From an uncultured Halomicronema sp. (GTDB lineage Bacteria; Cyanobacteriota; Cyanobacteriia; Phormidesmidales; Phormidesmidaceae), in assembly GCA_937899725.1 (NCBI GenBank), contig CALCCA010000088.1, forward strand, positions 1-64,000: 64,000 bases of DNA, given 5' to 3'. The position numbers were made by a program, and so were the translations under genes. The notes below the pieces were generated by a model. That model worked only from the letters and a program-made list of their open reading frames with translations, ran no database searches and was not told the DNA's origin. Numbering within the stretch: the first letter of the stretch is position 1; every line of letters begins with the position of its first letter. Below, piece after piece: positions 1-64,000 of the stretch.

Positions 1-7
1 GCTCTAA

Positions 8-127
8 ACTTTCGACCACTTTAACCGATTAGACCTTTATGCGGATTGCTATATCCGGCAGCTCGGCGATCGCGACGAGTACACGGTCGTTCATTCCCTC
101 TACGAGGGTCTTAACGGCTTCAGATAG
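8..127 (+). other. Short open fragment at the window edge, possible gene remnant
   Basis: An open frame of 39 codons ends at TAG 125-127 and is closed upstream by an in-frame TAA at 5-7. The C-terminal residues EYTVVHSLYEGLNGFR look protein-like rather than low complexity. It overlaps the end of the convergent ABC ATPase gene by 8 bases. It may be the tail of a gene broken by a nonsense change or frameshift just outside the window, or chance. I recognise no family. Confidence 0.2.
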
Positions 128-1229
128 AGCGTGGAAAGACGGGCGGCTGCACGATGACGACTTCACCGCGCACGGTTTCTCCCACGTCTAAGCGCTGGTG
201 AGCATCGGTGCGCGCATAAAGGAGATCGCCCTGCGCGGTTGTCAGGGTATAGCGATATTCGCGACCTAGAAATTGGCGATCGCGCACCACTAACCCCCCG
301 GCTGGATCAGGCTGCAGCGTCAGCTCCTCTTGCCGCACCATCAGTTCGCCCTGCTGCAACTCTGACCGCGCATCGTCGATCGGAAACTGCCCCAGCAGCG
401 TTTGCCAAACATCGAGATCGCGCTCCGCCGCGATGAAGTTGGCTTGGGTGACAAACCCCGCCACAAAGCGTGAGCGAGGACGACGGTAGATTTCCTCCGG
501 CGGGCCGAACTGCTCAATGCGCCCCAGCCGCATCACGGCCAAACTGTCCGAAATCGAGAGCGCCTCTTCTTGATCGTGGGTGACAAAAACGCCAGAAGCG
601 CCAACGCTTTTAAGAATGTCACGGACTTCTTGGCGCAGATAGAGACGCACCTGCACGTCGAGGTTGCTGAAAGGTTCGTCCAGCAAAATTAAGGAAGGTC
701 GCGGCGCAATCGCCCGCGCTAGCGCCACCCGCTGCTGCTGGCCGCCAGACAGTTCATGGGGAAAGCGTTTGTGCAATCCGGTCAGGCCCACGAGGGCAAT
801 CGCCCGTTCGGCCTCTGCGCGAATTTGGGGGTTGGCCAACTTACCGCGTCGCGCCAGCGTCTTGAGCCCAAACGAGACGTTGTCGATCACCGTCAGGTGC
901 GGAAACAGCGCATAGTCTTGAAACACGACGCCAACATCGCGCCGCTCTGGCGGCAGCCACACCTGCTCACCACAGACTGGCCGACCGGCCAGCTCCACCG
1001 TGCCGCTGTGGGGGCGCTCAAACCCGGCAATCAGCCGCAGCAGCGTTGTCTTACCACAACCGGAGGGGCCTAATAGTCCCAATAAATCGCCTTTTTGCAG
1101 CGTGAAGCTGACCTGATCGACAGCGGGAGACGATTGCCCCTCAAACTGTTTGGTCAGTCCATCCAGTTTGAGAATGACCGAATTGGCGGCGATCGCGGCG
1201 GGGCTGACTGTGACCACTATTGCAAACAA
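120..1229 (-). CDS. ABC transporter ATP-binding protein, FbpC/FutC/PotA type
   Basis: This is the ATP-hydrolysing subunit of an inner-membrane importer. The 369-residue protein shows Walker A GPSGCGKTT, signature LSGGQQQRVALARA, Walker B LILLDEPFSNLD and the switch histidine in VTHDQEEA. A C-terminal TOBE-like regulatory part follows, with FVAGFVTQANFI at the junction. That architecture fits the iron(III)/polyamine/sulfate/molybdate ATPase group, and the junction is most like ferric-iron ATPases, so FutC is my best guess. No permease or binding-protein gene is in view, so the substrate is unproven. No ATG exists at the front: position 1229 is TTG and a GTG at 1217 is equally possible; the frame is closed just upstream by TGA. 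No clear Shine-Dalgarno is visible. Confidence 0.8.
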   Translation of the reverse strand: MFAIVVTVSPAAIAANSVILKLDGLTKQFEGQSSPAVDQVSFTLQKGDLLGLLGPSGCGKTTLLRLIAGFERPHSGTVELAGRPVCGEQVWLPPERRDVGVVFQDYALFPHLTVIDNVSFGLKTLARRGKLANPQIRAEAERAIALVGLTGLHKRFPHELSGGQQQRVALARAIAPRPSLILLDEPFSNLDVQVRLYLRQEVRDILKSVGASGVFVTHDQEEALSISDSLAVMRLGRIEQFGPPEEIYRRPRSRFVAGFVTQANFIAAERDLDVWQTLLGQFPIDDARSELQQGELMVRQEELTLQPDPAGGLVVRDRQFLGREYRYTLTTAQGDLLYARTDAHQRLDVGETVRGEVVIVQPPVFPRSI

Positions 1230-1629
1230 AATTCAATAACCCATACGATACGGCGATCGCGTCAGGGTTGGCAAAGGCCAGGGGCAAATTAAGCCTGCTG
1301 TTCCAGTTCAACTGTCTTCAATCCATCAGGCGGCTTCTGTATTTGTGCCCACAGAGTCTTACCTATGCGGGGGATTGGCGGCCCCCAGACACGAGCCGGC
1401 ATCGCTCACAATGACAGTTTTTGCAATTTTCGTGACGATACCGAAAATCCCAGGCCATCCCTCGTTACCCCCTGACTTTAGAAATCGGCAGGCGCAATGC
1501 TGCCTGCCGCACTCCGCATTCCGAATTCTGCTCACCAATTCCAAGCAAATCTAGATGACCTCGGGTGGGGATCAACATCAGCCTATAGAATGATCTGGAT
1601 CTGTATTCCTGCCTTCCCGGAAAAAGCCT
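1230..1629. other. Intergenic region between the divergent ABC ATPase and carB
   Basis: No gene is visible. The region holds an 8-bp-stem hairpin (CGGCAGGC 1486-1493 with GCCTGCCG 1502-1509) followed by repeat-like DNA (ACTCCGCATTCCGAATTC). TATAGAAT at 1584-1591 is a possible -10 element for carB, without a convincing -35. Confidence 0.5.
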
Positions 1630-4600
1630 ATGCCGCGCCGCGACGACCTCCAGAAAATTCTGTTGATTGGCTCTGGCCCGATTGTGATTGGCCAAGCCTG
1701 CGAATTTGACTATTCCGGAACTCAGGCGTGCAAAGCGCTCCGCGAAGAAGGTTACGAAGTGGTGTTGGTCAACTCCAATCCAGCCACGATCATGACCGAC
1801 CCGGAAACCGCCGATCGCACCTACATTGAGCCGCTGACCCCAGAGCTGATTGCCAAGGTGATCGAGCAGGAACGCCCCGACGCCATGCTGCCGACCATGG
1901 GCGGTCAGACGGCGCTCAATCTGGCCGTCGATCTGACCAAAAATGGCGTGCTTGATCGCTATGGCGTTGAGCTGATTGGGGCCAAGCTGGAGGCGATTGA
2001 AAAAGCCGAAGATCGCAAACTCTTTAAAGAAGCGATGGAAGCGATCGGCGTAGCAGTCTGCCCGTCAGGGTTCGCTGAAACTCTCGATGAGGCGAAAGCC
2101 GTCGCCGTTCAAATCAACACCTTTCCCCTGATTATTCGACCGGCCTTTACCATGGGCGGCGCAGGAGGCGGCATCGCCTACAACCAAGAAGAGTTTGAGC
2201 GCATTGCCCAATCGGGGCTTGATGCCAGTCCTGTGTCGCAGATCATTGTGGAACAGTCGCTGCTGGGCTGGAAAGAATTTGAGCTAGAGGTGATGCGGGA
2301 TCTAGCGGATAACGTCGTGATCATCTGCTCAATTGAGAACGTCGATCCGATGGGTATTCACACGGGCGACTCGATCACTGTGGCCCCGGCCCAAACGTTG
2401 ACCGATAAGGAATATCAGCGGCTTCGCGATGCGTCGATTCGCATCATTCGCGAAATTGGGGTAGAAACCGGCGGCTCTAACATTCAGTTTGCGGTGAACC
2501 CGACCAACGGCGACTTCATTGTAATTGAGATGAATCCGCGGGTGTCTCGCAGTTCGGCCTTGGCGTCTAAGGCGACGGGCTTCCCGATCGCCAAATTCGC
2601 CGCCAAGCTGGCGATCGGCTACAGCTTGGACGAAATTGCTAACGATATTACGCAAAAAACCCCAGCCAGCTTTGAGCCCACCATCGACTACGTGGTGACC
2701 AAGGTGCCCCGCTTTGCCTTCGAAAAATTCCCCGGCACCCAGGCGGTATTGACGACGCAAATGAAGTCGGTGGGTGAGGCGATGGCGATTGGCCGCACTT
2801 TTCAAGAGTCGTTTCAAAAGGCGCTGCGATCGCTCGAAACGGGGCGAGCGGGCTGGGGCTGCGATCGCAAGGAAACCCTCCCCAACCTGTCAACGCTGCG
2901 CTCACGACTGCGCACCCCAAGTCCTGAGCGCATTTTTACAGTGCGCCATGCCATGCAGCTGGGCCTGGAATTAAACGAAATCTATGGGCTTACGGGCATC
3001 GATCCGTGGTTTTTGCATCAGCTCGCAGATTTGTTAGTCACCGAAAAATGGCTCAAGCGCACGGCCATCACAGCCCTCACAGCCCAGCAAATGTATCGCC
3101 TTAAGCAGCAGGGCTTTAGCGATCGCCAAATTGCGTTTGCCAAAAATACGACGGAAGACGCGGTGCGGAGCCTGCGTCAATCGCTCGGCGTGCGGCCAGT
3201 TTACAAAACGGTGGATACTTGCGCCGCTGAGTTTGAGGCCTACACGCCCTACTACTATTCCACCTATGAGACCGAAACCGAGGTGAAGCCTAGCGATCGC
3301 CGCAAAGTGATGATTCTCGGGGGTGGCCCCAACCGCATCGGCCAGGGCATCGAGTTTGATTATTGCTGCTGTCATGCTTCTTTTGCGCTGCAGGCCGACG
3401 ATTTTGAGACCATTATGGTCAACTCCAATCCGGAGACGGTGTCGACCGACTATGACACCAGCGATCGCCTCTATTTCGAGCCTTTGACCCGAGAGGATGT
3501 GCTGAACATCATTGAGGCTGAGCAGCCAGCGGGCATCATTGTGCAGTTTGGTGGCCAGACGCCGTTGAAACTGGCCATGCCGCTGCAGGAATATCTGAAT
3601 TCGGCGGTCGGCAGTCGGCAGTCGGCAAATCAGAAGTCGGCAAGCCAAGAACCGCAATCCACCCCAGCCCCCCAGCTCCCCAGCCCTCCTCACACTCAGA
3701 TCTGGGGCACGTCACCTGATTCCATTGACATGGCAGAAGATCGCGAACGGTTTGAACAGATTTTGCGCGAGCTAGAGATTGTGCAGCCGGCCAACGGCAT
3801 TGCCCGTAGCACCGATGAGGCTCTGCGCGTGGCCCGACATATCGACTATCCCCTGGTGGTGCGGCCAAGCTATGTGCTGGGCGGTCGCGCAATGGAGATT
3901 GTCTATAGTGATCGCGAACTGGAGCACTATATGACCTATGCCATTCAGCTGGAGCCCGAGCGGCCCATCCTGATTGACAAATTTTTGGAAGACGCGATCG
4001 AGGTAGATGTGGATGCGATCGCCGACGCGACCGGTACGGTAGTGATTGGCGGCATCATGGAGCATATCGAGCAGGCGGGCATTCATTCTGGGGACTCAGC
4101 CTGCTCAATTCCCACCATCACGCTGCCCGAAGCGTCGCTCACCACCATTCGCGAGTGGACGGTCAAGCTGGCCCGACGGCTCAGCGTGATTGGCCTGATG
4201 AACATTCAGTTTGCGGTGAAAGGCGACCAGGTCTACATTTTGGAAGCCAATCCGCGCGCCTCGCGCACGGTGCCCTTTGTCTCTAAGGCGACAGGGTTGC
4301 CCTTGGCAAACATTGCCGTTCAGGTGATGGCGGGCAAAACGCTGGCGGAACTCGGCGTCACGGCGGAAGTGATTCCCCAGTATATTTCCGTTAAAGAGGC
4401 GGTGCTGCCCTTTGATCGGTTTCCGGGCACGGATACGATTTTGGGGCCAGAGATGCGATCGACGGGCGAAGTCATGGGCATCGACACCGATTTTGGCAAA
4501 GCCTTTGCGAAGGCTGAACTGGGGGCCAGTCAGCGACTACCACGGTCAGGCACTGTCTTTATTTCGATGAACGATCGCGACAAAGAGGCGGTCGTGCCGG

Positions 4601-4944
4601 TCGCGCAAGCCCTGGCCGACTTAGGCTTTCAACTGGTCGCCACCAGCGGCACTCAGGCCGTACTCCAGGCCCATGGGCTGACGGTCGAAACGGTCCTCAA
4701 GGTTCACGAAGGTCGGCCCCATGTGGTTGACATGCTCAAAAACGGCCAGATTCAGCTAATTATCAATACCCCTATTGGCGACAAAGCGCAGCAAGACGAT
4801 CACGAAATTCGGCGCACGGCGTTGGCCTATAAAGTGCCGACCTTCACCACCATTGCCGCTGCCCGCGCCAGCGCCGCTGCGATTCGCACCTTGCAAAAAG
4901 AAACCCTGTCGGTCAAAGCCCTGCAGGATTATCTCAGCGCCTAG
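1630..4944 (+). CDS. carB: Carbamoyl-phosphate synthase large subunit
   Basis: CarB makes carbamoyl phosphate from bicarbonate, ammonia (delivered by CarA) and two ATP, feeding arginine and pyrimidine synthesis in the cytoplasm. The 1104-residue protein has the duplicated layout: a first ATP-grasp half ending near [20 protein letters not shown], an oligomerisation region, a second half starting near [19 protein letters not shown] with [20 protein letters not shown], and a C-terminal MGS-like allosteric domain ([22 protein letters not shown]). Length is slightly above the usual 1070-1090 residues. The excess is a Ser/Gln/Pro-rich insertion at about residues 657-692, encoded by repeat-like DNA at 3600-3705, between the preATP-grasp and ATP-grasp parts of the second half. 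The frame stays open and all core motifs are intact, so the protein is probably functional. The carA gene is not adjacent. Confidence 0.97.
3600..3706 (+). repeat. In-frame repeat-derived insertion within carB
   Basis: The heptamer GTCGGCA occurs three times in tandem from about 3607 and again nearby, followed by a C-rich stretch built on CCCCAGC-like units. It encodes about 30 Ser/Gln/Pro-rich residues between LQEYLN and [18 protein letters not shown], where I expect only a short linker. Its composition resembles cyanobacterial short tandem repeats normally seen between genes. Confidence 0.6.
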
Positions 4945-5231
4945 CGTCGCTCTACAGCTTGCCATCGCCAATTGCAGGTTGGTCAAGATATAATGGGTTG
5001 CTGCAGCTTCGCTTCAACCAGCCAGGCAACTCTGATTGCTTTGCCCAATTTTTGATCCGGATTTACGCACAGAGCCTTGAAAGGTAGCGACAATCTGCAA
5101 TCGCCATTGAACGACGTTAGAGCCGGGTATCCGCTCCAGTCAGCACCTCCCAAGCCGTAGCCGCCAGTCTTCCAAAAAACACGCCAAAGTATTGTGCAGA
5201 GAGAGCTGCAGCGATTGATGCGGCATTAAAA

Positions 5232-5271
5232 CCTGAATTTCAGGCCATAACACCTGAATTTAACTGAATTT
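5232..5271. promoter_or_regulatory. Helically phased CTGAATTT repeats, candidate regulator site
   Basis: CTGAATTT occurs at 5233-5240, 5254-5261 and 5264-5271, with start-to-start spacing of 21 and 10 bases, close to two and one helix turns. The first copy also lies in a perfect palindrome, CCTGAA-T-TTCAGG (5232-5244). The block is about 45-85 bases upstream of the proposed small-RNA start. Which protein binds, if any, is unknown. Confidence 0.4.
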
Positions 5272-5317
5272 ATTCCTATGGCTCCACTTAAGAGCCTGAG
5301 CCACTATAAAAACATCC

Positions 5318-5390
5318 TGTAGACTCGCGTGTGCTCCTTGAGCACGAGCCGGGCTGGAACCTCCTTCGGGAAGAGCCAGCTCGGCTTTTT
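5318..5390 (+). ncRNA. Candidate small RNA of about 73 nt with two hairpins
   Basis: TATAAA at 5305-5310 is a plausible -10 element, placing a start near 5318. The transcript would form a perfect hairpin (GTGCTC 5331-5336, loop CTT, GAGCAC 5340-5345). A terminator follows: GCCGGGCTGG (5348-5357) with CCAGCTCGGC (5376-5385), ten pairs including one G-U, then five T. No reading frame fits inside. It lacks the ACTCCTCACAC core of Yfr1, so I do not assign it to a known family. The second hairpin could instead be a carB terminator, but it lies 400 bases from the carB stop. Confidence 0.45.
5348..5390 (+). terminator. Rho-independent terminator
   Basis: A ten-pair GC-rich stem with an 18-base loop is followed directly by TTTTT at 5386-5390. 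It ends the small-RNA candidate. Confidence 0.7.
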
Positions 5391-5728
5391 ATTTTAAAGA
5401 CAATTTCCCCTCTGCGATCACGTCACTTCCCACCCTGAGAATGCCGAGCATCGTCTGCGCCGGCTCTCCACCCCGTTGGTTTGCAGGGCAGTGCTCACCT
5501 GTTGGCGCTGAGCCGGGTGACTTTGGCAACGCCGAAGAAAAAGGGGAAATCGTCTTATCTAAGTCGGTAGCCATCAATAAACATTGCTGTAAGGGATGTT
5601 GTGGCGACAGCCCAACACACGACTAGGGTAGGCTTTGGCACGTCACGCTAGACGATGAAACATCCTAAGATAATTAGGGCTTTCTACTGATCGGTTCACC
5701 GAAACTCAAAAGAGGGGGAGTGAGAATC

Positions 5729-6277
5729 ATGATCAAAACCTTTGAAGAAGCCCATCAGCTGATTTTAGAGCTGCAGATCTGCACCATCTTCGAAAGTTCC
5801 AAAACTGAGCTCCCTTCACTATGGGAACATCTTGATTTGCCTGAAAAGCAGGAAGGCGAAAAAGGCTGGGGGCAAAAGGTATCCGCCGTCTGGGATTGGA
5901 AAAATCGTTTACCGGCAGAGTTCCCCGATGAGATTTTCTACGGCAAAATCAAAGGCGGGCTGGCAGCATTAATGACCCTAGACTATCTGCGAGACGTTCA
6001 TTTCAAGTCGTCTTACAAATGTGTCGACGAACTCCATCCCTTGTCAACTCATATTTTCAAAAAAATTCGAGCAGAGCCCTGGGAAACGACGAGCCTGAGA
6101 AAAGAGATGATTCAAGAATGCGGCTGCTCTAAAAGCCAGTTTGATACGGCATTAAAAAATCTGCAGATTTCGCTGAATATTGCTCGCTCAAACGATCTCG
6201 AGATTGAGCGGGATACCTGGTTGACCTTTCAAGAGCTGTATCCAGAGATTTGGAATTGGCATGTCTTGGAAGATTGA
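5729..6277 (+). CDS. AlkZ-related-like protein with C-terminal winged-helix region
   Basis: The 182-residue protein begins MIKTFEEAHQLILEL and has LPSLWEHL, WDWKNRLP and IFYGKIKGG in its first half. These resemble the small AlkZ-related proteins (relatives of the AlkZ/YcaQ DNA glycosylase superfamily). The second half (SLRKEMIQECGC through TWLTFQELYPEIW) looks like a winged-helix element. I assign the fold group by pattern recognition only, and no enzymatic activity should be assumed. The frame also opens at GTG 5720, but AGGGGGAG at 5712-5719 is correctly spaced for the ATG at 5729. The gene stands alone, converging on the large kinase gene, and may be expressed independently. Confidence 0.55.
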   Translation: MIKTFEEAHQLILELQICTIFESSKTELPSLWEHLDLPEKQEGEKGWGQKVSAVWDWKNRLPAEFPDEIFYGKIKGGLAALMTLDYLRDVHFKSSYKCVDELHPLSTHIFKKIRAEPWETTSLRKEMIQECGCSKSQFDTALKNLQISLNIARSNDLEIERDTWLTFQELYPEIWNWHVLED

Positions 6278-6372
6278 ACTTTTTGTTCAGCAGCCTGCTA
6301 AGTTGGCTGAGCGCGGCTGTTGCGCAGACACAGCAGTATGGGCGGAGAACCTCTGAGGCTCAAGGCTGAAAA

Positions 6373-9300
6373 CTACGAGATCGGCAGCACGATCGCAAAC
6401 TCCGTCCCGCGACCCAGTTCGGACTGGCAGCTGAAGGTGCCGCCGTGCTGTTCAGTTACGATCTGATAGCTGATCGACAGGCCCAATCCCGTACCTTTGC
6501 CGATCGGTTTGGTGGTGAACAGATGGTCAAAAATCTTGGCTTGGGTGGCGGCATCCATCCCTCTGCCATTGTCGCGAATGCGAATTTCGACACAGTTATA
6601 CTCAAGAGCCGTCCTAGTCTCCACGATAATTTGCTGGGGACTGGCTTCTAACGCGTCAAATGAGGTGTGTTGAGCGGCTTCGTCAAAGACATCGATCGCA
6701 TTGGCCAAAATATTTAGGAACACCTGGTTGATCTGTCCCGGAAAACACTCGACGTCGGGAATCTCACCATAGTTTTTGGTGATTAGGATCGCGGGGCGAT
6801 TGTGATTGGCTTTGAGCCGGTACTTCAAAATCAATAGCGTGCTATCGATGCCTTCATGCAGGTTGATTTTGACTTTGTGCTCGGCATCACCGCGAGAAAA
6901 CGTCCGCAAACTGGTGCTGATGCCTTTGATCCGGTCGATCGCCCCTTGCATCGACTCTAAAAGCTGGGGTAAATCTTCCCGCAAAAACGCTAGGTCAATC
7001 TCATCGGCACTGTCTTGAATGGAGTCAACTGCCTGAGGATACTGCTGCTCATAGCGTTGGATATGTTTTAGCAAATCCTGCGCATAGTCTTTGGCATTCG
7101 TGAGGCTGCCGTTGAGAAAGCCGATGGGGTTATTGATTTCGTGGGCAATCCCAGCCACCAAGTTGCCCAGTGTGGCCATTTTTTCGTTTTGCACGATCCG
7201 AATTTGCGATTGCTGCAGCTGCCGAGCATATCGCTGAGATTGTTCATACAGACGGGCATTTTCTAAGGAAATCGCCGCCTGGGCACAGAGTAAGTTCAAC
7301 ACCGTTAACCGTTCTTCCGTAAAAACCTCACTCGTGTGTTGATTACTCAGATACAACAGCCCAATCTGCTGCCCTTGATGTTGAATGGGCAGGCAAAGCA
7401 CGCTTTTGGGGTGGTGCTGCCGCAGATAATCGTCCACAATCGGCAACGCTGTCTGCAGATCATTAACGACGACCCGCTCGTCCCTGTTTTTGACGTAGCG
7501 AATCAGGCTGAGGGGCAGCTGTGGGTGAGCTTCTAGCGGGTCGCTACGGAGTTCTATCTGCTCTGTCGTCGCCACCACCTTGACCTGCCAATCGCCCTCA
7601 CTGCTGGGCAAGATCAGCGCACAGCGATCGCCGCCCGAACTTTGCAAAATAATCTGCGTAAACTGATGCAGCAGTTCTTCTAAATGAATCGTGCCCGAGA
7701 GCGTCTGTGAAGCCTTGAGCACCGTGGCAAAGTCAAACGTGCTGTTGATGTCTGCTGGATCTGCCAAGCCGATGGCCCTTGGGGGCGTTTGCGCCGTTAG
7801 GGTGGTATCCGTCGAGACCGCGAGGGGAGCCGTGACCGGCGATCGTGAGCTGGGCGACGACAGCCGAGACCGCAAAAGCTCCGGATAGCGCTGCTCTAAA
7901 TCAGCGGTTTTAGCCTGAGCGCCCCACTGGTCATAGTGCTCATAGGCCGCTTGCAGATAGACAGTGGCGAGCGGCCGTCTGTGCGCCCGGAGATAAAACT
8001 CCGCAGCCAGTTCATTCGCCAAGGCCGCCTCTTGCCCATAGCCGTTGGCTTCGGCCCCAGCGATGGCGCGATCGTAATAGTCAGCGGCCGCATAGCGATC
8101 GCCCTGGACCCGATGCTGTTCCGCCAGGAGCAGATCAAGCTTGTGCTGAAAATTGCTAGGAGCCTGGCTGGCCCATCGCCGCAGTTCGGCTAACCCGTGT
8201 TGAATTTTGTGGAATAAGGGAGAGGCCGCGTCGGGCGGTTGTTGAGCATAAACCTGCAGCCGTCCTAACGTCGCAAAAAAGTGAAAGACCGGCACCGAAA
8301 TCATGCCGGTGGAGGCACTGAGATACTGTTCTGACCAGTCGATCAGCGCCACAATGTCGTCATATCTGGCAAACAAACAGTGCAGGACAATCTTGTGGAG
8401 AGACAGATATTGCACGCCCGATAGCACTTGGTTGTCGATAAATCGGGCCAAAACCTGCTGCTCGTCAAAGACACGGCCCTGGAGCAGGCAAGGATCTGGG
8501 GAAGGCTCCAGCAGATTTAACGCAACTTGATGAACGAGCTGATTGCAGGCCAGCGATATTTTTTGGTTGAGCTGCTCTAACAGCAAGCCGTAGGCATCGG
8601 CACCCTGCCGCAGTTCCACCAGGTTTAACCCACTGAAGTAGGAATATTGCGACCAGTTGTAGGCCGCATAGCCAGCAAATTCCAAATCGCCCTGGTCGAT
8701 GCCACTTTGACACCCCTCTCGCAACACTGGGGGCGCGGCCCGCAGCGAAATTTTGCCATGCATACTAAAAATCGCGGCCTGGTTAAACGTCCTGGCCTTG
8801 ACGTCTTCGGCCTCCAACTTTTCCACTAACTGAATCGCCAGTTGCCCAAACTCATAGGACGCGCCTAAATCCTGGGAGACGCTGTTGAGAATGGCCGAAT
8901 AGTTAGCGTAGCCAAAGGCTGACTGGGCACAGTTGCCAAACTGAATAGAGAGCTGGATTTGTTGACAGGCAATGAACGGTAGAATCTCCGGTTTCGCAAT
9001 AAAAGATGGCGCAAAGATGCTCGACAACAGAATCATCGCCGCCACTTTTTCCCGCTTAGTCATGAGCGGCAAATGGATGAGCTCAGCCACCGCTCGCTCC
9101 GCCCAAAGCGCTTTAGTGTTGCGCAACTCGGCTTGCAGGTCAGCGGGCGTCGGGGACTCTGGCAACGGGATGCCCAGTAGGGTTAACGCCGTCAGCGCAA
9201 TGTCAATCGCCACGGCGGGCATGCCCTGGGCCATCTGCGCTTGAATCTGCACGTCGTAAAACTTGACTTGATCTAACACCGTGCGACTCTGGCGCAGCGC

Positions 9301-11766
9301 GATCGCTGACCAAGCGGCCATCTGCGCATAATCACCGCAGACAAAAGCTGTTTTGACCGCCCCGGCATGCAGATCCAGGGCGAGTTGGTAGGTCGTTTGC
9401 CAAGCATCACTGGCGAGGAGCGACAACCCCACCTGAAAATATGCCAGCGCTGATTCATAGGCCGCAGTCGCCCTGGCCTTACGTCCGGCTAACCAATTCA
9501 AATGCGCCAGTTGCGGCTGCTCGTCGGGCCGCAGCAGCGCGCGACTCAAATTCCAATGATTCACCACTTCAAACAGGTTTGCTTGCTGATCGGGCGTATC
9601 CCCCAATAACATGCGACCGATTTGCAGGTGAATGGCCTGCTGCTGCTCGGCGGGAATCAGGTTGTAGGCAGCCTGTTGAATGCGATCGTGGGCAAAGCGA
9701 TAGCTGACGGTCACATTGTAGTTACGGATCTCGCCCGGTTCACCCTGCTGAAAAAACTTGTAGGTCTCGCTTTCGGGCATGATCAGGTTATCTTGCAGCG
9801 CGGGCCACAGGGTCGTCGCGATCTCTTCCGGGGCACAGCCGCGGACGATCGCGATCGTCTGTAAGTCAAAGCGGTTGCCCACGCAGGCCGCGAGCATCAA
9901 CACCGCCTGAGTCGTCGGGGGCAGCTTTTGTAATCGGCCCACCATGAACTCCACAACGTTGTCCGTTAAGGCCAACTGTCGCACCGACGCTAAGTCACAC
10001 TGCCAATGACCGACCTCGCTATCAAAGACCAGGCGGCCCTCTTCGTACAAGCCCTGCAAAAATCGAGTGGTAAAAAACGGGTTGCCCTGCGTTTTTTGGT
10101 AAACCAGTTGCGCGAGCGGTGCCGCCATCTCAGCGGAGCATAGCAGCGTATCCGCCACCAAGGAGGTGATATCGGCCTGGGCTAGGGGCATCAGCGTCAG
10201 CCGATTGACGACACCGCCCCGACCGATAATGTCGTCGAGGGCTAACATCAACGGGTGCGCCGGAAAGACCTCGTTATCGCGATACGCCCCCAACACGAGC
10301 AGATAGCCGGTGTCTAACTCGGCCATGAGCAGCTTTAGCAGAGTCAACGAGGCGGCGTCAGCCCACTGCAAATCGTCGAGAAAAATCACCAGCGGATGCG
10401 CTTTCGTGGTGAAGACCCGCACAAACTGCCCAAAGAGTCCGTTGAAGCGATTTTGAGCCGCACTGCCCGACAGCTCTGGCACCGGCGGTTGCGGACCAAT
10501 GATGGCGGCCAATTCGGGAATCACCTCCACAATGACCTGGCCGCGATCGCCCACGGCGTCTAGAATTTTCGCGCGCCAAGCCTGTAAGGCCGTATCCGAT
10601 TCACCCAGCAGTTGCCCTAACAGACTGCGAAAGGCTTGCACAAAGGCCGAAAACGGCACGTTGCGATTGAACTGGTCAAACTTGCCCTGGATAAAGTAGC
10701 CCTTTTGACGCGTAATCGGCTTGTGAACTTCGTTGATGATGGCAGTTTTGCCCACCCCCGAAAATCCCGTCACCAGCATCAGTTCAGACCGAGCCTGAAT
10801 GACACGCTCGAAGGCGGCCAAAAGCTGGTTGACTTCGGGCTGGCGACCATAGAGCTTTTCAGGAATCAAAAAGCGATCGCCGACATCTTGCTGGGCCAGC
10901 TCAAAGGCGGCGACGTCTCCCGTCGTTTGCACCTGCTGCTGACAGAGTTGCAGATCATGCTGGAGTCCGAGGGCACTCTGGTAGCGATCTTCGGCATTTT
11001 TGGCCAGCAGTTTCAGGATGATTGCCTGCACGGCTTCAGGAATAGGAGATGGGCTCGCCGCCGGAAAGGTCACCGGGCGAGCGAGATGACAATGCACCAG
11101 CTCCATCGGGTCTTGCCGGTCAAAGGGGGGCTCACCGGTCAACAGCTCAAACAGCGTGGCCCCCAGCGCATAGAAATCGGTGCGATAGTCAATGCCCCGA
11201 TTCATGCGTCCCGTCTGCTCCGGTGACAGGTAGGCCAGCGTGCCTTCTAACACGGTGGGACTGGCCAGCTGTTGGCGCTCTCGAGGCAGCAGACTGGCAA
11301 TGCTAAAGTCAATCAGCTGAACTCGCCCGCTCTCGGGATGAATCAGAATATTGCTCGGTTTAATATCTTTATGAATGACGCGCTGCTGAATCAGATAGTG
11401 CAGGGCATCGGTCAGCTGCAGCGCGACATCCAGCACCTCCGCAACGCCCCAGGGATGCTGCGCTCGATAGGTGTTTAACGCGACCAATCCCTCATCGGGC
11501 ATGACCAGCACGTAGCTAGCACCATGGCGCTCTAGCGCCAGAGGATGCACGATATGGGGATGCTGGAGACAACGCGCCAGGGCGTACTGATTGCGAAATT
11601 GCACCAACTCCTGGATGTCGGCGGGCTCGGGATGCAGCACCTTGATGACCACCGACTGCTGATCACGTTGCAGCGCTCGGTAGACTTCGGTGCGGGCTCC
11701 CTGCGAGAGCTGTTCAACAACGGTATAACCCGGTAAGAGGGGAAAGGTGCGATCGCGGGTATTCAT
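6373..11766 (-). CDS. Trifunctional Ser/Thr kinase, ATPase and sensor histidine kinase (HstK type)
   Basis: This 1797-residue signalling protein joins three machines. The N-terminus (about 10-275) is a Ser/Thr kinase domain with lysine in VVIKVL, catalytic loop HKDIKPSNIL and an activation segment starting IDFSIAS, that is DFS instead of DFG. Next is a PknK-like AAA-type ATPase with Walker A GFSGVGKTA and Walker B LVIFLDDLQWAD, then a long helical-repeat region to about 1270. A GAF domain (about 1330-1490) precedes a histidine kinase: phospho-accepting His1542 in IAHEINNPIGFL, N-box NILANAID, G-boxes DNGRGMD and GKGTGLGLSI. The architecture is known in filamentous cyanobacteria as the HstK family. 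No response regulator gene is nearby, so the partner is unknown. The ATG at 11766 is the natural start. No membrane segment is evident, so it is probably cytoplasmic. Confidence 0.92.
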   Translation of the reverse strand: MNTRDRTFPLLPGYTVVEQLSQGARTEVYRALQRDQQSVVIKVLHPEPADIQELVQFRNQYALARCLQHPHIVHPLALERHGASYVLVMPDEGLVALNTYRAQHPWGVAEVLDVALQLTDALHYLIQQRVIHKDIKPSNILIHPESGRVQLIDFSIASLLPRERQQLASPTVLEGTLAYLSPEQTGRMNRGIDYRTDFYALGATLFELLTGEPPFDRQDPMELVHCHLARPVTFPAASPSPIPEAVQAIILKLLAKNAEDRYQSALGLQHDLQLCQQQVQTTGDVAAFELAQQDVGDRFLIPEKLYGRQPEVNQLLAAFERVIQARSELMLVTGFSGVGKTAIINEVHKPITRQKGYFIQGKFDQFNRNVPFSAFVQAFRSLLGQLLGESDTALQAWRAKILDAVGDRGQVIVEVIPELAAIIGPQPPVPELSGSAAQNRFNGLFGQFVRVFTTKAHPLVIFLDDLQWADAASLTLLKLLMAELDTGYLLVLGAYRDNEVFPAHPLMLALDDIIGRGGVVNRLTLMPLAQADITSLVADTLLCSAEMAAPLAQLVYQKTQGNPFFTTRFLQGLYEEGRLVFDSEVGHWQCDLASVRQLALTDNVVEFMVGRLQKLPPTTQAVLMLAACVGNRFDLQTIAIVRGCAPEEIATTLWPALQDNLIMPESETYKFFQQGEPGEIRNYNVTVSYRFAHDRIQQAAYNLIPAEQQQAIHLQIGRMLLGDTPDQQANLFEVVNHWNLSRALLRPDEQPQLAHLNWLAGRKARATAAYESALAYFQVGLSLLASDAWQTTYQLALDLHAGAVKTAFVCGDYAQMAAWSAIALRQSRTVLDQVKFYDVQIQAQMAQGMPAVAIDIALTALTLLGIPLPESPTPADLQAELRNTKALWAERAVAELIHLPLMTKREKVAAMILLSSIFAPSFIAKPEILPFIACQQIQLSIQFGNCAQSAFGYANYSAILNSVSQDLGASYEFGQLAIQLVEKLEAEDVKARTFNQAAIFSMHGKISLRAAPPVLREGCQSGIDQGDLEFAGYAAYNWSQYSYFSGLNLVELRQGADAYGLLLEQLNQKISLACNQLVHQVALNLLEPSPDPCLLQGRVFDEQQVLARFIDNQVLSGVQYLSLHKIVLHCLFARYDDIVALIDWSEQYLSASTGMISVPVFHFFATLGRLQVYAQQPPDAASPLFHKIQHGLAELRRWASQAPSNFQHKLDLLLAEQHRVQGDRYAAADYYDRAIAGAEANGYGQEAALANELAAEFYLRAHRRPLATVYLQAAYEHYDQWGAQAKTADLEQRYPELLRSRLSSPSSRSPVTAPLAVSTDTTLTAQTPPRAIGLADPADINSTFDFATVLKASQTLSGTIHLEELLHQFTQIILQSSGGDRCALILPSSEGDWQVKVVATTEQIELRSDPLEAHPQLPLSLIRYVKNRDERVVVNDLQTALPIVDDYLRQHHPKSVLCLPIQHQGQQIGLLYLSNQHTSEVFTEERLTVLNLLCAQAAISLENARLYEQSQRYARQLQQSQIRIVQNEKMATLGNLVAGIAHEINNPIGFLNGSLTNAKDYAQDLLKHIQRYEQQYPQAVDSIQDSADEIDLAFLREDLPQLLESMQGAIDRIKGISTSLRTFSRGDAEHKVKINLHEGIDSTLLILKYRLKANHNRPAILITKNYGEIPDVECFPGQINQVFLNILANAIDVFDEAAQHTSFDALEASPQQIIVETRTALEYNCVEIRIRDNGRGMDAATQAKIFDHLFTTKPIGKGTGLGLSISYQIVTEQHGGTFSCQSELGRGTEFAIVLPIS

Positions 11767-12070
11767 GTCGAATCAGAAGATCGACTCCATAAGTTGTGAC
11801 TAGATTGCCCTAAGTTGTCGTGAGATTTCCATTCGCCAGACTGGTTTCATCATACTGAGGGGAAGTTGAGCCAGTACAGGCGGTTAGACCGGCCACTCAT
11901 CAATCAGGCTCTAGCAACCTGGCGCGCCCAGCGACCCATCACCGCCTCTGCTCTGGAAGCAGCAAAAAATATTATTTTTGCAGTTTGCTTTGTTTAACAA
12001 AATCTGCCAGTAAAGTTTGTTACACGAATTTGCTCATACACATCAGCAGGCGATCGCCTGTCTCCCGCCG
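11767..12070. other. Upstream region of the HstK-type kinase gene
   Basis: No gene. It is AT-rich between about 11960 and 12035 and includes a HIP1 octamer just upstream of the dusA stop. It should hold the kinase promoter; I cannot pick one out confidently. Confidence 0.4.
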
Positions 12071-13126
12071 CTAATGACGGTTCGCCAGCGGGTAGCTTAG
12101 CCGCACACTGGTATCCACTTGCTCCACCGCCACCAAAGCCGCTTGCAACACTTCGCTACCGGCCCCAGCGCGACAAGCATTTTCCGTAATCACGCGCTTC
12201 CAGATGCGGCTACCGGGTTGACCGTGATAGAGCATCAGCAGGTGACGCGTAATACTGTTGAGTTTGAGTCCTTGCCCTGTCCACTGGTCAACGTAGGGCA
12301 GCATCGCGTGGACGATTTGCGATCGCGTTTTCGCGGTTCCAGGCTCACCAAAGATGGTGCGATCGACCTCGGCAAATAAATAAGGCGTCTCATAGGCGGC
12401 ACGGCCGACCATGACCGCATCGACATGATTAAGGTGCGTCTGGATCTGCGGCAGGGTTTTGATGCCGCCGTTAATCTCGATCCACAACTGCGGCAAATCT
12501 TGCTTCAGGCGATAAACATCGTCATAGCGCAGCGGCGGCACATCGCGATTTTCTTTGGGGCTGAGGCCCTGCAGCCAGGCTTTGCGGGCATGCACGCTAA
12601 ACCGCCGACAGCCGGTAGCGGCCACCGTTCCGACAAAATGGGCCATGGCCTCATAGCTGTCGTGGTCGTCAATGCCGATGCGATGTTTGACGCTGACGGG
12701 CAAGGGCGTTGCCGCCATCATGGCCGCCACGCAGTCAGCCACGAGGTCTGGCTGAGCCATCAGGCAAGCGCCGAAGTTGCCGCTCTGCACGCGATCGCTG
12801 GGGCAGCCGACATTCAAGTTGATTTCGTCATAGCCGTAGTCGGCGGCAGCGCGGGCACAGGCCGCCAGCAGGGCCGGATCATCGCCGCCCACCTGTAGCA
12901 CCAGCGGCTTTTCTGCTGGCGAAAAGCCCAGCAGCCGATCGCGATCGCCGTGCATAATCGCCTGAGCCGTCACCATCTCGGTATAGAACAGCGTCCGCCG
13001 CGTGATCTGCCGCATGAAATAGCGATAGTGGCGATCGGTGCGATCCATCATGGGCGCGATGCTGAGGGGATAGCCCACAGCTGAAGCGGTGGCAGCAGTG
13101 GACGACTGGATAGCGGAGACGGTCAT
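12071..13126 (-). CDS. dusA: tRNA-dihydrouridine(20/20a) synthase DusA
   Basis: DusA reduces uridine to dihydrouridine at positions 20/20a of the tRNA D-loop using FMN and NADPH. The 351-residue protein begins its TIM barrel at LSIAPMMDRTDRHYRYFMR, a DusA hallmark. It carries NVGCPSDRVQSGNFGACLM with the proposed catalytic Cys121, the VSVKHRIGIDD segment, and FMN phosphate-binding glycines near EINGGIKT and VMVGRAAYETP. The C-terminal helical domain follows and the length is normal. It begins with ATG at 13126, 100 bases from the divergent PaiB-like gene, so the two may share a promoter region. A short Ser/Ala/Thr-rich N-terminal extension of about 18 residues is unremarkable. Confidence 0.93.
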   Translation of the reverse strand: MTVSAIQSSTAATASAVGYPLSIAPMMDRTDRHYRYFMRQITRRTLFYTEMVTAQAIMHGDRDRLLGFSPAEKPLVLQVGGDDPALLAACARAAADYGYDEINLNVGCPSDRVQSGNFGACLMAQPDLVADCVAAMMAATPLPVSVKHRIGIDDHDSYEAMAHFVGTVAATGCRRFSVHARKAWLQGLSPKENRDVPPLRYDDVYRLKQDLPQLWIEINGGIKTLPQIQTHLNHVDAVMVGRAAYETPYLFAEVDRTIFGEPGTAKTRSQIVHAMLPYVDQWTGQGLKLNSITRHLLMLYHGQPGSRIWKRVITENACRAGAGSEVLQAALVAVEQVDTSVRLSYPLANRH

Positions 13127-13226
13127 GGCACTAGGCGCGGCAGGTCTTTCAACTTAGCTTAAAAAGGGATGAGCTATTTTAGACGGGCGGTCTAATCAAC
13201 CCAAGATCCTTTGTCATCTCAGTGCC

Positions 13227-13856
13227 ATGTATCGCCCCACTGCCTTTCAACAAGACGATATTGATAAACTGACGGCCTTTATGCAGGCCAACAGCTTTGC
13301 CACGTTGGTGTCGATCGCGGGTGGCGTGCCTTGCGCCACCCATGTCCCACTAGTCGTGAGAAAGACGCCCGAGGGCCTCAAGTTAGTAGGCCATCTCGCT
13401 AAAGAAAATCCCCAGTGGCAAGCCTTTGGCACCGCCGAGTCGCTCGCCATCTTTACCGGCCCCCATGCCTACGTATCGCCAACGCTGTATGAAAAACCAG
13501 AAAGCGTGCCCACCTGGAACTACATTGCCGTTCACGCCTACGGCAAGCCTCAAACCCTGACCCTTGATGTCGCGCCGGAGGCGATGGAGCAGATGATTGA
13601 CGAAATGATCGGCGTCTATGAGGCCAGCTACGACGCGCACTGGCAGAGTCTCTCTAGCCAATTTCGCACGGGGATGATGCAGGGCATTGTGGGCTTTGAG
13701 ATGCCCGTCACTCGCTTAGAAGGTAAATACAAGCTCAGCCAAAATCGTAGCCATACCGAACAGCAGAACGTCGCGGCGGCCCTGGCTCAGCACGCCGATC
13801 CCACGATTCACACCATCGGCGTCGAGATGCAGCACAATCTGGCACCTCCCGATTAG
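13227..13856 (+). CDS. FMN-binding PaiB-family protein
   Basis: A 209-residue protein of the PaiB family (split-barrel, FMN-binding, annotated as negative transcriptional regulator after the Bacillus protein). Typical segments are MYRPTAFQQDD at the start, FATLVS, THVPLVV, GHLAKENPQW, HAYVSPTLYEKPESVPTWNYIAVHAYG and the late GIVGFEMPVTRLEGKYKLSQNR. In Bacillus the family influences sporulation and protease genes. A role here is unknown, and some members may instead be flavin- or heme-handling enzymes. It is divergent from dusA and convergent with the LysE gene, separated from the latter by only 14 bases. Confidence 0.85.
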   Translation: MYRPTAFQQDDIDKLTAFMQANSFATLVSIAGGVPCATHVPLVVRKTPEGLKLVGHLAKENPQWQAFGTAESLAIFTGPHAYVSPTLYEKPESVPTWNYIAVHAYGKPQTLTLDVAPEAMEQMIDEMIGVYEASYDAHWQSLSSQFRTGMMQGIVGFEMPVTRLEGKYKLSQNRSHTEQQNVAAALAQHADPTIHTIGVEMQHNLAPPD

Positions 13857-13870
13857 GGCATACCTGTCAA

Positions 13871-14548
13871 CTACCCGTTGCTTGGCCAAACGGTCAACGC
13901 AACGATGCCAAACACCAGCAGAATGATGCCAGACAGACGATTGAGCCACCGCATGTGGGTCGTAGTCAGGCGGGTGCGCAACAGGCTAACGGTGCCGCTG
14001 AGCAACAGCCACCATAGGGCCGAGCCGCAGAACACACCGAGCACCAAAACGCCGGATGTGCCATAGTCTGACGCCGATTCAACCATGCCCAGCCCCGCAA
14101 AAATCGCCGCAAACGAAAAGATGGTCGCCGGGTTCGTCAGCGTTAGCAACAGAGTTGAACCATAGGCCGTGAGTAGCGATCGCGGCCCAGTCGCCGCGAT
14201 TTCCACTTCAGATAAGGCACCGGCTTGACTATTTTCAACAGACGCGGTGGCGGGTTCAGCCGGTTTTGCCAACAGCGTTTTCACACCCAAATAGCAGAGA
14301 AAGAGGCCCCCAAAAACTCGCAGCCCCACCGCCTGCTCAGTCAAAAAGTCGGCGATCGCCGTCAGCCCAAACCCGGCGATGCAGCCATACAGACCATCTG
14401 CTGTCGCCGCCCCTAAGCCGGAAACCAACCCCACCCAGCGGCCCATAGTCAGAGTGCGCCGAATGCATAGAATGCCAATCGGCCCCACGGGAGCCGCGAT
14501 CGCCAGCCCCAGGGTGAGCCCCGTAAAAAAGGTGGAAAACATAAGCAT
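13871..14548 (-). CDS. LysE/RhtB-family amino acid exporter
   Basis: This is an inner-membrane protein of about 225 residues and six membrane segments that exports amino acids or their derivatives. The signature is at the front: FFTGLTLGLAIAAPVGPIGILCIRRTL, followed by GLGAATADGLYG and, in the second half, LLLTLTNPATIFSFAAIFAGLG with the conserved NP pair. I choose ATG 14548 (an ATG at 14542 is also possible). The longer frame from 14617 would add 23 residues before the first membrane helix that do not look like family sequence. The Lrp/AsnC regulator gene lies 147 bases upstream on the same strand, the classic exporter-regulator arrangement (compare LysE/LysG, BrnFE/Lrp). Substrate unknown. 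Confidence 0.88.
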   Translation of the reverse strand: MLMFSTFFTGLTLGLAIAAPVGPIGILCIRRTLTMGRWVGLVSGLGAATADGLYGCIAGFGLTAIADFLTEQAVGLRVFGGLFLCYLGVKTLLAKPAEPATASVENSQAGALSEVEIAATGPRSLLTAYGSTLLLTLTNPATIFSFAAIFAGLGMVESASDYGTSGVLVLGVFCGSALWWLLLSGTVSLLRTRLTTTHMRWLNRLSGIILLVFGIVALTVWPSNG

Positions 14549-14695
14549 AGAAAGAAGACGTGAAGTGATGAATAAAGCCCAGGGCATCGACACCAAACCC
14601 GCATGTTGTAGGGCCAAGACATCGAGACCAAAATGTTCACCGACCAGGCAACCTCGGGTTTGCTCAATGCCTCGGCCCTAACCCCACCAATCGAC

Positions 14696-15163
14696 TCAAG
14701 CCAGATCACTAGGAGGAATCGGTAGCGCAATGGTCTCTTTAACCGTCGACAGGGCAATAGTCGTGCGGGTTTTAGCCACACCGGTCACCTGTTTAAGGCC
14801 ATCGGTGATCAGTCGCTCAAGACCTTGAGTACCTTGACAGCGCACCTTCAGCAGGTAATCGTCATCGCCGGTGACGTGGTGACATTCCTGAATTTCTGGC
14901 AGGGCATGCACCTGAGTCAAAAAGGCATCGCGATCGCGGGGATGATCGAGTGTGACCGCGATGAAAGCGGTCAGGTCATAGCCCAAACTTTTGGGATTCA
15001 CCTGGGTGAGATAGCCCTGAATCACCCCGCGCTCTTCGAGTTTGCGAACGCGATCGGCGGTAGCCGGGGCCGACAAGCCAAGCTGAGAAGCAAGTTCGGC
15101 CCAGGTCATGCGCGCCTGTCGCATCAAGTGAGCCAAAACCTTCGAATCCAAAGCATCCATCAT
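14696..15163 (-). CDS. Lrp/AsnC-family transcriptional regulator
   Basis: A 155-residue DNA-binding regulator that senses amino acids. The N-terminal helix-turn-helix spans ALDSKVLAHLMRQARMTWAELASQLGLSAPATADRVRKLEERGVI. The C-terminal RAM effector-binding domain follows, with the characteristic VTGDDDYLLKVRCQGTQGLE and an ending that includes TRTTIALSTVKETIALPI. The start is ATG 15163, with ATG 15160 as an alternative. Translation from 15223 would add a 20-residue leader foreign to the family. It probably controls the downstream LysE exporter and itself. A perfect 17-base dyad about 100 bases upstream is a candidate operator. Confidence 0.88.
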   Translation of the reverse strand: MMDALDSKVLAHLMRQARMTWAELASQLGLSAPATADRVRKLEERGVIQGYLTQVNPKSLGYDLTAFIAVTLDHPRDRDAFLTQVHALPEIQECHHVTGDDDYLLKVRCQGTQGLERLITDGLKQVTGVAKTRTTIALSTVKETIALPIPPSDLA

Positions 15164-15493
15164 CGTAGACACTGCTTTCACATGAACAACAGCTAACATA
15201 CCTAGCCAAACATGAAAAATCAAGGTGCTTTTTATATTTAATGAATTAAAATTAAATTTTTACTTTCATTATGAAAGTGGGATAATCAAATTACCTTGCA
15301 TTCCACTCACCGCAGAAGCAAGAACCAGGGCAGAAGCCGTTCGAGAGGCGGATGTTCTCAAAACATTAAGATGAGAGACATCTGACGGCAAAACGCGATC
15401 GCCTGTCCCACAATAGATTTCAGGTTCTTAACGCTTCGCAAAGTTCCGTTTCAACTCTGAAGTCCCCTGCCCTCATTCCCCTCTCACTTCTCC
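15164..15493. other. Divergent promoter region between the Lrp gene and hemJ
   Basis: An AT-rich block at about 15220-15295 contrasts with GC-rich surroundings and contains the 17-base dyad at 15262-15278. GATAAT at 15281-15286 could be a plus-strand -10. The rest, to hemJ, shows no gene. Confidence 0.4.
15262..15278. promoter_or_regulatory. Perfect 17-base dyad, candidate Lrp operator
   Basis: ACTTTCAT (15262-15269), one base, then ATGAAAGT (15271-15278) form a perfect inverted repeat in an AT-rich tract. Lrp/AsnC proteins bind AT-rich dyads of about this length and usually autoregulate. The location upstream of the regulator gene supports this, but binding is inferred. Confidence 0.5.
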
Positions 15494-16102
15494 ATGGCTT
15501 ATTACTGGTTCAAAGCGTTTCACATCATTGGCGTCGTCGTTTGGTTTGCCGGGTTGTTTTACCTGGTGCGTCTCTTCATCTATCACGTAGAAGCAGAAGC
15601 CGAGCCCGAACCCGCCTCTGGCATTCTCAAAGCCCAGTACGAGCTGATGGAAAAACGGCTCTATCGCATCATCACCACACCGGGGATGGTGGTAACGGTG
15701 GCGATGGCGATCGGGCTGCTAGTGACGAATCCCGATTGGCTCAAGCAGGGGTGGATGCACGCCAAGTTAGGCTTTGTGGCGCTGCTGCTGTTTTATCACC
15801 ACTACTGTGGCCGCTTGATGAAACAGCTCTGGCGCGGCGAATGCAAGTGGAACAGTAAGCAATTGCGCGCCCTGAACGAAGCCCCCACGCTGCTGCTGGT
15901 GGTGATCGTGATGCTGGTCATCTTCAAAAACAACCTGCCGACAGACACCACAACTTGGCTCGTGGCCGGGCTGACCGTTTTCATGGCGGCAACCATTCAG
16001 CTGTATGCCCGCAAGCGTCGTCTCGATCAAGAACGCCAACAGCTATCTGCCACCTCGACAGACGACGCTGTAGACAAAACGCCTGAGCCCGCCCAAGGCT
16101 AA
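15494..16102 (+). CDS. hemJ: HemJ-type protoporphyrinogen IX oxidase
   Basis: HemJ oxidises protoporphyrinogen IX to protoporphyrin IX in the membrane, the last step common to heme and chlorophyll synthesis. It is the form used by most cyanobacteria (Slr1790 in Synechocystis). The 202-residue protein starts YYWFKAFHIIGVVVWFAGLFYLVRLFIYH, with the conserved His in the first membrane helix. It continues with MEKRLYRIITTPGM, WMHAKLGFVALLLFYHHYCGR and LRALNEAPTLLLVVIVMLVIFK: four membrane helices in the usual spacing. The charged C-terminal tail of about 30 residues is variable. The gene stands alone. ATG 15494 gives the expected N-terminus. Confidence 0.9.
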   Translation: MAYYWFKAFHIIGVVVWFAGLFYLVRLFIYHVEAEAEPEPASGILKAQYELMEKRLYRIITTPGMVVTVAMAIGLLVTNPDWLKQGWMHAKLGFVALLLFYHHYCGRLMKQLWRGECKWNSKQLRALNEAPTLLLVVIVMLVIFKNNLPTDTTTWLVAGLTVFMAATIQLYARKRRLDQERQQLSATSTDDAVDKTPEPAQG

Positions 16103-16280
16103 ATTTGGCTGCTCGCGCAGAAATCAAGACCCACTTAAACAAGTTCTCTGTTGGCAAATACTTGGGGAGAGTTGAGGTGTGAAAAACTCCGCTCATCCTT
16201 CGATCATGGTCGGTTGAGCAGAATTGTAGGGTCAGTCACCTTGAGAGCAATCAACAACCCAGCTCTCCTCTCACTGGATA

Positions 16281-16388
16281 GGACTTACGCAAGAACCCCC
16301 TTGTATCCCCAAAATCTGGGGGATGTTGAATCCGATTCCCCCAGATTTCGGGGTTAGGGGCCAAAATCAGATTCAACTGCGTAAGTCC
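16281..16388. mobile_element. MITE-like inverted-repeat element (about 108 bp)
   Basis: Perfect 11-base terminal inverted repeats, GGACTTACGCA (16281-16291) and TGCGTAAGTCC (16378-16388), extend to 12 with the outer A/T. Inside is a second inverted repeat: CCCCAAAATCTGGGGG (16307-16322) with CCCCCAGATTTCGGGG (16338-16353). It has no coding capacity. The flanks share ACTGG on both sides but no clean target duplication is evident. It resembles non-autonomous elements widespread in cyanobacteria. Confidence 0.75.
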
Positions 16389-16399
16389 TGACTGGAAAA

Positions 16400-16424
16400 G
16401 GATGCCAGCTTTTTATTGGCATCC
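16400..16424 (-). terminator. Probable terminator of ccs1
   Basis: GGATGCCA (16400-16407) and TGGCATCC (16417-16424) form an 8-pair stem with a 9-base loop. On the minus strand it is followed by TTTTCC. It lies 50 bases past the ccs1 stop and abuts the MITE-like element. Confidence 0.6.
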
Positions 16425-16473
16425 GAGCAAGCGCGAAAAACCTTTTACCGACATCAGGCAAACCAACAAGCTG

Positions 16474-17844
16474 CTACACGATCGCCGTCTCTGGCGCTTG
16501 ACCTGCAGACATTTCGGTCGGCTCCAAAGACTCCATGATTTGCAGCAGTTCGCGTTCAAACGCGACCTGAGCCCGATTAGTACGGCCGCCGACGAAGAAC
16601 TGTCCGTCTGATTCCAAGGCCCAGATTTGTGAATGGGAAATGTAGCTCATCAGGACGCCAATCATCAGCAAACCAAAGCCAAGATACACGGCGGGAATGC
16701 CCGGATCGGCTTTGATCTGTAGCCCGGTGCTGCCGACGATATCCACGATCGAGAGCTGAATCCCGTTGACCTCGGTGGCCATGCCCTTGCGCACGGTCGA
16801 GATTAACTGTCCGTCGTTGTCATAGACCAGCAGCGTTCCCTGCAAATCGGTCGCGACCAGCGAAACGCCATCGCTCATATCCGGTTTCGTTGGCAGCCAT
16901 GTGCCCCAAATGCGTGATTTGCCTTCATTCAGCGGCCCCATCGGCACGTCCAACACCGGACTGTTGTTGAACTTAACCTTGACCCCAGCAATGCCCCAAT
17001 CAGCCTGATATAGGGTGACGCCGCGATAGCGCATCGGTTCGTTAACGTGAATGGTTTTCTGCTTGAGCTCGTTGCCCGCTTCGTCAATTACCGTCAGGTC
17101 AGAATAAAACTGATCGATCGCCCCTTCGGCGGTGTAATCAATCCAAAAATCGTTAACCCGCACCGCCCAATCTTTAGGGATTTGCGCCTCCGCCCACGGG
17201 CCAGCATCAAAGATGTTGCGAATTTGAAAGACCTGACCACTCGGCACCACTTCTTGAGCAAAGAAGCCCGTCATACCGCCAAAGATGGCCCCGGCGAGGA
17301 TGATCAGCATACTGGCATGAACCACAATGGGGCCGATGCGACCCGCCACCCCCTTTTGCGCATAGAGCGCGCGATCGCGGGTAAAAATCTGATATCCCCG
17401 CTGCTGCAAGATGGGGGAAATTGCTTCTAAATTGCCCTGACTGAGTTCACCGCTCAATGCCAGCTTGTTGAACTGACGCGGCTGGGTATAAAAATTCCAA
17501 GTGCGCGAAAACCAGCGCAGCGCGGTGATCTGCCGCGTAAACGTACAAGCAGTCAAGCTGCTACCAAACAAAATCAAAATCGCCAGATACCACCAGGTGC
17601 GATAAACGTGATCGAGCCCCGAGATCAGAATGAACTTCCAGTCGAGAAAGCCAAACAAGGCCGGATCATCGGGATAGTTCGCCTGGTAAAAGGCCAAAGA
17701 CTCCCCTTGCTCAATGACGGTGCCCGTAATGCTCACGACGGCGATGGTAAGCAGCAGGGCGATCGCCAGCCGCAAGTCAGCCAGTAGGGGCAGCAATTCT
17801 CGTTTGAAGTATCGCTGTATCCAGCGGTTTAACATCGTCATCAT
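16474..17844 (-). CDS. ccs1: Cytochrome c biogenesis protein Ccs1/CcsB (ResB-like)
   Basis: Ccs1 works with CcsA in system II cytochrome c maturation, delivering heme to the lumenal side of the thylakoid membrane for attachment to apocytochromes f and c6. The 456-residue protein has membrane helices near the start ([29 protein letters not shown]), then [28 protein letters not shown] third helix follows at [27 protein letters not shown] large lumenal domain containing [12 protein letters not shown] follows, and a last helix at [24 protein letters not shown]. That layout and length match the ResB/Ccs1 family. It is 122 bases downstream of ccdA on the same strand, so the two likely form a transcription unit. 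ATG 17844 gives [10 protein letters not shown]. Confidence 0.92.
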
Positions 17845-17966
17845 GGTGCCAAGGGAAATAAATTATGTGTGTTTAAATCGGTTTAGAAAAATCTGACTGT
17901 TTTTTGAGATGTCCTGTGCTGGAGATGACCCGTTGTCATCTCGTCATCAAAATTAATCATGAGTCA

Positions 17967-18713
17967 CTAGACTAACTGGCTCGGCGTGAAGCGCAGCAGA
18001 AGGGAAAAAACGCCAAAACCGACCAGCAAGATACCACTCGCTGGCGTAATCCAGCCTGACCAGCGGCGAATTGCCAAGAGCTTTTTGAGCGTGGCGGTAA
18101 AGCTGCCCGCAATCACCAGGGGAGTGACGTACCCAACGGTATAGGCCAGCAGCAAAGCGCCTCCCAAAACCGGATCGCCCGTAGTCGAAATCCACGCCAG
18201 TAGCGTCGCCAGCACCGGCGTGCTGCAAGGCGAAGCGACTAAGCCAAAGGTGAGGCCCAGCAGGTAACTTTTCACGGCCAGCGGGACGCCCATCGTGGTG
18301 ACATCCACGTTGTTGCCAAAACTGGGCAGGGGAATCGGCAGCGCTTCGAGCAGATTGAGACCCATCAAAATCGCCAAGACGCTCACCACAATGGGTAGCC
18401 CGAGGCCCACCTGGCCATACACCCGGCCCAAGGCCCCCGCAATCAGCCCCAGAGCGGCCAGAGTCGTGGCAAGGCCCAAGGCAAACCAGGTCGATTGGGC
18501 GATCGCCTGGAAACGGCCCTGCGCTTCGTAGCCGCCCATATAGCCCACCATGATCGGCAGCATCGAGAGCGTACAGGGAGTCAGGCTGGTGAGCAACCCC
18601 GCTAGCCAAACCACGCCGACACTGACGAATGAAATGCTAGTGAGCTGATTGGCCACCAGCGTATTGGCATATTGGCTGACCTGATAAAGGTCGATCTGAA
18701 GCGTTTCTAACAT
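17967..18713 (-). CDS. ccdA: Cytochrome c biogenesis protein CcdA
   Basis: CcdA moves reducing equivalents from stromal/cytoplasmic thioredoxin across the thylakoid membrane to keep apocytochrome cysteines reduced for heme attachment. The 248-residue protein has six predicted membrane helices. The two redox cysteines lie in LTSLTPCTLSMLPIMVGYMGG and in LVASPCSTPVLATLLAW, both in the conserved Pro-Cys setting. The GLGLPIV and GYVTPLVIAGSF motifs also fit. It precedes ccs1, giving the common cyanobacterial ccdA-ccs1 pair. The start is ATG 18713. Confidence 0.94.
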   Translation of the reverse strand: MLETLQIDLYQVSQYANTLVANQLTSISFVSVGVVWLAGLLTSLTPCTLSMLPIMVGYMGGYEAQGRFQAIAQSTWFALGLATTLAALGLIAGALGRVYGQVGLGLPIVVSVLAILMGLNLLEALPIPLPSFGNNVDVTTMGVPLAVKSYLLGLTFGLVASPCSTPVLATLLAWISTTGDPVLGGALLLAYTVGYVTPLVIAGSFTATLKKLLAIRRWSGWITPASGILLVGFGVFSLLLRFTPSQLV

Positions 18714-18848
18714 CGTGATGATTGGCCACCGACAGGGGGCGATCGCCGGGCTGTGTCTTTAATCATTCTACCGATGACGAGGACGTTACGGGATGGATGA
18801 CGATCAGGCCGCCGTGTTAATCAGCATCAGTGCTTCGTTGCCGCTTCT

Positions 18849-19274
18849 TCAATTGGTTAAAATCAGTGAGCTAGCCTGGTCAACTACCCCTCGCCTTTCA
18901 ACCATTTGCCCTAGCTCTGCAGCCTCATAGCGACCTTCAAAGGCTTCCAGAGCCGCCTGCCGCAACGCCGAGTCATAGGCATCTTCCAGGGTTTCCTGAA
19001 GTTCTTCCACGGTTAGGTAAAAACTCCCAGATTTACGTCGCCGATTAGTTCGCTGAATTTGCTTGACCGCATTAAAAATAGATGTCTCCCAAAAGCGAGT
19101 TGTTCGTCCCTCCACCGCCTGTTTAATCAAATTCAGAAGCAGGACAACGCTGAAACTAAAGATCTTGTTGAGTTTGTCATCCTTGCTCATCTCCGTCATT
19201 TCCTCGACCAGAAGCAGAGCATCACTGACTCGGTCAGCTAACAACAATTCTCGCAGCTCCAGCAACTCTTCCAT
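18849..19274 (-). CDS. DUF29-like hypothetical protein
   Basis: A 141-residue, mostly helical, charged soluble protein starting MEELLELRELLLADRVSDALLLVEEMTEMSKDDK. It continues with LIKQAVEGRTTRFWETSIFNAVKQIQRTNRRRKSGSFYL and an acidic C-terminal half (LEAFEGRYEAAELGQMVERR). This resembles a cyanobacterial group often labelled DUF29 or DUF29-like, present in many copies per genome and of unknown function. No signal peptide or membrane segment. ATG 19274 follows a weak purine run. Neighbours give no clue. A repeat-rich gap separates it from the next gene on the same strand. Confidence 0.6.
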   Translation of the reverse strand: MEELLELRELLLADRVSDALLLVEEMTEMSKDDKLNKIFSFSVVLLLNLIKQAVEGRTTRFWETSIFNAVKQIQRTNRRRKSGSFYLTVEELQETLEDAYDSALRQAALEAFEGRYEAAELGQMVERRGVVDQASSLILTN

Positions 19275-19650
19275 ATCACCCTCAAAGGCACTTCTTGTTA
19301 ATTCGCCAATACTTTCAACTACATCATAGAGAGTCTATTCATTGCGGCGCTTAGCTACGTGACATCAGTGGTTGAGGGTTGAGGGGATTCAACTCAGTAG
19401 TACTGATAGCTTCGCCCAGCAGCCAGCGGGTCAAATCGACGGACAAGGTTTTGGGCGTTGCTAGATTACGGGATGAATTTGCCCCCCAGCCCCCAACTCT
19501 GGGGGAGCCGGATTTCTCAAAGTCCCCCAGAATTGGAGGCTTACAGCCCTCCGGGCAGACAAAAAAAGGGGGCGAGATAACTGGCAACTCACATAGATCC
19601 ATACTTCGATTCAGCAATGCCAGGTTTTGAGCAAGAATTTGCAGATTACG
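19275..19650. other. Repeat-containing gap between the DUF29-like gene and the helical-repeat gene
   Basis: No gene. A palindromic repeat lies at 19493-19536, and a short dyad, TCAGTA-G-TACTGA, at 19394-19406. Confidence 0.4.
19493..19536. repeat. REP-like palindrome with CCCCCAGA core
   Basis: CCAACTCTGGGGG (19493-19505) pairs with CCCCCAGAATTGG (19524-19536), one mismatch, around an 18-base loop. The core CCCCCAGA is shared with the inner hairpin of the element at 16281-16388, suggesting related dispersed repeats. Confidence 0.6.
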
Positions 19651-21030
19651 TCAAACATCTGTGTTCGCTAGCTGAAAGTAAGCCTCCACGACCGAGACTA
19701 ACAGGCTGGCTTTATAGGCACTTCTAAAATCTTTGGATAGATCAACGGTTGGTCTTGTGATGCAGTTTTCTAAAGCCGGCAGTTGAGCCATAACTTGCTG
19801 CAGAATAGCTAAGCCAGTGTCGGCATCATCTTGCTGGCTGGCAGAGACACAAACCTTTTGCAGGTCTTGCACCACATCATCCAAGTATTCTGCTTTGGGA
19901 CTAACACCTGCCAGCCGCAGAGCCAGATCTTTAAGGTATGCTTCGGTGATCTGCTCTGCGATCGCTAAAGCTTCCTCTATTGAACCTTGCTGAACCCACG
20001 ATTGCACTTGGAGAACTCGTTGCAAATTAGCAATATGAGCGTTGTTGTTAGCTAGGGCCTCTCCAATAGTTTCTGCTATTTGCGTTCTTTCGGCTGCCGC
20101 CCTGTCATCTGACTGATGGGTCATGTGCCTGTTCAGCTCACCCCAGGCATTGGCAATATCGTTCAAAACAACCTCGCGGCAAACTGCTTTACCGGGTTCA
20201 TCAAGGCTCATTCCCTCTGCTAGCTGTCTGGCTTCCTCCAGTAGGGATCTGGCGTGATCAAACTGATTCAGCCTCATCCTTGGCTGGGACATGATCCGCA
20301 AAGCTTGAGCCTTAACGCCTAGATGTATTTCAGACGCGACGTATACTTCTCCTTCCTGAAGTAGGCAAAGCAGGTCATCTCTACTTTGCTTTTGCCGAGG
20401 CAAAAAGATATTTCTCAACGTGTGATATCGACCATTTGGGAAGCTAATCTGTTGGACTAAAGAAAAGGCTCTCTCCGGTTGCCCGTAAAAAGCGTAGGCT
20501 GCTGCTGCCTCTTGCAAAACTACGCCTTGCTCCCATTCTGGGTCGACCAGCGCTAGCAGATCCTCAACCTGCTGATATTCCGAATTTTTGATCGCACAGT
20601 CAACGATTTCATCAAACGCTCGAAACACTCGTTGGTATTCATCTTCGATTGTTTGCGCAACTTGAACGGCTTCGTCAAACAACCCTATCTCGACATAAGT
20701 CGTAGATACATCCAAAAGATCATGAGACCGATTTTCAAGATTTTCATTTGCTCTCGCTCGATCTAACAATTCAGCCAAGAGCTTCTCAGCTTGGCTTTGT
20801 TGACCAGCCTTCACTAATTGTTTGACAACTTTATGTTCCCAAAAAGTAGACAGGTCTTTTGGCAAGTGCGCCAATGCGTGAATAGCCTGTTCGATGTACT
20901 CTACGGCATCCTCTCTTGCAGCATTCTGATTGAATTGGTTTGCGATCGCCAGATAGACCTCTGCCCGATACTCAGGGTTCGGGATTGCTGGCATCGCGCT
21001 AGTGATTTCTGATAGCAAGGAAAGCCCCAT
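19651..21030 (-). CDS. TPR-like helical-repeat protein of unknown function
   Basis: A 459-residue soluble protein made of paired helices of 30-40 residues: for example AEVYLAIANQFNQNAAREDAVEYIEQAIHAL, then EIVDCAIKNSEYQQVEDLLALVDPEWEQGVVLQEAAAAYAFYG, then SIEEALAIAEQITEAYLKDLALRLAG. The pattern is TPR/SEL1-like but degenerate. No catalytic motif, signal peptide or membrane segment is visible. Such proteins usually act as scaffolds. The frame opens at TTG 21036; ATG 21030 (MGLSLLSEITSAMP) is the better start. The N-terminus begins abruptly in repeat-like sequence, so a longer ancestral protein that lost its front is possible. Codon use looks somewhat more AT-rich than neighbours, hinting at acquisition. 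Confidence 0.55.
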   Translation of the reverse strand: MGLSLLSEITSAMPAIPNPEYRAEVYLAIANQFNQNAAREDAVEYIEQAIHALAHLPKDLSTFWEHKVVKQLVKAGQQSQAEKLLAELLDRARANENLENRSHDLLDVSTTYVEIGLFDEAVQVAQTIEDEYQRVFRAFDEIVDCAIKNSEYQQVEDLLALVDPEWEQGVVLQEAAAAYAFYGQPERAFSLVQQISFPNGRYHTLRNIFLPRQKQSRDDLLCLLQEGEVYVASEIHLGVKAQALRIMSQPRMRLNQFDHARSLLEEARQLAEGMSLDEPGKAVCREVVLNDIANAWGELNRHMTHQSDDRAAAERTQIAETIGEALANNNAHIANLQRVLQVQSWVQQGSIEEALAIAEQITEAYLKDLALRLAGVSPKAEYLDDVVQDLQKVCVSASQQDDADTGLAILQQVMAQLPALENCITRPTVDLSKDFRSAYKASLLVSVVEAYFQLANTDV

Positions 21031-21119
21031 CAGCAAAGGTGCTCTGCATCGTTGTCCTTCGCTATTTTAGGCTGGCTCGATTAGCGATCGCCTTGCACCG
21101 TTCACCGCAAAGTCAGTCA

Positions 21120-22313
21120 TCATCCGATCAGCGTTGCCTGTTCAACGGGTAAGCGGACGACATTGTCGTCTTTAATTTCGCGAGCGACCCGAGTCAATAG
21201 CGCCGCCGTCACCAAGCTCGAAATCATTGAACTGCCGCCATAGCTAAACAGGGGCAGCGGTAGCCCCGTTGTGGGCAAGGCTCCGACCGCAACGCCAATG
21301 TTCAAAAATGACTGACCGACCAGCAAAACCATCGCCCCTACCGCGATCAAGCGGTGTAGTGGATGGTTGGCGCGCAGAGCAATCAGCGTCGCGAGCGAGG
21401 CATAGACCAGCAGCAGTAGCAGAAAAATCAGGCTGCCGATAAAGCCAAACTCTTCGGCATAGACCGCAAAAATAAAGTCAGTGTATTGAATCGGTAAGAA
21501 AAACAGCTTCTGCTCAGAAAAGCCAAATCCACTGCCGAATAACCGGCCCGACCCAATCGCCAGCAGACTTTGAATCAGCTGATAGCCATTGCCGGTCGGA
21601 TCGGCCCAAGGATTCAGAAATGCAGTGATGCGTTCGCGCTGATAGGCGTTTGCGCCCAGGCTAAAAGTCGCCGCCAGGAGTCCGGTCACAGCGGTCGTAA
21701 TCAGCAAGCGATAGGGCAAACCCGCCGCTAGGGCAATCAGCCACAGCGACAGGCCACAGATCGCCGCCGTACTCAGGTTGGGCTGCAACAAAATAAGGCC
21801 GATCGCGACGGCAAAGAGCGCAATCCATACTCCCCGCGTCGACCACGGCAAGCTTGACCAGCGACCAAACAGGCGGGCAGCCTGCAAAATTAGCAGCGGC
21901 TTCAGCAGCTCTGATGGCTGAATCAAAAAAGGACCGATCGACAGCCACCGCGTCGCCCCGTTGATGGTGATCCCTAACGCGGGCATCAAGGTCAGAATCA
22001 GCAACCCCAATAACCCGCAAAAAGCGATTCCCGACAGGCGAATGAGCCGGGTCAGGGGCTGCTGCACCACCCAATTAAACAAGGTCAGCCCGATAAAAAC
22101 CCAGAGCAGCTGAACCGCTAAAAACCGCCATCCCACCCCCGTTTCCTCTAGGGCCACCGGGTAAGAAGCCGAAAAGAGCGTAATCAGCCCAATGGCTAGC
22201 CACACCAGCGTTAGCCACCGGGTTAATCGGGCCTCACGTGACCACTGAGCCGTCGTGGGATCAACGACGGGGAACAATCGCCACAAAAGAGTTGCACTGG
22301 CCTGGAAATTCAT
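21120..22313 (-). CDS. ftsW: FtsW/RodA-family peptidoglycan glycosyltransferase, probably FtsW
   Basis: SEDS-family membrane enzyme that polymerises lipid II glycan strands with a partner class b PBP. The 397-residue protein has about ten membrane helices. Family motifs include NGATRWLSIGPFLIQPSELLKPLLIL, LLQPNLSTAAI, a large loop with GNGYQLIQSLLAIGSGRLFGSGFG, QYTDFIFAVYAEEFGFIGS and the late VALPTTGLPLPLFSYGGSSMI-type segment (here GALPTTGLPLPLFSYGGSS). The IGSGRLFGSGFG loop and the PTTGLPLPLFSYGGSS end fit FtsW better than RodA, but cyanobacterial members are hard to tell apart without a tree. It is on the same strand as, and downstream of, the apc genes, but the apcC terminator separates them. 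Confidence 0.85.
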   Translation of the reverse strand: MNFQASATLLWRLFPVVDPTTAQWSREARLTRWLTLVWLAIGLITLFSASYPVALEETGVGWRFLAVQLLWVFIGLTLFNWVVQQPLTRLIRLSGIAFCGLLGLLILTLMPALGITINGATRWLSIGPFLIQPSELLKPLLILQAARLFGRWSSLPWSTRGVWIALFAVAIGLILLQPNLSTAAICGLSLWLIALAAGLPYRLLITTAVTGLLAATFSLGANAYQRERITAFLNPWADPTGNGYQLIQSLLAIGSGRLFGSGFGFSEQKLFFLPIQYTDFIFAVYAEEFGFIGSLIFLLLLLVYASLATLIALRANHPLHRLIAVGAMVLLVGQSFLNIGVAVGALPTTGLPLPLFSYGGSSMISSLVTAALLTRVAREIKDDNVVRLPVEQATLIG

Positions 22314-22622
22314 CAGCTTGCTTAATTGAGCGGGGGTAGGGCGATTGTGGACAGGAATCTTAGACCGCCTTTATCAGGCCTGATGTCTGCTTGATTCGCA
22401 GTCTTGGGCAAAGCTCACAGTCCCCAAAACGAGAGGAGGTGGAGATCGCCGACGCCGAAAACTTAGCGCCCCAACTGGGTGAGCTGAGATATCGTCGGAG
22501 CAGCAGATCTTTGTCCCTCAGAACATCCGGTCAGTATATCGAACTCCCAATAAAAAAGTAGGCAATGGATACCCATGCCTACTCAAATCACTCACAATAC
22601 CCCAAGTTAAAAGCAACGAGAA
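22314..22622. other. Gap between apcC and ftsW
   Basis: Contains the apcC terminator (22552-22583) and then about 240 bases that must include the ftsW promoter. No gene is evident. Confidence 0.5.
22552..22583 (-). terminator. Terminator of the apcA-apcB-apcC unit
   Basis: On the minus strand AGTAGGCA pairs with TGCCTACT (outer arms 22576-22583 and 22557-22564), with an inner TGG/CCA extension, followed by TTTTTT. It lies 40 bases after the apcC stop. Confidence 0.85.
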
Positions 22623-22826
22623 CTATAAAAGCCCAGTGTTGAGGCCAGGTCGTCCAGTCGCCATCTCAACTTTGACAATCTTTCCACCCATTTTTTGAAT
22701 CCGTTGCTGCTCACTAAACCAGTTATCGTAGGGCACTAATTTAGTAAAAAAGGTGTTCTGCAACTCTCGCTGGGTGCGAATGCGAGTTTGGCTAGGAACA
22801 CAGGCCGTAATCTTAAACATTCGCAT
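22623..22826 (-). CDS. apcC: Phycobilisome core linker L(C) 7.8 kDa, ApcC
   Basis: ApcC caps allophycocyanin trimers in the phycobilisome core and tunes their energy transfer. The 67-residue protein, MRMFKITACVPSQTRIRTQR followed by NTFFTKLVPYDNWF and GGKIVKVEMATG, is almost canonical. A strong ribosome-binding site (AGGAGA) precedes the ATG. It is last in the apc gene order, 257 bases after apcB, and is followed directly by a terminator. Confidence 0.97.
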   Translation of the reverse strand: MRMFKITACVPSQTRIRTQRELQNTFFTKLVPYDNWFSEQQRIQKMGGKIVKVEMATGRPGLNTGLL

Positions 22827-23083
22827 GGCAAGTTAATTCTCCTGACCTATATCAATCAACATTCAGTTAGTCAAACAGCTCAACGGGTGATCGCGCCTGG
22901 TTTCTGAGATTCAGCAGACAGTCCGACCAAAACGAGCCTTATCTTAAAACATCTCCCGCAGACAACCTGTGTCTCAAGCCAATGCTAAAGCCGGGAAACC
23001 CCTTTGCTTCAACACTCACCCCAGACAAAAGCTCTGCGGGAGCGCATCTTATCGATGATGGAAAACGTGACTCAGACTAACGC

Positions 23084-23569
23084 CTAGCTCAGACCAGAGC
23101 AGATGTAGTCAAAGTAAACGCCCATTTCTTTACCAGCATCAGCACCCACTAAGGTAGCAGTGACTTCTTTCATGGCTTGAATGGCGTTAACGGTCGCACC
23201 CACAGGCACACCTAGAGAGTTATAAGTCTCTTTGAGACCGTTGAGAACGCGCTCATCCAAGATGGAAGGATCGCCCGCCAGCATGGCGTAGGTCGAATAA
23301 CGCAGGTAGTAATCCAAGTCGCGAATGCAAGCAGCATAGCGACGAGTGGTGTACATGTTGCCGCCGGGGCGAGTGATATCGGAATAAAGCAGCGACTTGG
23401 CCACGGCTTCTTTCACGATTTCAGCAGCATTGGCGCTGATAGCGGTGGCGGCACGAACACGCAGTTCACCGGTTTGGAAGTAAGCTTTGAGCTTATCTAA
23501 AGAGGAGCCGTCAAGGTACTTACCTTGAACGTCAGAAGCGTTAATGACGGCAGTAATTGCGTCTTGCAT
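23084..23569 (-). CDS. apcB: Allophycocyanin beta subunit ApcB
   Basis: Beta subunit of the core antenna pigment-protein. The 161 residues are the standard length. Cys81 in [20 protein letters not shown] binds phycocyanobilin. Asn71 in [10 protein letters not shown] is the residue usually gamma-N-methylated. AAGGAAAC lies ahead of the ATG. It starts 60 bases after apcA, with which it forms the alpha-beta protomer, so co-transcription is expected. Confidence 0.98.
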
Positions 23570-23629
23570 GGGTTTGTTTCCTTAAAATGTCCTTACTTGA
23601 GTTAAAAACGTGCGTTAGAGCCAGCAGAA

Positions 23630-24115
23630 TTACTGCATGGCTCCGACGACATAGTCAAAGTAAGCAGAGGCTTCACCAGCATCTTCGCTAGACAGCAGAC
23701 CAGCAGCCACTGCCTTCATGCAGCGAACAGACTCGGCAACCGCAGGAATGGAAGTGCCCAAGGAGTTGTACATTTCCTTGACGCCAACCAGACCAATCTC
23801 TTCGATTGGGGTCACGTCGCCCGCCACCACACCGTAGGTGATGAGACGCAGATAGTAGTCCATGTCGCGCAGACAGGTAGCCGTCATTTCTTCGCCGTAA
23901 GCATTTCCACCGGGGGAAACAACATCAGGACGCTTTTGAAACAGCTGGTCGCCAGCTTGCTTGACGATACGCTCGCGAGACTCAGTTAAAACCTGAGCGA
24001 TCCGCAGGCGACGCTCGCCAGAAGTCACAAAGGTTTTGATTCGGTCTAGTTCGCCAGGGCTGAGGTAACGGGCCTCAGCATCAGCGTTCACGATAGATTT
24101 CGTGACAATGCTCAT
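23630..24115 (-). CDS. apcA: Allophycocyanin alpha subunit ApcA
   Basis: Alpha subunit of allophycocyanin, 161 residues, starting [20 protein letters not shown]. Cys81 in [20 protein letters not shown] is the phycocyanobilin attachment site. A strong Shine-Dalgarno (GGAGG, about ten bases before ATG 24115) suits very high expression. It sits between apcE and apcB, with a 554-base gap to apcE holding hairpins, so a separate strong promoter or processed transcripts are likely. Confidence 0.98.
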
Positions 24116-24669
24116 TGGGTGGATTCCTCCAAAAAAAGTAACCAGATATTATTAGCAACTGGTATTCACTGAATCTAGAAAATCAGCGATCGCCCCTGAG
24201 GGCGGCGGCTCAACTGGCCACTGCTGATCCTAGTTAAAGCCTAAGTGACTAAATGCTTTAGAACACTGATTGATCGCATCGCTCCGCTAAATTGTGAAGC
24301 TCTGTACCCTTCAGCGCCATTCCCTAAAACCTTGAGACACAGGCACCTTCCGGAATTATTGTCCGGTATCACACTCGCCTTCTTAGGCAGCCTGAAACAT
24401 TTTGTAATAGTTCTACTCATCTTTTACCGCTGCCGAGGCAAAAGATTTAAACGAAGCTACTACGGTGCGATTGCACCGCAATAGTTCAGCCCCTAGACTG
24501 GCCCGATTCGCACATGCAGAACTCGCTGAGCCGCCGAGGCGTACCACGGCCTGCCTAGGGCAGGGCGGGCGGTGAACTAAACTCGCACCGCTTACTGGGC
24601 TGCGGTCACAGAGTCATGCAGCCCAGCAAAAGAGTCTGACCCCGCCAAGCGGGCTGAGACCGCTAACCT
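24116..24669. other. Gap between apcE and apcA with hairpins and probable apcA promoter
   Basis: No gene. It contains three GC-rich hairpins near the apcE end (24550-24564, 24595-24626, 24641-24653) and a long leader-like region toward apcA with the GGAGG site. A degenerate HLR1-like pair (minus-strand ATTACA and GTTTCA with a 4-base gap, about 24393-24408) lies about 290 bases before apcA. Confidence 0.5.
24595..24653 (-). terminator. Tandem hairpins downstream of apcE, probable (leaky) terminator
   Basis: On the minus strand, reading from apcE, the first stem pairs CCCGC with GCGGG (24649-24653 with 24641-24645), followed by a short TTTT run. A second perfect 9-pair stem follows, CTGGGCTGC with GCAGCCCAG (24618-24626 with 24595-24603), with a 14-base loop. 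Their place between a linker made once per core and a highly abundant subunit suggests partial termination or mRNA end protection. Confidence 0.55.
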
Positions 24670-27381
<2,712 letters not shown>

Positions 27382-27641
27382 TCAACGGCTCCCTACTCAC
27401 AATCTTCAAAAACAGCTTTTGTCAGACGCCTTCAGCGATGAGCACAGCCTCACCATGGCGACGCGACGTATTTAGTAATCCAAAAACAGTCTAATTAAAC
27501 CGCCTAATACAGACGCCTAACCTAGACTTCAGATTAGAACGATTTGGCATAGAAACAGGTCAATGTTAAAAACTGTGTAACAACCTCAGCCTTGCTGCCA
27601 AGGGTCATCCTACAAGGGATGAGGACTGAAGATTAGAAACG

Positions 27642-27657
27642 TGTAAAGCTCTGTAAC
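27642..27657 (-). promoter_or_regulatory. HLR1-like (RpaB) box upstream of apcE
   Basis: On the minus strand GTTACA (27657-27652), four bases, then TTTACA (27647-27642) match the core of the HLR1 consensus, two (G/T)TTACA(A/T)(A/T) repeats separated by two bases. The A/T positions after each core are not matched. RpaB regulates light-harvesting and photosystem genes through HLR1 according to light. The box lies about 267 bases before the apcE ATG. Confidence 0.4.
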
Positions 27658-28016
27658 GTTCACTGCCACAGTTTCTCTAAATGTAAGGAAGCATTGCTGA
27701 CGAGTGCTCCCTATCGTGCCGGACGTAGAGGCAAACTTGAGTAAGCCTGTTAACTGAATCAAGTATCACAACCGCGCCAGCCGCGATCGCGCCCATGGTC
27801 AACGCCGCGTTGGGGAAGTCAGTCGCCCCTCAGGCGCTGCCATTACCTGATCGAAAAACCGGTTTGCGCACCTTGGTGCATCACCTATAGTTAGGAGCAG
27901 CTCCTCAGCAGCGTCAGTAAAGAGCAGTCAAGAAAAGACCTCAGAAAGGCCTTGCCGCTAAATCCCATACATTTTTCCGACGAACCAAGATCTCGCAAAA
28001 ATTAAAGATTGTTACC

Positions 28017-28026
28017 GTGATATGAT
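28017..28026 (+). promoter_or_regulatory. Candidate extended -10 promoter of the atp operon
   Basis: TGATATGAT supplies a TG motif one base before TATGAT (28021-28026). No good -35 is visible, consistent with an extended -10 promoter. Transcription would begin near 28033, giving a leader of about 65 bases to the first gene. Confidence 0.3.
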
Positions 28027-28098
28027 CTGCGATGGCTTGGGCATTGACTCGCAAGGGCTGAACCCAAGCAATCATGCTTAATTGATCGGATAGGCCGC

Positions 28099-28527
28099 GT
28101 GCAGACTCCCTCAAGTTCTGACCTGTCAAACGCGACGGAAAATCAAACGCTTCCAGCAGTAGCATCCGATGCTGACTCGATGGAAGATTTCTACCGTCTG
28201 CAGAGACAATTGCTGAAAACGACGTTGGTTTTCTCAGCGGTGATCTTTGTTAGCACCGGTTTTGTCTATTCGTTGCACACTGCCCTGAATTATCTGATTG
28301 GGGCGTGCACGGGTGTGGTTTACTTGAGGATGTTGTCGAAAAACGTCGAAAGAATTGGGCGAGGCACTGGAGTTTCAAGTGGCAGACTAGCTTTAGTCGC
28401 TGCTTTAATACTGGTGGCTAGTCAATGGAATCAGCTTGAAATCATGCCTGTATTCTTAGGCTTTTTGACTTACAAGGCAGCATTGATTGGCTACACAATC
28501 TGGGCCGCTATTCTTCATGAGAACTGA
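28099..28527 (+). CDS. atp1: ATP synthase protein I (Atp1/AtpI)
   Basis: A small membrane protein, first in the cyanobacterial atp operon. In other bacteria AtpI helps assemble the c-ring. The 142-residue product has a polar N-terminus and about four hydrophobic helices, with the recognisable core MEDFYRLQRQLLKTTLVFSA, LNYLIGACTGVVYLRMLSKNVERIGR and FLTYKAALIGYTIWA. The first possible start is GTG 28099. ATG 28180 (MEDFYRLQRQ) would give a 115-residue protein closer to many homologues. It is followed 82 bases later by the subunit a gene. Confidence 0.88.
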   Translation: MQTPSSSDLSNATENQTLPAVASDADSMEDFYRLQRQLLKTTLVFSAVIFVSTGFVYSLHTALNYLIGACTGVVYLRMLSKNVERIGRGTGVSSGRLALVAALILVASQWNQLEIMPVFLGFLTYKAALIGYTIWAAILHEN

Positions 28528-28609
28528 AGCAGCCTACGCCTCTTGCGTTATGCGAGTGTAGCACTGATTTTTCGGTAGGTTTTTGTGCAAACCTTAAAAT
28601 TAGCTAGAG

Positions 28610-29353
28610 ATGATTGATTCTATGTCGAGTGCAATGTTGTTGGCCAAGTTAGAAGTCGGTCAGCATTTTTATTGGGAAATCGCGGGCCTCAAGGTGCACG
28701 GCCAAGTCTTTATGACTTCGTGGTTTGTGATTGGCCTGTTAGTTCTCTTTTCGGTGCTGGCCACCCGGCAGGTGGAGCGCATTCCCTCTGGTCTCCAGAA
28801 CTTTATGGAGTACGCGCTGGAATATATTCGAGATTTAGCTAAGGGACAAATCGGAGAAAAGGAATATCGCCCTTGGGTGCCCTTCGTCGGCACGCTATTC
28901 CTATTCATTTTTGTCTCTAACTGGTCAGGCGCTTTAGTGCCCTGGAAGTTGATTCATATTCCTGGCAGTGAACTCGCTGCCCCCACCAATGACATTAATA
29001 CGACCGTTGCGCTGGCATTGCTAACGTCTCTGGCCTACTTTTATGCCGGTTTTAGTCGTCGCGGGTTGGGATATTTTGCTCGCTACATCGAGCCGACGCC
29101 CATTCTTTTGCCAATTAATATTCTGGAAGATTTCACCAAACCCCTATCCCTGAGCTTCCGTCTTTTCGGAAACATCCTGGCGGATGAGTTAGTAGTAGCT
29201 GTTCTGGTGTTGCTGGTGCCCTTATTCGTGCCCTTGCCGGTCATGGTTTTGGGTCTGTTTACCAGTGCCATTCAGGCGTTGATTTTTGCTACTCTAGCCG
29301 CCGTCTACATCGGAGAAGCCATGGAAGGGCACGGTGAGGAAGAGCATGGGTAG
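28610..29353 (+). CDS. atpB: F0F1 ATP synthase subunit a
   Basis: The stator channel subunit, named atpI in cyanobacterial/chloroplast nomenclature, which provides the two proton half-channels next to the c-ring. The 247-residue protein has five to six membrane helices. The essential arginine is in the helix [27 protein letters not shown], and the final helix contains [24 protein letters not shown]. Length and ending (EGHGEEEHG) are typical. ATG 28610 and ATG 28622 are both possible starts. Confidence 0.96.
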
Positions 29354-29480
29354 TTTACAGGCTGCCCAGATGATACCTAGGTTGGTGCGAGGCTCTATGC
29401 TGCACGACATCAACGAGGCGGTCGCTTGAGACCATCATTTAAGAGTAAGTCGAACGGCGAGCTCATTTCTGTAGTTGTAA

Positions 29481-29756
<276 letters not shown>

Positions 29757-29765
29757 CCCTAATGA

Positions 29766-29807
29766 CCTCGATTGAGAACATCCACGGGTTTTCTCAATCG
29801 AGGATTT
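29766..29807 (+). terminator. 13-bp-stem hairpin between the c and b' genes
   Basis: CCTCGATTGAGAA (29766-29778) pairs perfectly with TTCTCAATCGAGG (29791-29803) over a 12-base loop, followed by ATTTT. The weak T run inside an operon suggests partial termination or a 3' barrier to exonucleases. Either would raise c-subunit mRNA, which is needed in many copies per enzyme. Confidence 0.7.
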
Positions 29808-29860
29808 TCGGGTGATTGAAGTTCGAACATCCCTGGATTGAGATAGAGGGTTTAGCAGAC

Positions 29861-30325
29861 ATGAGTGGGACGTTGTTTTTAGCGGTTGAAGAGGCCGGTG
29901 GCCTGTTTGATATCAACGCTACGCTGCCTTTGATGGCGGTTCAGTTCTTGGTTCTGGCCGCCGTACTGAATGCGATTTTCTATAAGCCGCTGGGCCAAGC
30001 GATTGATGAGCGTGACGGCTATGTGCGCTCGAACTTGACGGCTGCTAAAGAGCAGCTAGTTCAAGCGGAAAAGCTCGCTAAGCAGTATGAGCAAGATTTA
30101 GCCGCGTCACGCAAACAGGCTCAACAAATTATTGCTGAGGCCCAAGCTGAGGCCGAGCAGGTGGCGAGCCAAGAGTTGGCTACCGCTCAACAAGAAGTAC
30201 AGGCTCAGAAAGAGCAGGTGCAATCGGAAATTGAAACTCAGAAAGAGTCCGCTTTTCAAACTTTGGAAGGTCAAGTCGAAGCGCTGACCCGACAAATGTT
30301 GGATAAGTTGCTGAGCTTTGCTTAG
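29861..30325 (+). CDS. atpF2: F0F1 ATP synthase subunit b'
   Basis: One of the two different peripheral stalk subunits in cyanobacteria (called atpG there). The 154-residue protein has one N-terminal membrane helix ([24 protein letters not shown]), then [19 protein letters not shown] and a long Gln/Glu/Ala-rich coiled coil to the end. ATG 29861 is chosen because the frame continues upstream only to a TTG and AGAGGG lies before this ATG. It pairs with subunit b, encoded 59 bases downstream. Confidence 0.95.
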
Positions 30326-30384
30326 CTTATTCGCCCCGATGGGGCATCTAATTCACACTGCATTGACCGTTAGGAAAAACTGCC

Positions 30385-30903
30385 ATGATAAGTCTTTGGC
30401 TGCTAGCAACCGAAGAAGGTGGCTTCGGATTGAATTTGGATATTCTGGAAACCAACCTGATCAACTTAGCGATCATTTGGGGCGTGCTGTTTTATTTTGG
30501 CAGCAAGTTTCTAGGTAAAACGTTGTCTGAACGCCGGGCCACTATTGAAGAAGCGATTAAAGATGCTGAGCGTCGTCAACGCGAGGCGAAGCAAGCATTA
30601 GAAGAGCAGAATCAGAATTTGGCGCAGGCGCAATCCGACGCTAAAAAGATTGTGGAAACGGCCAAGCAGAACGCCTCGAAGGTGAGTGAGGAAATCAAAG
30701 CTCAGGCCCAGGCCGATATTGAGCGCATGAGAGCCGCCGCCGACCAAGACGTTTCTTTTCAGCAAGAGCGAGTCATGCGTGAGCTGAGGCAGCGGATTGC
30801 TGATCTCGCCCTTGACCGCGCCAAAGCAGAGCTACCAGAGCGCTTGACACCCGAGATTCATGCGGCGCTAGTCGATAAAAGTATTGCGTTGCTGGAGGAC
30901 TGA
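30385..30903 (+). CDS. atpF: F0F1 ATP synthase subunit b
   Basis: The second peripheral stalk subunit, 172 residues: membrane helix [24 protein letters not shown], then [25 protein letters not shown] and a long coiled coil ending in [11 protein letters not shown]. It forms a heterodimer with b' that holds F1 still against the rotor. Only two bases separate its stop from the delta start, so translational coupling is likely. Confidence 0.96.
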
Positions 30904-30905
30904 TT

Positions 30906-31457
30906 ATGAGCTCGACTATGTCGTTGGAAATCGCCGATCCCTATGCTCAGGCGTTGATGTCTCTAGCTCAAGAGCAGCAGCTCGAAGATCGATTTGGCGA
31001 AGATGTCCAAGGCGTTTTAGACCTGTTGGCAGACTCGAATGAGCTGCAGCAGTTTTTGGAAAATCCCCTTATGGCTGAGGATGCCAAGAAGGCGGTGCTG
31101 CAACAGATGGCGGCCGATCTGAATCCCCTGTTTGCCAGCTTTTTGAAGCTGCTGGTCGATAAGGGGCGCATTGGTGTGCTGGCAACTATCTTGAAGCGGT
31201 ATCAAGAATTGCTGCGCCAGCTCAGAAAGACGGTGCTAGCGGAGGTCACAGCGGCCATTGATCTGTCGGAGTCTCAACAAGAGCAGATTCGCGACAAGGT
31301 GAAAGCGATGACCAGTGCGGAGCGAGTTGACTTAGAAGTTAATCTCGATCCGGATTTGTTGGGGGGTGTCGTCATCAAAGTCGGTTCGCAAATCGTGGAT
31401 GCGAGTCTGCGAGGGCAGCTTCGACGCTTGAGTATGCAGCTTGGCGCTGCTAGCTAG
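30906..31457 (+). CDS. atpH: F0F1 ATP synthase subunit delta
   Basis: The connector at the top of F1 that binds the peripheral stalk (atpD in cyanobacterial nomenclature). The 183-residue protein begins with ADPYAQALMSLAQEQ, typical of the family. An N-terminal helical domain follows, then LASFLKLLVDKGRIGVLATILKRYQELL-type segments and a C-terminal domain with DPDLLGGVVIKVGSQIVDASLRGQLRRL. It begins two bases after the b gene. Confidence 0.95.
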   Translation: MSSTMSLEIADPYAQALMSLAQEQQLEDRFGEDVQGVLDLLADSNELQQFLENPLMAEDAKKAVLQQMAADLNPLFASFLKLLVDKGRIGVLATILKRYQELLRQLRKTVLAEVTAAIDLSESQQEQIRDKVKAMTSAERVDLEVNLDPDLLGGVVIKVGSQIVDASLRGQLRRLSMQLGAAS

Positions 31458-31488
31458 ATTTTCCGGCAACTACCTTCAGTTGGTTTGA

Positions 31489-33045
<1,557 letters not shown>

Positions 33046-33120
33046 GTCTAAGGTGTCTGCCTCGAGCGATCGCCTCTATGGTGATTGCTTGAGGCGTCGT
33101 CGGTTAGAAAGAGAAAAAAT

Positions 33121-34068
33121 ATGGCTAACCTCAAAACAATTCGCGATCGCATCAAGTCAGTTAAAAACACTCGAAAGATTACCGAAGCGATGCGCCTAGT
33201 GGCCACGGCCAAAGTGCGCCGGGCTCAAGAGCAGGTAATTTCGACCCGGCCCTTTGCTGACCGTTTGGCCCAGGTGCTGCACGGTTTGCAGACTCGATTA
33301 AAGTTTGAAGACGTCGATTTACCGCTACTGCAGCAGCGTCCGGTGGAGAAGGTGGCGCTGTTGGTGATCTCCGGCGATCGGGGGTTATGTGGTGGCTATA
33401 ACGGCAATATTATTCGCCGAGCCGAAAAGCGAGCTAAAGAGCTGACCGACAGCAACATCGACTACACTTTTGTGTTGGTGGGTCGTAAGGCGACGCAGTA
33501 CTTTAGCCGTCGCGACTGCCCCATCGACGCTAAGTTCACTGAGCTAGAGCAGATTCCGACGGCGGAAGAAGCTTCTCGCGTGGCTGATGAGCTCCTCTCG
33601 CTGTTTTTATCCGGTAGTGTAGATCGAGTCGAACTGGTTTACACCAAGTTCGTTTCGCTGGTCAGCTCTCGTCCGGTCATTCAAACGTTGTTGCCCCTTG
33701 ATCCGCAAGGGTTAGAAGCCTCGGATGATGAGATCTTCCGGCTCATTACCCGCAGTGGACGCATTGACGTGTCTCGTGAAAAGGTTGCTTTAGAAGACAA
33801 GGCTCTGCCGAAGGACATGCTATTTGAGCAAGATCCGGTGCAGATTCTCGATGCGCTATTGCCGCTCTATTTCAGCAACCAGATTTTGCGAGCGCTGCAG
33901 GAATCTGCCGCCAGCGAATTAGCGGCTCGCATGACAGCGATGAGCAATGCCAGCGATAATGCCAGCCAGTTGGTGAAGTCCCTGACGCTGGACTATAACA
34001 AAGCCCGTCAGGCAGCGATTACTCAAGAAATTCTGGAAATCGTTGGTGGCGCGGAAGCGCTCGGCTAA
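33121..34068 (+). CDS. atpG: F0F1 ATP synthase subunit gamma
   Basis: Central rotor shaft of F1 (atpC in cyanobacterial nomenclature), 315 residues. It begins [36 protein letters not shown] and ends with [43 protein letters not shown], the two interleaved terminal helices. The mid-protein segment [31 protein letters not shown] is the cyanobacterial/plant type insertion region; the extra plant redox cysteines are not evident. ATG 33121 is preferred over the upstream TTG at 33085. It is the last gene of this operon; beta and epsilon are not here, as expected for cyanobacteria. Confidence 0.96.
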
Positions 34069-34089
34069 CGGCAAGCTGAAAACTCCTTT

Positions 34090-34131
34090 GAAACTGCGGT
34101 TTGGCAATTGCCAGGTCGCAGTTTCGTTTTT
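34090..34131 (+). terminator. Terminator of the atp operon
   Basis: GAAACTGCG (34090-34098) pairs with CGCAGTTTC (34117-34125). The loop contains the palindrome TGGCAATTGCCA, making an extended two-part hairpin, followed by GTTTTT. It lies 22 bases after the gamma stop. Confidence 0.88.
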
Positions 34132-34255
34132 AGGGGGCTTCATCCGATGGCGGGAAGCCCCGTCACCGCAAAGTGTGGCGGCAAGCAATCGCGGCCTCTG
34201 AGTGAACTCTCTTACAGAACGATTGCCCAATTGCCGATGCCATAACTCCAGCATT

Positions 34256-36034
34256 TCACGACAAGTCTCTCAAGCAGCTGGCATCCAGCAACCAATAGGC
34301 TTGGGCCTCGTCTGAACCAAGAGGAGCGATCGCACTCAAGGATTGCGGCATGGTTTCGATGACCGTGCACTGCGGTTTTGCCTGAATGAGCGCCAGTTTG
34401 TCGCCAAAGGTCGTGAGATTGGCGATCGCTTGCTGGGCAGCGGGCTGGTACTGATTAAACCAATTGTTTTGCGTCAGGTAATCAAGTGAGAATGACTGAT
34501 CATCAATCAGCCAATAATCGATACCGTATTGCTGAATAAAAGCTTGCAGGGTCTGGAGATCAGGGCTGTATTGAGCCTCAATCAGATCAACTGCCCGCTG
34601 TCGAAACGTTTGATAGTAGCCCGTGTGGTAGGCCAATCCCAGTTCTGGAGAAATGAGCGGTGATCGCTGGGTGAACACATGCAGGTTGCTCGTTTCCTTT
34701 GTCAAGCTAGCCACCGTGGTGTCGAGGGGAGTCGCCTGCAAGAACTGATACAGGTCTGGCAAGCGACCATAGCGGTTGTTGGTAAAGGGAAAGCTTTGGG
34801 TCAGGCTGGAATAGCCAAACAGACCGATCATCACCCCACAGAGGGCAGTGATGGCAAATCCCCGCTGGGCGATCGCGATCACGGTTGCTGCCGGTCGCGC
34901 CAGTACCTGCAGCAGATAGTCGAGAAACAGCCCCATCGTGAAGCTGGCGGTCAACGCAAACACGATGCGTAAACTGTGATGCATGTAGCGGCTCGGCAGA
35001 TGCAGCTGATAGAGCAAGAGATGGGCCGCAAAGTATAGCCCTAACGACGCCAGCACCAATTGCTGCAAAATTGCCATCCGCGCCTTGATGAGGGGCAACC
35101 ATCGGTGTGGTGAACGCCACCAGAGCCAGGGAAAAAACAGGCTAAAGGCAATCGTTGGCGGGGTTAGCATCGGGGTTGGCAGCAGGCCCGAGCGATCGCC
35201 AAACCAAAACAAAATTGGATTGTCGGTGAAATAGGCATTTCTGCCACCAGGCCAAAATTCGGGCATCTGCCGGGCGGCGGCGGGGGTAATGAGCGGCCCA
35301 AAAGGTGAGCTATCCACCAGGTAGGGAGCCAGCAGACCGATGACAATTATCAGCCCGAACCCTGACAAGAGATAAGCTTGGGGCGATCGAACCCAGCGCA
35401 CACGGCCACGATCAACGGTCACCAAGCGTAGAACCAAAATCCCCGCCGCGAGCAGCGCTCCCTGAGGATAAAACAGCACCTGAAGCGTCAGCGCTACCAG
35501 AGCCGGCGCGACCATTCGGCCATTCACAAAAACTAAAAACGCCAGCAGCAGCACAGAAATGAACGCGCGAGGAGTCCCCGAAACCAGATCGTCTCGCATC
35601 CACAGCGTTTGATTGAGCAGCAGCGTGCTGGTAAAAGCAGTGGCAGGCACCGGCAATAACTGCAGCGACAGTCGAAAACAGTAGTGCGTACCCAGCCCAC
35701 CTAAAATGGGCGGCAAAATCTTATTCAGCGTAAACGGATGAATCCCCAGGGCGGCAGCACCTTGATACAGCAGCTTGTAACCCGGTGTTGCCTGGTAAGC
35801 GAAGTAGTCGGCCATAAAGTCGTCGGGCAGCAGCGCCGGATCGATCAAACGCTGCATCCAAAAGACGTGCTGACGGGCGTCATCTTGCACTACGTAGGGC
35901 GCACCGAAGGAACTTTGCAGCACCAAATAGCCGTAATAGGCCGCGAACACAAGGCTCAGACTGTACCAAAAGATCACTCGCGGATCGACGGCTTGGTCAG
36001 TCTGGGCAGTCAAGAATTTTCGGATGGATATCAC
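34256..36034 (-). CDS. Polytopic membrane protein, possible GT-C-like glycosyltransferase
   Basis: A 592-residue protein with about ten to twelve hydrophobic segments over its first two thirds and a soluble C-terminal part of about 180 residues. After the first helix comes an acidic loop, VVQDDARQHVFWMQRLIDPALLPDD, reminiscent of the Asp-containing first loop of GT-C-fold lipid-linked sugar transferases. The C-terminus (ATPLDTTVASLTKETSNLHVFTQR, IQQYGIDYWLIDDQSFSLDYL) resembles outer domains of such enzymes. The family assignment is inference; no sugar donor or target is identifiable. The frame opens at TTG 36049, but GTG 36034 has GGGAGA seven bases ahead and is the better start. It ends close to the atp terminator (convergent) and is 107 bases from the GH116 gene upstream. 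Confidence 0.6.
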   Translation of the reverse strand: MISIRKFLTAQTDQAVDPRVIFWYSLSLVFAAYYGYLVLQSSFGAPYVVQDDARQHVFWMQRLIDPALLPDDFMADYFAYQATPGYKLLYQGAAALGIHPFTLNKILPPILGGLGTHYCFRLSLQLLPVPATAFTSTLLLNQTLWMRDDLVSGTPRAFISVLLLAFLVFVNGRMVAPALVALTLQVLFYPQGALLAAGILVLRLVTVDRGRVRWVRSPQAYLLSGFGLIIVIGLLAPYLVDSSPFGPLITPAAARQMPEFWPGGRNAYFTDNPILFWFGDRSGLLPTPMLTPPTIAFSLFFPWLWWRSPHRWLPLIKARMAILQQLVLASLGLYFAAHLLLYQLHLPSRYMHHSLRIVFALTASFTMGLFLDYLLQVLARPAATVIAIAQRGFAITALCGVMIGLFGYSSLTQSFPFTNNRYGRLPDLYQFLQATPLDTTVASLTKETSNLHVFTQRSPLISPELGLAYHTGYYQTFRQRAVDLIEAQYSPDLQTLQAFIQQYGIDYWLIDDQSFSLDYLTQNNWFNQYQPAAQQAIANLTTFGDKLALIQAKPQCTVIETMPQSLSAIAPLGSDEAQAYWLLDASCLRDLS

Positions 36035-36140
36035 CGCGCTGTCTCCCAATCGGATGGCTCCTCAGCGATAGTTCAAACTCGGCGAATGCGATCTCTGACT
36101 CAAAACAACAGTTTCCCTGCCGCAACTGACTGACATGCCA

Positions 36141-38690
36141 TCAATCCGCGGGCGGTGATGACCATTCCACTAAAGCTCCATACAAGCCCCAAATAGCGAG
36201 GGGACGCAGGTAGTGGCAGGCCCGGAAAGTGCCCAGGGCCGTAATCGCTTCGGGCGTCCGAAACTGCAGCCCATAAGTATAGATTTGGTGAACCACCGCT
36301 TCGGTAATCTCAAAGGCTTCATCGACCTGCCCCATTTGCGCCAAAAAGGTGGCGAGACCAAAGTTGATGCCCGTCCACACTTCCAGCTGATGGGTGCCGT
36401 CCGGGTCTTCGGGTAAACCGTCAGGCAGCACACCGTTAGCCGCTCCGATCGCTATACCAGGTTGTGCTGGACGAAAACTGCCGACCTGAGCACCGGCGAA
36501 CTTTTGTTCTTGTGGTTTGGCTTGAGTCGCCGCATAGTCGTTGAATTTGACAAAGCAGGCGTCATAGATCGCTTCTAGAGCCGATCGCACATATTCTTCT
36601 TCGACCAAATCGGGCAGTCCCAGCAGTCGCGCACAGAACTGACCGCATAACTGATCTGCCATCACCACTTCAGAGTCGCTGCCGGTTTCCAAGCGGTAGT
36701 AGCGACCGTTCCACAGTTTTTTGTGATAGTGATGGCGGCTTTGCTCCAGCCAGCGCTGATATTGGGTCGCCAGAATCGGGGTGTTGCCAGGGGCACGATC
36801 CGCTTGTGTGAGCACCTGGGCGATCGCGATCGCGCTTTCTAGCGCGGCCATCCACAGTCCGCCACAGTAGGCACTGACGCCCTTAAGTTGCCAATCATCA
36901 AAGGTTTGATCGGGCGCGCCGCCATTTTCTGGAATGCCATCGCTGTCGGTGTCAAAGCGTTTGAGATACTTCAGTGTTTCGGTCACGGCGGGCCAGCAGT
37001 CAGCCAGAAAATCAACGTCAGTGGCCCCAGTCAGCTGATAAGCTCGATAAACCTGAATCACAAAATCGCTGGGCAGATCTTTCCACTGATTGCAGTCTTG
37101 ATAGCTGGTGTAGTTGGTTTTGACAAAAGGCTGCTCGTTCGGCGCACCCAAGTCGTGGGGAGTCGCCCCTTTAAGCTTGCGAGGGGCATAGTGATCGGCC
37201 TCGCCCATCGTGTAGTAATAGCCAATGATACGGGGGCGATCGTCCGCAGTGGGAATGGCCCGCGCAAAGGCCCGAATGACGGCTTTTTCTAGCTCAGGCC
37301 AGAGCAGTAGCGTGGCGAAGCCGCCATATAGGCGCACATCCAGGCTTTCATACCAGCGATAGTCCAGGCATTCCAGCACGCCGAACTGGCCCACCGGGTC
37401 GTGCTCAGTGGCCGCCGTCCACAGGGTGCCACCGCTGGTCAGGTCATATAGCTCGTTAAACAGTGCCATTTTGAACCAGGCTGGCAGCTCGGCCCGGTCT
37501 AAAATCGGCTGCTGCCAATCTACAATTTGCTGTCGCCAAGCGGCATAGTGGGTCAGCGCAGTAGCCGCAATTTCCCAGGCGTGATGCCCTTCAGCACCAA
37601 AAAAGTCGGTATAGCGCCGATAGTCGGCACTGCCCTTACTGTAGGCCGTCACGGGCAGATCCCACGCGAGGGAAACCGGGATCTGACGAGTCTCGCCGGG
37701 CTGCAGGGTAAAGCGCACGGCGATTGCACAGCCCATCTGCTCATCAGCGCTAGCGGGCTGATCCAGCGCCACATTGGTCAAGGAACCGGCGGCGGCAAAG
37801 GTCTCCCACAGGTCGGCTCCTGTCCCCACCGGATTCCAGCGGGTATGGTAAAAGACTTCGGTATCGGGCTGTGCCTCGGTGGCGATCGCCCAGCTGCCCT
37901 CCCCTTCCTGCGGCGATCGCCCAGTATCGGACCAAGCGCCCCCCATCATGCCGCCGATAATATGCTTACGGCGCACCAAGTGATTGACATTACCGGCGCT
38001 CTGACCAATCGCTGGCACGTAGTCGTAGTAAGGACTGCCGTCATCGCGCTGGAGCACCTCTGAGGAAGCTTGGGTATTGGTAAACCAGCCGACCATATTT
38101 TGCCAACTCAGCATGATACTGAGGGTCAGGGGCTGGTCAGTCGGGTTATGGGCCGTCCACAAAAACACCGCTACCGGATAGCTGGCTTCCTGATAGTTAT
38201 GCGCCCAAATCGGCGAGAACTGCTCACAGGTGAGCTGAGCGCTGAACACGTTTTCGTACACATACCAACTGCGAGGATAGAGCGCATGATAGGTCCCGGT
38301 GTGAGTCTGGGTGGCAGTCTCGGCATTTGCGTTCGCAGGTTGTGGGCCGACCGATTGGGGATACCACTGCCAGGTACTCAACGCCCCATCGGTCGGCGCT
38401 GCAGTAGAGAGCGCATAGGCTTGGGTGAGATCGCCCACCGCTTCAAAAACGCTGAACTGACAGGCCGGAAAGGTCTGAAAGGTATGCTCGCCGCCGTCCA
38501 AATGCCAGAGATTGAAATCACCTTGGGGCGACCTACCGATACAGCCGGCGCCAAAACCGCCCAGGGGTGCACCATGCCAGGGACCATCATCCAAATTGCT
38601 GGCATAACGGACAATGTAGTGATTTTCCCAAGTTTGGCCGATGCCGTGCCGCCAAGCACAATCGGGAATGGATGCAGAAGGTTCGGTCAT
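36141..38690 (-). CDS. GH116-family beta-glucosidase (GBA2-like)
   Basis: An 849-residue glycoside hydrolase related to human non-lysosomal glucosylceramidase GBA2 and the bacterial TxGH116 beta-glucosidase. The N-terminal domain has the family mark GAPLGGFGAGCIGRSPQGDFNLWHLDGGEH. The catalytic (alpha/alpha)6 domain carries Glu440 in VLECLDYRWYESLDVRLYGG (nucleophile position; E441 in TxGH116) and Asp598 in QTFDDWQLKGVSAYCGGLWMAAL (acid/base; D593 in TxGH116). NLW, DSDGIPENGGAPDQ and the late NGVLPDGLPEDPDG segments also fit. No signal peptide, so it is probably cytoplasmic and may recycle glucosylated lipids or glycosides. The natural substrate in cyanobacteria is not established. It lies directly upstream of the polytopic membrane protein on the same strand. 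Confidence 0.9.
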   Translation of the reverse strand: MTEPSASIPDCAWRHGIGQTWENHYIVRYASNLDDGPWHGAPLGGFGAGCIGRSPQGDFNLWHLDGGEHTFQTFPACQFSVFEAVGDLTQAYALSTAAPTDGALSTWQWYPQSVGPQPANANAETATQTHTGTYHALYPRSWYVYENVFSAQLTCEQFSPIWAHNYQEASYPVAVFLWTAHNPTDQPLTLSIMLSWQNMVGWFTNTQASSEVLQRDDGSPYYDYVPAIGQSAGNVNHLVRRKHIIGGMMGGAWSDTGRSPQEGEGSWAIATEAQPDTEVFYHTRWNPVGTGADLWETFAAAGSLTNVALDQPASADEQMGCAIAVRFTLQPGETRQIPVSLAWDLPVTAYSKGSADYRRYTDFFGAEGHHAWEIAATALTHYAAWRQQIVDWQQPILDRAELPAWFKMALFNELYDLTSGGTLWTAATEHDPVGQFGVLECLDYRWYESLDVRLYGGFATLLLWPELEKAVIRAFARAIPTADDRPRIIGYYYTMGEADHYAPRKLKGATPHDLGAPNEQPFVKTNYTSYQDCNQWKDLPSDFVIQVYRAYQLTGATDVDFLADCWPAVTETLKYLKRFDTDSDGIPENGGAPDQTFDDWQLKGVSAYCGGLWMAALESAIAIAQVLTQADRAPGNTPILATQYQRWLEQSRHHYHKKLWNGRYYRLETGSDSEVVMADQLCGQFCARLLGLPDLVEEEYVRSALEAIYDACFVKFNDYAATQAKPQEQKFAGAQVGSFRPAQPGIAIGAANGVLPDGLPEDPDGTHQLEVWTGINFGLATFLAQMGQVDEAFEITEAVVHQIYTYGLQFRTPEAITALGTFRACHYLRPLAIWGLYGALVEWSSPPAD

Positions 38691-39241
38691 GCGGTCAAGT
38701 TCGACTCTTTGGAACTATGGATGCCAGTGCATTCTCAATAGTAGGAGGTTGTCGGAACTCTACCAACCCATCCTCCGTTCCGGAGTAGTGTCGCCAGCAA
38801 AAACATAGTCTTTAATCAATCCAAAAACCAATATTCATAGCTTTGAATCAATCAAAATAGACCCGTCTGAGGAATATACGCAGATCTATCTGTATGAATA
38901 CCTTTGTAGATAAACGGTTGTGGTATCTCAACTTTTATTGACATAATCGACTTGACAACCAGAAAGAATCTGGACTTAAAAACGTATTTTTAATCACATA
39001 CTTTTGAGGATGTCTTCCTTTGAACGTGAGCGAGCCACAGTTCAAAGTGATAAAGCCTAAATTTCTTTAGAGCCAGCCAGCATATTGAGCTTCTAGCTTT
39101 AGCATCCATGTTTTAATATCACCGAGAGTCTATTGGCCTTTAAAGACATTGGAACCTGTTGGTTGCAATGGTTGGAGATGGCCGCAATTTGTCAAGACAT
39201 CTCGTCAATGTGTTTCCTGCATCTAGCCAAAATCTCATCCT
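38691..39241. other. AT-rich gap between the GH116 and GNAT genes
   Basis: Divergent intergenic region of 551 bases, markedly AT-richer than its surroundings between about 38800 and 39130. A TTGACA hexamer at 38951-38956 could be a -35, but no good -10 is correctly spaced. A small dyad, CCAGA/TCTGG, is near 38960. No gene is visible on either strand. Confidence 0.4.
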
Positions 39242-39760
39242 ATGGTAAGCATTTTTCATTCGTCCAAAACTCGACCATCAATCACGACAGAAGCGGTTGA
39301 TTACGTCACCCAAAAACACTTAATTCATTCGATCAGAACTGCTGTATTTGTAGACGAGCAAAATATTCCCGCTGACTTTGAGATTGATCACGACGATCCC
39401 ATTTCTCAGCATGTTTTAGCTTTCTGCCAAGGCGAAGCGATCGGCACAGGGCGCTTAACTGCCGCTGGCAAGATCGGGCGCGTATCCGTGTTACGCCCGT
39501 TTCGCCGTCAGGGAGTCGGGCTCTGCGTCATGCATCGGCTCGTCACGTTAGCCAAGCGCGGCCATCACTCTGAAGTCGTCTTGTCGGCACAGTGTCATGC
39601 CATCCCATTTTATGAAAAGCTCGGCTTTCAGCCCGAAGGCAGTGTGTTTTCAGAAGCTGGCATCGCCCACATCAAGATGCGTAAACAGCTCCGCCGTACA
39701 GCGCCTGCTGCAGCGCCTAGAAACGATTGCCGTCGCTACTTTGGCTGGCAAAAAGCCTAA
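39242..39760 (+). CDS. GNAT-family N-acetyltransferase
   Basis: A 172-residue acetyl-CoA-dependent acetyltransferase. The front, VFVDEQNIPADFEIDHDDPISQHVLA, is typical of the ElaA/YjcF-like branch. The acetyl-CoA loop appears as LRPFRRQGVGLCVMHRLVTLA, followed by LSAQCHAIPFYEKLGFQPEGSVFSEAGIAHIKMRK. Substrate unknown. The C-terminal about 25 residues (RRTAPAAAPRNDCRR) extend beyond the usual fold and look like read-through into spacer. It starts with ATG 39242 after the AT-rich gap and converges with the next gene. Confidence 0.88.
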   Translation: MVSIFHSSKTRPSITTEAVDYVTQKHLIHSIRTAVFVDEQNIPADFEIDHDDPISQHVLAFCQGEAIGTGRLTAAGKIGRVSVLRPFRRQGVGLCVMHRLVTLAKRGHHSEVVLSAQCHAIPFYEKLGFQPEGSVFSEAGIAHIKMRKQLRRTAPAAAPRNDCRRYFGWQKA

Positions 39761-39793
39761 ACGACCGGCATCGGCTCGTCGGGCAAGTCCTGA

Positions 39794-40285
39794 CTAGGAG
39801 CGTCGCGCGGTCTGAAATCTCAATACCCGCACCTTAGCCGCGACGTAAAACGGGAGTTGATAGTACTCGCCGACGAGCCACAGCACAAAGCCCAAGTGAG
39901 CGAACAGGGTAACCAGTGCCCACAAGGTTGAAAACGTCAGAGACGACGTTTGCTCAAGGGGCGGAAAAATCAGGCCCGATAGCCAAACCAGGCTGGCTGG
40001 AATGATGGTCAACACCACTGCCGTTAGCAGCACTAACAGCGATAATTCGCCCGCATCTTCTCCCCGGACGAGCTGCCACTTTTGCCCCGTCCACTCCCAC
40101 AGCAGCGGCTGACTGCTATCGACAACTTTGACTTGTTGAGCATCAAGATTGGCCGCGAGAATATGACGACAAAAGCTGCAGGAGAACGCTTCTGTCAGGA
40201 CGATCGCCTCGATCTGGCCTTGTCGACAAACCGGACAAGGAAAGGAATCATCCAAATTCAGAGAGCGCTCAGGAAGGGATGCCAT
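39794..40285 (-). CDS. Zinc-ribbon membrane protein of unknown function
   Basis: A 163-residue protein with an N-terminal four-cysteine zinc-ribbon (FPCPVCRQGQIEAIVLTEAFSCSFCRHIL), a short domain with WEWTGQKWQLVRGE, and two membrane helices (LSLLVLLTAVVLTIIPASLVWLSGLIF and LWALVTLFAHLGFVLWLVGEYYQL). I recognise no named family; similar proteins seem restricted to cyanobacteria (inference). The frame extends to GTG 40333, giving 179 residues, but ATG 40285 (MASLPERSLNLDD) reads like the natural start. It is followed by the convergent GNAT gene. Confidence 0.6.
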   Translation of the reverse strand: MASLPERSLNLDDSFPCPVCRQGQIEAIVLTEAFSCSFCRHILAANLDAQQVKVVDSSQPLLWEWTGQKWQLVRGEDAGELSLLVLLTAVVLTIIPASLVWLSGLIFPPLEQTSSLTFSTLWALVTLFAHLGFVLWLVGEYYQLPFYVAAKVRVLRFQTARRS

Positions 40286-40401
40286 AGGCAGATCAGACGC
40301 AAGTTCAATAACCGGTGCAAAGCGCTGCAGCACTTTTTTATGCTGCCACAGTTCTTGGAAATTGACTGCAGAGAACCAGACTTACCCTTGCCAGCAGCCG
40401 G

Positions 40402-41181
40402 TCATCCCACCATCCGGGTATATTCCTGGCCTTGGTATTCCAGAATGATTAGGGGCTCTGGAGAAGACAGATCAATAGCCTTGACGCGAATCTGCCCCCC
40501 CCCTAATAGGTCACCTTCAAAAATGTGACGACTAGACTGACCGTTGCCCTCTCGCACAATGACGCCGATGCGATCGCCCACTTGCACCACACCACTCAGT
40601 TCGACCGCGTCAATCGGGCTTTGCGGCACCGGTGCCGCTTGCGGAAAACTAGGCAACGCCGGAATCGACAGCGGATTAGCAGCGACGGGAATCGCCGGCA
40701 AGGGGAGCTGAGGGGGTGGGGCCGTATTAACAGACGGCAATGGCGGCAAATCTGGGGCAGCAGAAATCGCCGTCGTGGGTAATGACGGGGCCACGGGCGG
40801 CGCTCCACTGACCGCCGGAGCCGCTGCTTCAGTCTTAGGCGAACTGGTTGCTCCAATACTTTGGGTAATCGGCGCAAAGGGGTCGAGGCGCCCTGACGTA
40901 ACGACCGACAACCGATCTTCAGTGGGCGTTGACGGCACTAGCTCACTCGGGGTGGCGGCTTTGCGGAGTTCTGCAGAGAGCGACACCATCGGTGAATTGA
41001 AGAGTTCGGGCGCTTCAGCAGCGGCTGCCGTGTCGACCGTTGTCGCTGGCGCTGATTCGGCGACGGGGGGGGCAGTGTCTAAGGCGGAGATGACTCTGAG
41101 GGTACCTCCGACGACGGCAGCAGCCATCACAGTGCCAATCACGATCCATTGAGGTCGTTGGCGTAGAGCGGTAATGTTCAT
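40402..41181 (-). CDS. Single-pass membrane protein with Pro-rich linker and PilP-like C-terminus
   Basis: A 259-residue protein: a short basic cytoplasmic end, one membrane helix (WIVIGTVMAAAVVGGTLRVISAL), a long Pro/Ala/Ser-rich linker, and a C-terminal domain of about 65 residues. That domain begins ELSGVVQVGDRIGVIVREGN, continues SRHIFEGDLLGGGQIRVKAIDL and ends LIILEYQGQEYTRMVG. It resembles the small beta domain of PilP/GspC-type pilus or secretion proteins (motif: value, then location, then aligned residue), but this is inference by pattern. The start is ATG 41181 (MNITALRQRP); the frame upstream to 41277 has no homologue-like sequence. Other pilus genes are not nearby. Confidence 0.5.
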   Translation of the reverse strand: MNITALRQRPQWIVIGTVMAAAVVGGTLRVISALDTAPPVAESAPATTVDTAAAAEAPELFNSPMVSLSAELRKAATPSELVPSTPTEDRLSVVTSGRLDPFAPITQSIGATSSPKTEAAAPAVSGAPPVAPSLPTTAISAAPDLPPLPSVNTAPPPQLPLPAIPVAANPLSIPALPSFPQAAPVPQSPIDAVELSGVVQVGDRIGVIVREGNGQSSRHIFEGDLLGGGQIRVKAIDLSSPEPLIILEYQGQEYTRMVG

Positions 41182-41319
41182 AGTTATTTCATTGCCCGGC
41201 GGGCAAACTCCCCACTTTACGCGTACCAGGATAGCGACTTTCTTGAAAAGTGGAACGTTTGTCAATGGGGCCGCCATTAACCGTCGCCGCTGTAGAGAGC
41301 GTTATCACTCGGGCCGCCG

Positions 41320-42225
41320 CTAGGGCACCTCAGCACTGGGGCGATCGCGATTGGCGGCAGAGTGCTTGTCGATGTAAGTGATGATTTTGCCGGCGACGTC
41401 AAGTTCGGTATATTTCTCAATGCCTTCAAGGCCGGGAGATGAGTTCACTTCCATAACGACGGGACCATGGTTAGAGCGCAGGAGATCGACCCCGGCCACC
41501 CGCAGGCCCATCGCTTTGGCTGCCCGCACGGCGGTGCTGCGCTCTTCCGGCGTGAGCTTAATTTTGGCAGCCGAGCCCCCGCGATGCAAATTCGAGCGAA
41601 ACTCGCCCGGTGCGCCCTGACGCTTCATCGCCGCAATCACTTTGTCACCCAGGACAAAGCAGCGTAAATCAGCGCCTTGGGCCTCTTTGATATATTCCTG
41701 CACCAAAATGTTGGCGTCTAATCCGCGAAAGGCTTCAATGACTGATTTAGCAGCCTGATAGGTCTCGGCTAAAACAACACCAATGCCCTGAGTGCCTTCT
41801 AACAGCTTGATTACCAGCGGCGCGCCGCCCACCAACTCGATCAGACCATCAATATCTTGCGTGGAGTGGGCAAATCCCGTCACGGGTAAGCCAATGCCAC
41901 GCCGCGCCAGCAGCTGCAGACTGTTCAATTTATCGCGCGATCGCGAAATCGCCTGGGAAGGATTCGGCGTGAACACCCCCATGATTTCAAACTGCCGCAC
42001 CACTGCGGTGCCATAAAAAGTATGAGCAGCGCCAATACGCGGAATAATCGCGTCGGCAGTGATCGGGGTGCCCTGATACAACACCTTCGGATTGTGGGAG
42101 GTGATATCCATATAGCACCGCATATGGTCAATGACGTGCATCTCGTGGCCCTGTGCTTCACCGGCTTCCTTCAAGCGGCGAGTGGAATACAGTGTGCTAT
42201 CACGCGACAGAATCATGATTTTCAT
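41320..42225 (-). CDS. rimK: RimK-type ATP-grasp ligase (ribosomal protein S6 glutamate ligase)
   Basis: RimK adds glutamate residues to the C-terminus of ribosomal protein S6 and can make short poly-glutamate. The 301-residue protein shows the ATP-grasp fold: [88 protein letters not shown] and [14 protein letters not shown]. Its ATG overlaps the stop of the upstream retropepsin-like gene by four bases (ATGA), showing translational coupling. Whether the cyanobacterial enzyme acts on S6 or another acceptor cannot be told from sequence. Confidence 0.92.
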
Positions 42226-42746
42226 CGGGCGTTAGGCTCATCCAGTTCATCGAGAGGTGGCTCATCAAGATCTGGGGCTGAGCGGCTCAGCGGACCCATC
42301 AAATAGGAACCGGCGGGATCCACCAGAAACCGATGCCGGATCGCTGCGCGGCCCAACAACATGCGAAAGCCCATAAGATCGCGATTCGTCAGAGTGAGTT
42401 CAATCTCCCACTGTTGCTGACCGCAGAAAATAGGGGTGCGAATCACCGGACGCTCTTGCGCTTGGCCGCCAGAGTTGCGCACGGAGCGCTTTTCTAAGAC
42501 TGGAGCGGTGGCCTCGACAATCAGACTGTCATCCCGCTGGAGGGGGTGAAGCTTAAACGTCACCATCAGCTGCTCACGGTCATTGAAATACTCAATATCA
42601 GAGGCGTGGAGAGCAGAGGTCGTCGCGCCCGTATCAACCTTGGCCTTGACTCGATCAACCTGCAGTTGCGGTAAGCGCACCCACTCGCGCCAGCCTATAG
42701 TGCCGAGCCCGGCAGCAGATTTTGCAGAAAGGGGCATTGCGGTCAT
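42222..42746 (-). CDS. RimB-like retropepsin-type aspartic peptidase (PF05618 family)
   Basis: A 174-residue protein of the family often labelled ATP-dependent zinc protease but structurally retropepsin-like. The catalytic motif is [12 protein letters not shown] in [23 protein letters not shown], preceded by [14 protein letters not shown]. The later part [41 protein letters not shown] and [10 protein letters not shown] completes it. In Pseudomonas the homologue RimB trims glutamate tails added by RimK, and coupling to rimK here fits that role. TTG 42758 also opens the frame, but ATG 42746 is preferred. The C-terminal Glu/Asp/Leu-rich end overlaps the rimK start. Confidence 0.88.
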
Positions 42747-43010
42747 CCCAGCGGCCAATCGGCCTTTTTATCTTACGCGTCATCGGTCTTTGCCCTGGCG
42801 GGGCCGGAGAGGGCGATCACGACAACTCCGACCCTTGCCAGGCCCCTTTCACCGTTACCATCACACCTGGCATTTTTCTTCCAACGCTGTAAAACACCAA
42901 CCCTCACAGGGATGGATGCATACGTTACAATTGTTAAGATTGGCGATTATCGGGGCATATCCCTATTTAGCGATCGCACCTTCCCAACACCACAGGATTT
43001 CTAAGAAATC

Positions 43011-44801
43011 ATGACTCTTCCCATTCGCAACGTTGCTATCATTGCCCACGTTGACCACGGTAAAACCACACTGGTAGACGCTCTACTCAAACAGTCCGGC
43101 ATTTTCCGTGAAGGGGAAGACGTACCCGACTGTGTGCTGGATTCCAACGACATTGAGCGCGAGCGGGGAATTACAATCCTCTCCAAAAACACGGCTGTTC
43201 GCTACAAAGAGACGCTGATTAATATTGTTGACACGCCTGGCCACGCCGACTTTGGCGGCGAAGTTGAGCGCGTCTTGGGGATGGTCGACGGCTGCATTCT
43301 GATTGTGGATGCCAACGAAGGCCCCATGCCACAAACCCGCTTTGTGCTGAAAAAAGCCCTCGAAAAGGGCCTGCGCCCCATCGTCGTGCTGAACAAAATC
43401 GATCGCCCACAGGCCGATCCCCACAATGCCACCAATAAAGTGCTGGATCTGTTTATTGAGCTCGGCGCCGATGACGATCAGTGCGAGTTTCCTTACCTCT
43501 ATGCGTCTGGCTTGAGCGAGTTTGCTAAGAAAGAGCTGGAGGACGAAGACAAGGACATGCAGCCGCTGTTTGAGGCGATTCTCGACCATGTGCCGCCGCC
43601 CATTGGTGATCCCGCTAAGCCTTTCCAGATGCAGGTGACGACCTTAGACTACTCAGAATATCTGGGCCGGATTGTGATCGGCAAGATTCACAACGGCACG
43701 GTGGCGATGGGTCAGCAAGCGATTTTAATTGATCGCGAAGGCAAGCATACCAAGGCTAAAATCAGCAAGCTGCTGGGCTTTGAGGGTCTGCAGCGGATTG
43801 AGATCGAGCAGGCCAGCGCCGGACAAATTGTGGCGATCGCCGGTTTCTCGGATGCCAACATTGGCGAAACGATTGCCTGCGCCAACGAACCGGAAGCCCT
43901 GCCGCTGATCAGCGTGGATGAGCCGACCTTGGGGATGACCTTTGCGGTCAACGACTCACCCTTTGCCGGTAAAGAAGGCAAGTTTGTCACCTCGCGTCAA
44001 CTGCGCGATCGCCTGATGCGCGAGCTCGAGACCAATGTCGCCCTGCGAGTTGAAGAAACCGACTCGCCCGATCGCTTCTCAGTCTCTGGTCGGGGAGAAC
44101 TGCACCTCGGCATTTTGATTGAAAACATGCGCCGTGAAGGCTACGAGTTTCAGGTCTCGCAGCCACAGGTGATTTTCCGCGAAATCAGCGGTCGTCCCTG
44201 TGAGCCCTATGAGCTGCTAGTGCTCGATGTACCGGAAGACGCTGTCGGTGGCTGTATGGAACGGCTCGGCCAGCGGCGCGGCGAAATGCAGGACATGCGC
44301 GTCACCGGCAATGGTCGCTCAACGTTGGAGTTTGTCGTACCGGCTCGGGGGCTGATTGGTTTCCGGGGTGAATTCATGCGCCTCTCACGGGGTGAAGGCT
44401 TGATGAACCACAGCTTCTTAGAATATCGACCTATGAGTGGCGATGTTGACACCCGCCGCAACGGCGTCTTGATTGCCTTTGAAGAAGGCACAGCCACCTT
44501 CTACGCCCTCAAAAACGCCGAAGATCGCGGCATGTTCTTCATCACGCCGGGCACCAAGGTCTACAAAGGCATGGTCATTGGCGAAAACAACCGTCCTCAA
44601 GATCTGGAGCTGAATGTCTGTAAGGCCAAACAGCTAACCAACCACCGCGCCGCCTCTGGCGATGAATTAGTGCAGCTGCAGACGCCGATGGACATGAGTC
44701 TAGAGCGCGCGCTGGAATACATCAGCTCAGACGAGATGGTGGAAGTGACGCCAGAATCCATCCGCCTGCGGAAAGTTTCCAAGAAACTCGCGCGCCGTTA
44801 A
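43011..44801 (+). CDS. typA: Translational GTPase TypA/BipA
   Basis: Ribosome-binding GTPase that helps large-subunit assembly and stress adaptation. The 596-residue protein has G1 AHVDHGKTT, switch [10 protein letters not shown]3 [16 protein letters not shown] and G4 NKIDRP. Domain II, III and V-like parts follow, then the BipA-specific C-terminal domain ([46 protein letters not shown]). Length is standard. It starts at ATG 43011 and ends before a good terminator. It is monocistronic by appearance. Confidence 0.96.
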
Positions 44802-44832
44802 GGCTTGGATCGTCAGCAACTCTTTAGACAAG

Positions 44833-44871
44833 GTCCCTTCTCTAAAATATGTTTGGAGAGGGGACTTTTTT
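44833..44871 (+). terminator. Terminator of typA
   Basis: GTCCCTTCTC pairs with GAGAGGGGAC (one G-U), loop of about 13 bases, followed by TTTTTT at 44866-44871. It lies 30 bases after the typA stop and also faces the convergent DUF4241 gene. Confidence 0.85.
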
Positions 44872-44921
44872 GTGGAGAAGACCGCTAAACATCCTCATTG
44901 AGTCAGGCGTGGTCTCTACGA

Positions 44922-45764
44922 TTAGTCGTCCTCATCTGCGCCAAACAGGGCAAAATCAGTGACGATGCAGGCAATACTATCCTCAGCGTCATAGCCCCAA
45001 TAAGATGCATAACCGCCGTCACCCCAACCGGAGCAAAAAGCAATCACGTTAGCTCCGGTGTTTTCATTCACGCAAAAGTGTGCCCAACAACCCTTGTAAT
45101 CGTAGGGATATTCATCGCTGATAGCGGCGGCTCGATTCTTCCACATCGTGCCCATGAATGGCTGCCAGTATTCGTTCTCAAATCTGTCAAGGGCGTCGTC
45201 GATTGACTCTCCAGCCTCAGTTTCTCCCAGTCGCTTAAGAACACGAGCGACCTCTACGTCCATAAAGCAGCCCGTACCAGAATCTACACCGTAGTTTTGA
45301 TACTCAGCAGACCATGCTGGATTCAGAATCGCGACCTCCCATCGAATCGGTGTTTGCTGACTCACTTGCAGCATGGCACAGGCGATTCTTCTGTAAGCAG
45401 GTTTGCTTTCTTGTCTTGACTTGATGCCCCACAAACTTCTCAACCAACTTATTGTTGTAGGAAGGTTTTCGGGCTGCGCGCTGTCTGTTCTAGGCTTGAA
45501 GCCTGCCAGGCTGAGGAATACAGGATAGCGTCCTGGTTTCAAACTTTGCGCGAAAGCAAACTCAAAATCCTCATCTATACCCGGATCGCAGGCCACAAGT
45601 TGGCCTGACGGCACGACCAACTCGCCGATGAAGTGGGTGACGAATTCGACCGTTTGCCGCTCGTTGTTTGTCAAGGCATACTCGAACTGATAGCCGTCTC
45701 GAAATGCTTTCTCAAAGTCAGTGCGGAGGCTGCTATCAGCATCCTGGACAAGTATCTTGGACAT
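44922..45764 (-). CDS. DUF4241-family protein
   Basis: A 280-residue soluble protein. The C-terminal half shows the pattern I associate with DUF4241: QNYGVDSGTGCFMDVEVA, later NVIAFCSGWGDGGYASYWGYDAEDSIACIVTDFALFG. The N-terminal half (ELVVPSGQLVACDPGI, LSLAGFKPRTDSAQPENL) fits the family's first beta domain. Some relatives occur next to polymorphic-toxin or immunity genes, but none is recognisable here. Function unknown. ATG 45764; no signal peptide. Confidence 0.7.
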   Translation of the reverse strand: MSKILVQDADSSLRTDFEKAFRDGYQFEYALTNNERQTVEFVTHFIGELVVPSGQLVACDPGIDEDFEFAFAQSLKPGRYPVFLSLAGFKPRTDSAQPENLPTTISWLRSLWGIKSRQESKPAYRRIACAMLQVSQQTPIRWEVAILNPAWSAEYQNYGVDSGTGCFMDVEVARVLKRLGETEAGESIDDALDRFENEYWQPFMGTMWKNRAAAISDEYPYDYKGCWAHFCVNENTGANVIAFCSGWGDGGYASYWGYDAEDSIACIVTDFALFGADEDD

Positions 45765-45882
45765 ATTTGGGGCTGCTCAATTAGCCTGTACGCGTGGTAC
45801 AGCTTTCTACTTGCAGGTTAGAACTTGCACCCAGATTTTGAAACAGACCCGAATTTTGACTTATTCAGATATCAGATAGTAG

Positions 45883-46572
45883 TTAAGTGCGGACCGCTTC
45901 AATCAGACGCGAGAAGTAAAACTGAGTTTTGTTCATCGCTTTACGCTCAATCTTCCAGCCCAGCGACTCTAGAATTCTCACCACATCTTTTTCCGCATGG
46001 AGATAAGCGCGGGTGGCTTTGCTTGGCCCAGGGAAAAAGCTGCCAATCTTTTTCAGAACGGTGTAGACAGGCGTTTTGGGAGCAAAGCTCAGGATCACCC
46101 GAGATTCCGCCAGAGAACTCAAATGCGTGATCATCTCCTTCGCCTTGCTCTGAGGATAGTGAATTAACACATCCAAACAAATCACAGTGTGATACTTGCC
46201 AGAGAGTGACTCTAGATCCGCTGCCTGAAAGTTAGGAATTTGGAGCGGCTGCAGCAGGGCTCCAGCGCGTTGACGAGCCTCGCCCACCATCTTCTGGGAG
46301 ATATCGCTGGCGTTAACGATCGCCCCGTTTTGCGCCAGAGGAATGCTCAGGCTACCGACGCCACAACCCGCATCACAGATCGACAAGCCAGGCAAATCAC
46401 CATCCGCTTCTAGCCAACTCATCACGGTATTGATCGTCTGCTGATGACCTTTACGGATATCGAGCTGCACCTTATTGACGTCACCATCGCCATAGATGCG
46501 CCGCCACCGGTCAAACCCCGTAGCGTTGAAATATTCTTGAACGACGGACTTATCGTCAACGGCATTAGGCAT
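45883..46572 (-). CDS. chlM: Magnesium protoporphyrin IX methyltransferase
   Basis: ChlM/BchM transfers a methyl group from S-adenosylmethionine to the ring C propionate of Mg-protoporphyrin IX, an early committed step of chlorophyll synthesis at the thylakoid. The 229-residue protein shows NATGFDRWRRIYGDGDVNKVQLDIR, the SAM motif LSICDAGCGVGSLSIPLA, NASDISQKMVGEAR and VICLDVLIHYPQSKA, then SFAPKTPVYTVLKKIGSFFPGPSKATRAY. All are characteristic. ATG 46572. It sits alone between the DUF4241 and purE genes; hemJ, earlier in the same pathway, is 30 kb away. Confidence 0.93.
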   Translation of the reverse strand: MPNAVDDKSVVQEYFNATGFDRWRRIYGDGDVNKVQLDIRKGHQQTINTVMSWLEADGDLPGLSICDAGCGVGSLSIPLAQNGAIVNASDISQKMVGEARQRAGALLQPLQIPNFQAADLESLSGKYHTVICLDVLIHYPQSKAKEMITHLSSLAESRVILSFAPKTPVYTVLKKIGSFFPGPSKATRAYLHAEKDVVRILESLGWKIERKAMNKTQFYFSRLIEAVRT

Positions 46573-46786
46573 AGCAGTTCAGAGATGGTTTTCCTGTCTC
46601 AAGCGAATATTACTTACGGCTTCATATTCTATTACGTTCTGTAATCTCTCTAAAGGATTACAACGTTTTGCAAAGGCATTCACAGCATCCCGACAGCGCT
46701 AGTATTTTTGAGCCGATGACTCCGGGTGGGCAAAACCAGGCGATTTGCCAGTTTGGCCATCGGCACTGCAGTTTCAGAGCTTGAAC

Positions 46787-47320
46787 ATGAGTACATCTCT
46801 CGTCGGCATCATCATGGGCAGCGATTCTGATTTGCCGACGATGCAAGCCGCGATCGCGGTGTGTGAAGACTTTGACGTGCCCCATGAGGTCGCGATTGTC
46901 TCCGCCCATCGCACCCCTGATCGCATGGTGGAGTATGCCAAAACTGCCTACGAACGAGGGCTGCGAGTCATCATTGCCGGGGCTGGAGGTGCGGCTCATC
47001 TGCCCGGCATGGTGGCGGCGCTGACGCCGCTACCCGTCATTGGCGTGCCCGTCAAAAGCCGTAACCTCAGCGGCCTAGATTCGCTGTATTCGATTGTGCA
47101 AATGCCCGGTGGCATTCCCGTCGCGACGGTCGCGATCGGCAACGCGAAAAATGCCGGATTGCTCGCGATCCAGATGTTGGCGATCGCCGACCCCCAACTC
47201 ATCGAGCGCCTACAAGCGTATCGTCACGCTCTGCAGCAACAAGTGCTGGCCAAACAAACGCAGCTAGAGACTGTCGGCTACCGCCAATATCTCGCGGCGC
47301 CCTACAGGAGTGGGGTCTAA
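46787..47320 (+). CDS. purE: 5-(carboxyamino)imidazole ribonucleotide mutase PurE
   Basis: PurE moves the carboxyl group of N5-CAIR to carbon, making CAIR in purine synthesis. The 177-residue protein has [60 protein letters not shown] and [26 protein letters not shown], all canonical for class I PurE. ATG 46787 gives the natural N-terminus; upstream extension from 46745 is not conserved-looking. The gene is divergent from chlM and appears monocistronic. Confidence 0.96.
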
Positions 47321-47344
47321 CAGGGCGATCGACGCGTTGGCCAG

Positions 47345-47623
47345 CCACTGAATAGAAATGGCCAGGGCAACCGCTCCCGACTAACTTTGTAGAGCTGCTC
47401 AACTTTTTGGAGAACTGGTATAACGCGGTGAGTGAGTACCATGCCATTGATCACCAGGCCGGCCTTCTAGACGGGGTTCCGTATCTACCGTCGTGATCGT
47501 GACATTGACATTGCGGTCTACTGGTTCCACAACCAGCGCCAACAAGGGGCCGAATCCCAAGTTTGGACTGCGAATGCTAAGTTACCCGACACTTATTTGA
47601 TTGAGAATGCAAAACCGGTGTAA
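47345..47623 (+). pseudogene. Possible decayed gene fragment of unknown identity
   Basis: Downstream of a TAG, a frame reads about 44 codons including TNFVELLNFLENWYNAVSEY and HAIDHQAGLLDGVPYLPS before a stop near 47495. An overlapping frame that opens after a TAG at 47478 reads about 48 codons (FRIYRRDRDIDIAVYWFHNQ, ending KLPDTYLIENAKPV) to TAA. Both have natural protein composition, so a frameshifted remnant is plausible. I recognise no family. Confidence 0.3.
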
Positions 47624-47702
47624 GGTTATAGACTTTTGACATATCCGGAAACATAAATAACGATGAATTGCTTCGTGCACGAACCCTTTATGCAGTAGAA
47701 AT

Positions 47703-47716
47703 GTATTTACTGATAC
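47703..47716 (+). promoter_or_regulatory. NtcA-binding site upstream of amt
   Basis: GTA-TTTACTGA-TAC matches the NtcA consensus GTA-N8-TAC exactly. It lies 260 bases before the amt start. NtcA, with 2-oxoglutarate, activates ammonium transporter genes under nitrogen limitation. The -10 expected about 22 bases downstream is weak (CAATCT at 47741-47746). Confidence 0.7.
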
Positions 47717-47975
47717 AACTGATTGTTGCCAGAATTGGTGCAATCTTCTTACTCGAAGAGTTTGGTCAGCAATGCATGCGCGGCGAGCTATCTACAGTGC
47801 AAGCGTGCTTTTAAGCACCCAGGTGTTTGGGATGGTTTTTACCTCTATTGCATCAAGCCATTCTGAGAGAATTGTTCAGGGCTTCCTCAAGCCGATCTAA
47901 CTGGCGACAATTGTCCCAGCGGGTCTATGAGGATGTGTTTGCTGTCTGATTTGTGTTGAAGGGACGTTTGTCGAA

Positions 47976-49439
47976 ATGTCTAGATTAGTTCTTCGAAAAG
48001 GTAATCGTTCTCGAAAGCGGCGATCGTCGTCTTTCTGGAATTCCAATGTGCCGCCGATTTCTGAAGCCGTTCAGTCTTATTTTGGTAAGCGGAATGGCTG
48101 GCAATGGGTCGCTTGTATTCCTCTAGCCCTTGGCATCTTAGCCATTTGGGGAGTATCTGCTTACGCTCAAGATGAGATTGCTGCCGCCGACGTGCAGGCA
48201 GTGCTCGACAATATTTTCGTTTTCATTGCTGCCGTGCTCGTGATTTTCATGAACGCGGGTTTTGGCATGTTAGAAACTGGCTTCTGCCGTCAGAAAAACG
48301 CTGTCAATATTCTCTCTAAAAACCTGATTGTTTTTGGGCTCGCTGTTTTGGCATTCTGGGCCATCGGGTTTTCGTTGATGTTTGGCGCTACGGGCAATGG
48401 CTTCATTGGGGGCGGCGGTTGGTTTTTGACCGGCGGGCCTGAGGCCTATGGCTTAGACGGCGGTACGTTGACGATTGATACGTTCTTCTTGTTCCAGTCC
48501 GCGTTTGCGGCCACCGCCGCCACGATCGTCTCTGGTGCGGTAGCTGAACGGATTAAGTTCAACGACTTCTTGATTTTCAGCATCCTACTGGTGGGTATCT
48601 CTTACCCCATCACCGGTCACTGGGTGTGGACGGGTGACGGCTGGTTAGGCGCTGCTGGGTTCTCTGACTTTGCCGGTTCTACCGTGGTGCACTCCGTCGG
48701 TGGCTGGGCAGCTCTGATGGGCGCCGCTTTCCTCGGGCCTCGGGTTGGCAAGTATCAAGACGGTCGCGTCAATGCTATCCCTGGCCACAACATGGGCATT
48801 GCCATGTTGGGCTGTCTGATTCTGTGGATTGGCTGGTATGGCTTTAACCCTGGTTCTCAGCTGGCTGCCGATGCGGCGGTGCCGTTCATTGCGGTGACGA
48901 CAACGCTGGCTGCCGCTGCTGGCGGGGTCGCTGCTACCTTTACCGCTTGGGTGTTAAGCGGCAAGCCCGACTTGTCGATGATTATCAACGGCATCTTGGC
49001 TGGTCTCGTGGGGATCACCGCTGGCTGTGCGGGAGTCAACTACCTGGGTGCTGTCATCATTGGTTTGATTGCCGGTGTCATCGTAGTCTTCTCTGTCGGC
49101 TTCTTCGACAGCATCAAGATCGATGACCCGGTCGGAGCCATTTCGGTGCACCTGGTGAATGGTATCTGGGGCACCTTGGCCGTAGGTCTGTTTGCGACTG
49201 AGGGCGGCTTGTTCTTCGGTGGCGGCTTTGCTCAGCTCGGAGCTCAAATTCTGGGGATTCTGAGCATTGGTCTCTTTACGGTCATTACCTCCACTATCTT
49301 CTGGCTGGTACTGAAGGCGACTCTCGGTATCCGAGTTTCACCAGAAGAAGAGATGAAGGGGCTCGATATCAGCGAGCACGGCATGGAAGCTTACAGTGGC
49401 TTCTTGAAAGACACGAGCGATATGGGTGGGGTTTCCTAA
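47976..49439 (+). CDS. amt: Ammonium transporter Amt
   Basis: Inner-membrane ammonium/ammonia channel of the Amt/MEP/Rh family. The 487-residue protein has a basic, hydrophobic N-terminal leader ([25 protein letters not shown]) ending in a plausible signal cleavage site. Eleven membrane segments follow, including [43 protein letters not shown]-like segments, [56 protein letters not shown] and [28 protein letters not shown]. The paired pore histidines are in these motifs. The mature length is normal. The C-terminus matches the GlnK-regulated type. A glnB/glnK gene is not adjacent. NtcA control is indicated upstream. Confidence 0.97.
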
Positions 49440-49771
49440 CTCTGCTTTGCACTGGTTTGCTTGAATCGAGCCAAACCGGTGCTTAAAGCTCAAGAAAAGT
49501 GGCGCTGGAAAATATTTTCCAGCGCCACTTTTTTTATTGACTGCTCACTAATTCAGAGATTAGTAACAAATCCTTAACCCTGAAGAGATCTGCCTGCCAG
49601 GGTGATTTCTAGAAGCGTATGATTGGCCTAACTGCTTGTACTTTAAAGCCTCGCGTTTATAGATGCCATTTGCTAACGGCAAGGCAATCTTGAGTCATCT
49701 CACAACTTATCAACAGTTGCCCCACAACTTAACCAGCTTGCCTTTGGCCCCCCATTAGCACACTGCAATCC
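49440..49771. other. Gap between amt and the DICT histidine kinase gene
   Basis: Holds the amt terminator (49495-49535), then about 235 bases with no gene that must contain the kinase promoter; none can be named with confidence. Confidence 0.45.
49495..49535. terminator. Terminator of amt, a perfect 38-base palindrome
   Basis: The arms 49495-49513 and 49514-49532 are perfectly complementary (core GTGGCGCTGGAAAAT with ATTTTCCAGCGCCAC), ending in a run of seven T. The symmetric A and T runs mean it could terminate transcription from either side. Confidence 0.92.
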
Positions 49772-51817
49772 ATGCGAAATTCGGATTCTGTTGTCGAAGC
49801 CTTATTAGAGGCGATTCCTCAACTGCGATCGCAACTTTTTTTCAAAACATCCCTCACGGCTCTATCCCATGCGATGGAGGATCAGGTCTTGGCGGGCATC
49901 GAAAAGCCGCTCGTGATTGCCAGTTTTCAGCAGGAACGATTTTATCGCCAGGAGGCCAGCCGCTATCAGCGCATTGCTGACATCAGCGATCAGGTCTATG
50001 TGCTCTCGGCGGCAGGAACCAGCTTTGAGCTCGGGAGTGAAGCCTATGAAACGATCGCCTTTGATGAAGCCGATGCGCTGACTCAAGAGTGGCATTTAGT
50101 CGTCATTGGCACGCAATATAGTGCCTGCCTCATTTGTCGCGAACGAGATGCCGCGCCGATTGTGTCAGTATTACCCATTCCCGGTGCGCCAGCGCTTGAT
50201 CAAACTCGCCGATTTGAGGGAGTTTGGACGCAGGATCAGAGGGTCTGTCATCAAGCCGCCAACCTGTTGCTGGCGCGAATTGCCGCCTATCGACCGACTC
50301 TAGCGCCCAAAATCAAGGCGACGAAACAGCGATATCAGCTGCTCTCAGCGGTCAGCGACGCAGCCCAGATCGGGGGCGGAGCCGATCCCTTCACCCTGCG
50401 CTTGGTCACCTACTTGCAGGCCGGGCAATACAAACTGCTCAAGGCCTATAAGGCGATCGCGGTCAAAGAGCAGCGGGAACGACTGGTCAATGCCATCACG
50501 GCAGCCATTCGGCGATCGCTTGATCCAGAAGAACTCTTTCAAATCACCGTCGATCAGCTCGGCCCGGCCCTGCAGGTCGATCGCTGCATTATCTATCGCT
50601 GTCCGACCCAACGGGCCGAAGTCACCCTGCGCCACGAGCATCGCCAACCCGACACCCGCAGTCTGGTCGACGTCGGCTGGCCCATTGCCGACAACCCGCT
50701 GCTTGAGCAGATTCGCCAAGAACATGAAGCGATCGTGATTGTCGATACGCAGGCTCCGCCTCGCCCCCTGCAAACGGCCCTCGATGCGCTGAACTATCTC
50801 GTCGCCGAATGGCACATGCGCTCTTGGGCCTTAGTGCCGTTGGTCTATCAGCAGCGACTCTTAGGCATGATTGAGCTGCATCACTGCCAAGATCTGCCTC
50901 ACAATTGGACCGAAGAGGACTTTGCCCTCGTCGAAGCCGTGGCCACCCAGCTCAGCGTCGCGATCATCCAAGCTGACGCTTACGCTCACCTGCAAGAACT
51001 GAACCAGCAGCTAGAAGCGCTAGAGCGGACTCGCAGCAACCTGATTGCGATTACCGGGCATGAACTCAGAACGCCACTGTCGACCATTCAAGTGTGCTTA
51101 GAGAGCCTCGCCACTGAGCCCGACATGCCCGACCAGCTGCGCCAGACGATGCTGACAACCGCCTTAGATGATGCTGAACGCATGCGCAAGCTAGTGCAAG
51201 ATTTTCTTACCCTATCGCGCCTCGAAAGCGGCCGTATCGAGTGGACCTTTGAAGCCCTCATGGTCGCTGAGTGTTTTGACCTGGCTCTCAGCAGCGTCCA
51301 GGCCCGCAAGAGCGATCGCTCACCCTGCTGCCCCATTGAAGTGCAGCTGCCCCCAGCCTTGCCGATGGTGCGCGCCGATGGCGAATGGGTCGTTGAAGTC
51401 ATCGTCAAACTGCTTGACAACGCCTGCAAATTTACCGAGCCTAGCGGCGTGATTACCATCTCGGCCCACGCCGCCGGTGAAGACATGATTCAAATCACGA
51501 TTGCCGATACCGGACGCGGCATTGAGCCTTACCGGCTGGAAGCCGTATTTGATCGGTTTTATCAAGAAGAAGGAGCCCTGCGACGCACCACCGGCGGCAC
51601 CGGCCTGGGCTTAGCGATGTGTCGTCAAATCATCGAAGGCCTCGGGGGCCGCATCTGGGCCACCTCCGAGGGCAAGGATCAAGGTAGTCAGTTCCATTTC
51701 ACCCTGCCCATTGCCGAAGGGCGAGCGACCTTGCACATTCGGCAAGAGACCGAGGAACTGCCCGACGCTGACACCCTGAGCGAATTAGAGCGCCGTAATC
51801 CCTACATTTTGGAATGA
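49772..51817 (+). CDS. DICT-GAF sensor histidine kinase
   Basis: A 681-residue cytoplasmic two-component kinase. The N-terminal about 190 residues (LFFKTSLTALSHAMEDQVL, LVIASFQQERFY, YVLSAAG) match the DICT sensory domain found in cyanobacterial signalling proteins. A GAF domain follows (about 245-405; ALQVDRCIIYRCPTQ, MRSWALVPLVYQQRLLGMIELHHC), then the kinase core: His430 in IAITGHELRTPLSTIQVCLES, N-box VIVKLLDNACKFTEPSG, G1 ADTGRGIEPYRLEAVFDRFYQEE and G2 GTGLGLAMCRQIIEGLGGRIW. No response regulator is adjacent, so it is an orphan. The ligand is unknown; DICT domains are linked to light or metabolite sensing only by context. Confidence 0.9.
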   Translation: MRNSDSVVEALLEAIPQLRSQLFFKTSLTALSHAMEDQVLAGIEKPLVIASFQQERFYRQEASRYQRIADISDQVYVLSAAGTSFELGSEAYETIAFDEADALTQEWHLVVIGTQYSACLICRERDAAPIVSVLPIPGAPALDQTRRFEGVWTQDQRVCHQAANLLLARIAAYRPTLAPKIKATKQRYQLLSAVSDAAQIGGGADPFTLRLVTYLQAGQYKLLKAYKAIAVKEQRERLVNAITAAIRRSLDPEELFQITVDQLGPALQVDRCIIYRCPTQRAEVTLRHEHRQPDTRSLVDVGWPIADNPLLEQIRQEHEAIVIVDTQAPPRPLQTALDALNYLVAEWHMRSWALVPLVYQQRLLGMIELHHCQDLPHNWTEEDFALVEAVATQLSVAIIQADAYAHLQELNQQLEALERTRSNLIAITGHELRTPLSTIQVCLESLATEPDMPDQLRQTMLTTALDDAERMRKLVQDFLTLSRLESGRIEWTFEALMVAECFDLALSSVQARKSDRSPCCPIEVQLPPALPMVRADGEWVVEVIVKLLDNACKFTEPSGVITISAHAAGEDMIQITIADTGRGIEPYRLEAVFDRFYQEEGALRRTTGGTGLGLAMCRQIIEGLGGRIWATSEGKDQGSQFHFTLPIAEGRATLHIRQETEELPDADTLSELERRNPYILE

Positions 51818-51935
51818 AGCACTCGATTTTGGCGAGAGGCAACTCTGAAGAACTGTTACTTTTCCTCAATAAGTCGATATACGGGTCCTTGCCCGGTGAT
51901 AGGATGCCGTCAAAACGGTTGAGAGATAGCGTTTT

Positions 51936-52364
51936 ATGGCAGAAACTCTGACTGGACAAACCCCAAAATTTGGCGGTAGTACTGGCGGCTTGCTGACCGC
52001 AGCAGCGGTCGAAGAAAAATATGCAATCACCTGGACAAGCTCTACAGAGCAAGTCTTTGAAATGCCCACGGGTGGTGCCGCCATCATGAATGAAGGCGAA
52101 AATCTGTTGTATTTAGCGCGCAAAGAGCAATGCCTGGCATTGGGTGCTCAATTGCGGACTAAGTTCAAGCCCAAAATTCAAGACTATAAAATCTATCGGA
52201 TTTATCCCAGTGGCGAAATGCAATACTTGCATCCTGCCGATGGTGTGTTTCCTGAGAAGGTTAACGAAGGTCGCGAAACCATTGGCAAGAAAGATCGCAA
52301 CATTGGGAAAAATCCTGATCCAGCGACGATTAAGTTCAGTGGTAAAGAGCCTTACGAAGTCTAG
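51936..52364 (+). CDS. psaD: Photosystem I reaction center subunit II PsaD
   Basis: Stromal-side PSI subunit that docks ferredoxin and stabilises PsaC. The 142 residues are the usual cyanobacterial length. It begins [20 protein letters not shown] and contains [80 protein letters not shown] and the basic end. It is followed by its own terminator and then trpE, a gene order seen in many cyanobacteria. Confidence 0.98.
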
Positions 52365-52405
52365 GGTTGCCAGTTTTATGGCACAGACAAATTCATAGAC
52401 GTGAG

Positions 52406-52437
52406 CAGGGGTGTGGCATGGCTACATCCCTGTTTTT
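52406..52437 (+). terminator. Terminator of psaD
   Basis: CAGGG (52406-52410) pairs with CCCTG (52428-52432), with further internal pairs (GTGT/ACAT, GGC/GCT region), followed by TTTTT. It lies 42 bases after the psaD stop and keeps the strong psaD transcription from entering trpE. Confidence 0.8.
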
Positions 52438-52541
52438 GTAGTGCCCTACAATTAAACCTCTCGCCGTATCCAGCCATCGGTTAGTCAGTCCTTCAAGGAT
52501 TGGCTAACCGCCGCAGTCATTCACCGATTTGTACGAATCTG

Positions 52542-54086
52542 ATGGTTTCTCCTACTCCGCAACAGTTTCAAGATCTCGCCTCGCACGGTAACTTCATTCC
52601 GGTTTATCAAGAGCTTGCAGCTGATTTGGATACCCCAGTTTCGGCTTGGCATAAGGTCTGTAGTCAGGCCCCCTATAGTTTTTTGCTGGAGTCGGTCGAA
52701 GGGGGGGAAACCTTGGGCCGCTATAGCTTTTTGGGATGTGATCCCCTATGGGTTCTAGAAACGCGTGGGGACACCACCACTCAGACTTTTCGCAACGGCA
52801 CGGTTAAAACCTACCGTGGCGATCCCTTTGCGGTCTTGCCCGCCTGTCTGGCCCCCTATCAGCCGGTCAAGCTGCCGGAACTGCCCCCCGGCATTGGTGG
52901 CCTGTTTGGCTTTTGGGGGTATGAACTCATTCAGTGGATTGAGCCCACTGTGCCGGTGTACGATCGCCCCGCCGATACGCCGCTCCCCGATGGGTTGTGG
53001 ATGCAAGTAGACAGCTTGCTAATTTTCGACCAGGTTAAGCGCAAAATGTGGATCGTCGCCTACGCCGATCTGCGCGAGCCGGGTTGCGACCTGCAAGCGG
53101 CCTATCAGGAGGCGTGCGATCGCATTCACACGCTCGTGCAAAAACTGCTCGCCCCTCTGCAGGGATTGAGTCCGCTGACTCGTTGGCAGTCCCCCAGCCC
53201 TGGCCAGTCCGCCCCGCCGCTCGACTACGTCAGCAATCGAACTCAGGCAGAATTTTGCGCCGCCGTTAATCGCGCTAAAGACTACATTCGCGCCGGTGAT
53301 ATCTTTCAGGTCGTCATTTCGCAGCGACTATCAACGACTTACCAAGGTCATCCCTTCGACCTGTATCGATCGCTGCGCCTGGTCAATCCCTCCCCGTACA
53401 TGGCCTATTTTCACTTCAAAGATTGGCAGCTCATCGGTTCGAGCCCCGAGGTGATGGTCAAAGCGGACAACGCCCCCCAAGACGATACCCGCAAAATCGC
53501 CACCGTGCGACCGATTGCGGGCACTCGGCCACGGGGTCACACCCCCGCCGAAGATGCCGCCTTGGCCGCCGATCTGCTGGCCGACCCGAAGGAAATCGCC
53601 GAGCACGTCATGCTCGTTGACCTCGGCCGCAACGATTTGGGTCGAGTGTGTGACAGCGGCAGCGTTTTGGTCGATGAGCTGATGGTGGTTGAACGCTACT
53701 CCCACGTGATGCACATCGTCAGCAATGTGGTCGGTCAGCTGGCTCCCGACAAAACCGCTTGGGATTTGCTGAAGGCCAGCTTCCCTGCGGGGACGGTCAG
53801 CGGCGCTCCTAAAATTCGCGCGATGCAGCTGATTAACGAACTCGAACCCGATCATCGCGGCCCCTACTCGGGCGTGTATGGCTACTACGACTTTGAGGGG
53901 CAGCTCAATACAGCGATTACAATTCGCACCATGATTGTGCAGCCTGAGGGCCCAGACCAACATCGTGTCAGCGTTCAGGCGGGGGCGGGCTTGGTCGCTG
54001 ACTCTAATCCCGAGTCGGAATATCAGGAGACCCTTAACAAATCGCAGGGAATGTTGACCGCCATTCGCAGCTTGCAGCCAGAGTAA
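52542..54086 (+). CDS. trpE: Anthranilate synthase component I TrpE
   Basis: TrpE converts chorismate to anthranilate using ammonia from TrpG, the first step of tryptophan synthesis. The 514-residue protein shows LESVEGGETLGRYSFLG (the feedback-binding LLES element), the chorismate-binding half with FCAAVNRAKDYIRAGDIFQVVISQRL, NPSPYMAYF, IGSSPEVMVK, ATVRPIAGTRPRG, EHVMLVDLGRNDLGRV, SFPAGTVSGAPKIRAMQLI and VQAGAGLVADSNPESEYQET. ATG 52542 is preferred; the frame extends to a TTG at 52500. A trpG partner is not adjacent. A pabB or TrpE-like paralogue is less likely because of the LLES element. Confidence 0.94.
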   Translation: MVSPTPQQFQDLASHGNFIPVYQELAADLDTPVSAWHKVCSQAPYSFLLESVEGGETLGRYSFLGCDPLWVLETRGDTTTQTFRNGTVKTYRGDPFAVLPACLAPYQPVKLPELPPGIGGLFGFWGYELIQWIEPTVPVYDRPADTPLPDGLWMQVDSLLIFDQVKRKMWIVAYADLREPGCDLQAAYQEACDRIHTLVQKLLAPLQGLSPLTRWQSPSPGQSAPPLDYVSNRTQAEFCAAVNRAKDYIRAGDIFQVVISQRLSTTYQGHPFDLYRSLRLVNPSPYMAYFHFKDWQLIGSSPEVMVKADNAPQDDTRKIATVRPIAGTRPRGHTPAEDAALAADLLADPKEIAEHVMLVDLGRNDLGRVCDSGSVLVDELMVVERYSHVMHIVSNVVGQLAPDKTAWDLLKASFPAGTVSGAPKIRAMQLINELEPDHRGPYSGVYGYYDFEGQLNTAITIRTMIVQPEGPDQHRVSVQAGAGLVADSNPESEYQETLNKSQGMLTAIRSLQPE

Positions 54087-54153
54087 TGCAGCCCCCCAGT
54101 TCTAGAACGTCATGAACGCTAGACTCGGGAATCGCCGTTAGCACCGCAAGCGA

Positions 54154-55419
54154 CTAGTCCGTTGACCCTGAAGTCGTCTCTGCCGACAATCGTGCCGTCG
54201 TAAGCTCGTCAAGCTCCGGCTTTTGCTCTTGGGTGAGTATCACGGCCTCATAGGGCACCACGCCGCTACTCGTGCTCCCTAAGCAGTGGGCCGCCGCTTT
54301 CGACAAATCGAGCGATCGCTGCCCCACATAAGGCCCTCGATCATTAATCCGCACGATTACCGATTTGCCATTCAACCGATTGGTGACCTTGAGATGAGTG
54401 TTAAACGGCAACGTCTTGTGAGCCGCTGTCAGCGCGTTCTCATCAAAAATTTCACCATTAGCGGTTTTACGACCGTGAAAGCCCGGCCCATACCAGGAGG
54501 CCGTGCCATAGAAAGATTCAGCGGTTTCGGCGAGTCCGGCAGCGGTCATTTGAATCGTTGCGAGGCCTAGAGGCGCTTCGTCAAAGGCCTGCCGGAGGTT
54601 GTTAACCCACTGCACCGCCGTCGCTGTCGCCGGAATTTCAGGGTGCGATCGCAGCGTTTCATCGACGACAAACAGGAGTTCATTTTGATGGCTAACGCCC
54701 ACAAAATTTGTCCCGATCAGCGGGTTCAGCTGCGCGGGCTCTAGTTTGTCTTCTTTGATGAGGGTTCTGAGCTTAGCCGCCATTTTTTGCGCAGCGACTT
54801 GACCGACCACATCACCCACGAAATGGTTATGTACCCACACTTGCGTTTTAGAGGCTGTCGTCACGGCCAGATTACTGGTCTGATAGGGGGCCGCCGCCGG
54901 CAAACAGAAATCATCAGCAGCCAAGGTCGGCGGCTGGGGGGGAATGAGCTCTGTCGTTTCTAACCGCACAGCCGCCACTGCATTCCAGCCATGCCAATCG
55001 GCTTGCACTGCCACCTCATCAAACGTGATTTCAACCGTTTCTGAGGAGGTCTCTACTGGCGCTTCAAAACCACTCACGCCCAACCCAATGGCCGGTACTA
55101 AGGCAGTAAAGTCGTCGGTGTTAGCGGGGCTCAGGGCCGCTTGAGCATCGAAACTGTCACTGGTGACCGTCAGAGTATTCAAGTTAGGCACCAGCAAACG
55201 GGTTAAGGTCGCATAGCTACCGTAAGCCCCATAGGCATCTAAGCCAGGCAGCCGCCAACCATAAGCATCCGATAGCGAATTGAACCAAGCAGCGGTGGAC
55301 TCCAGTGAAATTGAGTCTTGTTGCTGCAGCTGATGCTCAGCAATGTCGTCTGCTGCTGTTGCTGCTGATGACGCTGGGTGAATAATCGATGCCGCCCAGA
55401 TAATTCCCAAAATTTCCAT
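54154..55419 (-). CDS. RlpA-like septal/cell-wall protein
   Basis: A 421-residue protein whose C-terminal about 110 residues form a double-psi beta-barrel RlpA domain: FYGTASWYGPGFHGRKTANGEIFDENALTAAHKTLPFNTHLKVTNRLNG, then VRINDRGPYVGQRSLDLSKAAA. In Pseudomonas RlpA is a lytic transglycosylase at the septum; activity here is unproven. The N-terminus (MEILGIIWAASIIHPASSAATA) is a short hydrophobic start that may act as a signal peptide. The long middle is cyanobacterium-type with WVHNHFVGDVVGQ and repeated Thr/Val-rich sequence. It is convergent with trpE. Confidence 0.85.
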   Translation of the reverse strand: MEILGIIWAASIIHPASSAATAADDIAEHQLQQQDSISLESTAAWFNSLSDAYGWRLPGLDAYGAYGSYATLTRLLVPNLNTLTVTSDSFDAQAALSPANTDDFTALVPAIGLGVSGFEAPVETSSETVEITFDEVAVQADWHGWNAVAAVRLETTELIPPQPPTLAADDFCLPAAAPYQTSNLAVTTASKTQVWVHNHFVGDVVGQVAAQKMAAKLRTLIKEDKLEPAQLNPLIGTNFVGVSHQNELLFVVDETLRSHPEIPATATAVQWVNNLRQAFDEAPLGLATIQMTAAGLAETAESFYGTASWYGPGFHGRKTANGEIFDENALTAAHKTLPFNTHLKVTNRLNGKSVIVRINDRGPYVGQRSLDLSKAAAHCLGSTSSGVVPYEAVILTQEQKPELDELTTARLSAETTSGSTD

Positions 55420-55656
55420 AGCAGTGTGGTAGTCGAGAACCCCATCAAAAAGAACTTCGAGAAGAAATCAGATGCCCCGTGTTGCTGGATACAAAACGGT
55501 CAGACAAATCAGTATAGACACCTGTTTTCAATTTGGGGATCGGTAGGGGTCGTGTACTAATAGCTGCAAGCAAGTCTACACAAAGCTTTGCAGGAATATT
55601 AAAGAATTGGTAAATCAGCAGAACAATTTGTCTAAAACCGGAAAATCAGTGAAATA

Positions 55657-56550
55657 ATGCGCAAAAATTTACAGCTCGATTTACCGCCAGATTTTCAAAG
55701 GGAAGCGCTGCAAACTCGCCTACAAACTCATCTGCACCAGCTGGTAGGCGATCGCGACCCCTACCTGGCGGCCGGGAGACATCGTTTAGCGCAGCAATAC
55801 ATTCAGAGCACCCTAGCTCAGTGGGGCGTTCCCGCCGCCCATGACTTCCACGTCAGAGGTCGATGCCACACCAACTGGATCTTGCCCCTACCGGCCTCAA
55901 CCGGGGCAAGCGCGAAGTCGCCGCTGATTGTAGGCGCCCACTACGACACCGTGCCCGGCACCCCCGGCGCCGATGACAATGCTAGCGGGGTTAGCGTTTT
56001 GCTGGAACTGGCTCACTTCTTTGCCCAGTTTCCAGCGGCCCGGCCGATCTGGCTGATTGCCTTTGATCTCGAAGAATATGGCCTTCTGGGGAGTCAAGCC
56101 TATGTGGAAAAGTTGAAAGCGACCCAGCAGCCCGTGCACCTGATGCTTTCGCTCGAAATGCTGGGATATTACGATTCCACCCCGCAGAGCCAGCAGTATC
56201 CCTCCCCGCTATTGACGCGGCTGTATCCCCATCGGGGCGATTTCGTTGCTTTAATCGGCAATTTGAGCACTCTCTTTGCAATGCGCCGCCTTAGCCAGGA
56301 TTTCAAGCGTGCCGGTGCCCCCTGTGAATGGCTCCCCGTAACGAATCGAGGCCAGGCGATCCCCGCGACCCGGCGCAGCGATCACGCCGCCTTTTGGGAT
56401 GCAGGCTATCGTGCCCTGATGGTGACCGACACCGCCTTTTTGCGCAATCCGCACTATCACCAAGCGAGCGATCTCCTCGACACGCTCGATCTAAAAATGA
56501 TGACGCGGGTCTGTCAGGGCCTAATGGTCGGGCTGCAATCGTTACCCTAG
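55657..56550 (+). CDS. M28-family zinc metallopeptidase
   Basis: A 297-residue peptidase of the aminopeptidase/glutaminyl-cyclase superfamily. Zinc-binding and catalytic residues are in PLIVGAHYDTVPGTPGADDNASGVSVLLELA (His, Asp, Asp), IAFDLEEYGLLGSQAYV (catalytic Glu pair), LSLEMLGYYD and the late SDHAAFWDAGYRALMVTDTAFLRNPHYH (Asp, His). No clear signal peptide is present. Substrate unknown; a role in peptide turnover is likely. It is upstream of, but 153 bases from, the glucose dehydrogenase gene. Confidence 0.9.
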   Translation: MRKNLQLDLPPDFQREALQTRLQTHLHQLVGDRDPYLAAGRHRLAQQYIQSTLAQWGVPAAHDFHVRGRCHTNWILPLPASTGASAKSPLIVGAHYDTVPGTPGADDNASGVSVLLELAHFFAQFPAARPIWLIAFDLEEYGLLGSQAYVEKLKATQQPVHLMLSLEMLGYYDSTPQSQQYPSPLLTRLYPHRGDFVALIGNLSTLFAMRRLSQDFKRAGAPCEWLPVTNRGQAIPATRRSDHAAFWDAGYRALMVTDTAFLRNPHYHQASDLLDTLDLKMMTRVCQGLMVGLQSLP

Positions 56551-56703
56551 CGGGGCAAGGCAGCTGTGCTCACGTCAATGGCCGAGCCCTCTTGGCAGCC
56601 ATCACACCGATCTCTTACTTTTAGGAGATGTCTGATGGTCAGGCGCAGGCGACCCTAATCGAGGCGTTACATTGCCCTCTGCAAACAGGCGAATACAGCG
56701 AAC

Positions 56704-57507
56704 ATGAAAGGACTCAAAGGTAAAACGGCAATTGTGACGGGCGCGAGCTCCGGCATTGGCCAGGCGATCGCGATTCGTCTGGCTCAAGAGGGCTGCAATA
56801 TCGCCATCAACTATCGTAGTGATTCAGAAGGTGCCCAAACGACTCGAGCGAAAGCCCTCAATCAAGCAAAAGCCGCTGGTCATGAGATTCAGACGCTGAT
56901 CGTGCAGGCGGATGTTTCCAAAGCCGAGGCGATCTTAGCCATGATGCAAGAGGTCAACGAGACCTGGGGTGGACTCGATATTCTGATCAACAATGCGGGC
57001 ATTCAGATCGAGACGCCCTCCCACGAAGTCGAAACTGACGCCTTCGATAAGGTGATCGACGTCAATCTACGCGGCTCCTACTTGTGCGCCCGAGAGGCCA
57101 TTCAACAGTTTCTCCAGCAAGCAAAATCCGGCGTCATCATCAACGTCTCCAGCGTTCATGAAGTGATCCCGCGGCCCCAATACATCAGCTACTCCATCAG
57201 CAAGGGCGGCATGGGCAATATGACCCGGACCCTGGCACTGGAATATGCGAAGTCTGGCATCCGCGTCAACGCGATCGCCCCCGGCGCGACGATAACCCCG
57301 ATCAACCAAGACTGGGTCGAAGATGCCGAAAAAAAGGCAGCGGTTAACCAGCACATCCCCATGGGCCGCGCTGGTACCGCAGAAGAGATGGCCGCCGCCA
57401 CGGCCTTTTTAGTGTCAGAAGAGGCGACCTATATCACTGGTCAAACCCTTTACATAGACGGTGGTTTAACGCTGTACGCCGATTTTCGCGAACCCTGGTC
57501 AGCTTGA
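56704..57507 (+). CDS. Glucose 1-dehydrogenase-like SDR oxidoreductase
   Basis: A 267-residue short-chain dehydrogenase/reductase, most like NAD(P)-dependent glucose 1-dehydrogenases. It has the cofactor motif VTGASSGIGQAIAI, LINNAGIQIETPSHEV, catalytic Ser and Tyr-x-x-x-Lys in IINVSSVHEVIPRPQYISYSISKGG, and the end GQTLYIDGGLTLYADFREPW. The NYRSDSEGA region after the second beta strand is typical of NADP-accepting members. The gluconolactonase-like gene follows after 19 bases, so the pair probably oxidises glucose to gluconolactone and then to gluconate. Other sugar dehydrogenases of the family cannot be excluded. Confidence 0.85.
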   Translation: MKGLKGKTAIVTGASSGIGQAIAIRLAQEGCNIAINYRSDSEGAQTTRAKALNQAKAAGHEIQTLIVQADVSKAEAILAMMQEVNETWGGLDILINNAGIQIETPSHEVETDAFDKVIDVNLRGSYLCAREAIQQFLQQAKSGVIINVSSVHEVIPRPQYISYSISKGGMGNMTRTLALEYAKSGIRVNAIAPGATITPINQDWVEDAEKKAAVNQHIPMGRAGTAEEMAAATAFLVSEEATYITGQTLYIDGGLTLYADFREPWSA

Positions 57508-57526
57508 GCTTACGAGGCCCCCCATC

Positions 57527-58414
57527 ATGCCTGCTTCGCCCCTGCCTGAAAATGTGTTAGCCGTTCGCGCCCGGTTAGGTGAGGGGCCAGTCTGGGATGA
57601 TCGCCGTCAGGTGCTCCACTGGGTCGATATCTATAACCGCCGAGTCCACACCTTTGATCCCGCGACCGGCCAAGATGACTTTATTGAGGTTGCGGCCTTG
57701 GTGAGCGGTCTGTTTATTGTCGATGGCCGACACCTAGTCCTTGCACAAGAGAACGGCCTCAGCACGCTAGATTTAGCCACCGCACAAACGACTCCCCTCG
57801 TCTCGATTGAAGCCGATCAGCCAGACAACCGGCTGAATGATGTGCGGTGCGATCGCCAGGGACGACTCTGGGTCGGCACAATGAACAACCACGACCAGCC
57901 CGCCGCTAACCTGTACCGCTATGATCTCGACGGTTCACTCCACGTCCTAGAAACAGGACTCTCAATCTCTAATGGCTTAGGCTGGAGCCCTGATCAAACA
58001 ACGTTTTACCTGACCGACTCGCCCCGCCAAGTCATCTCCGCTTACACCTTTGACGTCGCCAGCGGACAAGTCAGTAACCGCCATCCTCACGTCGATTTGA
58101 CCCATGAGTCGTTTTATCCTGACGGGCTCACCATTGATGCCGAAGGGTGCCTCTGGGTTGCCATGTGGAACGGCTGGTGCGTCATCCGGTTTGATCCCCA
58201 GGGCCAAGAGATGATGCGGGTGCCGTTGCCCGTCCCGCTCGTGACGTCTTGCACCTTTGGCGGGCCTAACCTCACCGACCTGTTTATCACCACCGCCTCG
58301 GCGGGGTTGAGTCAAGCCGAGCTAGGTAAAAGTGTCGCGGCAGGCGACTTATTTTGTTTGTCCACCGATGTCAAAGGGTTGCCGAGCGATCGCTATGCCC
58401 TAGCCTCAGGCTGA
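57527..58414 (+). CDS. SMP-30/gluconolactonase-family hydrolase
   Basis: A 295-residue six-bladed beta-propeller lactonase. Metal-binding residues are expected at Glu in RLGEGPVWDDRRQVLHWVDI, Asn in NRLNDVRCDRQGRLWVGTMN and Asp in YPDGLTIDAEGCLWVAMWNGWCVIRFD. It also has GLSISNGLGWSPDQTTFYLTDSP and FGGPNLTDLFITTAS. It begins 19 bases after the SDR gene, with which it forms a likely operon converting an aldose to its aldonate. No signal peptide, so it acts in the cytoplasm. Confidence 0.9.
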   Translation: MPASPLPENVLAVRARLGEGPVWDDRRQVLHWVDIYNRRVHTFDPATGQDDFIEVAALVSGLFIVDGRHLVLAQENGLSTLDLATAQTTPLVSIEADQPDNRLNDVRCDRQGRLWVGTMNNHDQPAANLYRYDLDGSLHVLETGLSISNGLGWSPDQTTFYLTDSPRQVISAYTFDVASGQVSNRHPHVDLTHESFYPDGLTIDAEGCLWVAMWNGWCVIRFDPQGQEMMRVPLPVPLVTSCTFGGPNLTDLFITTASAGLSQAELGKSVAAGDLFCLSTDVKGLPSDRYALASG

Positions 58415-58529
58415 TTGCAGGCTGCTGACTGGCAGCAATGCGCCGCCGAATCAGCGATATCAGCCGACGGCCACCAGGTCATCGTCGCCTCTCGCGGTAG
58501 CAGGACACAAATCCCAAAGTAAAGAGCAC

Positions 58530-58558
58530 TTGTCTAGTCCTGATAGCCGGTGTAATAT
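58530..58558 (+). promoter_or_regulatory. Promoter of rpmI-rplT
   Basis: TTGTCT (58530-58535) and TAATAT (58553-58558) are separated by exactly 17 bases, a good sigma-70-type promoter. Transcription would start near 58565, about 26 bases before the rpmI ATG. Confidence 0.65.
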
Positions 58559-58590
58559 AAAAGACTGTGTCGAAAAAGGAAAACGTCGTT

Positions 58591-58788
58591 ATGCCAAAGC
58601 TCAAAACTCGCCGGTCAGCTGCCAAGCGTTTCAAGCGTACAGGTACTGGCAAGTTCGTGCGCCGTAAAGCTTTTCGGAATCACCTGCTAGACAAGAAAAA
58701 AACCAAGCGCAAAGTCCGGTTAGGGCAGAAAGCCGTCGTCGTTGATGCCGATGCGCCGAACGTTGAATTGATGATGCCCTACTCCTAA
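58591..58788 (+). CDS. rpmI: 50S ribosomal protein L35
   Basis: Small basic ribosomal protein, 65 residues, starting [20 protein letters not shown] and continuing [28 protein letters not shown] 58591 is the canonical start; the frame is open back to a GTG at 58567. It is followed by rplT after 111 bases, forming the usual L35-L20 pair. The infC gene is not upstream; a sugar lactonase gene is. Confidence 0.96.
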
Positions 58789-58899
58789 GCTGCTGGGGTA
58801 GAAAAGCAATAACATCGTCACGGCATCTGACGTTCACTCCGGTCTTCGCACACAGATTTCAGCAATAGACAGTATTTGTAAACAGAAGGGTTAGAAACA

Positions 58900-59250
58900 A
58901 TGGCACGGGTAAAGCGCGGTAATGTCGCCCGCAAGCGCCGCAAGAAGGTTCTTAAGCTGGCGAAAGGGTTCCGAGGATCCCACTCCAAGCTCTTTCGCAC
59001 AGCGAATCAGCAGGTGATGAAGGCGCTGCGATATGCCTATCGCGATCGCCGGCGCCGTAAGCGCGATTTTCGTCGTCTGTGGATTACTCGCATCAATGCG
59101 GCAGCACGGCTACAGGGCATGAGCTACAGCCGCCTGATCGGGCAGCTAAAAAAGTCCAACGTTGAAATCAACCGCAAAATGTTGGCCCAAATGGCAGTAT
59201 TAGACCCTGAAGGGTTCAACAGAGTAGTTGAAATTGCCAGCAAGGCATAA
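58900..59250 (+). CDS. rplT: 50S ribosomal protein L20
   Basis: A 116-residue assembly-critical 23S rRNA-binding protein. It begins [26 protein letters not shown] and continues [42 protein letters not shown], highly basic, as expected. In many bacteria L20 represses its own operon by binding the leader; I cannot see a clear mimic here. It is 30 bases from the next gene on the same strand. Confidence 0.97.
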
Positions 59251-59280
59251 ACTTTTGGGGTAGGTCAGTTAGCGAACGAA

Positions 59281-60051
59281 ATGCGTTTTTCGCTTTTAAG
59301 TTTCGGCATATTGCTGGGGGTGCATTTGGCTGCACCCCCAGTTGTTTTTTCTGCAGATTTAGAAACGATTCAGGCGCGGGGCTATTTGATTATCGCCGTC
59401 AAAGACGACTGGCGACCCCTCGGCTATACCGACGACGCGGGTAACCTAGTCGGGTTCGAAATTGATATTGCTCGCCAACTTGCAGAAGCGCTATTCGGCG
59501 ATGCCACAGCCGTAGAGTTACGTCCCGTCGCGAACCCAGATCGCATTCCAGCAGTGCTGAACGATGACGTCGATATCGCCATTGCTAACCTGTCGATCAC
59601 ACCGATGCGAGAACGGGTTGTCAGCTTTAGCACCCCCTATTATCTCGACGGGACGGCTTTTGTCACTCGTGATCCCCAAGTTCAGGGCATCGCTGATTTA
59701 GCACAGCAGGCGATCGCCCTGATCGAAGGGTCCGAAGCCGTGGCCCATGTTAACTATCTCCTACCAGCGGCCACTCTAGTGGGGGTGCCTTCCTACGAAG
59801 CCGCTTATACCACCATTGAGAACGGTGACGTCAGCGCGTTCGCTGCCGATGTCACGGTGCTCAGCGGCTGGGTACAAGAGCATCCCAACTACCAGCTGCT
59901 ACCCACGGTGCTGACCGCAGAACCTTTGGCCGTCGTGCTACCTAAGGGTAATCAGCACCTCACTCTCCGCACCTTTGTGAACGAGGCCATCAATCAGTGG
60001 CACGAAACCGGTTGGTTAGAAACGCAAGCAACCTATTGGGGCTTACCGTAA
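59281..60051 (+). CDS. Periplasmic solute-binding protein, family 3 (amino acid type)
   Basis: A 256-residue extracytoplasmic binding protein. The signal peptide is MRFSLLSFGILLGVHLAAPP with cleavage likely after VVFSA. The mature part begins DLETIQARGYLIIAVKDDWRPLGYTDDAGNLVGFEIDIARQLAE, classic for the SBP_bac_3 family. It has IAIANLSITPMRERVVSFSTPYY and ends with a typical ETGWLETQATYWGLP. It probably binds an amino acid or similar polar solute. No permease or ATPase gene is adjacent, so it is either an orphan receptor or works with a transporter elsewhere. It starts 30 bases after rplT and may be partly co-transcribed. Confidence 0.88.
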   Translation: MRFSLLSFGILLGVHLAAPPVVFSADLETIQARGYLIIAVKDDWRPLGYTDDAGNLVGFEIDIARQLAEALFGDATAVELRPVANPDRIPAVLNDDVDIAIANLSITPMRERVVSFSTPYYLDGTAFVTRDPQVQGIADLAQQAIALIEGSEAVAHVNYLLPAATLVGVPSYEAAYTTIENGDVSAFAADVTVLSGWVQEHPNYQLLPTVLTAEPLAVVLPKGNQHLTLRTFVNEAINQWHETGWLETQATYWGLP

Positions 60052-60245
60052 GCCAAGCCAGCTGAAGAACGTTGAGCCATCGATGAAAGTCTGTCGGCAA
60101 GTTGCCTGCCCCTCAGCCAGCGATCGGATCGAACCCTAATCACATAGCTTCACAAACCTCAGGGCTTTGATGACGAAGGGGTTAAGCGTGTCAAGATAGT
60201 GAGGATAGAACACTACTTTCGAGTTGGATTTTTGATCTCGGTGAT

Positions 60246-60785
60246 ATGGAAGATACCAATCTGCTGTTGACCTATTTAGTTACTCTGCTGGTTTTGCTCG
60301 GTGTAGCGGCCGTCCTAGTTTTTCGTCAGGTTTACAAAACCCGACGGGTCGAAGGCACCCTCAGCCGCTTACAAGCCAAATTAACCAAAGAGAAAGGCAC
60401 AGCCCAAGAGCACTACGAATTGGGTAGTCTGATGGTCGATAAGAAACTCTACTCCCAGGCCATCATTCATCTCAAACAGGCGCTCAAACTGTTGGATAAG
60501 GAAGAATCCGAAAAAGCCGCCATGATCTACAATGCGCTGGGATTTTCATATTTTGCGCAAGAGCAATATGACGTCGCTATTCGGCAATATAAGGAAGCGT
60601 TGGATATTGCGCCGAGCTATGTCACGGCGCTCAACAACTTAGGCCACAGCTATGAGCGCAAGCAGCTGATCGCTCAATCTCTAGAGTCTTACGAAAAAGC
60701 ACTGGAGTATGAGCCCAGCAACAAGACTGCCAAGCGGCGGGCCGACTCCTTACGCAAGCGGTTGGCACCAGCCAGTCCGGAATAG
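60246..60785 (+). CDS. ycf37: Ycf37-like TPR membrane protein
   Basis: A 179-residue protein with one N-terminal membrane helix (LLTYLVTLLVLLGVAAVLVF), a basic segment KTRRVEGTLSRLQAKLTKEKGTAQEHYELG, and three TPR units, with cores YSQAIIHLKQALKLL, IYNALGFSYFAQEQYDVAIRQYKEALDIAP and VTALNNLGHSYERKQLIAQSLESYEKALEYEPSN. This is the layout of Ycf37 (Slr0171), which in Synechocystis aids assembly or stability of photosystem I, and of plant Pyg7. It has no partner gene adjacent. The assignment rests on overall architecture. Confidence 0.75.
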   Translation: MEDTNLLLTYLVTLLVLLGVAAVLVFRQVYKTRRVEGTLSRLQAKLTKEKGTAQEHYELGSLMVDKKLYSQAIIHLKQALKLLDKEESEKAAMIYNALGFSYFAQEQYDVAIRQYKEALDIAPSYVTALNNLGHSYERKQLIAQSLESYEKALEYEPSNKTAKRRADSLRKRLAPASPE

Positions 60786-60789
60786 GCGG

Positions 60790-61125
60790 TTAGGAACGGT
60801 TGACATCGGGTGGCGCTGAGACCCCAGCCGACTGGCTATCACGGTTGGCTTGACGGCGATACATCAGACTCTTTTGGTTCGCCACAAAACAAGCCGAGGG
60901 CTGAGCTAAAAAAGTATGGCCAAGGGCGATCGCGGCGGTGAGCTGCGCTGAAGTCATGTTCTTATAGGCCGGTCTTTTAATCGCTCGATACCATTCACAG
61001 CCGCACACATTGTCCAAGATAATTCTGGCGAAACAGTGATTGAAGCGCACCGGATATCGCTGCTGCCGAGCGGCTGGCGGCAGCTGGTGATTGACCAAGT
61101 CGAGATATTGCTCGGTCAGAGCCAT
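60790..61125 (-). CDS. Conserved cyanobacterial hypothetical protein
   Basis: A 111-residue soluble protein containing YPVRFNHCFARIILDNVCGCEWYRAIKRPAYKNMTSAQLTAAIALGHTFLAQPSACFVANQKSLMYRRQ. I have the impression of similar unnamed cyanobacterial proteins with FNHCFARIILDN, but no function is known to me. ATG 61125 (MALTEQYLDLVNHQLP) looks like the natural start; the frame also opens at 61146. It is convergent with the ycf37-like gene, four bases away. The last about 20 residues are variable. Confidence 0.6.
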   Translation of the reverse strand: MALTEQYLDLVNHQLPPAARQQRYPVRFNHCFARIILDNVCGCEWYRAIKRPAYKNMTSAQLTAAIALGHTFLAQPSACFVANQKSLMYRRQANRDSQSAGVSAPPDVNRS

Positions 61126-61492
61126 ATGAGACGTTTGCACCTTCAAGAGCCCGATTCATCTGTTTTGAATTTAACGCTTTGGCCAGCCGATCTGGGATCG
61201 CGGTGGCCGTGACAGCCCAGACAAGACGGGTAAGCTCTACGGCATGAAAAAGCCGATCAGAGGGTGGGTCAAACCATCTGGGTGACCGCCTCAAACTGCG
61301 GCTGGCGCGATCGCCTCAAAACGCGGTGGCCGTTGGCATAATTAAAGGAACGGTTATACCAGTTCTCAGTAATCGGACTTCCGATGCAGTCTTGGAAACG
61401 CAGGGGAGCCAAGGAGCAGGGGAGCCAGATCTGTAGCCTTATTTGAGAGAATCGGTATTACACCCTGCTGAACTGTCTGAGAGTCTTTAGTG
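61126..61492. other. Gap between the hypothetical gene and the DUF362 gene
   Basis: Divergent region of 367 bases. It contains one copy of the ATACC-ended element at 61356-61458. No gene. Confidence 0.45.
61356..61458. mobile_element. MITE-like element, family with ATACC-AATTCTC ends (copy 1)
   Basis: Terminal inverted repeats ATACCAGTTCTC (61356-61367) and GAGAATCGGTAT (61447-61458) match at 10 of 12 positions. TA lies at both outer edges, so a TA duplication is possible. The interior has a direct repeat of GCAGGGGAGCC. Near the right end it shares AGATCTGTAG with the copy at 63602. About 103 bases, non-coding. Confidence 0.6.
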
Positions 61493-62584
61493 ATGTCTGA
61501 TCCGTCGCCGCTCAAGCCTTCCCGCCGTAACTTGCTGCAGCTGTTGGGTCTGACTGGTGGCGCAGCCCTTATGGCCCCGCTAACCCGAGCCTGGCGGCAA
61601 GAAACTGCAACCACAGCGCCACTCCCTTCTCAAATTTCCTTGGGCACCTTGCCTCAAGCCACGCCGCTAGCGGCGGCTAACCTCAATCCTCATCGGGTGG
61701 CGCTGATTAAAACCAATGATCGGGCCGCGGGGGTGCGTCAGGCGATCGCCCTGTTGCAACCCCCAAGCTTTAGCGACAAGCGCGTTTTTATCAAACCCAA
61801 TTACAACACCGGCGATCCCGCCCCGGCAGCCACCGCCCCGGTCGTGCTAGAAACGCTAGTACAAACCACACGGGACGCGGGGGCTAGCCAAATTATTGTC
61901 GGCGATCGCTCTGGCATGGCCGATACCCGTTCAGCCATGCAGCAAATGCAGGTGTTTGCATTGGCCGAGCGCTATGGCTTTACCTCGTTGGTGTTTGACG
62001 AGTTGGGGCGCGACGGCTGGCAGTATTTTTCGGGAGAGGGGACAAATTGGTCTCAGGGCTTCGCGATCGCTCGGCCAGTGTTAGACGCCGACGCCATTGT
62101 GAACGTCTGCTGCTTAAAAACCCATCGCTTTGGCGGTCACTTTACCCTGTCGTTAAAAAATACGATTGGCATGGTGGCTCGTCGCGTGCCCGGTGATGAC
62201 CATGACTACATGCGAGAACTACACAGTTCAGCTAATCAGCGGCTGATGATTGCGGAAGTCAATCAGGTCTATCGTCCTTCGCTGATCGTCATTGACGGGG
62301 TCGATGCATTTGTGTCCGGTGGCCCCGCCGAAGGCGAAAAAGTGAACGCGGGCGTCATGCTAGCCAGTACCGATCGCGTCGCCATTGATGCGGTTGGCAT
62401 TGCCATCTTGCGCCGATTAGGCACCACCCAGGCCGTGTCAGACGGCTCGATCTGGAGCCAAACCCAGATTCGCCGAGCGGCAGATTTAGGCTTAGGTGCC
62501 GCCAATGCAGCAGCGGTGGAATTAGTCACTCAGGACAGTGCCAGTGCTGAAATGGCTGACCAGATTCGCCCCTTTTTAACTTAA
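61493..62584 (+). CDS. DUF362-family protein with Tat-type signal
   Basis: A 363-residue protein. The N-terminus SPLKPSRRNLLQLLGLTGGAALMAPL has the twin-arginine motif SRRNLLQL followed by a hydrophobic stretch, suggesting export in a folded state. The DUF362 domain follows: VFIKPNYNTGDPAPAATAPVVLETLVQTTRDAGASQIIVGDRSG, IVNVCCLKTHRFGGHFTLSLKNTIGMV, LMIAEVNQVYRPSLIVIDGVDAFVSGGPAEG. The domain is associated with iron-sulfur-linked proteins but the ferredoxin part is absent. Function unknown. The frame opens at GTG 61490; ATG 61493 is preferred. Confidence 0.85.
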   Translation: MSDPSPLKPSRRNLLQLLGLTGGAALMAPLTRAWRQETATTAPLPSQISLGTLPQATPLAAANLNPHRVALIKTNDRAAGVRQAIALLQPPSFSDKRVFIKPNYNTGDPAPAATAPVVLETLVQTTRDAGASQIIVGDRSGMADTRSAMQQMQVFALAERYGFTSLVFDELGRDGWQYFSGEGTNWSQGFAIARPVLDADAIVNVCCLKTHRFGGHFTLSLKNTIGMVARRVPGDDHDYMRELHSSANQRLMIAEVNQVYRPSLIVIDGVDAFVSGGPAEGEKVNAGVMLASTDRVAIDAVGIAILRRLGTTQAVSDGSIWSQTQIRRAADLGLGAANAAAVELVTQDSASAEMADQIRPFLT

Positions 62585-62704
62585 TGTCGGGGGGAGTCAG
62601 CTGCGGGGAAATGGATGACCGCGTGGAGGGTTATCACATCAATCAGCCCTCAAATGGTCAGGAATTAGCAGTCAGGATTTACCACACACCTTTCACGTCA
62701 AGGA

Positions 62705-63499
62705 TTACAGCCAGCCGCGCAAACGATAAATAGCGAAGCCAATGTATTCCTTAATCGCCCGACTGGTGTTCTCTAGATTTTTGGCATCAGGTAGCGAATT
62801 GAGCACAAAAGCCTGGGGAGTGCCGCGTTTTTGACTAAAAAAGCCTTGCACCACTAAAAAGTCAGTGGGCGCGGCAATCGCCTCAATTCCCTGCTTTTGG
62901 AAGATCGCCAGCGATCGCGGCATGTGAATCGCCGACGTGACCAGCAAAATTTGACTCAGTCCGGCTTGCCCTAAAATCTCCTTGACATTGACGGCATTTT
63001 GATAGGTGTTGAGTGAGGTCGAGTCCAGCAAAATGTCAGACTCTGGCACCCCCATCGCCATCGCAATTTGGGCCATGTCCTCCGCTTCGGAAGCACCGCC
63101 TTTTTTCCAATTAATGCGACCACCGCTCAAAATAACTTTGGGAGCTTTGCCCGCTTTGTAGAGTTGCGCGCCATGCAGCACGCGATCGCCGGCTTCGTTG
63201 ACATCGACCCAGGGGCGTGGCTCAATCGCCGCCCGAGTACTCCCCCCCAGCACAACAATCGCCTCAGCTAACGGGACTGGCTCTGGGGGCAGATTGCGCC
63301 ATTCCAACGACTGCACCAAGCTCCCCGCGACCCAGGTATTGCTGCTGATCAGCAAAATCCCCAGGGCGATCGCGGTGCTGGCCAAGGCACGGCCCCGCCG
63401 CTTTCGCCAAATCCACCACAGGGTCAACACCAGCAAAAGCGTTGCCAGCCCTACAGGGTAAATCAGCAGTGGCAGCAGTTTCGATAAGAATATGAACAT
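62705..63499 (-). CDS. YdcF/ElyC-family (DUF218) membrane protein
   Basis: A 264-residue protein with two N-terminal membrane helices (LLPLLIYPVGLATLLLVLTLWWIW and ALASTAIALGILLISSNTWVAGSLV) and a DUF218 domain. The domain shows EAIVVLGGSTRA, DRVLHGAQLYKAGKAPKVILSGGRINWKKGGASEAEDM, LDSTSLNTYQNAVNVKEIL, and ILLVTSAIHMPRSLAIFQKQGIEAIAAPTDFLV. E. coli ElyC/SanA/YdcF influence envelope integrity and peptidoglycan precursor use; the exact chemistry is unclear. ATG 63499. Convergent with the DUF362 gene. Confidence 0.9.
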   Translation of the reverse strand: MFIFLSKLLPLLIYPVGLATLLLVLTLWWIWRKRRGRALASTAIALGILLISSNTWVAGSLVQSLEWRNLPPEPVPLAEAIVVLGGSTRAAIEPRPWVDVNEAGDRVLHGAQLYKAGKAPKVILSGGRINWKKGGASEAEDMAQIAMAMGVPESDILLDSTSLNTYQNAVNVKEILGQAGLSQILLVTSAIHMPRSLAIFQKQGIEAIAAPTDFLVVQGFFSQKRGTPQAFVLNSLPDAKNLENTSRAIKEYIGFAIYRLRGWL

Positions 63500-64000
63500 C
63501 TCAACACCTACAGCGGTATTCCAGTGAGTTCAGTACAAACGACTTGAGACGGGGCATCAGGTTCAAGGATACGCTGGGGCTGCTCTACTCATTTGGAATT
63601 TATACCAGTTCTACAAATTACAGCTACACATCCAAGTCGGCTGTCTCCCTCGGGGAGACGCGATGCGAACGACTCCGCTCAGCCGACGTTCCTGGAGCGG
63701 AGTCGCAAGGAAGATCTGTAGTCCAGTTCCAGAGAATTGGTATTAGGGAGTTGCTTGAAAATAACGTCCCGATCGTAGGGGCTTGGCACTGCCAAACCCC
63801 TACAGAAAACGTTTCCATAAATGGGATGTTATTTAAGCGCATATCCCTTAGATATCGACCCCGCTAATATGCCCGACGAGCTTGCAGCCCTCAAAGTTGA
63901 GAGACTTTGAAGCTGGCCTTTCTCAAACTGGGGGATCAAGGGGCCACGGCCAGATTCAACGGCAGCAGTCCGGTTGTCACTTAGTTACAGCGAAAGCATT
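63500..64000. other. Repeat-rich, gene-free end of the window
   Basis: Contains copy 2 of the ATACC-ended element (63602-63743). A stretch near 63922-63975 (GGGGGATCAAGGGGCC then CCAGATTCAACGGCAG) resembles the right half of the element at 16281-16388. The open frames here are not gene-like. Confidence 0.5.
63602..63743. mobile_element. MITE-like element, family with ATACC-AATTCTC ends (copy 2)
   Basis: Terminal inverted repeats ATACCAGTTCT (63602-63612) and AGAATTGGTAT (63733-63743) match at 10 of 11. The interior is a nested set of hairpins: GTCGGCTG with CAGCCGAC, GTCTCC with GGAGAC, and ACTCCGCTC with GAGCGGAGT. AGATCTGTAG is shared with copy 1. About 142 bases, non-coding. Confidence 0.7.

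Follow-up and report, generated by a model that had tools for sequence, protein, structure and literature searches.

Positions 5232–5390 of the window (the whole 64,000-nucleotide stretch analysed here, from an uncultured Halomicronema sp.) are intergenic and hold repeats, a hairpin and a terminator-like stem in close succession, which raises the question of whether they form a regulated small-RNA (sRNA) gene and, if so, what controls it. Comparison of related genomes supports the prediction from sequence that window 5254–5390 is a real small-RNA gene, that it is regulated, and that it is not Yfr1.

A small-RNA gene downstream of phased repeats

The features of the locus, all on the forward strand, were as follows.
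5232..5244 (+), distal palindromic half-site pair CCTGAATTTCAGG, with the first CTGAATTT (5233–5240) inside it, two turns upstream; in some copies only
5254..5261 (+), operator octamer 1 (CTGAATTT), with a constant distance to the core
5264..5271 (+), operator octamer 2 (CTGAATTT), 10 bp from octamer 1; conserved
5279..5284 (+), -35 element TGGCTC; T5279 100%, G5281 96%
5302..5307 (+), -10 element CACTAT (consensus SANNAT); A5303 100%, A5306 96%, T5307 100%
5313..5390 (+), sRNA gene with a predicted transcript of ~77–78 nt, start 5313/5314; covariance model R1 match of 93.2 bits, fold z -3.3
5313..5337 (+), near-invariant 5' core CATCCTGTAGACTCGCGTGTGCTCC, the first 16 nt and most other positions 100%; candidate seed
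5331..5345 (+), hairpin 1, GUGCUC-CUU-GAGCAC, in type A copies only; 89% of cells paired
5346..5390 (+), terminator stem and U5, from folds and covariation

The octamer CTGAATTT started at 5233, 5254 and 5264 and occurred seven times in total on the two strands of the window. These three copies and the 13-base palindrome CCTGAATTTCAGG (5232–5244) were located exactly where an earlier note on this DNA had placed them. One octamer pair at 10-bp spacing was present in the window against 0.11 expected, with at most two mismatches allowed. As a family trait, the claimed trio of upstream repeats was reduced to the copies at 5254 and 5264; the palindromic copy at 5233 recurred at the same position, as CCTGAANTTCAGG, in some copies only (L024, L029 and L038), and its family-wide conservation was low.

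Comparison of the family copies revealed no conserved reading frame in the sRNA, as the earlier note had claimed for the window. A GTG frame through the RNA, open in the window, was interrupted by TAG in L023, L040 and L042 and was rejected as a candidate because it is broken in these copies. The unit shows several of the features by which a trans-encoded sRNA is recognised, namely its own promoter and terminator, an intergenic position and no conserved ORF. That it is a regulated gene, also proposed earlier, was supported by its multi-copy family, the constant spacing between operator and core and the compensatory changes in the terminator stem. No Rfam family reached its gathering score in the window, in agreement with the previous exclusion of Yfr1, and a scan at lax thresholds returned chance matches only.

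Promoter and transcription start

In a redundancy-weighted conservation profile of the family copies, peaks fell on the octamers, T5279/G5281, A5303, A5306 and T5307, followed by an unbroken block from 5313. The -35 element reads TTGGCG or TTGTCG in relatives and TTGAC in RiPP promoters with the same operator, and a 17-bp spacer separates it from the -10 element. Among the copies read, no indels were seen between T5279 and the core, and the distance from the octamers to the core was constant. The -10 element proposed previously (TATAAA, 5305) had to be abandoned, since its position-6 T is missing in nearly all copies and the conserved hexamer lies at 5302–5307. This hexamer, 17 bp from the conserved 5279–5284, moves the start from near 5318 to ~5313/5314; the compact RNA of the earlier note was retained, but its length changed from ~73 nt to ~77 nt. 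The promoter is predicted to be of the sigma70 type, with the first invariant base as the first transcribed base.

A generic consensus scanner reported neither a promoter nor a terminator, probably because the hexamers are weak by E. coli rules and the terminator stem contains an internal loop. The support for both elements is comparative.

Part of the core could itself be promoter, with TAGACT (5320–5325) as the -10 element, a start near 5331, at the base of hairpin 1, and an RNA of ~60 nt. TAGACT matches the pattern TANNNT and is similar to TAnACT, the -10 in the regulator promoters described below. However, the surrounding positions are equally invariant, beyond what a promoter requires; the copies conserve a better -35/-10 pair further upstream, spaced by 17 bp; and a diverged unit in genus g10 keeps the operator and not TAGACT. 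We consider this arrangement improbable and retain the start at 5313/5314.

RNA core and fold

Every copy began with the 16-nt invariant sequence CATCCTGTAGACTCGC, which lies inside the 25-nt near-invariant 5' core, and the 5' part up to 5330 was unpaired in most single-sequence folds. The 78-nt RNA folded with -36.1 kcal/mol (z = -3.3 vs shuffles). The perfect 6-pair hairpin described previously is present at 5331–5345 (GTGCTC-CTT-GAGCAC in the DNA) but is not universal, being absent in the type B copies of Nodosilinea (g12) and of g14, whose terminator arm is longer. The terminator was corroborated: window DNA at 5346–5390 comprises a GC-rich stem and T5, and the stem covaries, with changes on both sides in eight of its ten pairs. 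Over the whole structure, 40 cells were changed on both sides vs 12.0 in shuffles. Conserved hairpins with compensating changes, which the earlier note had expected of a covariance-model search, were therefore found for the terminator stem but not for the first hairpin across all copies. On the sequences compared, the conserved feature of the RNA is its unpaired 5' core, not hairpin 1. A single-stranded 5' stretch that hardly varies is typical of a seed.

Distribution and copy number

A DNA search of 59 relatives gave matches in 20 genomes, with up to seven per genome. A covariance model built from 27 copies matched 40 of the 65 genomes of the same order, all in one GTDB-style family and comprising seven genera, establishing that the sRNA is conserved in close relatives; among 386 genomes sampled across the phylum, the model's only other matches were in genus g1. 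The exact 21-base core pattern was found in 39 stretches among 84,980 species genomes, none of them outside this family of filamentous cyanobacteria (Nodosilinea, Halomicronema, Leptolyngbya sp. PCC 6406, Phormidium tenue, Oscillatoria sp. CS-180 and MAGs). The core was not found in viral contigs, and a similarity search of phages and plasmids was likewise empty. In the literature, the core sequence led only to unrelated papers, and no paper on the RNA was found. Together, these searches point to a previously undescribed sRNA family restricted to one family of filamentous cyanobacteria.

In the window's own genome, the start of another contig (G000:C23:1-551, L022) carried another complete sRNA copy and, ~340 bp upstream of it, the last part of a third. 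These are tandem copies cut by the assembly, and the genome holds at least two copies and probably a third.

Several dispersed copies per genome would also be expected of a mobile repeat or miniature transposon that is not a gene. Homology is, however, confined to the promoter and the RNA; from copy to copy the core stays invariant, but flanks and terminators do not; and genus g12 carries one syntenic copy, so that this explanation is scarcely credible. The terminator, and the position of one copy 80–631 bp before an ABC transporter gene in g1, g7 and g11, would suit a cis-acting leader or attenuator of a downstream gene; this is highly improbable, as copies adjoin unrelated genes in both orientations and the window's next ORF, which is AlkZ-related, lies 330 bp away. 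We therefore keep to an independent sRNA gene.

Operator octamers and the HTH-STAND-WD40 protein

Two octamers 10 bp apart, with the consensus CTGARYTT, preceded every sRNA copy. In 64 family genomes the degenerate octamer pair had 56 exact matches, vs 0 for the reversed pattern. Sorted by position and by reading of the sites, 39 of these lay before the sRNA, 13 before a gene encoding an HTH-STAND protein, the predicted regulator, two in genus g10 and two elsewhere. The octamers always pointed towards the sRNA and always away from the regulator gene. Genera without operator matches were also without the sRNA, and the genera with the sRNA coincided with those having operator-bearing regulators. 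In the window's genome, matches with at most one mismatch were limited to both full-length sRNA copies, the gene of the predicted regulator (contig C150) and one intergenic site on contig C4. The C4 site (G000:C4:7811-7828, L057), where the octamer pair deviates at one position and no gene was recognised, is possibly a chance match or another target.

The g10 operator sites (L139 and L140) led to a diverged RNA-like unit, conserved in two species, with a TATCCGAAGTACCTAAGGTCATGCC core, a long stem and T7, which the sRNA covariance model missed. There the operator thus predicted an sRNA-like gene. By eye, the genes on either side of the unit encode a ClC-like channel and a metallophosphatase-like protein.

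The 13 regulator sites lay 20–50 bp before the start of a large gene. Its protein, which begins with MDFEEIAVLINQ or similar, contains a predicted sigma4-like HTH, an NB-ARC/STAND ATPase and WD40 repeats. In the window's genome this gene is located at ~29.6 kb of contig C150 (G000:C150; L143:2657-6001). The protein combines an NB-ARC/STAND ATPase with a repeat sensor, as STAND regulators do. NB-ARC and AAA matches were obtained in two orthologues and WD40 propellers in L143, and the ATPase showed AfsR-like similarity below the curated cut-off. The HTH is N-terminal, with Sigma70_r4 as its best Pfam match (3 of 11 members, best 2.7e-6); that of the window genome's own protein had no Pfam match, and comparison with the PDB gave a weak match to SigF.

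The octamer pair was present in the promoters of 34 of the 36 orthologues (15–16 of 16 positions; the exceptions were L176 and L177), vs none of 17 paralogues. On the protein tree the operator label needed one change vs 14.6 in shuffles, with weak support (54/10) for a single clade of operator-bearing proteins. In L138, several additional CTGAAYTT-like repeats were seen from position 2001 (+), together with a second AACTTTCTGTATTGG stretch resembling a promoter, in the interval that separates the HTH-STAND gene from a 137-aa ORF.

Proposed mechanism

Because the operator and this protein group travel together, we infer that the STAND protein binds the octamers. Our main reading, to which we assign a probability of roughly 0.6, is that the phased repeats are the binding site of a STAND regulator similar to MalT and AfsR, which regulates its own gene and is the activator of a trans-acting sRNA of ~77 nt. 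On sensing a signal through its repeat domain, the STAND protein would oligomerise and bind the phased repeats jointly. MalT-type STAND regulators are described as multimerising on activation (PMC4381067), and similar behaviour here would explain binding to phased repeats. At the sRNA promoter, 7 bp separate the end of the octamers from the -35 element downstream, which is an activator position, and the bound STAND protein probably turns the sRNA on from there. At the regulator's own gene the octamers have the opposite orientation and lie close to the -10 element, suggesting autoregulation, probably repression. The RNA would then base-pair with its target mRNAs through the unpaired 5' core, and its 3' hairpin would serve as terminator.

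Another regulator, for example one of the OmpR/PhoB family, might instead bind the octamers and control both the sRNA and the HTH-STAND gene. OmpR/PhoB-family response regulators also use phased direct repeats, 10-bp tandem repeats suit OmpR-type dimers, and the operators in family f31 and at the AAA-like genes of family f28 (below) have no adjacent operator-bearing HTH-STAND gene. Against this, the octamers mark one HTH-bearing orthologue group (34/36 vs 0/17), and the association recurs in other families, which is the usual mark of autoregulation. We regard a different regulator as unlikely and favour the STAND protein.

The operator module in other cyanobacterial families

The phylum sample was searched with a slightly wider operator pattern, and sites were read in ten places. 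In family f31 (G188 and G198), a module of the form CTGAACTTTYCTGAACTTTTMTSTATNGAC preceded small genes (L209 at 1193 and 2184 (−); L211 at 1391 (+)), and the small gene tested encodes a Nif11-like RiPP precursor (NCBIfam). The f31 HTH-STAND gene itself was without the operator, so that the link between regulator and operator is not proven in this family. In f29 (G208; L213 at 1241 and 1303 (+)), the module lay between an NHLP-type RiPP precursor and a divergent HTH-STAND gene, with octamers facing both. A triple repeat preceded an HTH-STAND gene in f15 (G049). HTH-STAND genes with the operator were thus seen again outside the sRNA-bearing family, in f15 and f29. The same promoter module appears to drive RiPP-precursor genes in two other cyanobacterial families. 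Within the sRNA family, no Nif11 RiPP precursor was found as an operator target near 30 loci, and one match in a coding region was due to chance.

Nostoc-like family f28 carried long CTGAATTTAA iterons before an AAA-like gene or near other genes, possibly representing a wider operator family. Intergenic CTGARTTTAA iterons were located at L214 1323 (−), L215 1344 (−) and L216 1174 (+), those of L214 and L216 preceding the AAA-like gene (MFAKFNPTYQ or MFAKLNPTYQ).

Relation to known systems

To our knowledge, almost nothing has been reported on sRNA control in free-living filamentous cyanobacteria, for which this locus provides a new sRNA family with a predicted operator and regulator. NsiR1 is a multi-copy heterocyst sRNA of cyanobacteria under the dedicated regulator HetR. 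Compared by description, the new sRNA is alike in being multi-copy and in having a dedicated (here predicted) regulator but differs in its operator and regulator type; its host lineages are not known to form heterocysts. The Qrr sRNAs of Vibrio comprise several near-identical copies under one activator, with a sigma54/LuxO promoter; multiple copies and one predicted activator are shared, whereas the promoter of the new sRNA is of the sigma70 type. By analogy, the new sRNA may work like a dedicated sRNA regulon of the Qrr or NsiR1 type, and membership of either is not claimed.

Single-copy Yfr1 and multi-copy Yfr2 are described as short sRNAs in which an unpaired motif is ultraconserved and a terminator forms the 3' end (PMC6778093). 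The new sRNA is likewise short, with a conserved unpaired motif and a 3' terminator, but its motif is another one, it has no Rfam match, and it is confined to one family and has a dedicated operator. MalT and AfsR are described as fusions of an NB-ARC/NOD ATPase to DNA-binding and sensor-repeat domains (PMC4381067, PMC10936776). The HTH-STAND protein, known here from its sequence, has the same architecture, but its HTH is N-terminal and sigma4-like, its sensor is WD40 and its predicted main target is an sRNA. In the vMAP/STAND conflict systems of multicellular bacteria, STAND NTPases occur with pentapeptide and other repeat modules (PMC7159879). The output predicted here is RNA, in contrast to the protein effector of such systems, and no vWA/MoxR ternary operon was noticed.

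STAND/WD40 proteins are abundant in multicellular cyanobacteria, and for most of them no output has been described; with its operator defined, one of them becomes a testable regulator. Tentatively, and with considerable doubt, we propose that an NLR-like STAND sensor of filamentous cyanobacteria, once it detects its signal, turns on a multi-copy sRNA whose seed is near-invariant, and that this operator module serves to turn on RiPP peptide precursors in other families of cyanobacteria. If true, this would represent a conserved signalling switch in which RNA and peptide outputs are interchangeable. The RiPP promoters that share the module suggest that it is connected with peptide production.

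Target search and genomic neighbours

In the genus, the extended complement of the 5' core matched sRNA genes and a few sites with three mismatches, near the control level. One g10 species showed strong pairing with the regulator mRNA leader, and some g1 genomes showed modest pairing; as this is not conserved, it was rejected as a general mechanism. No target emerged from these searches. No conserved neighbour gene explained all copies. The ABC transporter-like gene lying 80–631 bp downstream of one sRNA copy (L116, L096, L089, L110, L119 and L099) is a conserved neighbour in the three genera g1, g7 and g11. In the window, 5720–6277 (+), just downstream of the sRNA, encodes a small protein (Pfam AlkZ-rel, 4.7e-12), and 6373–11766 (−) is a 1797-aa ORF that by eye resembles a hybrid Ser/Thr kinase with ATPase, GAF and histidine kinase parts.
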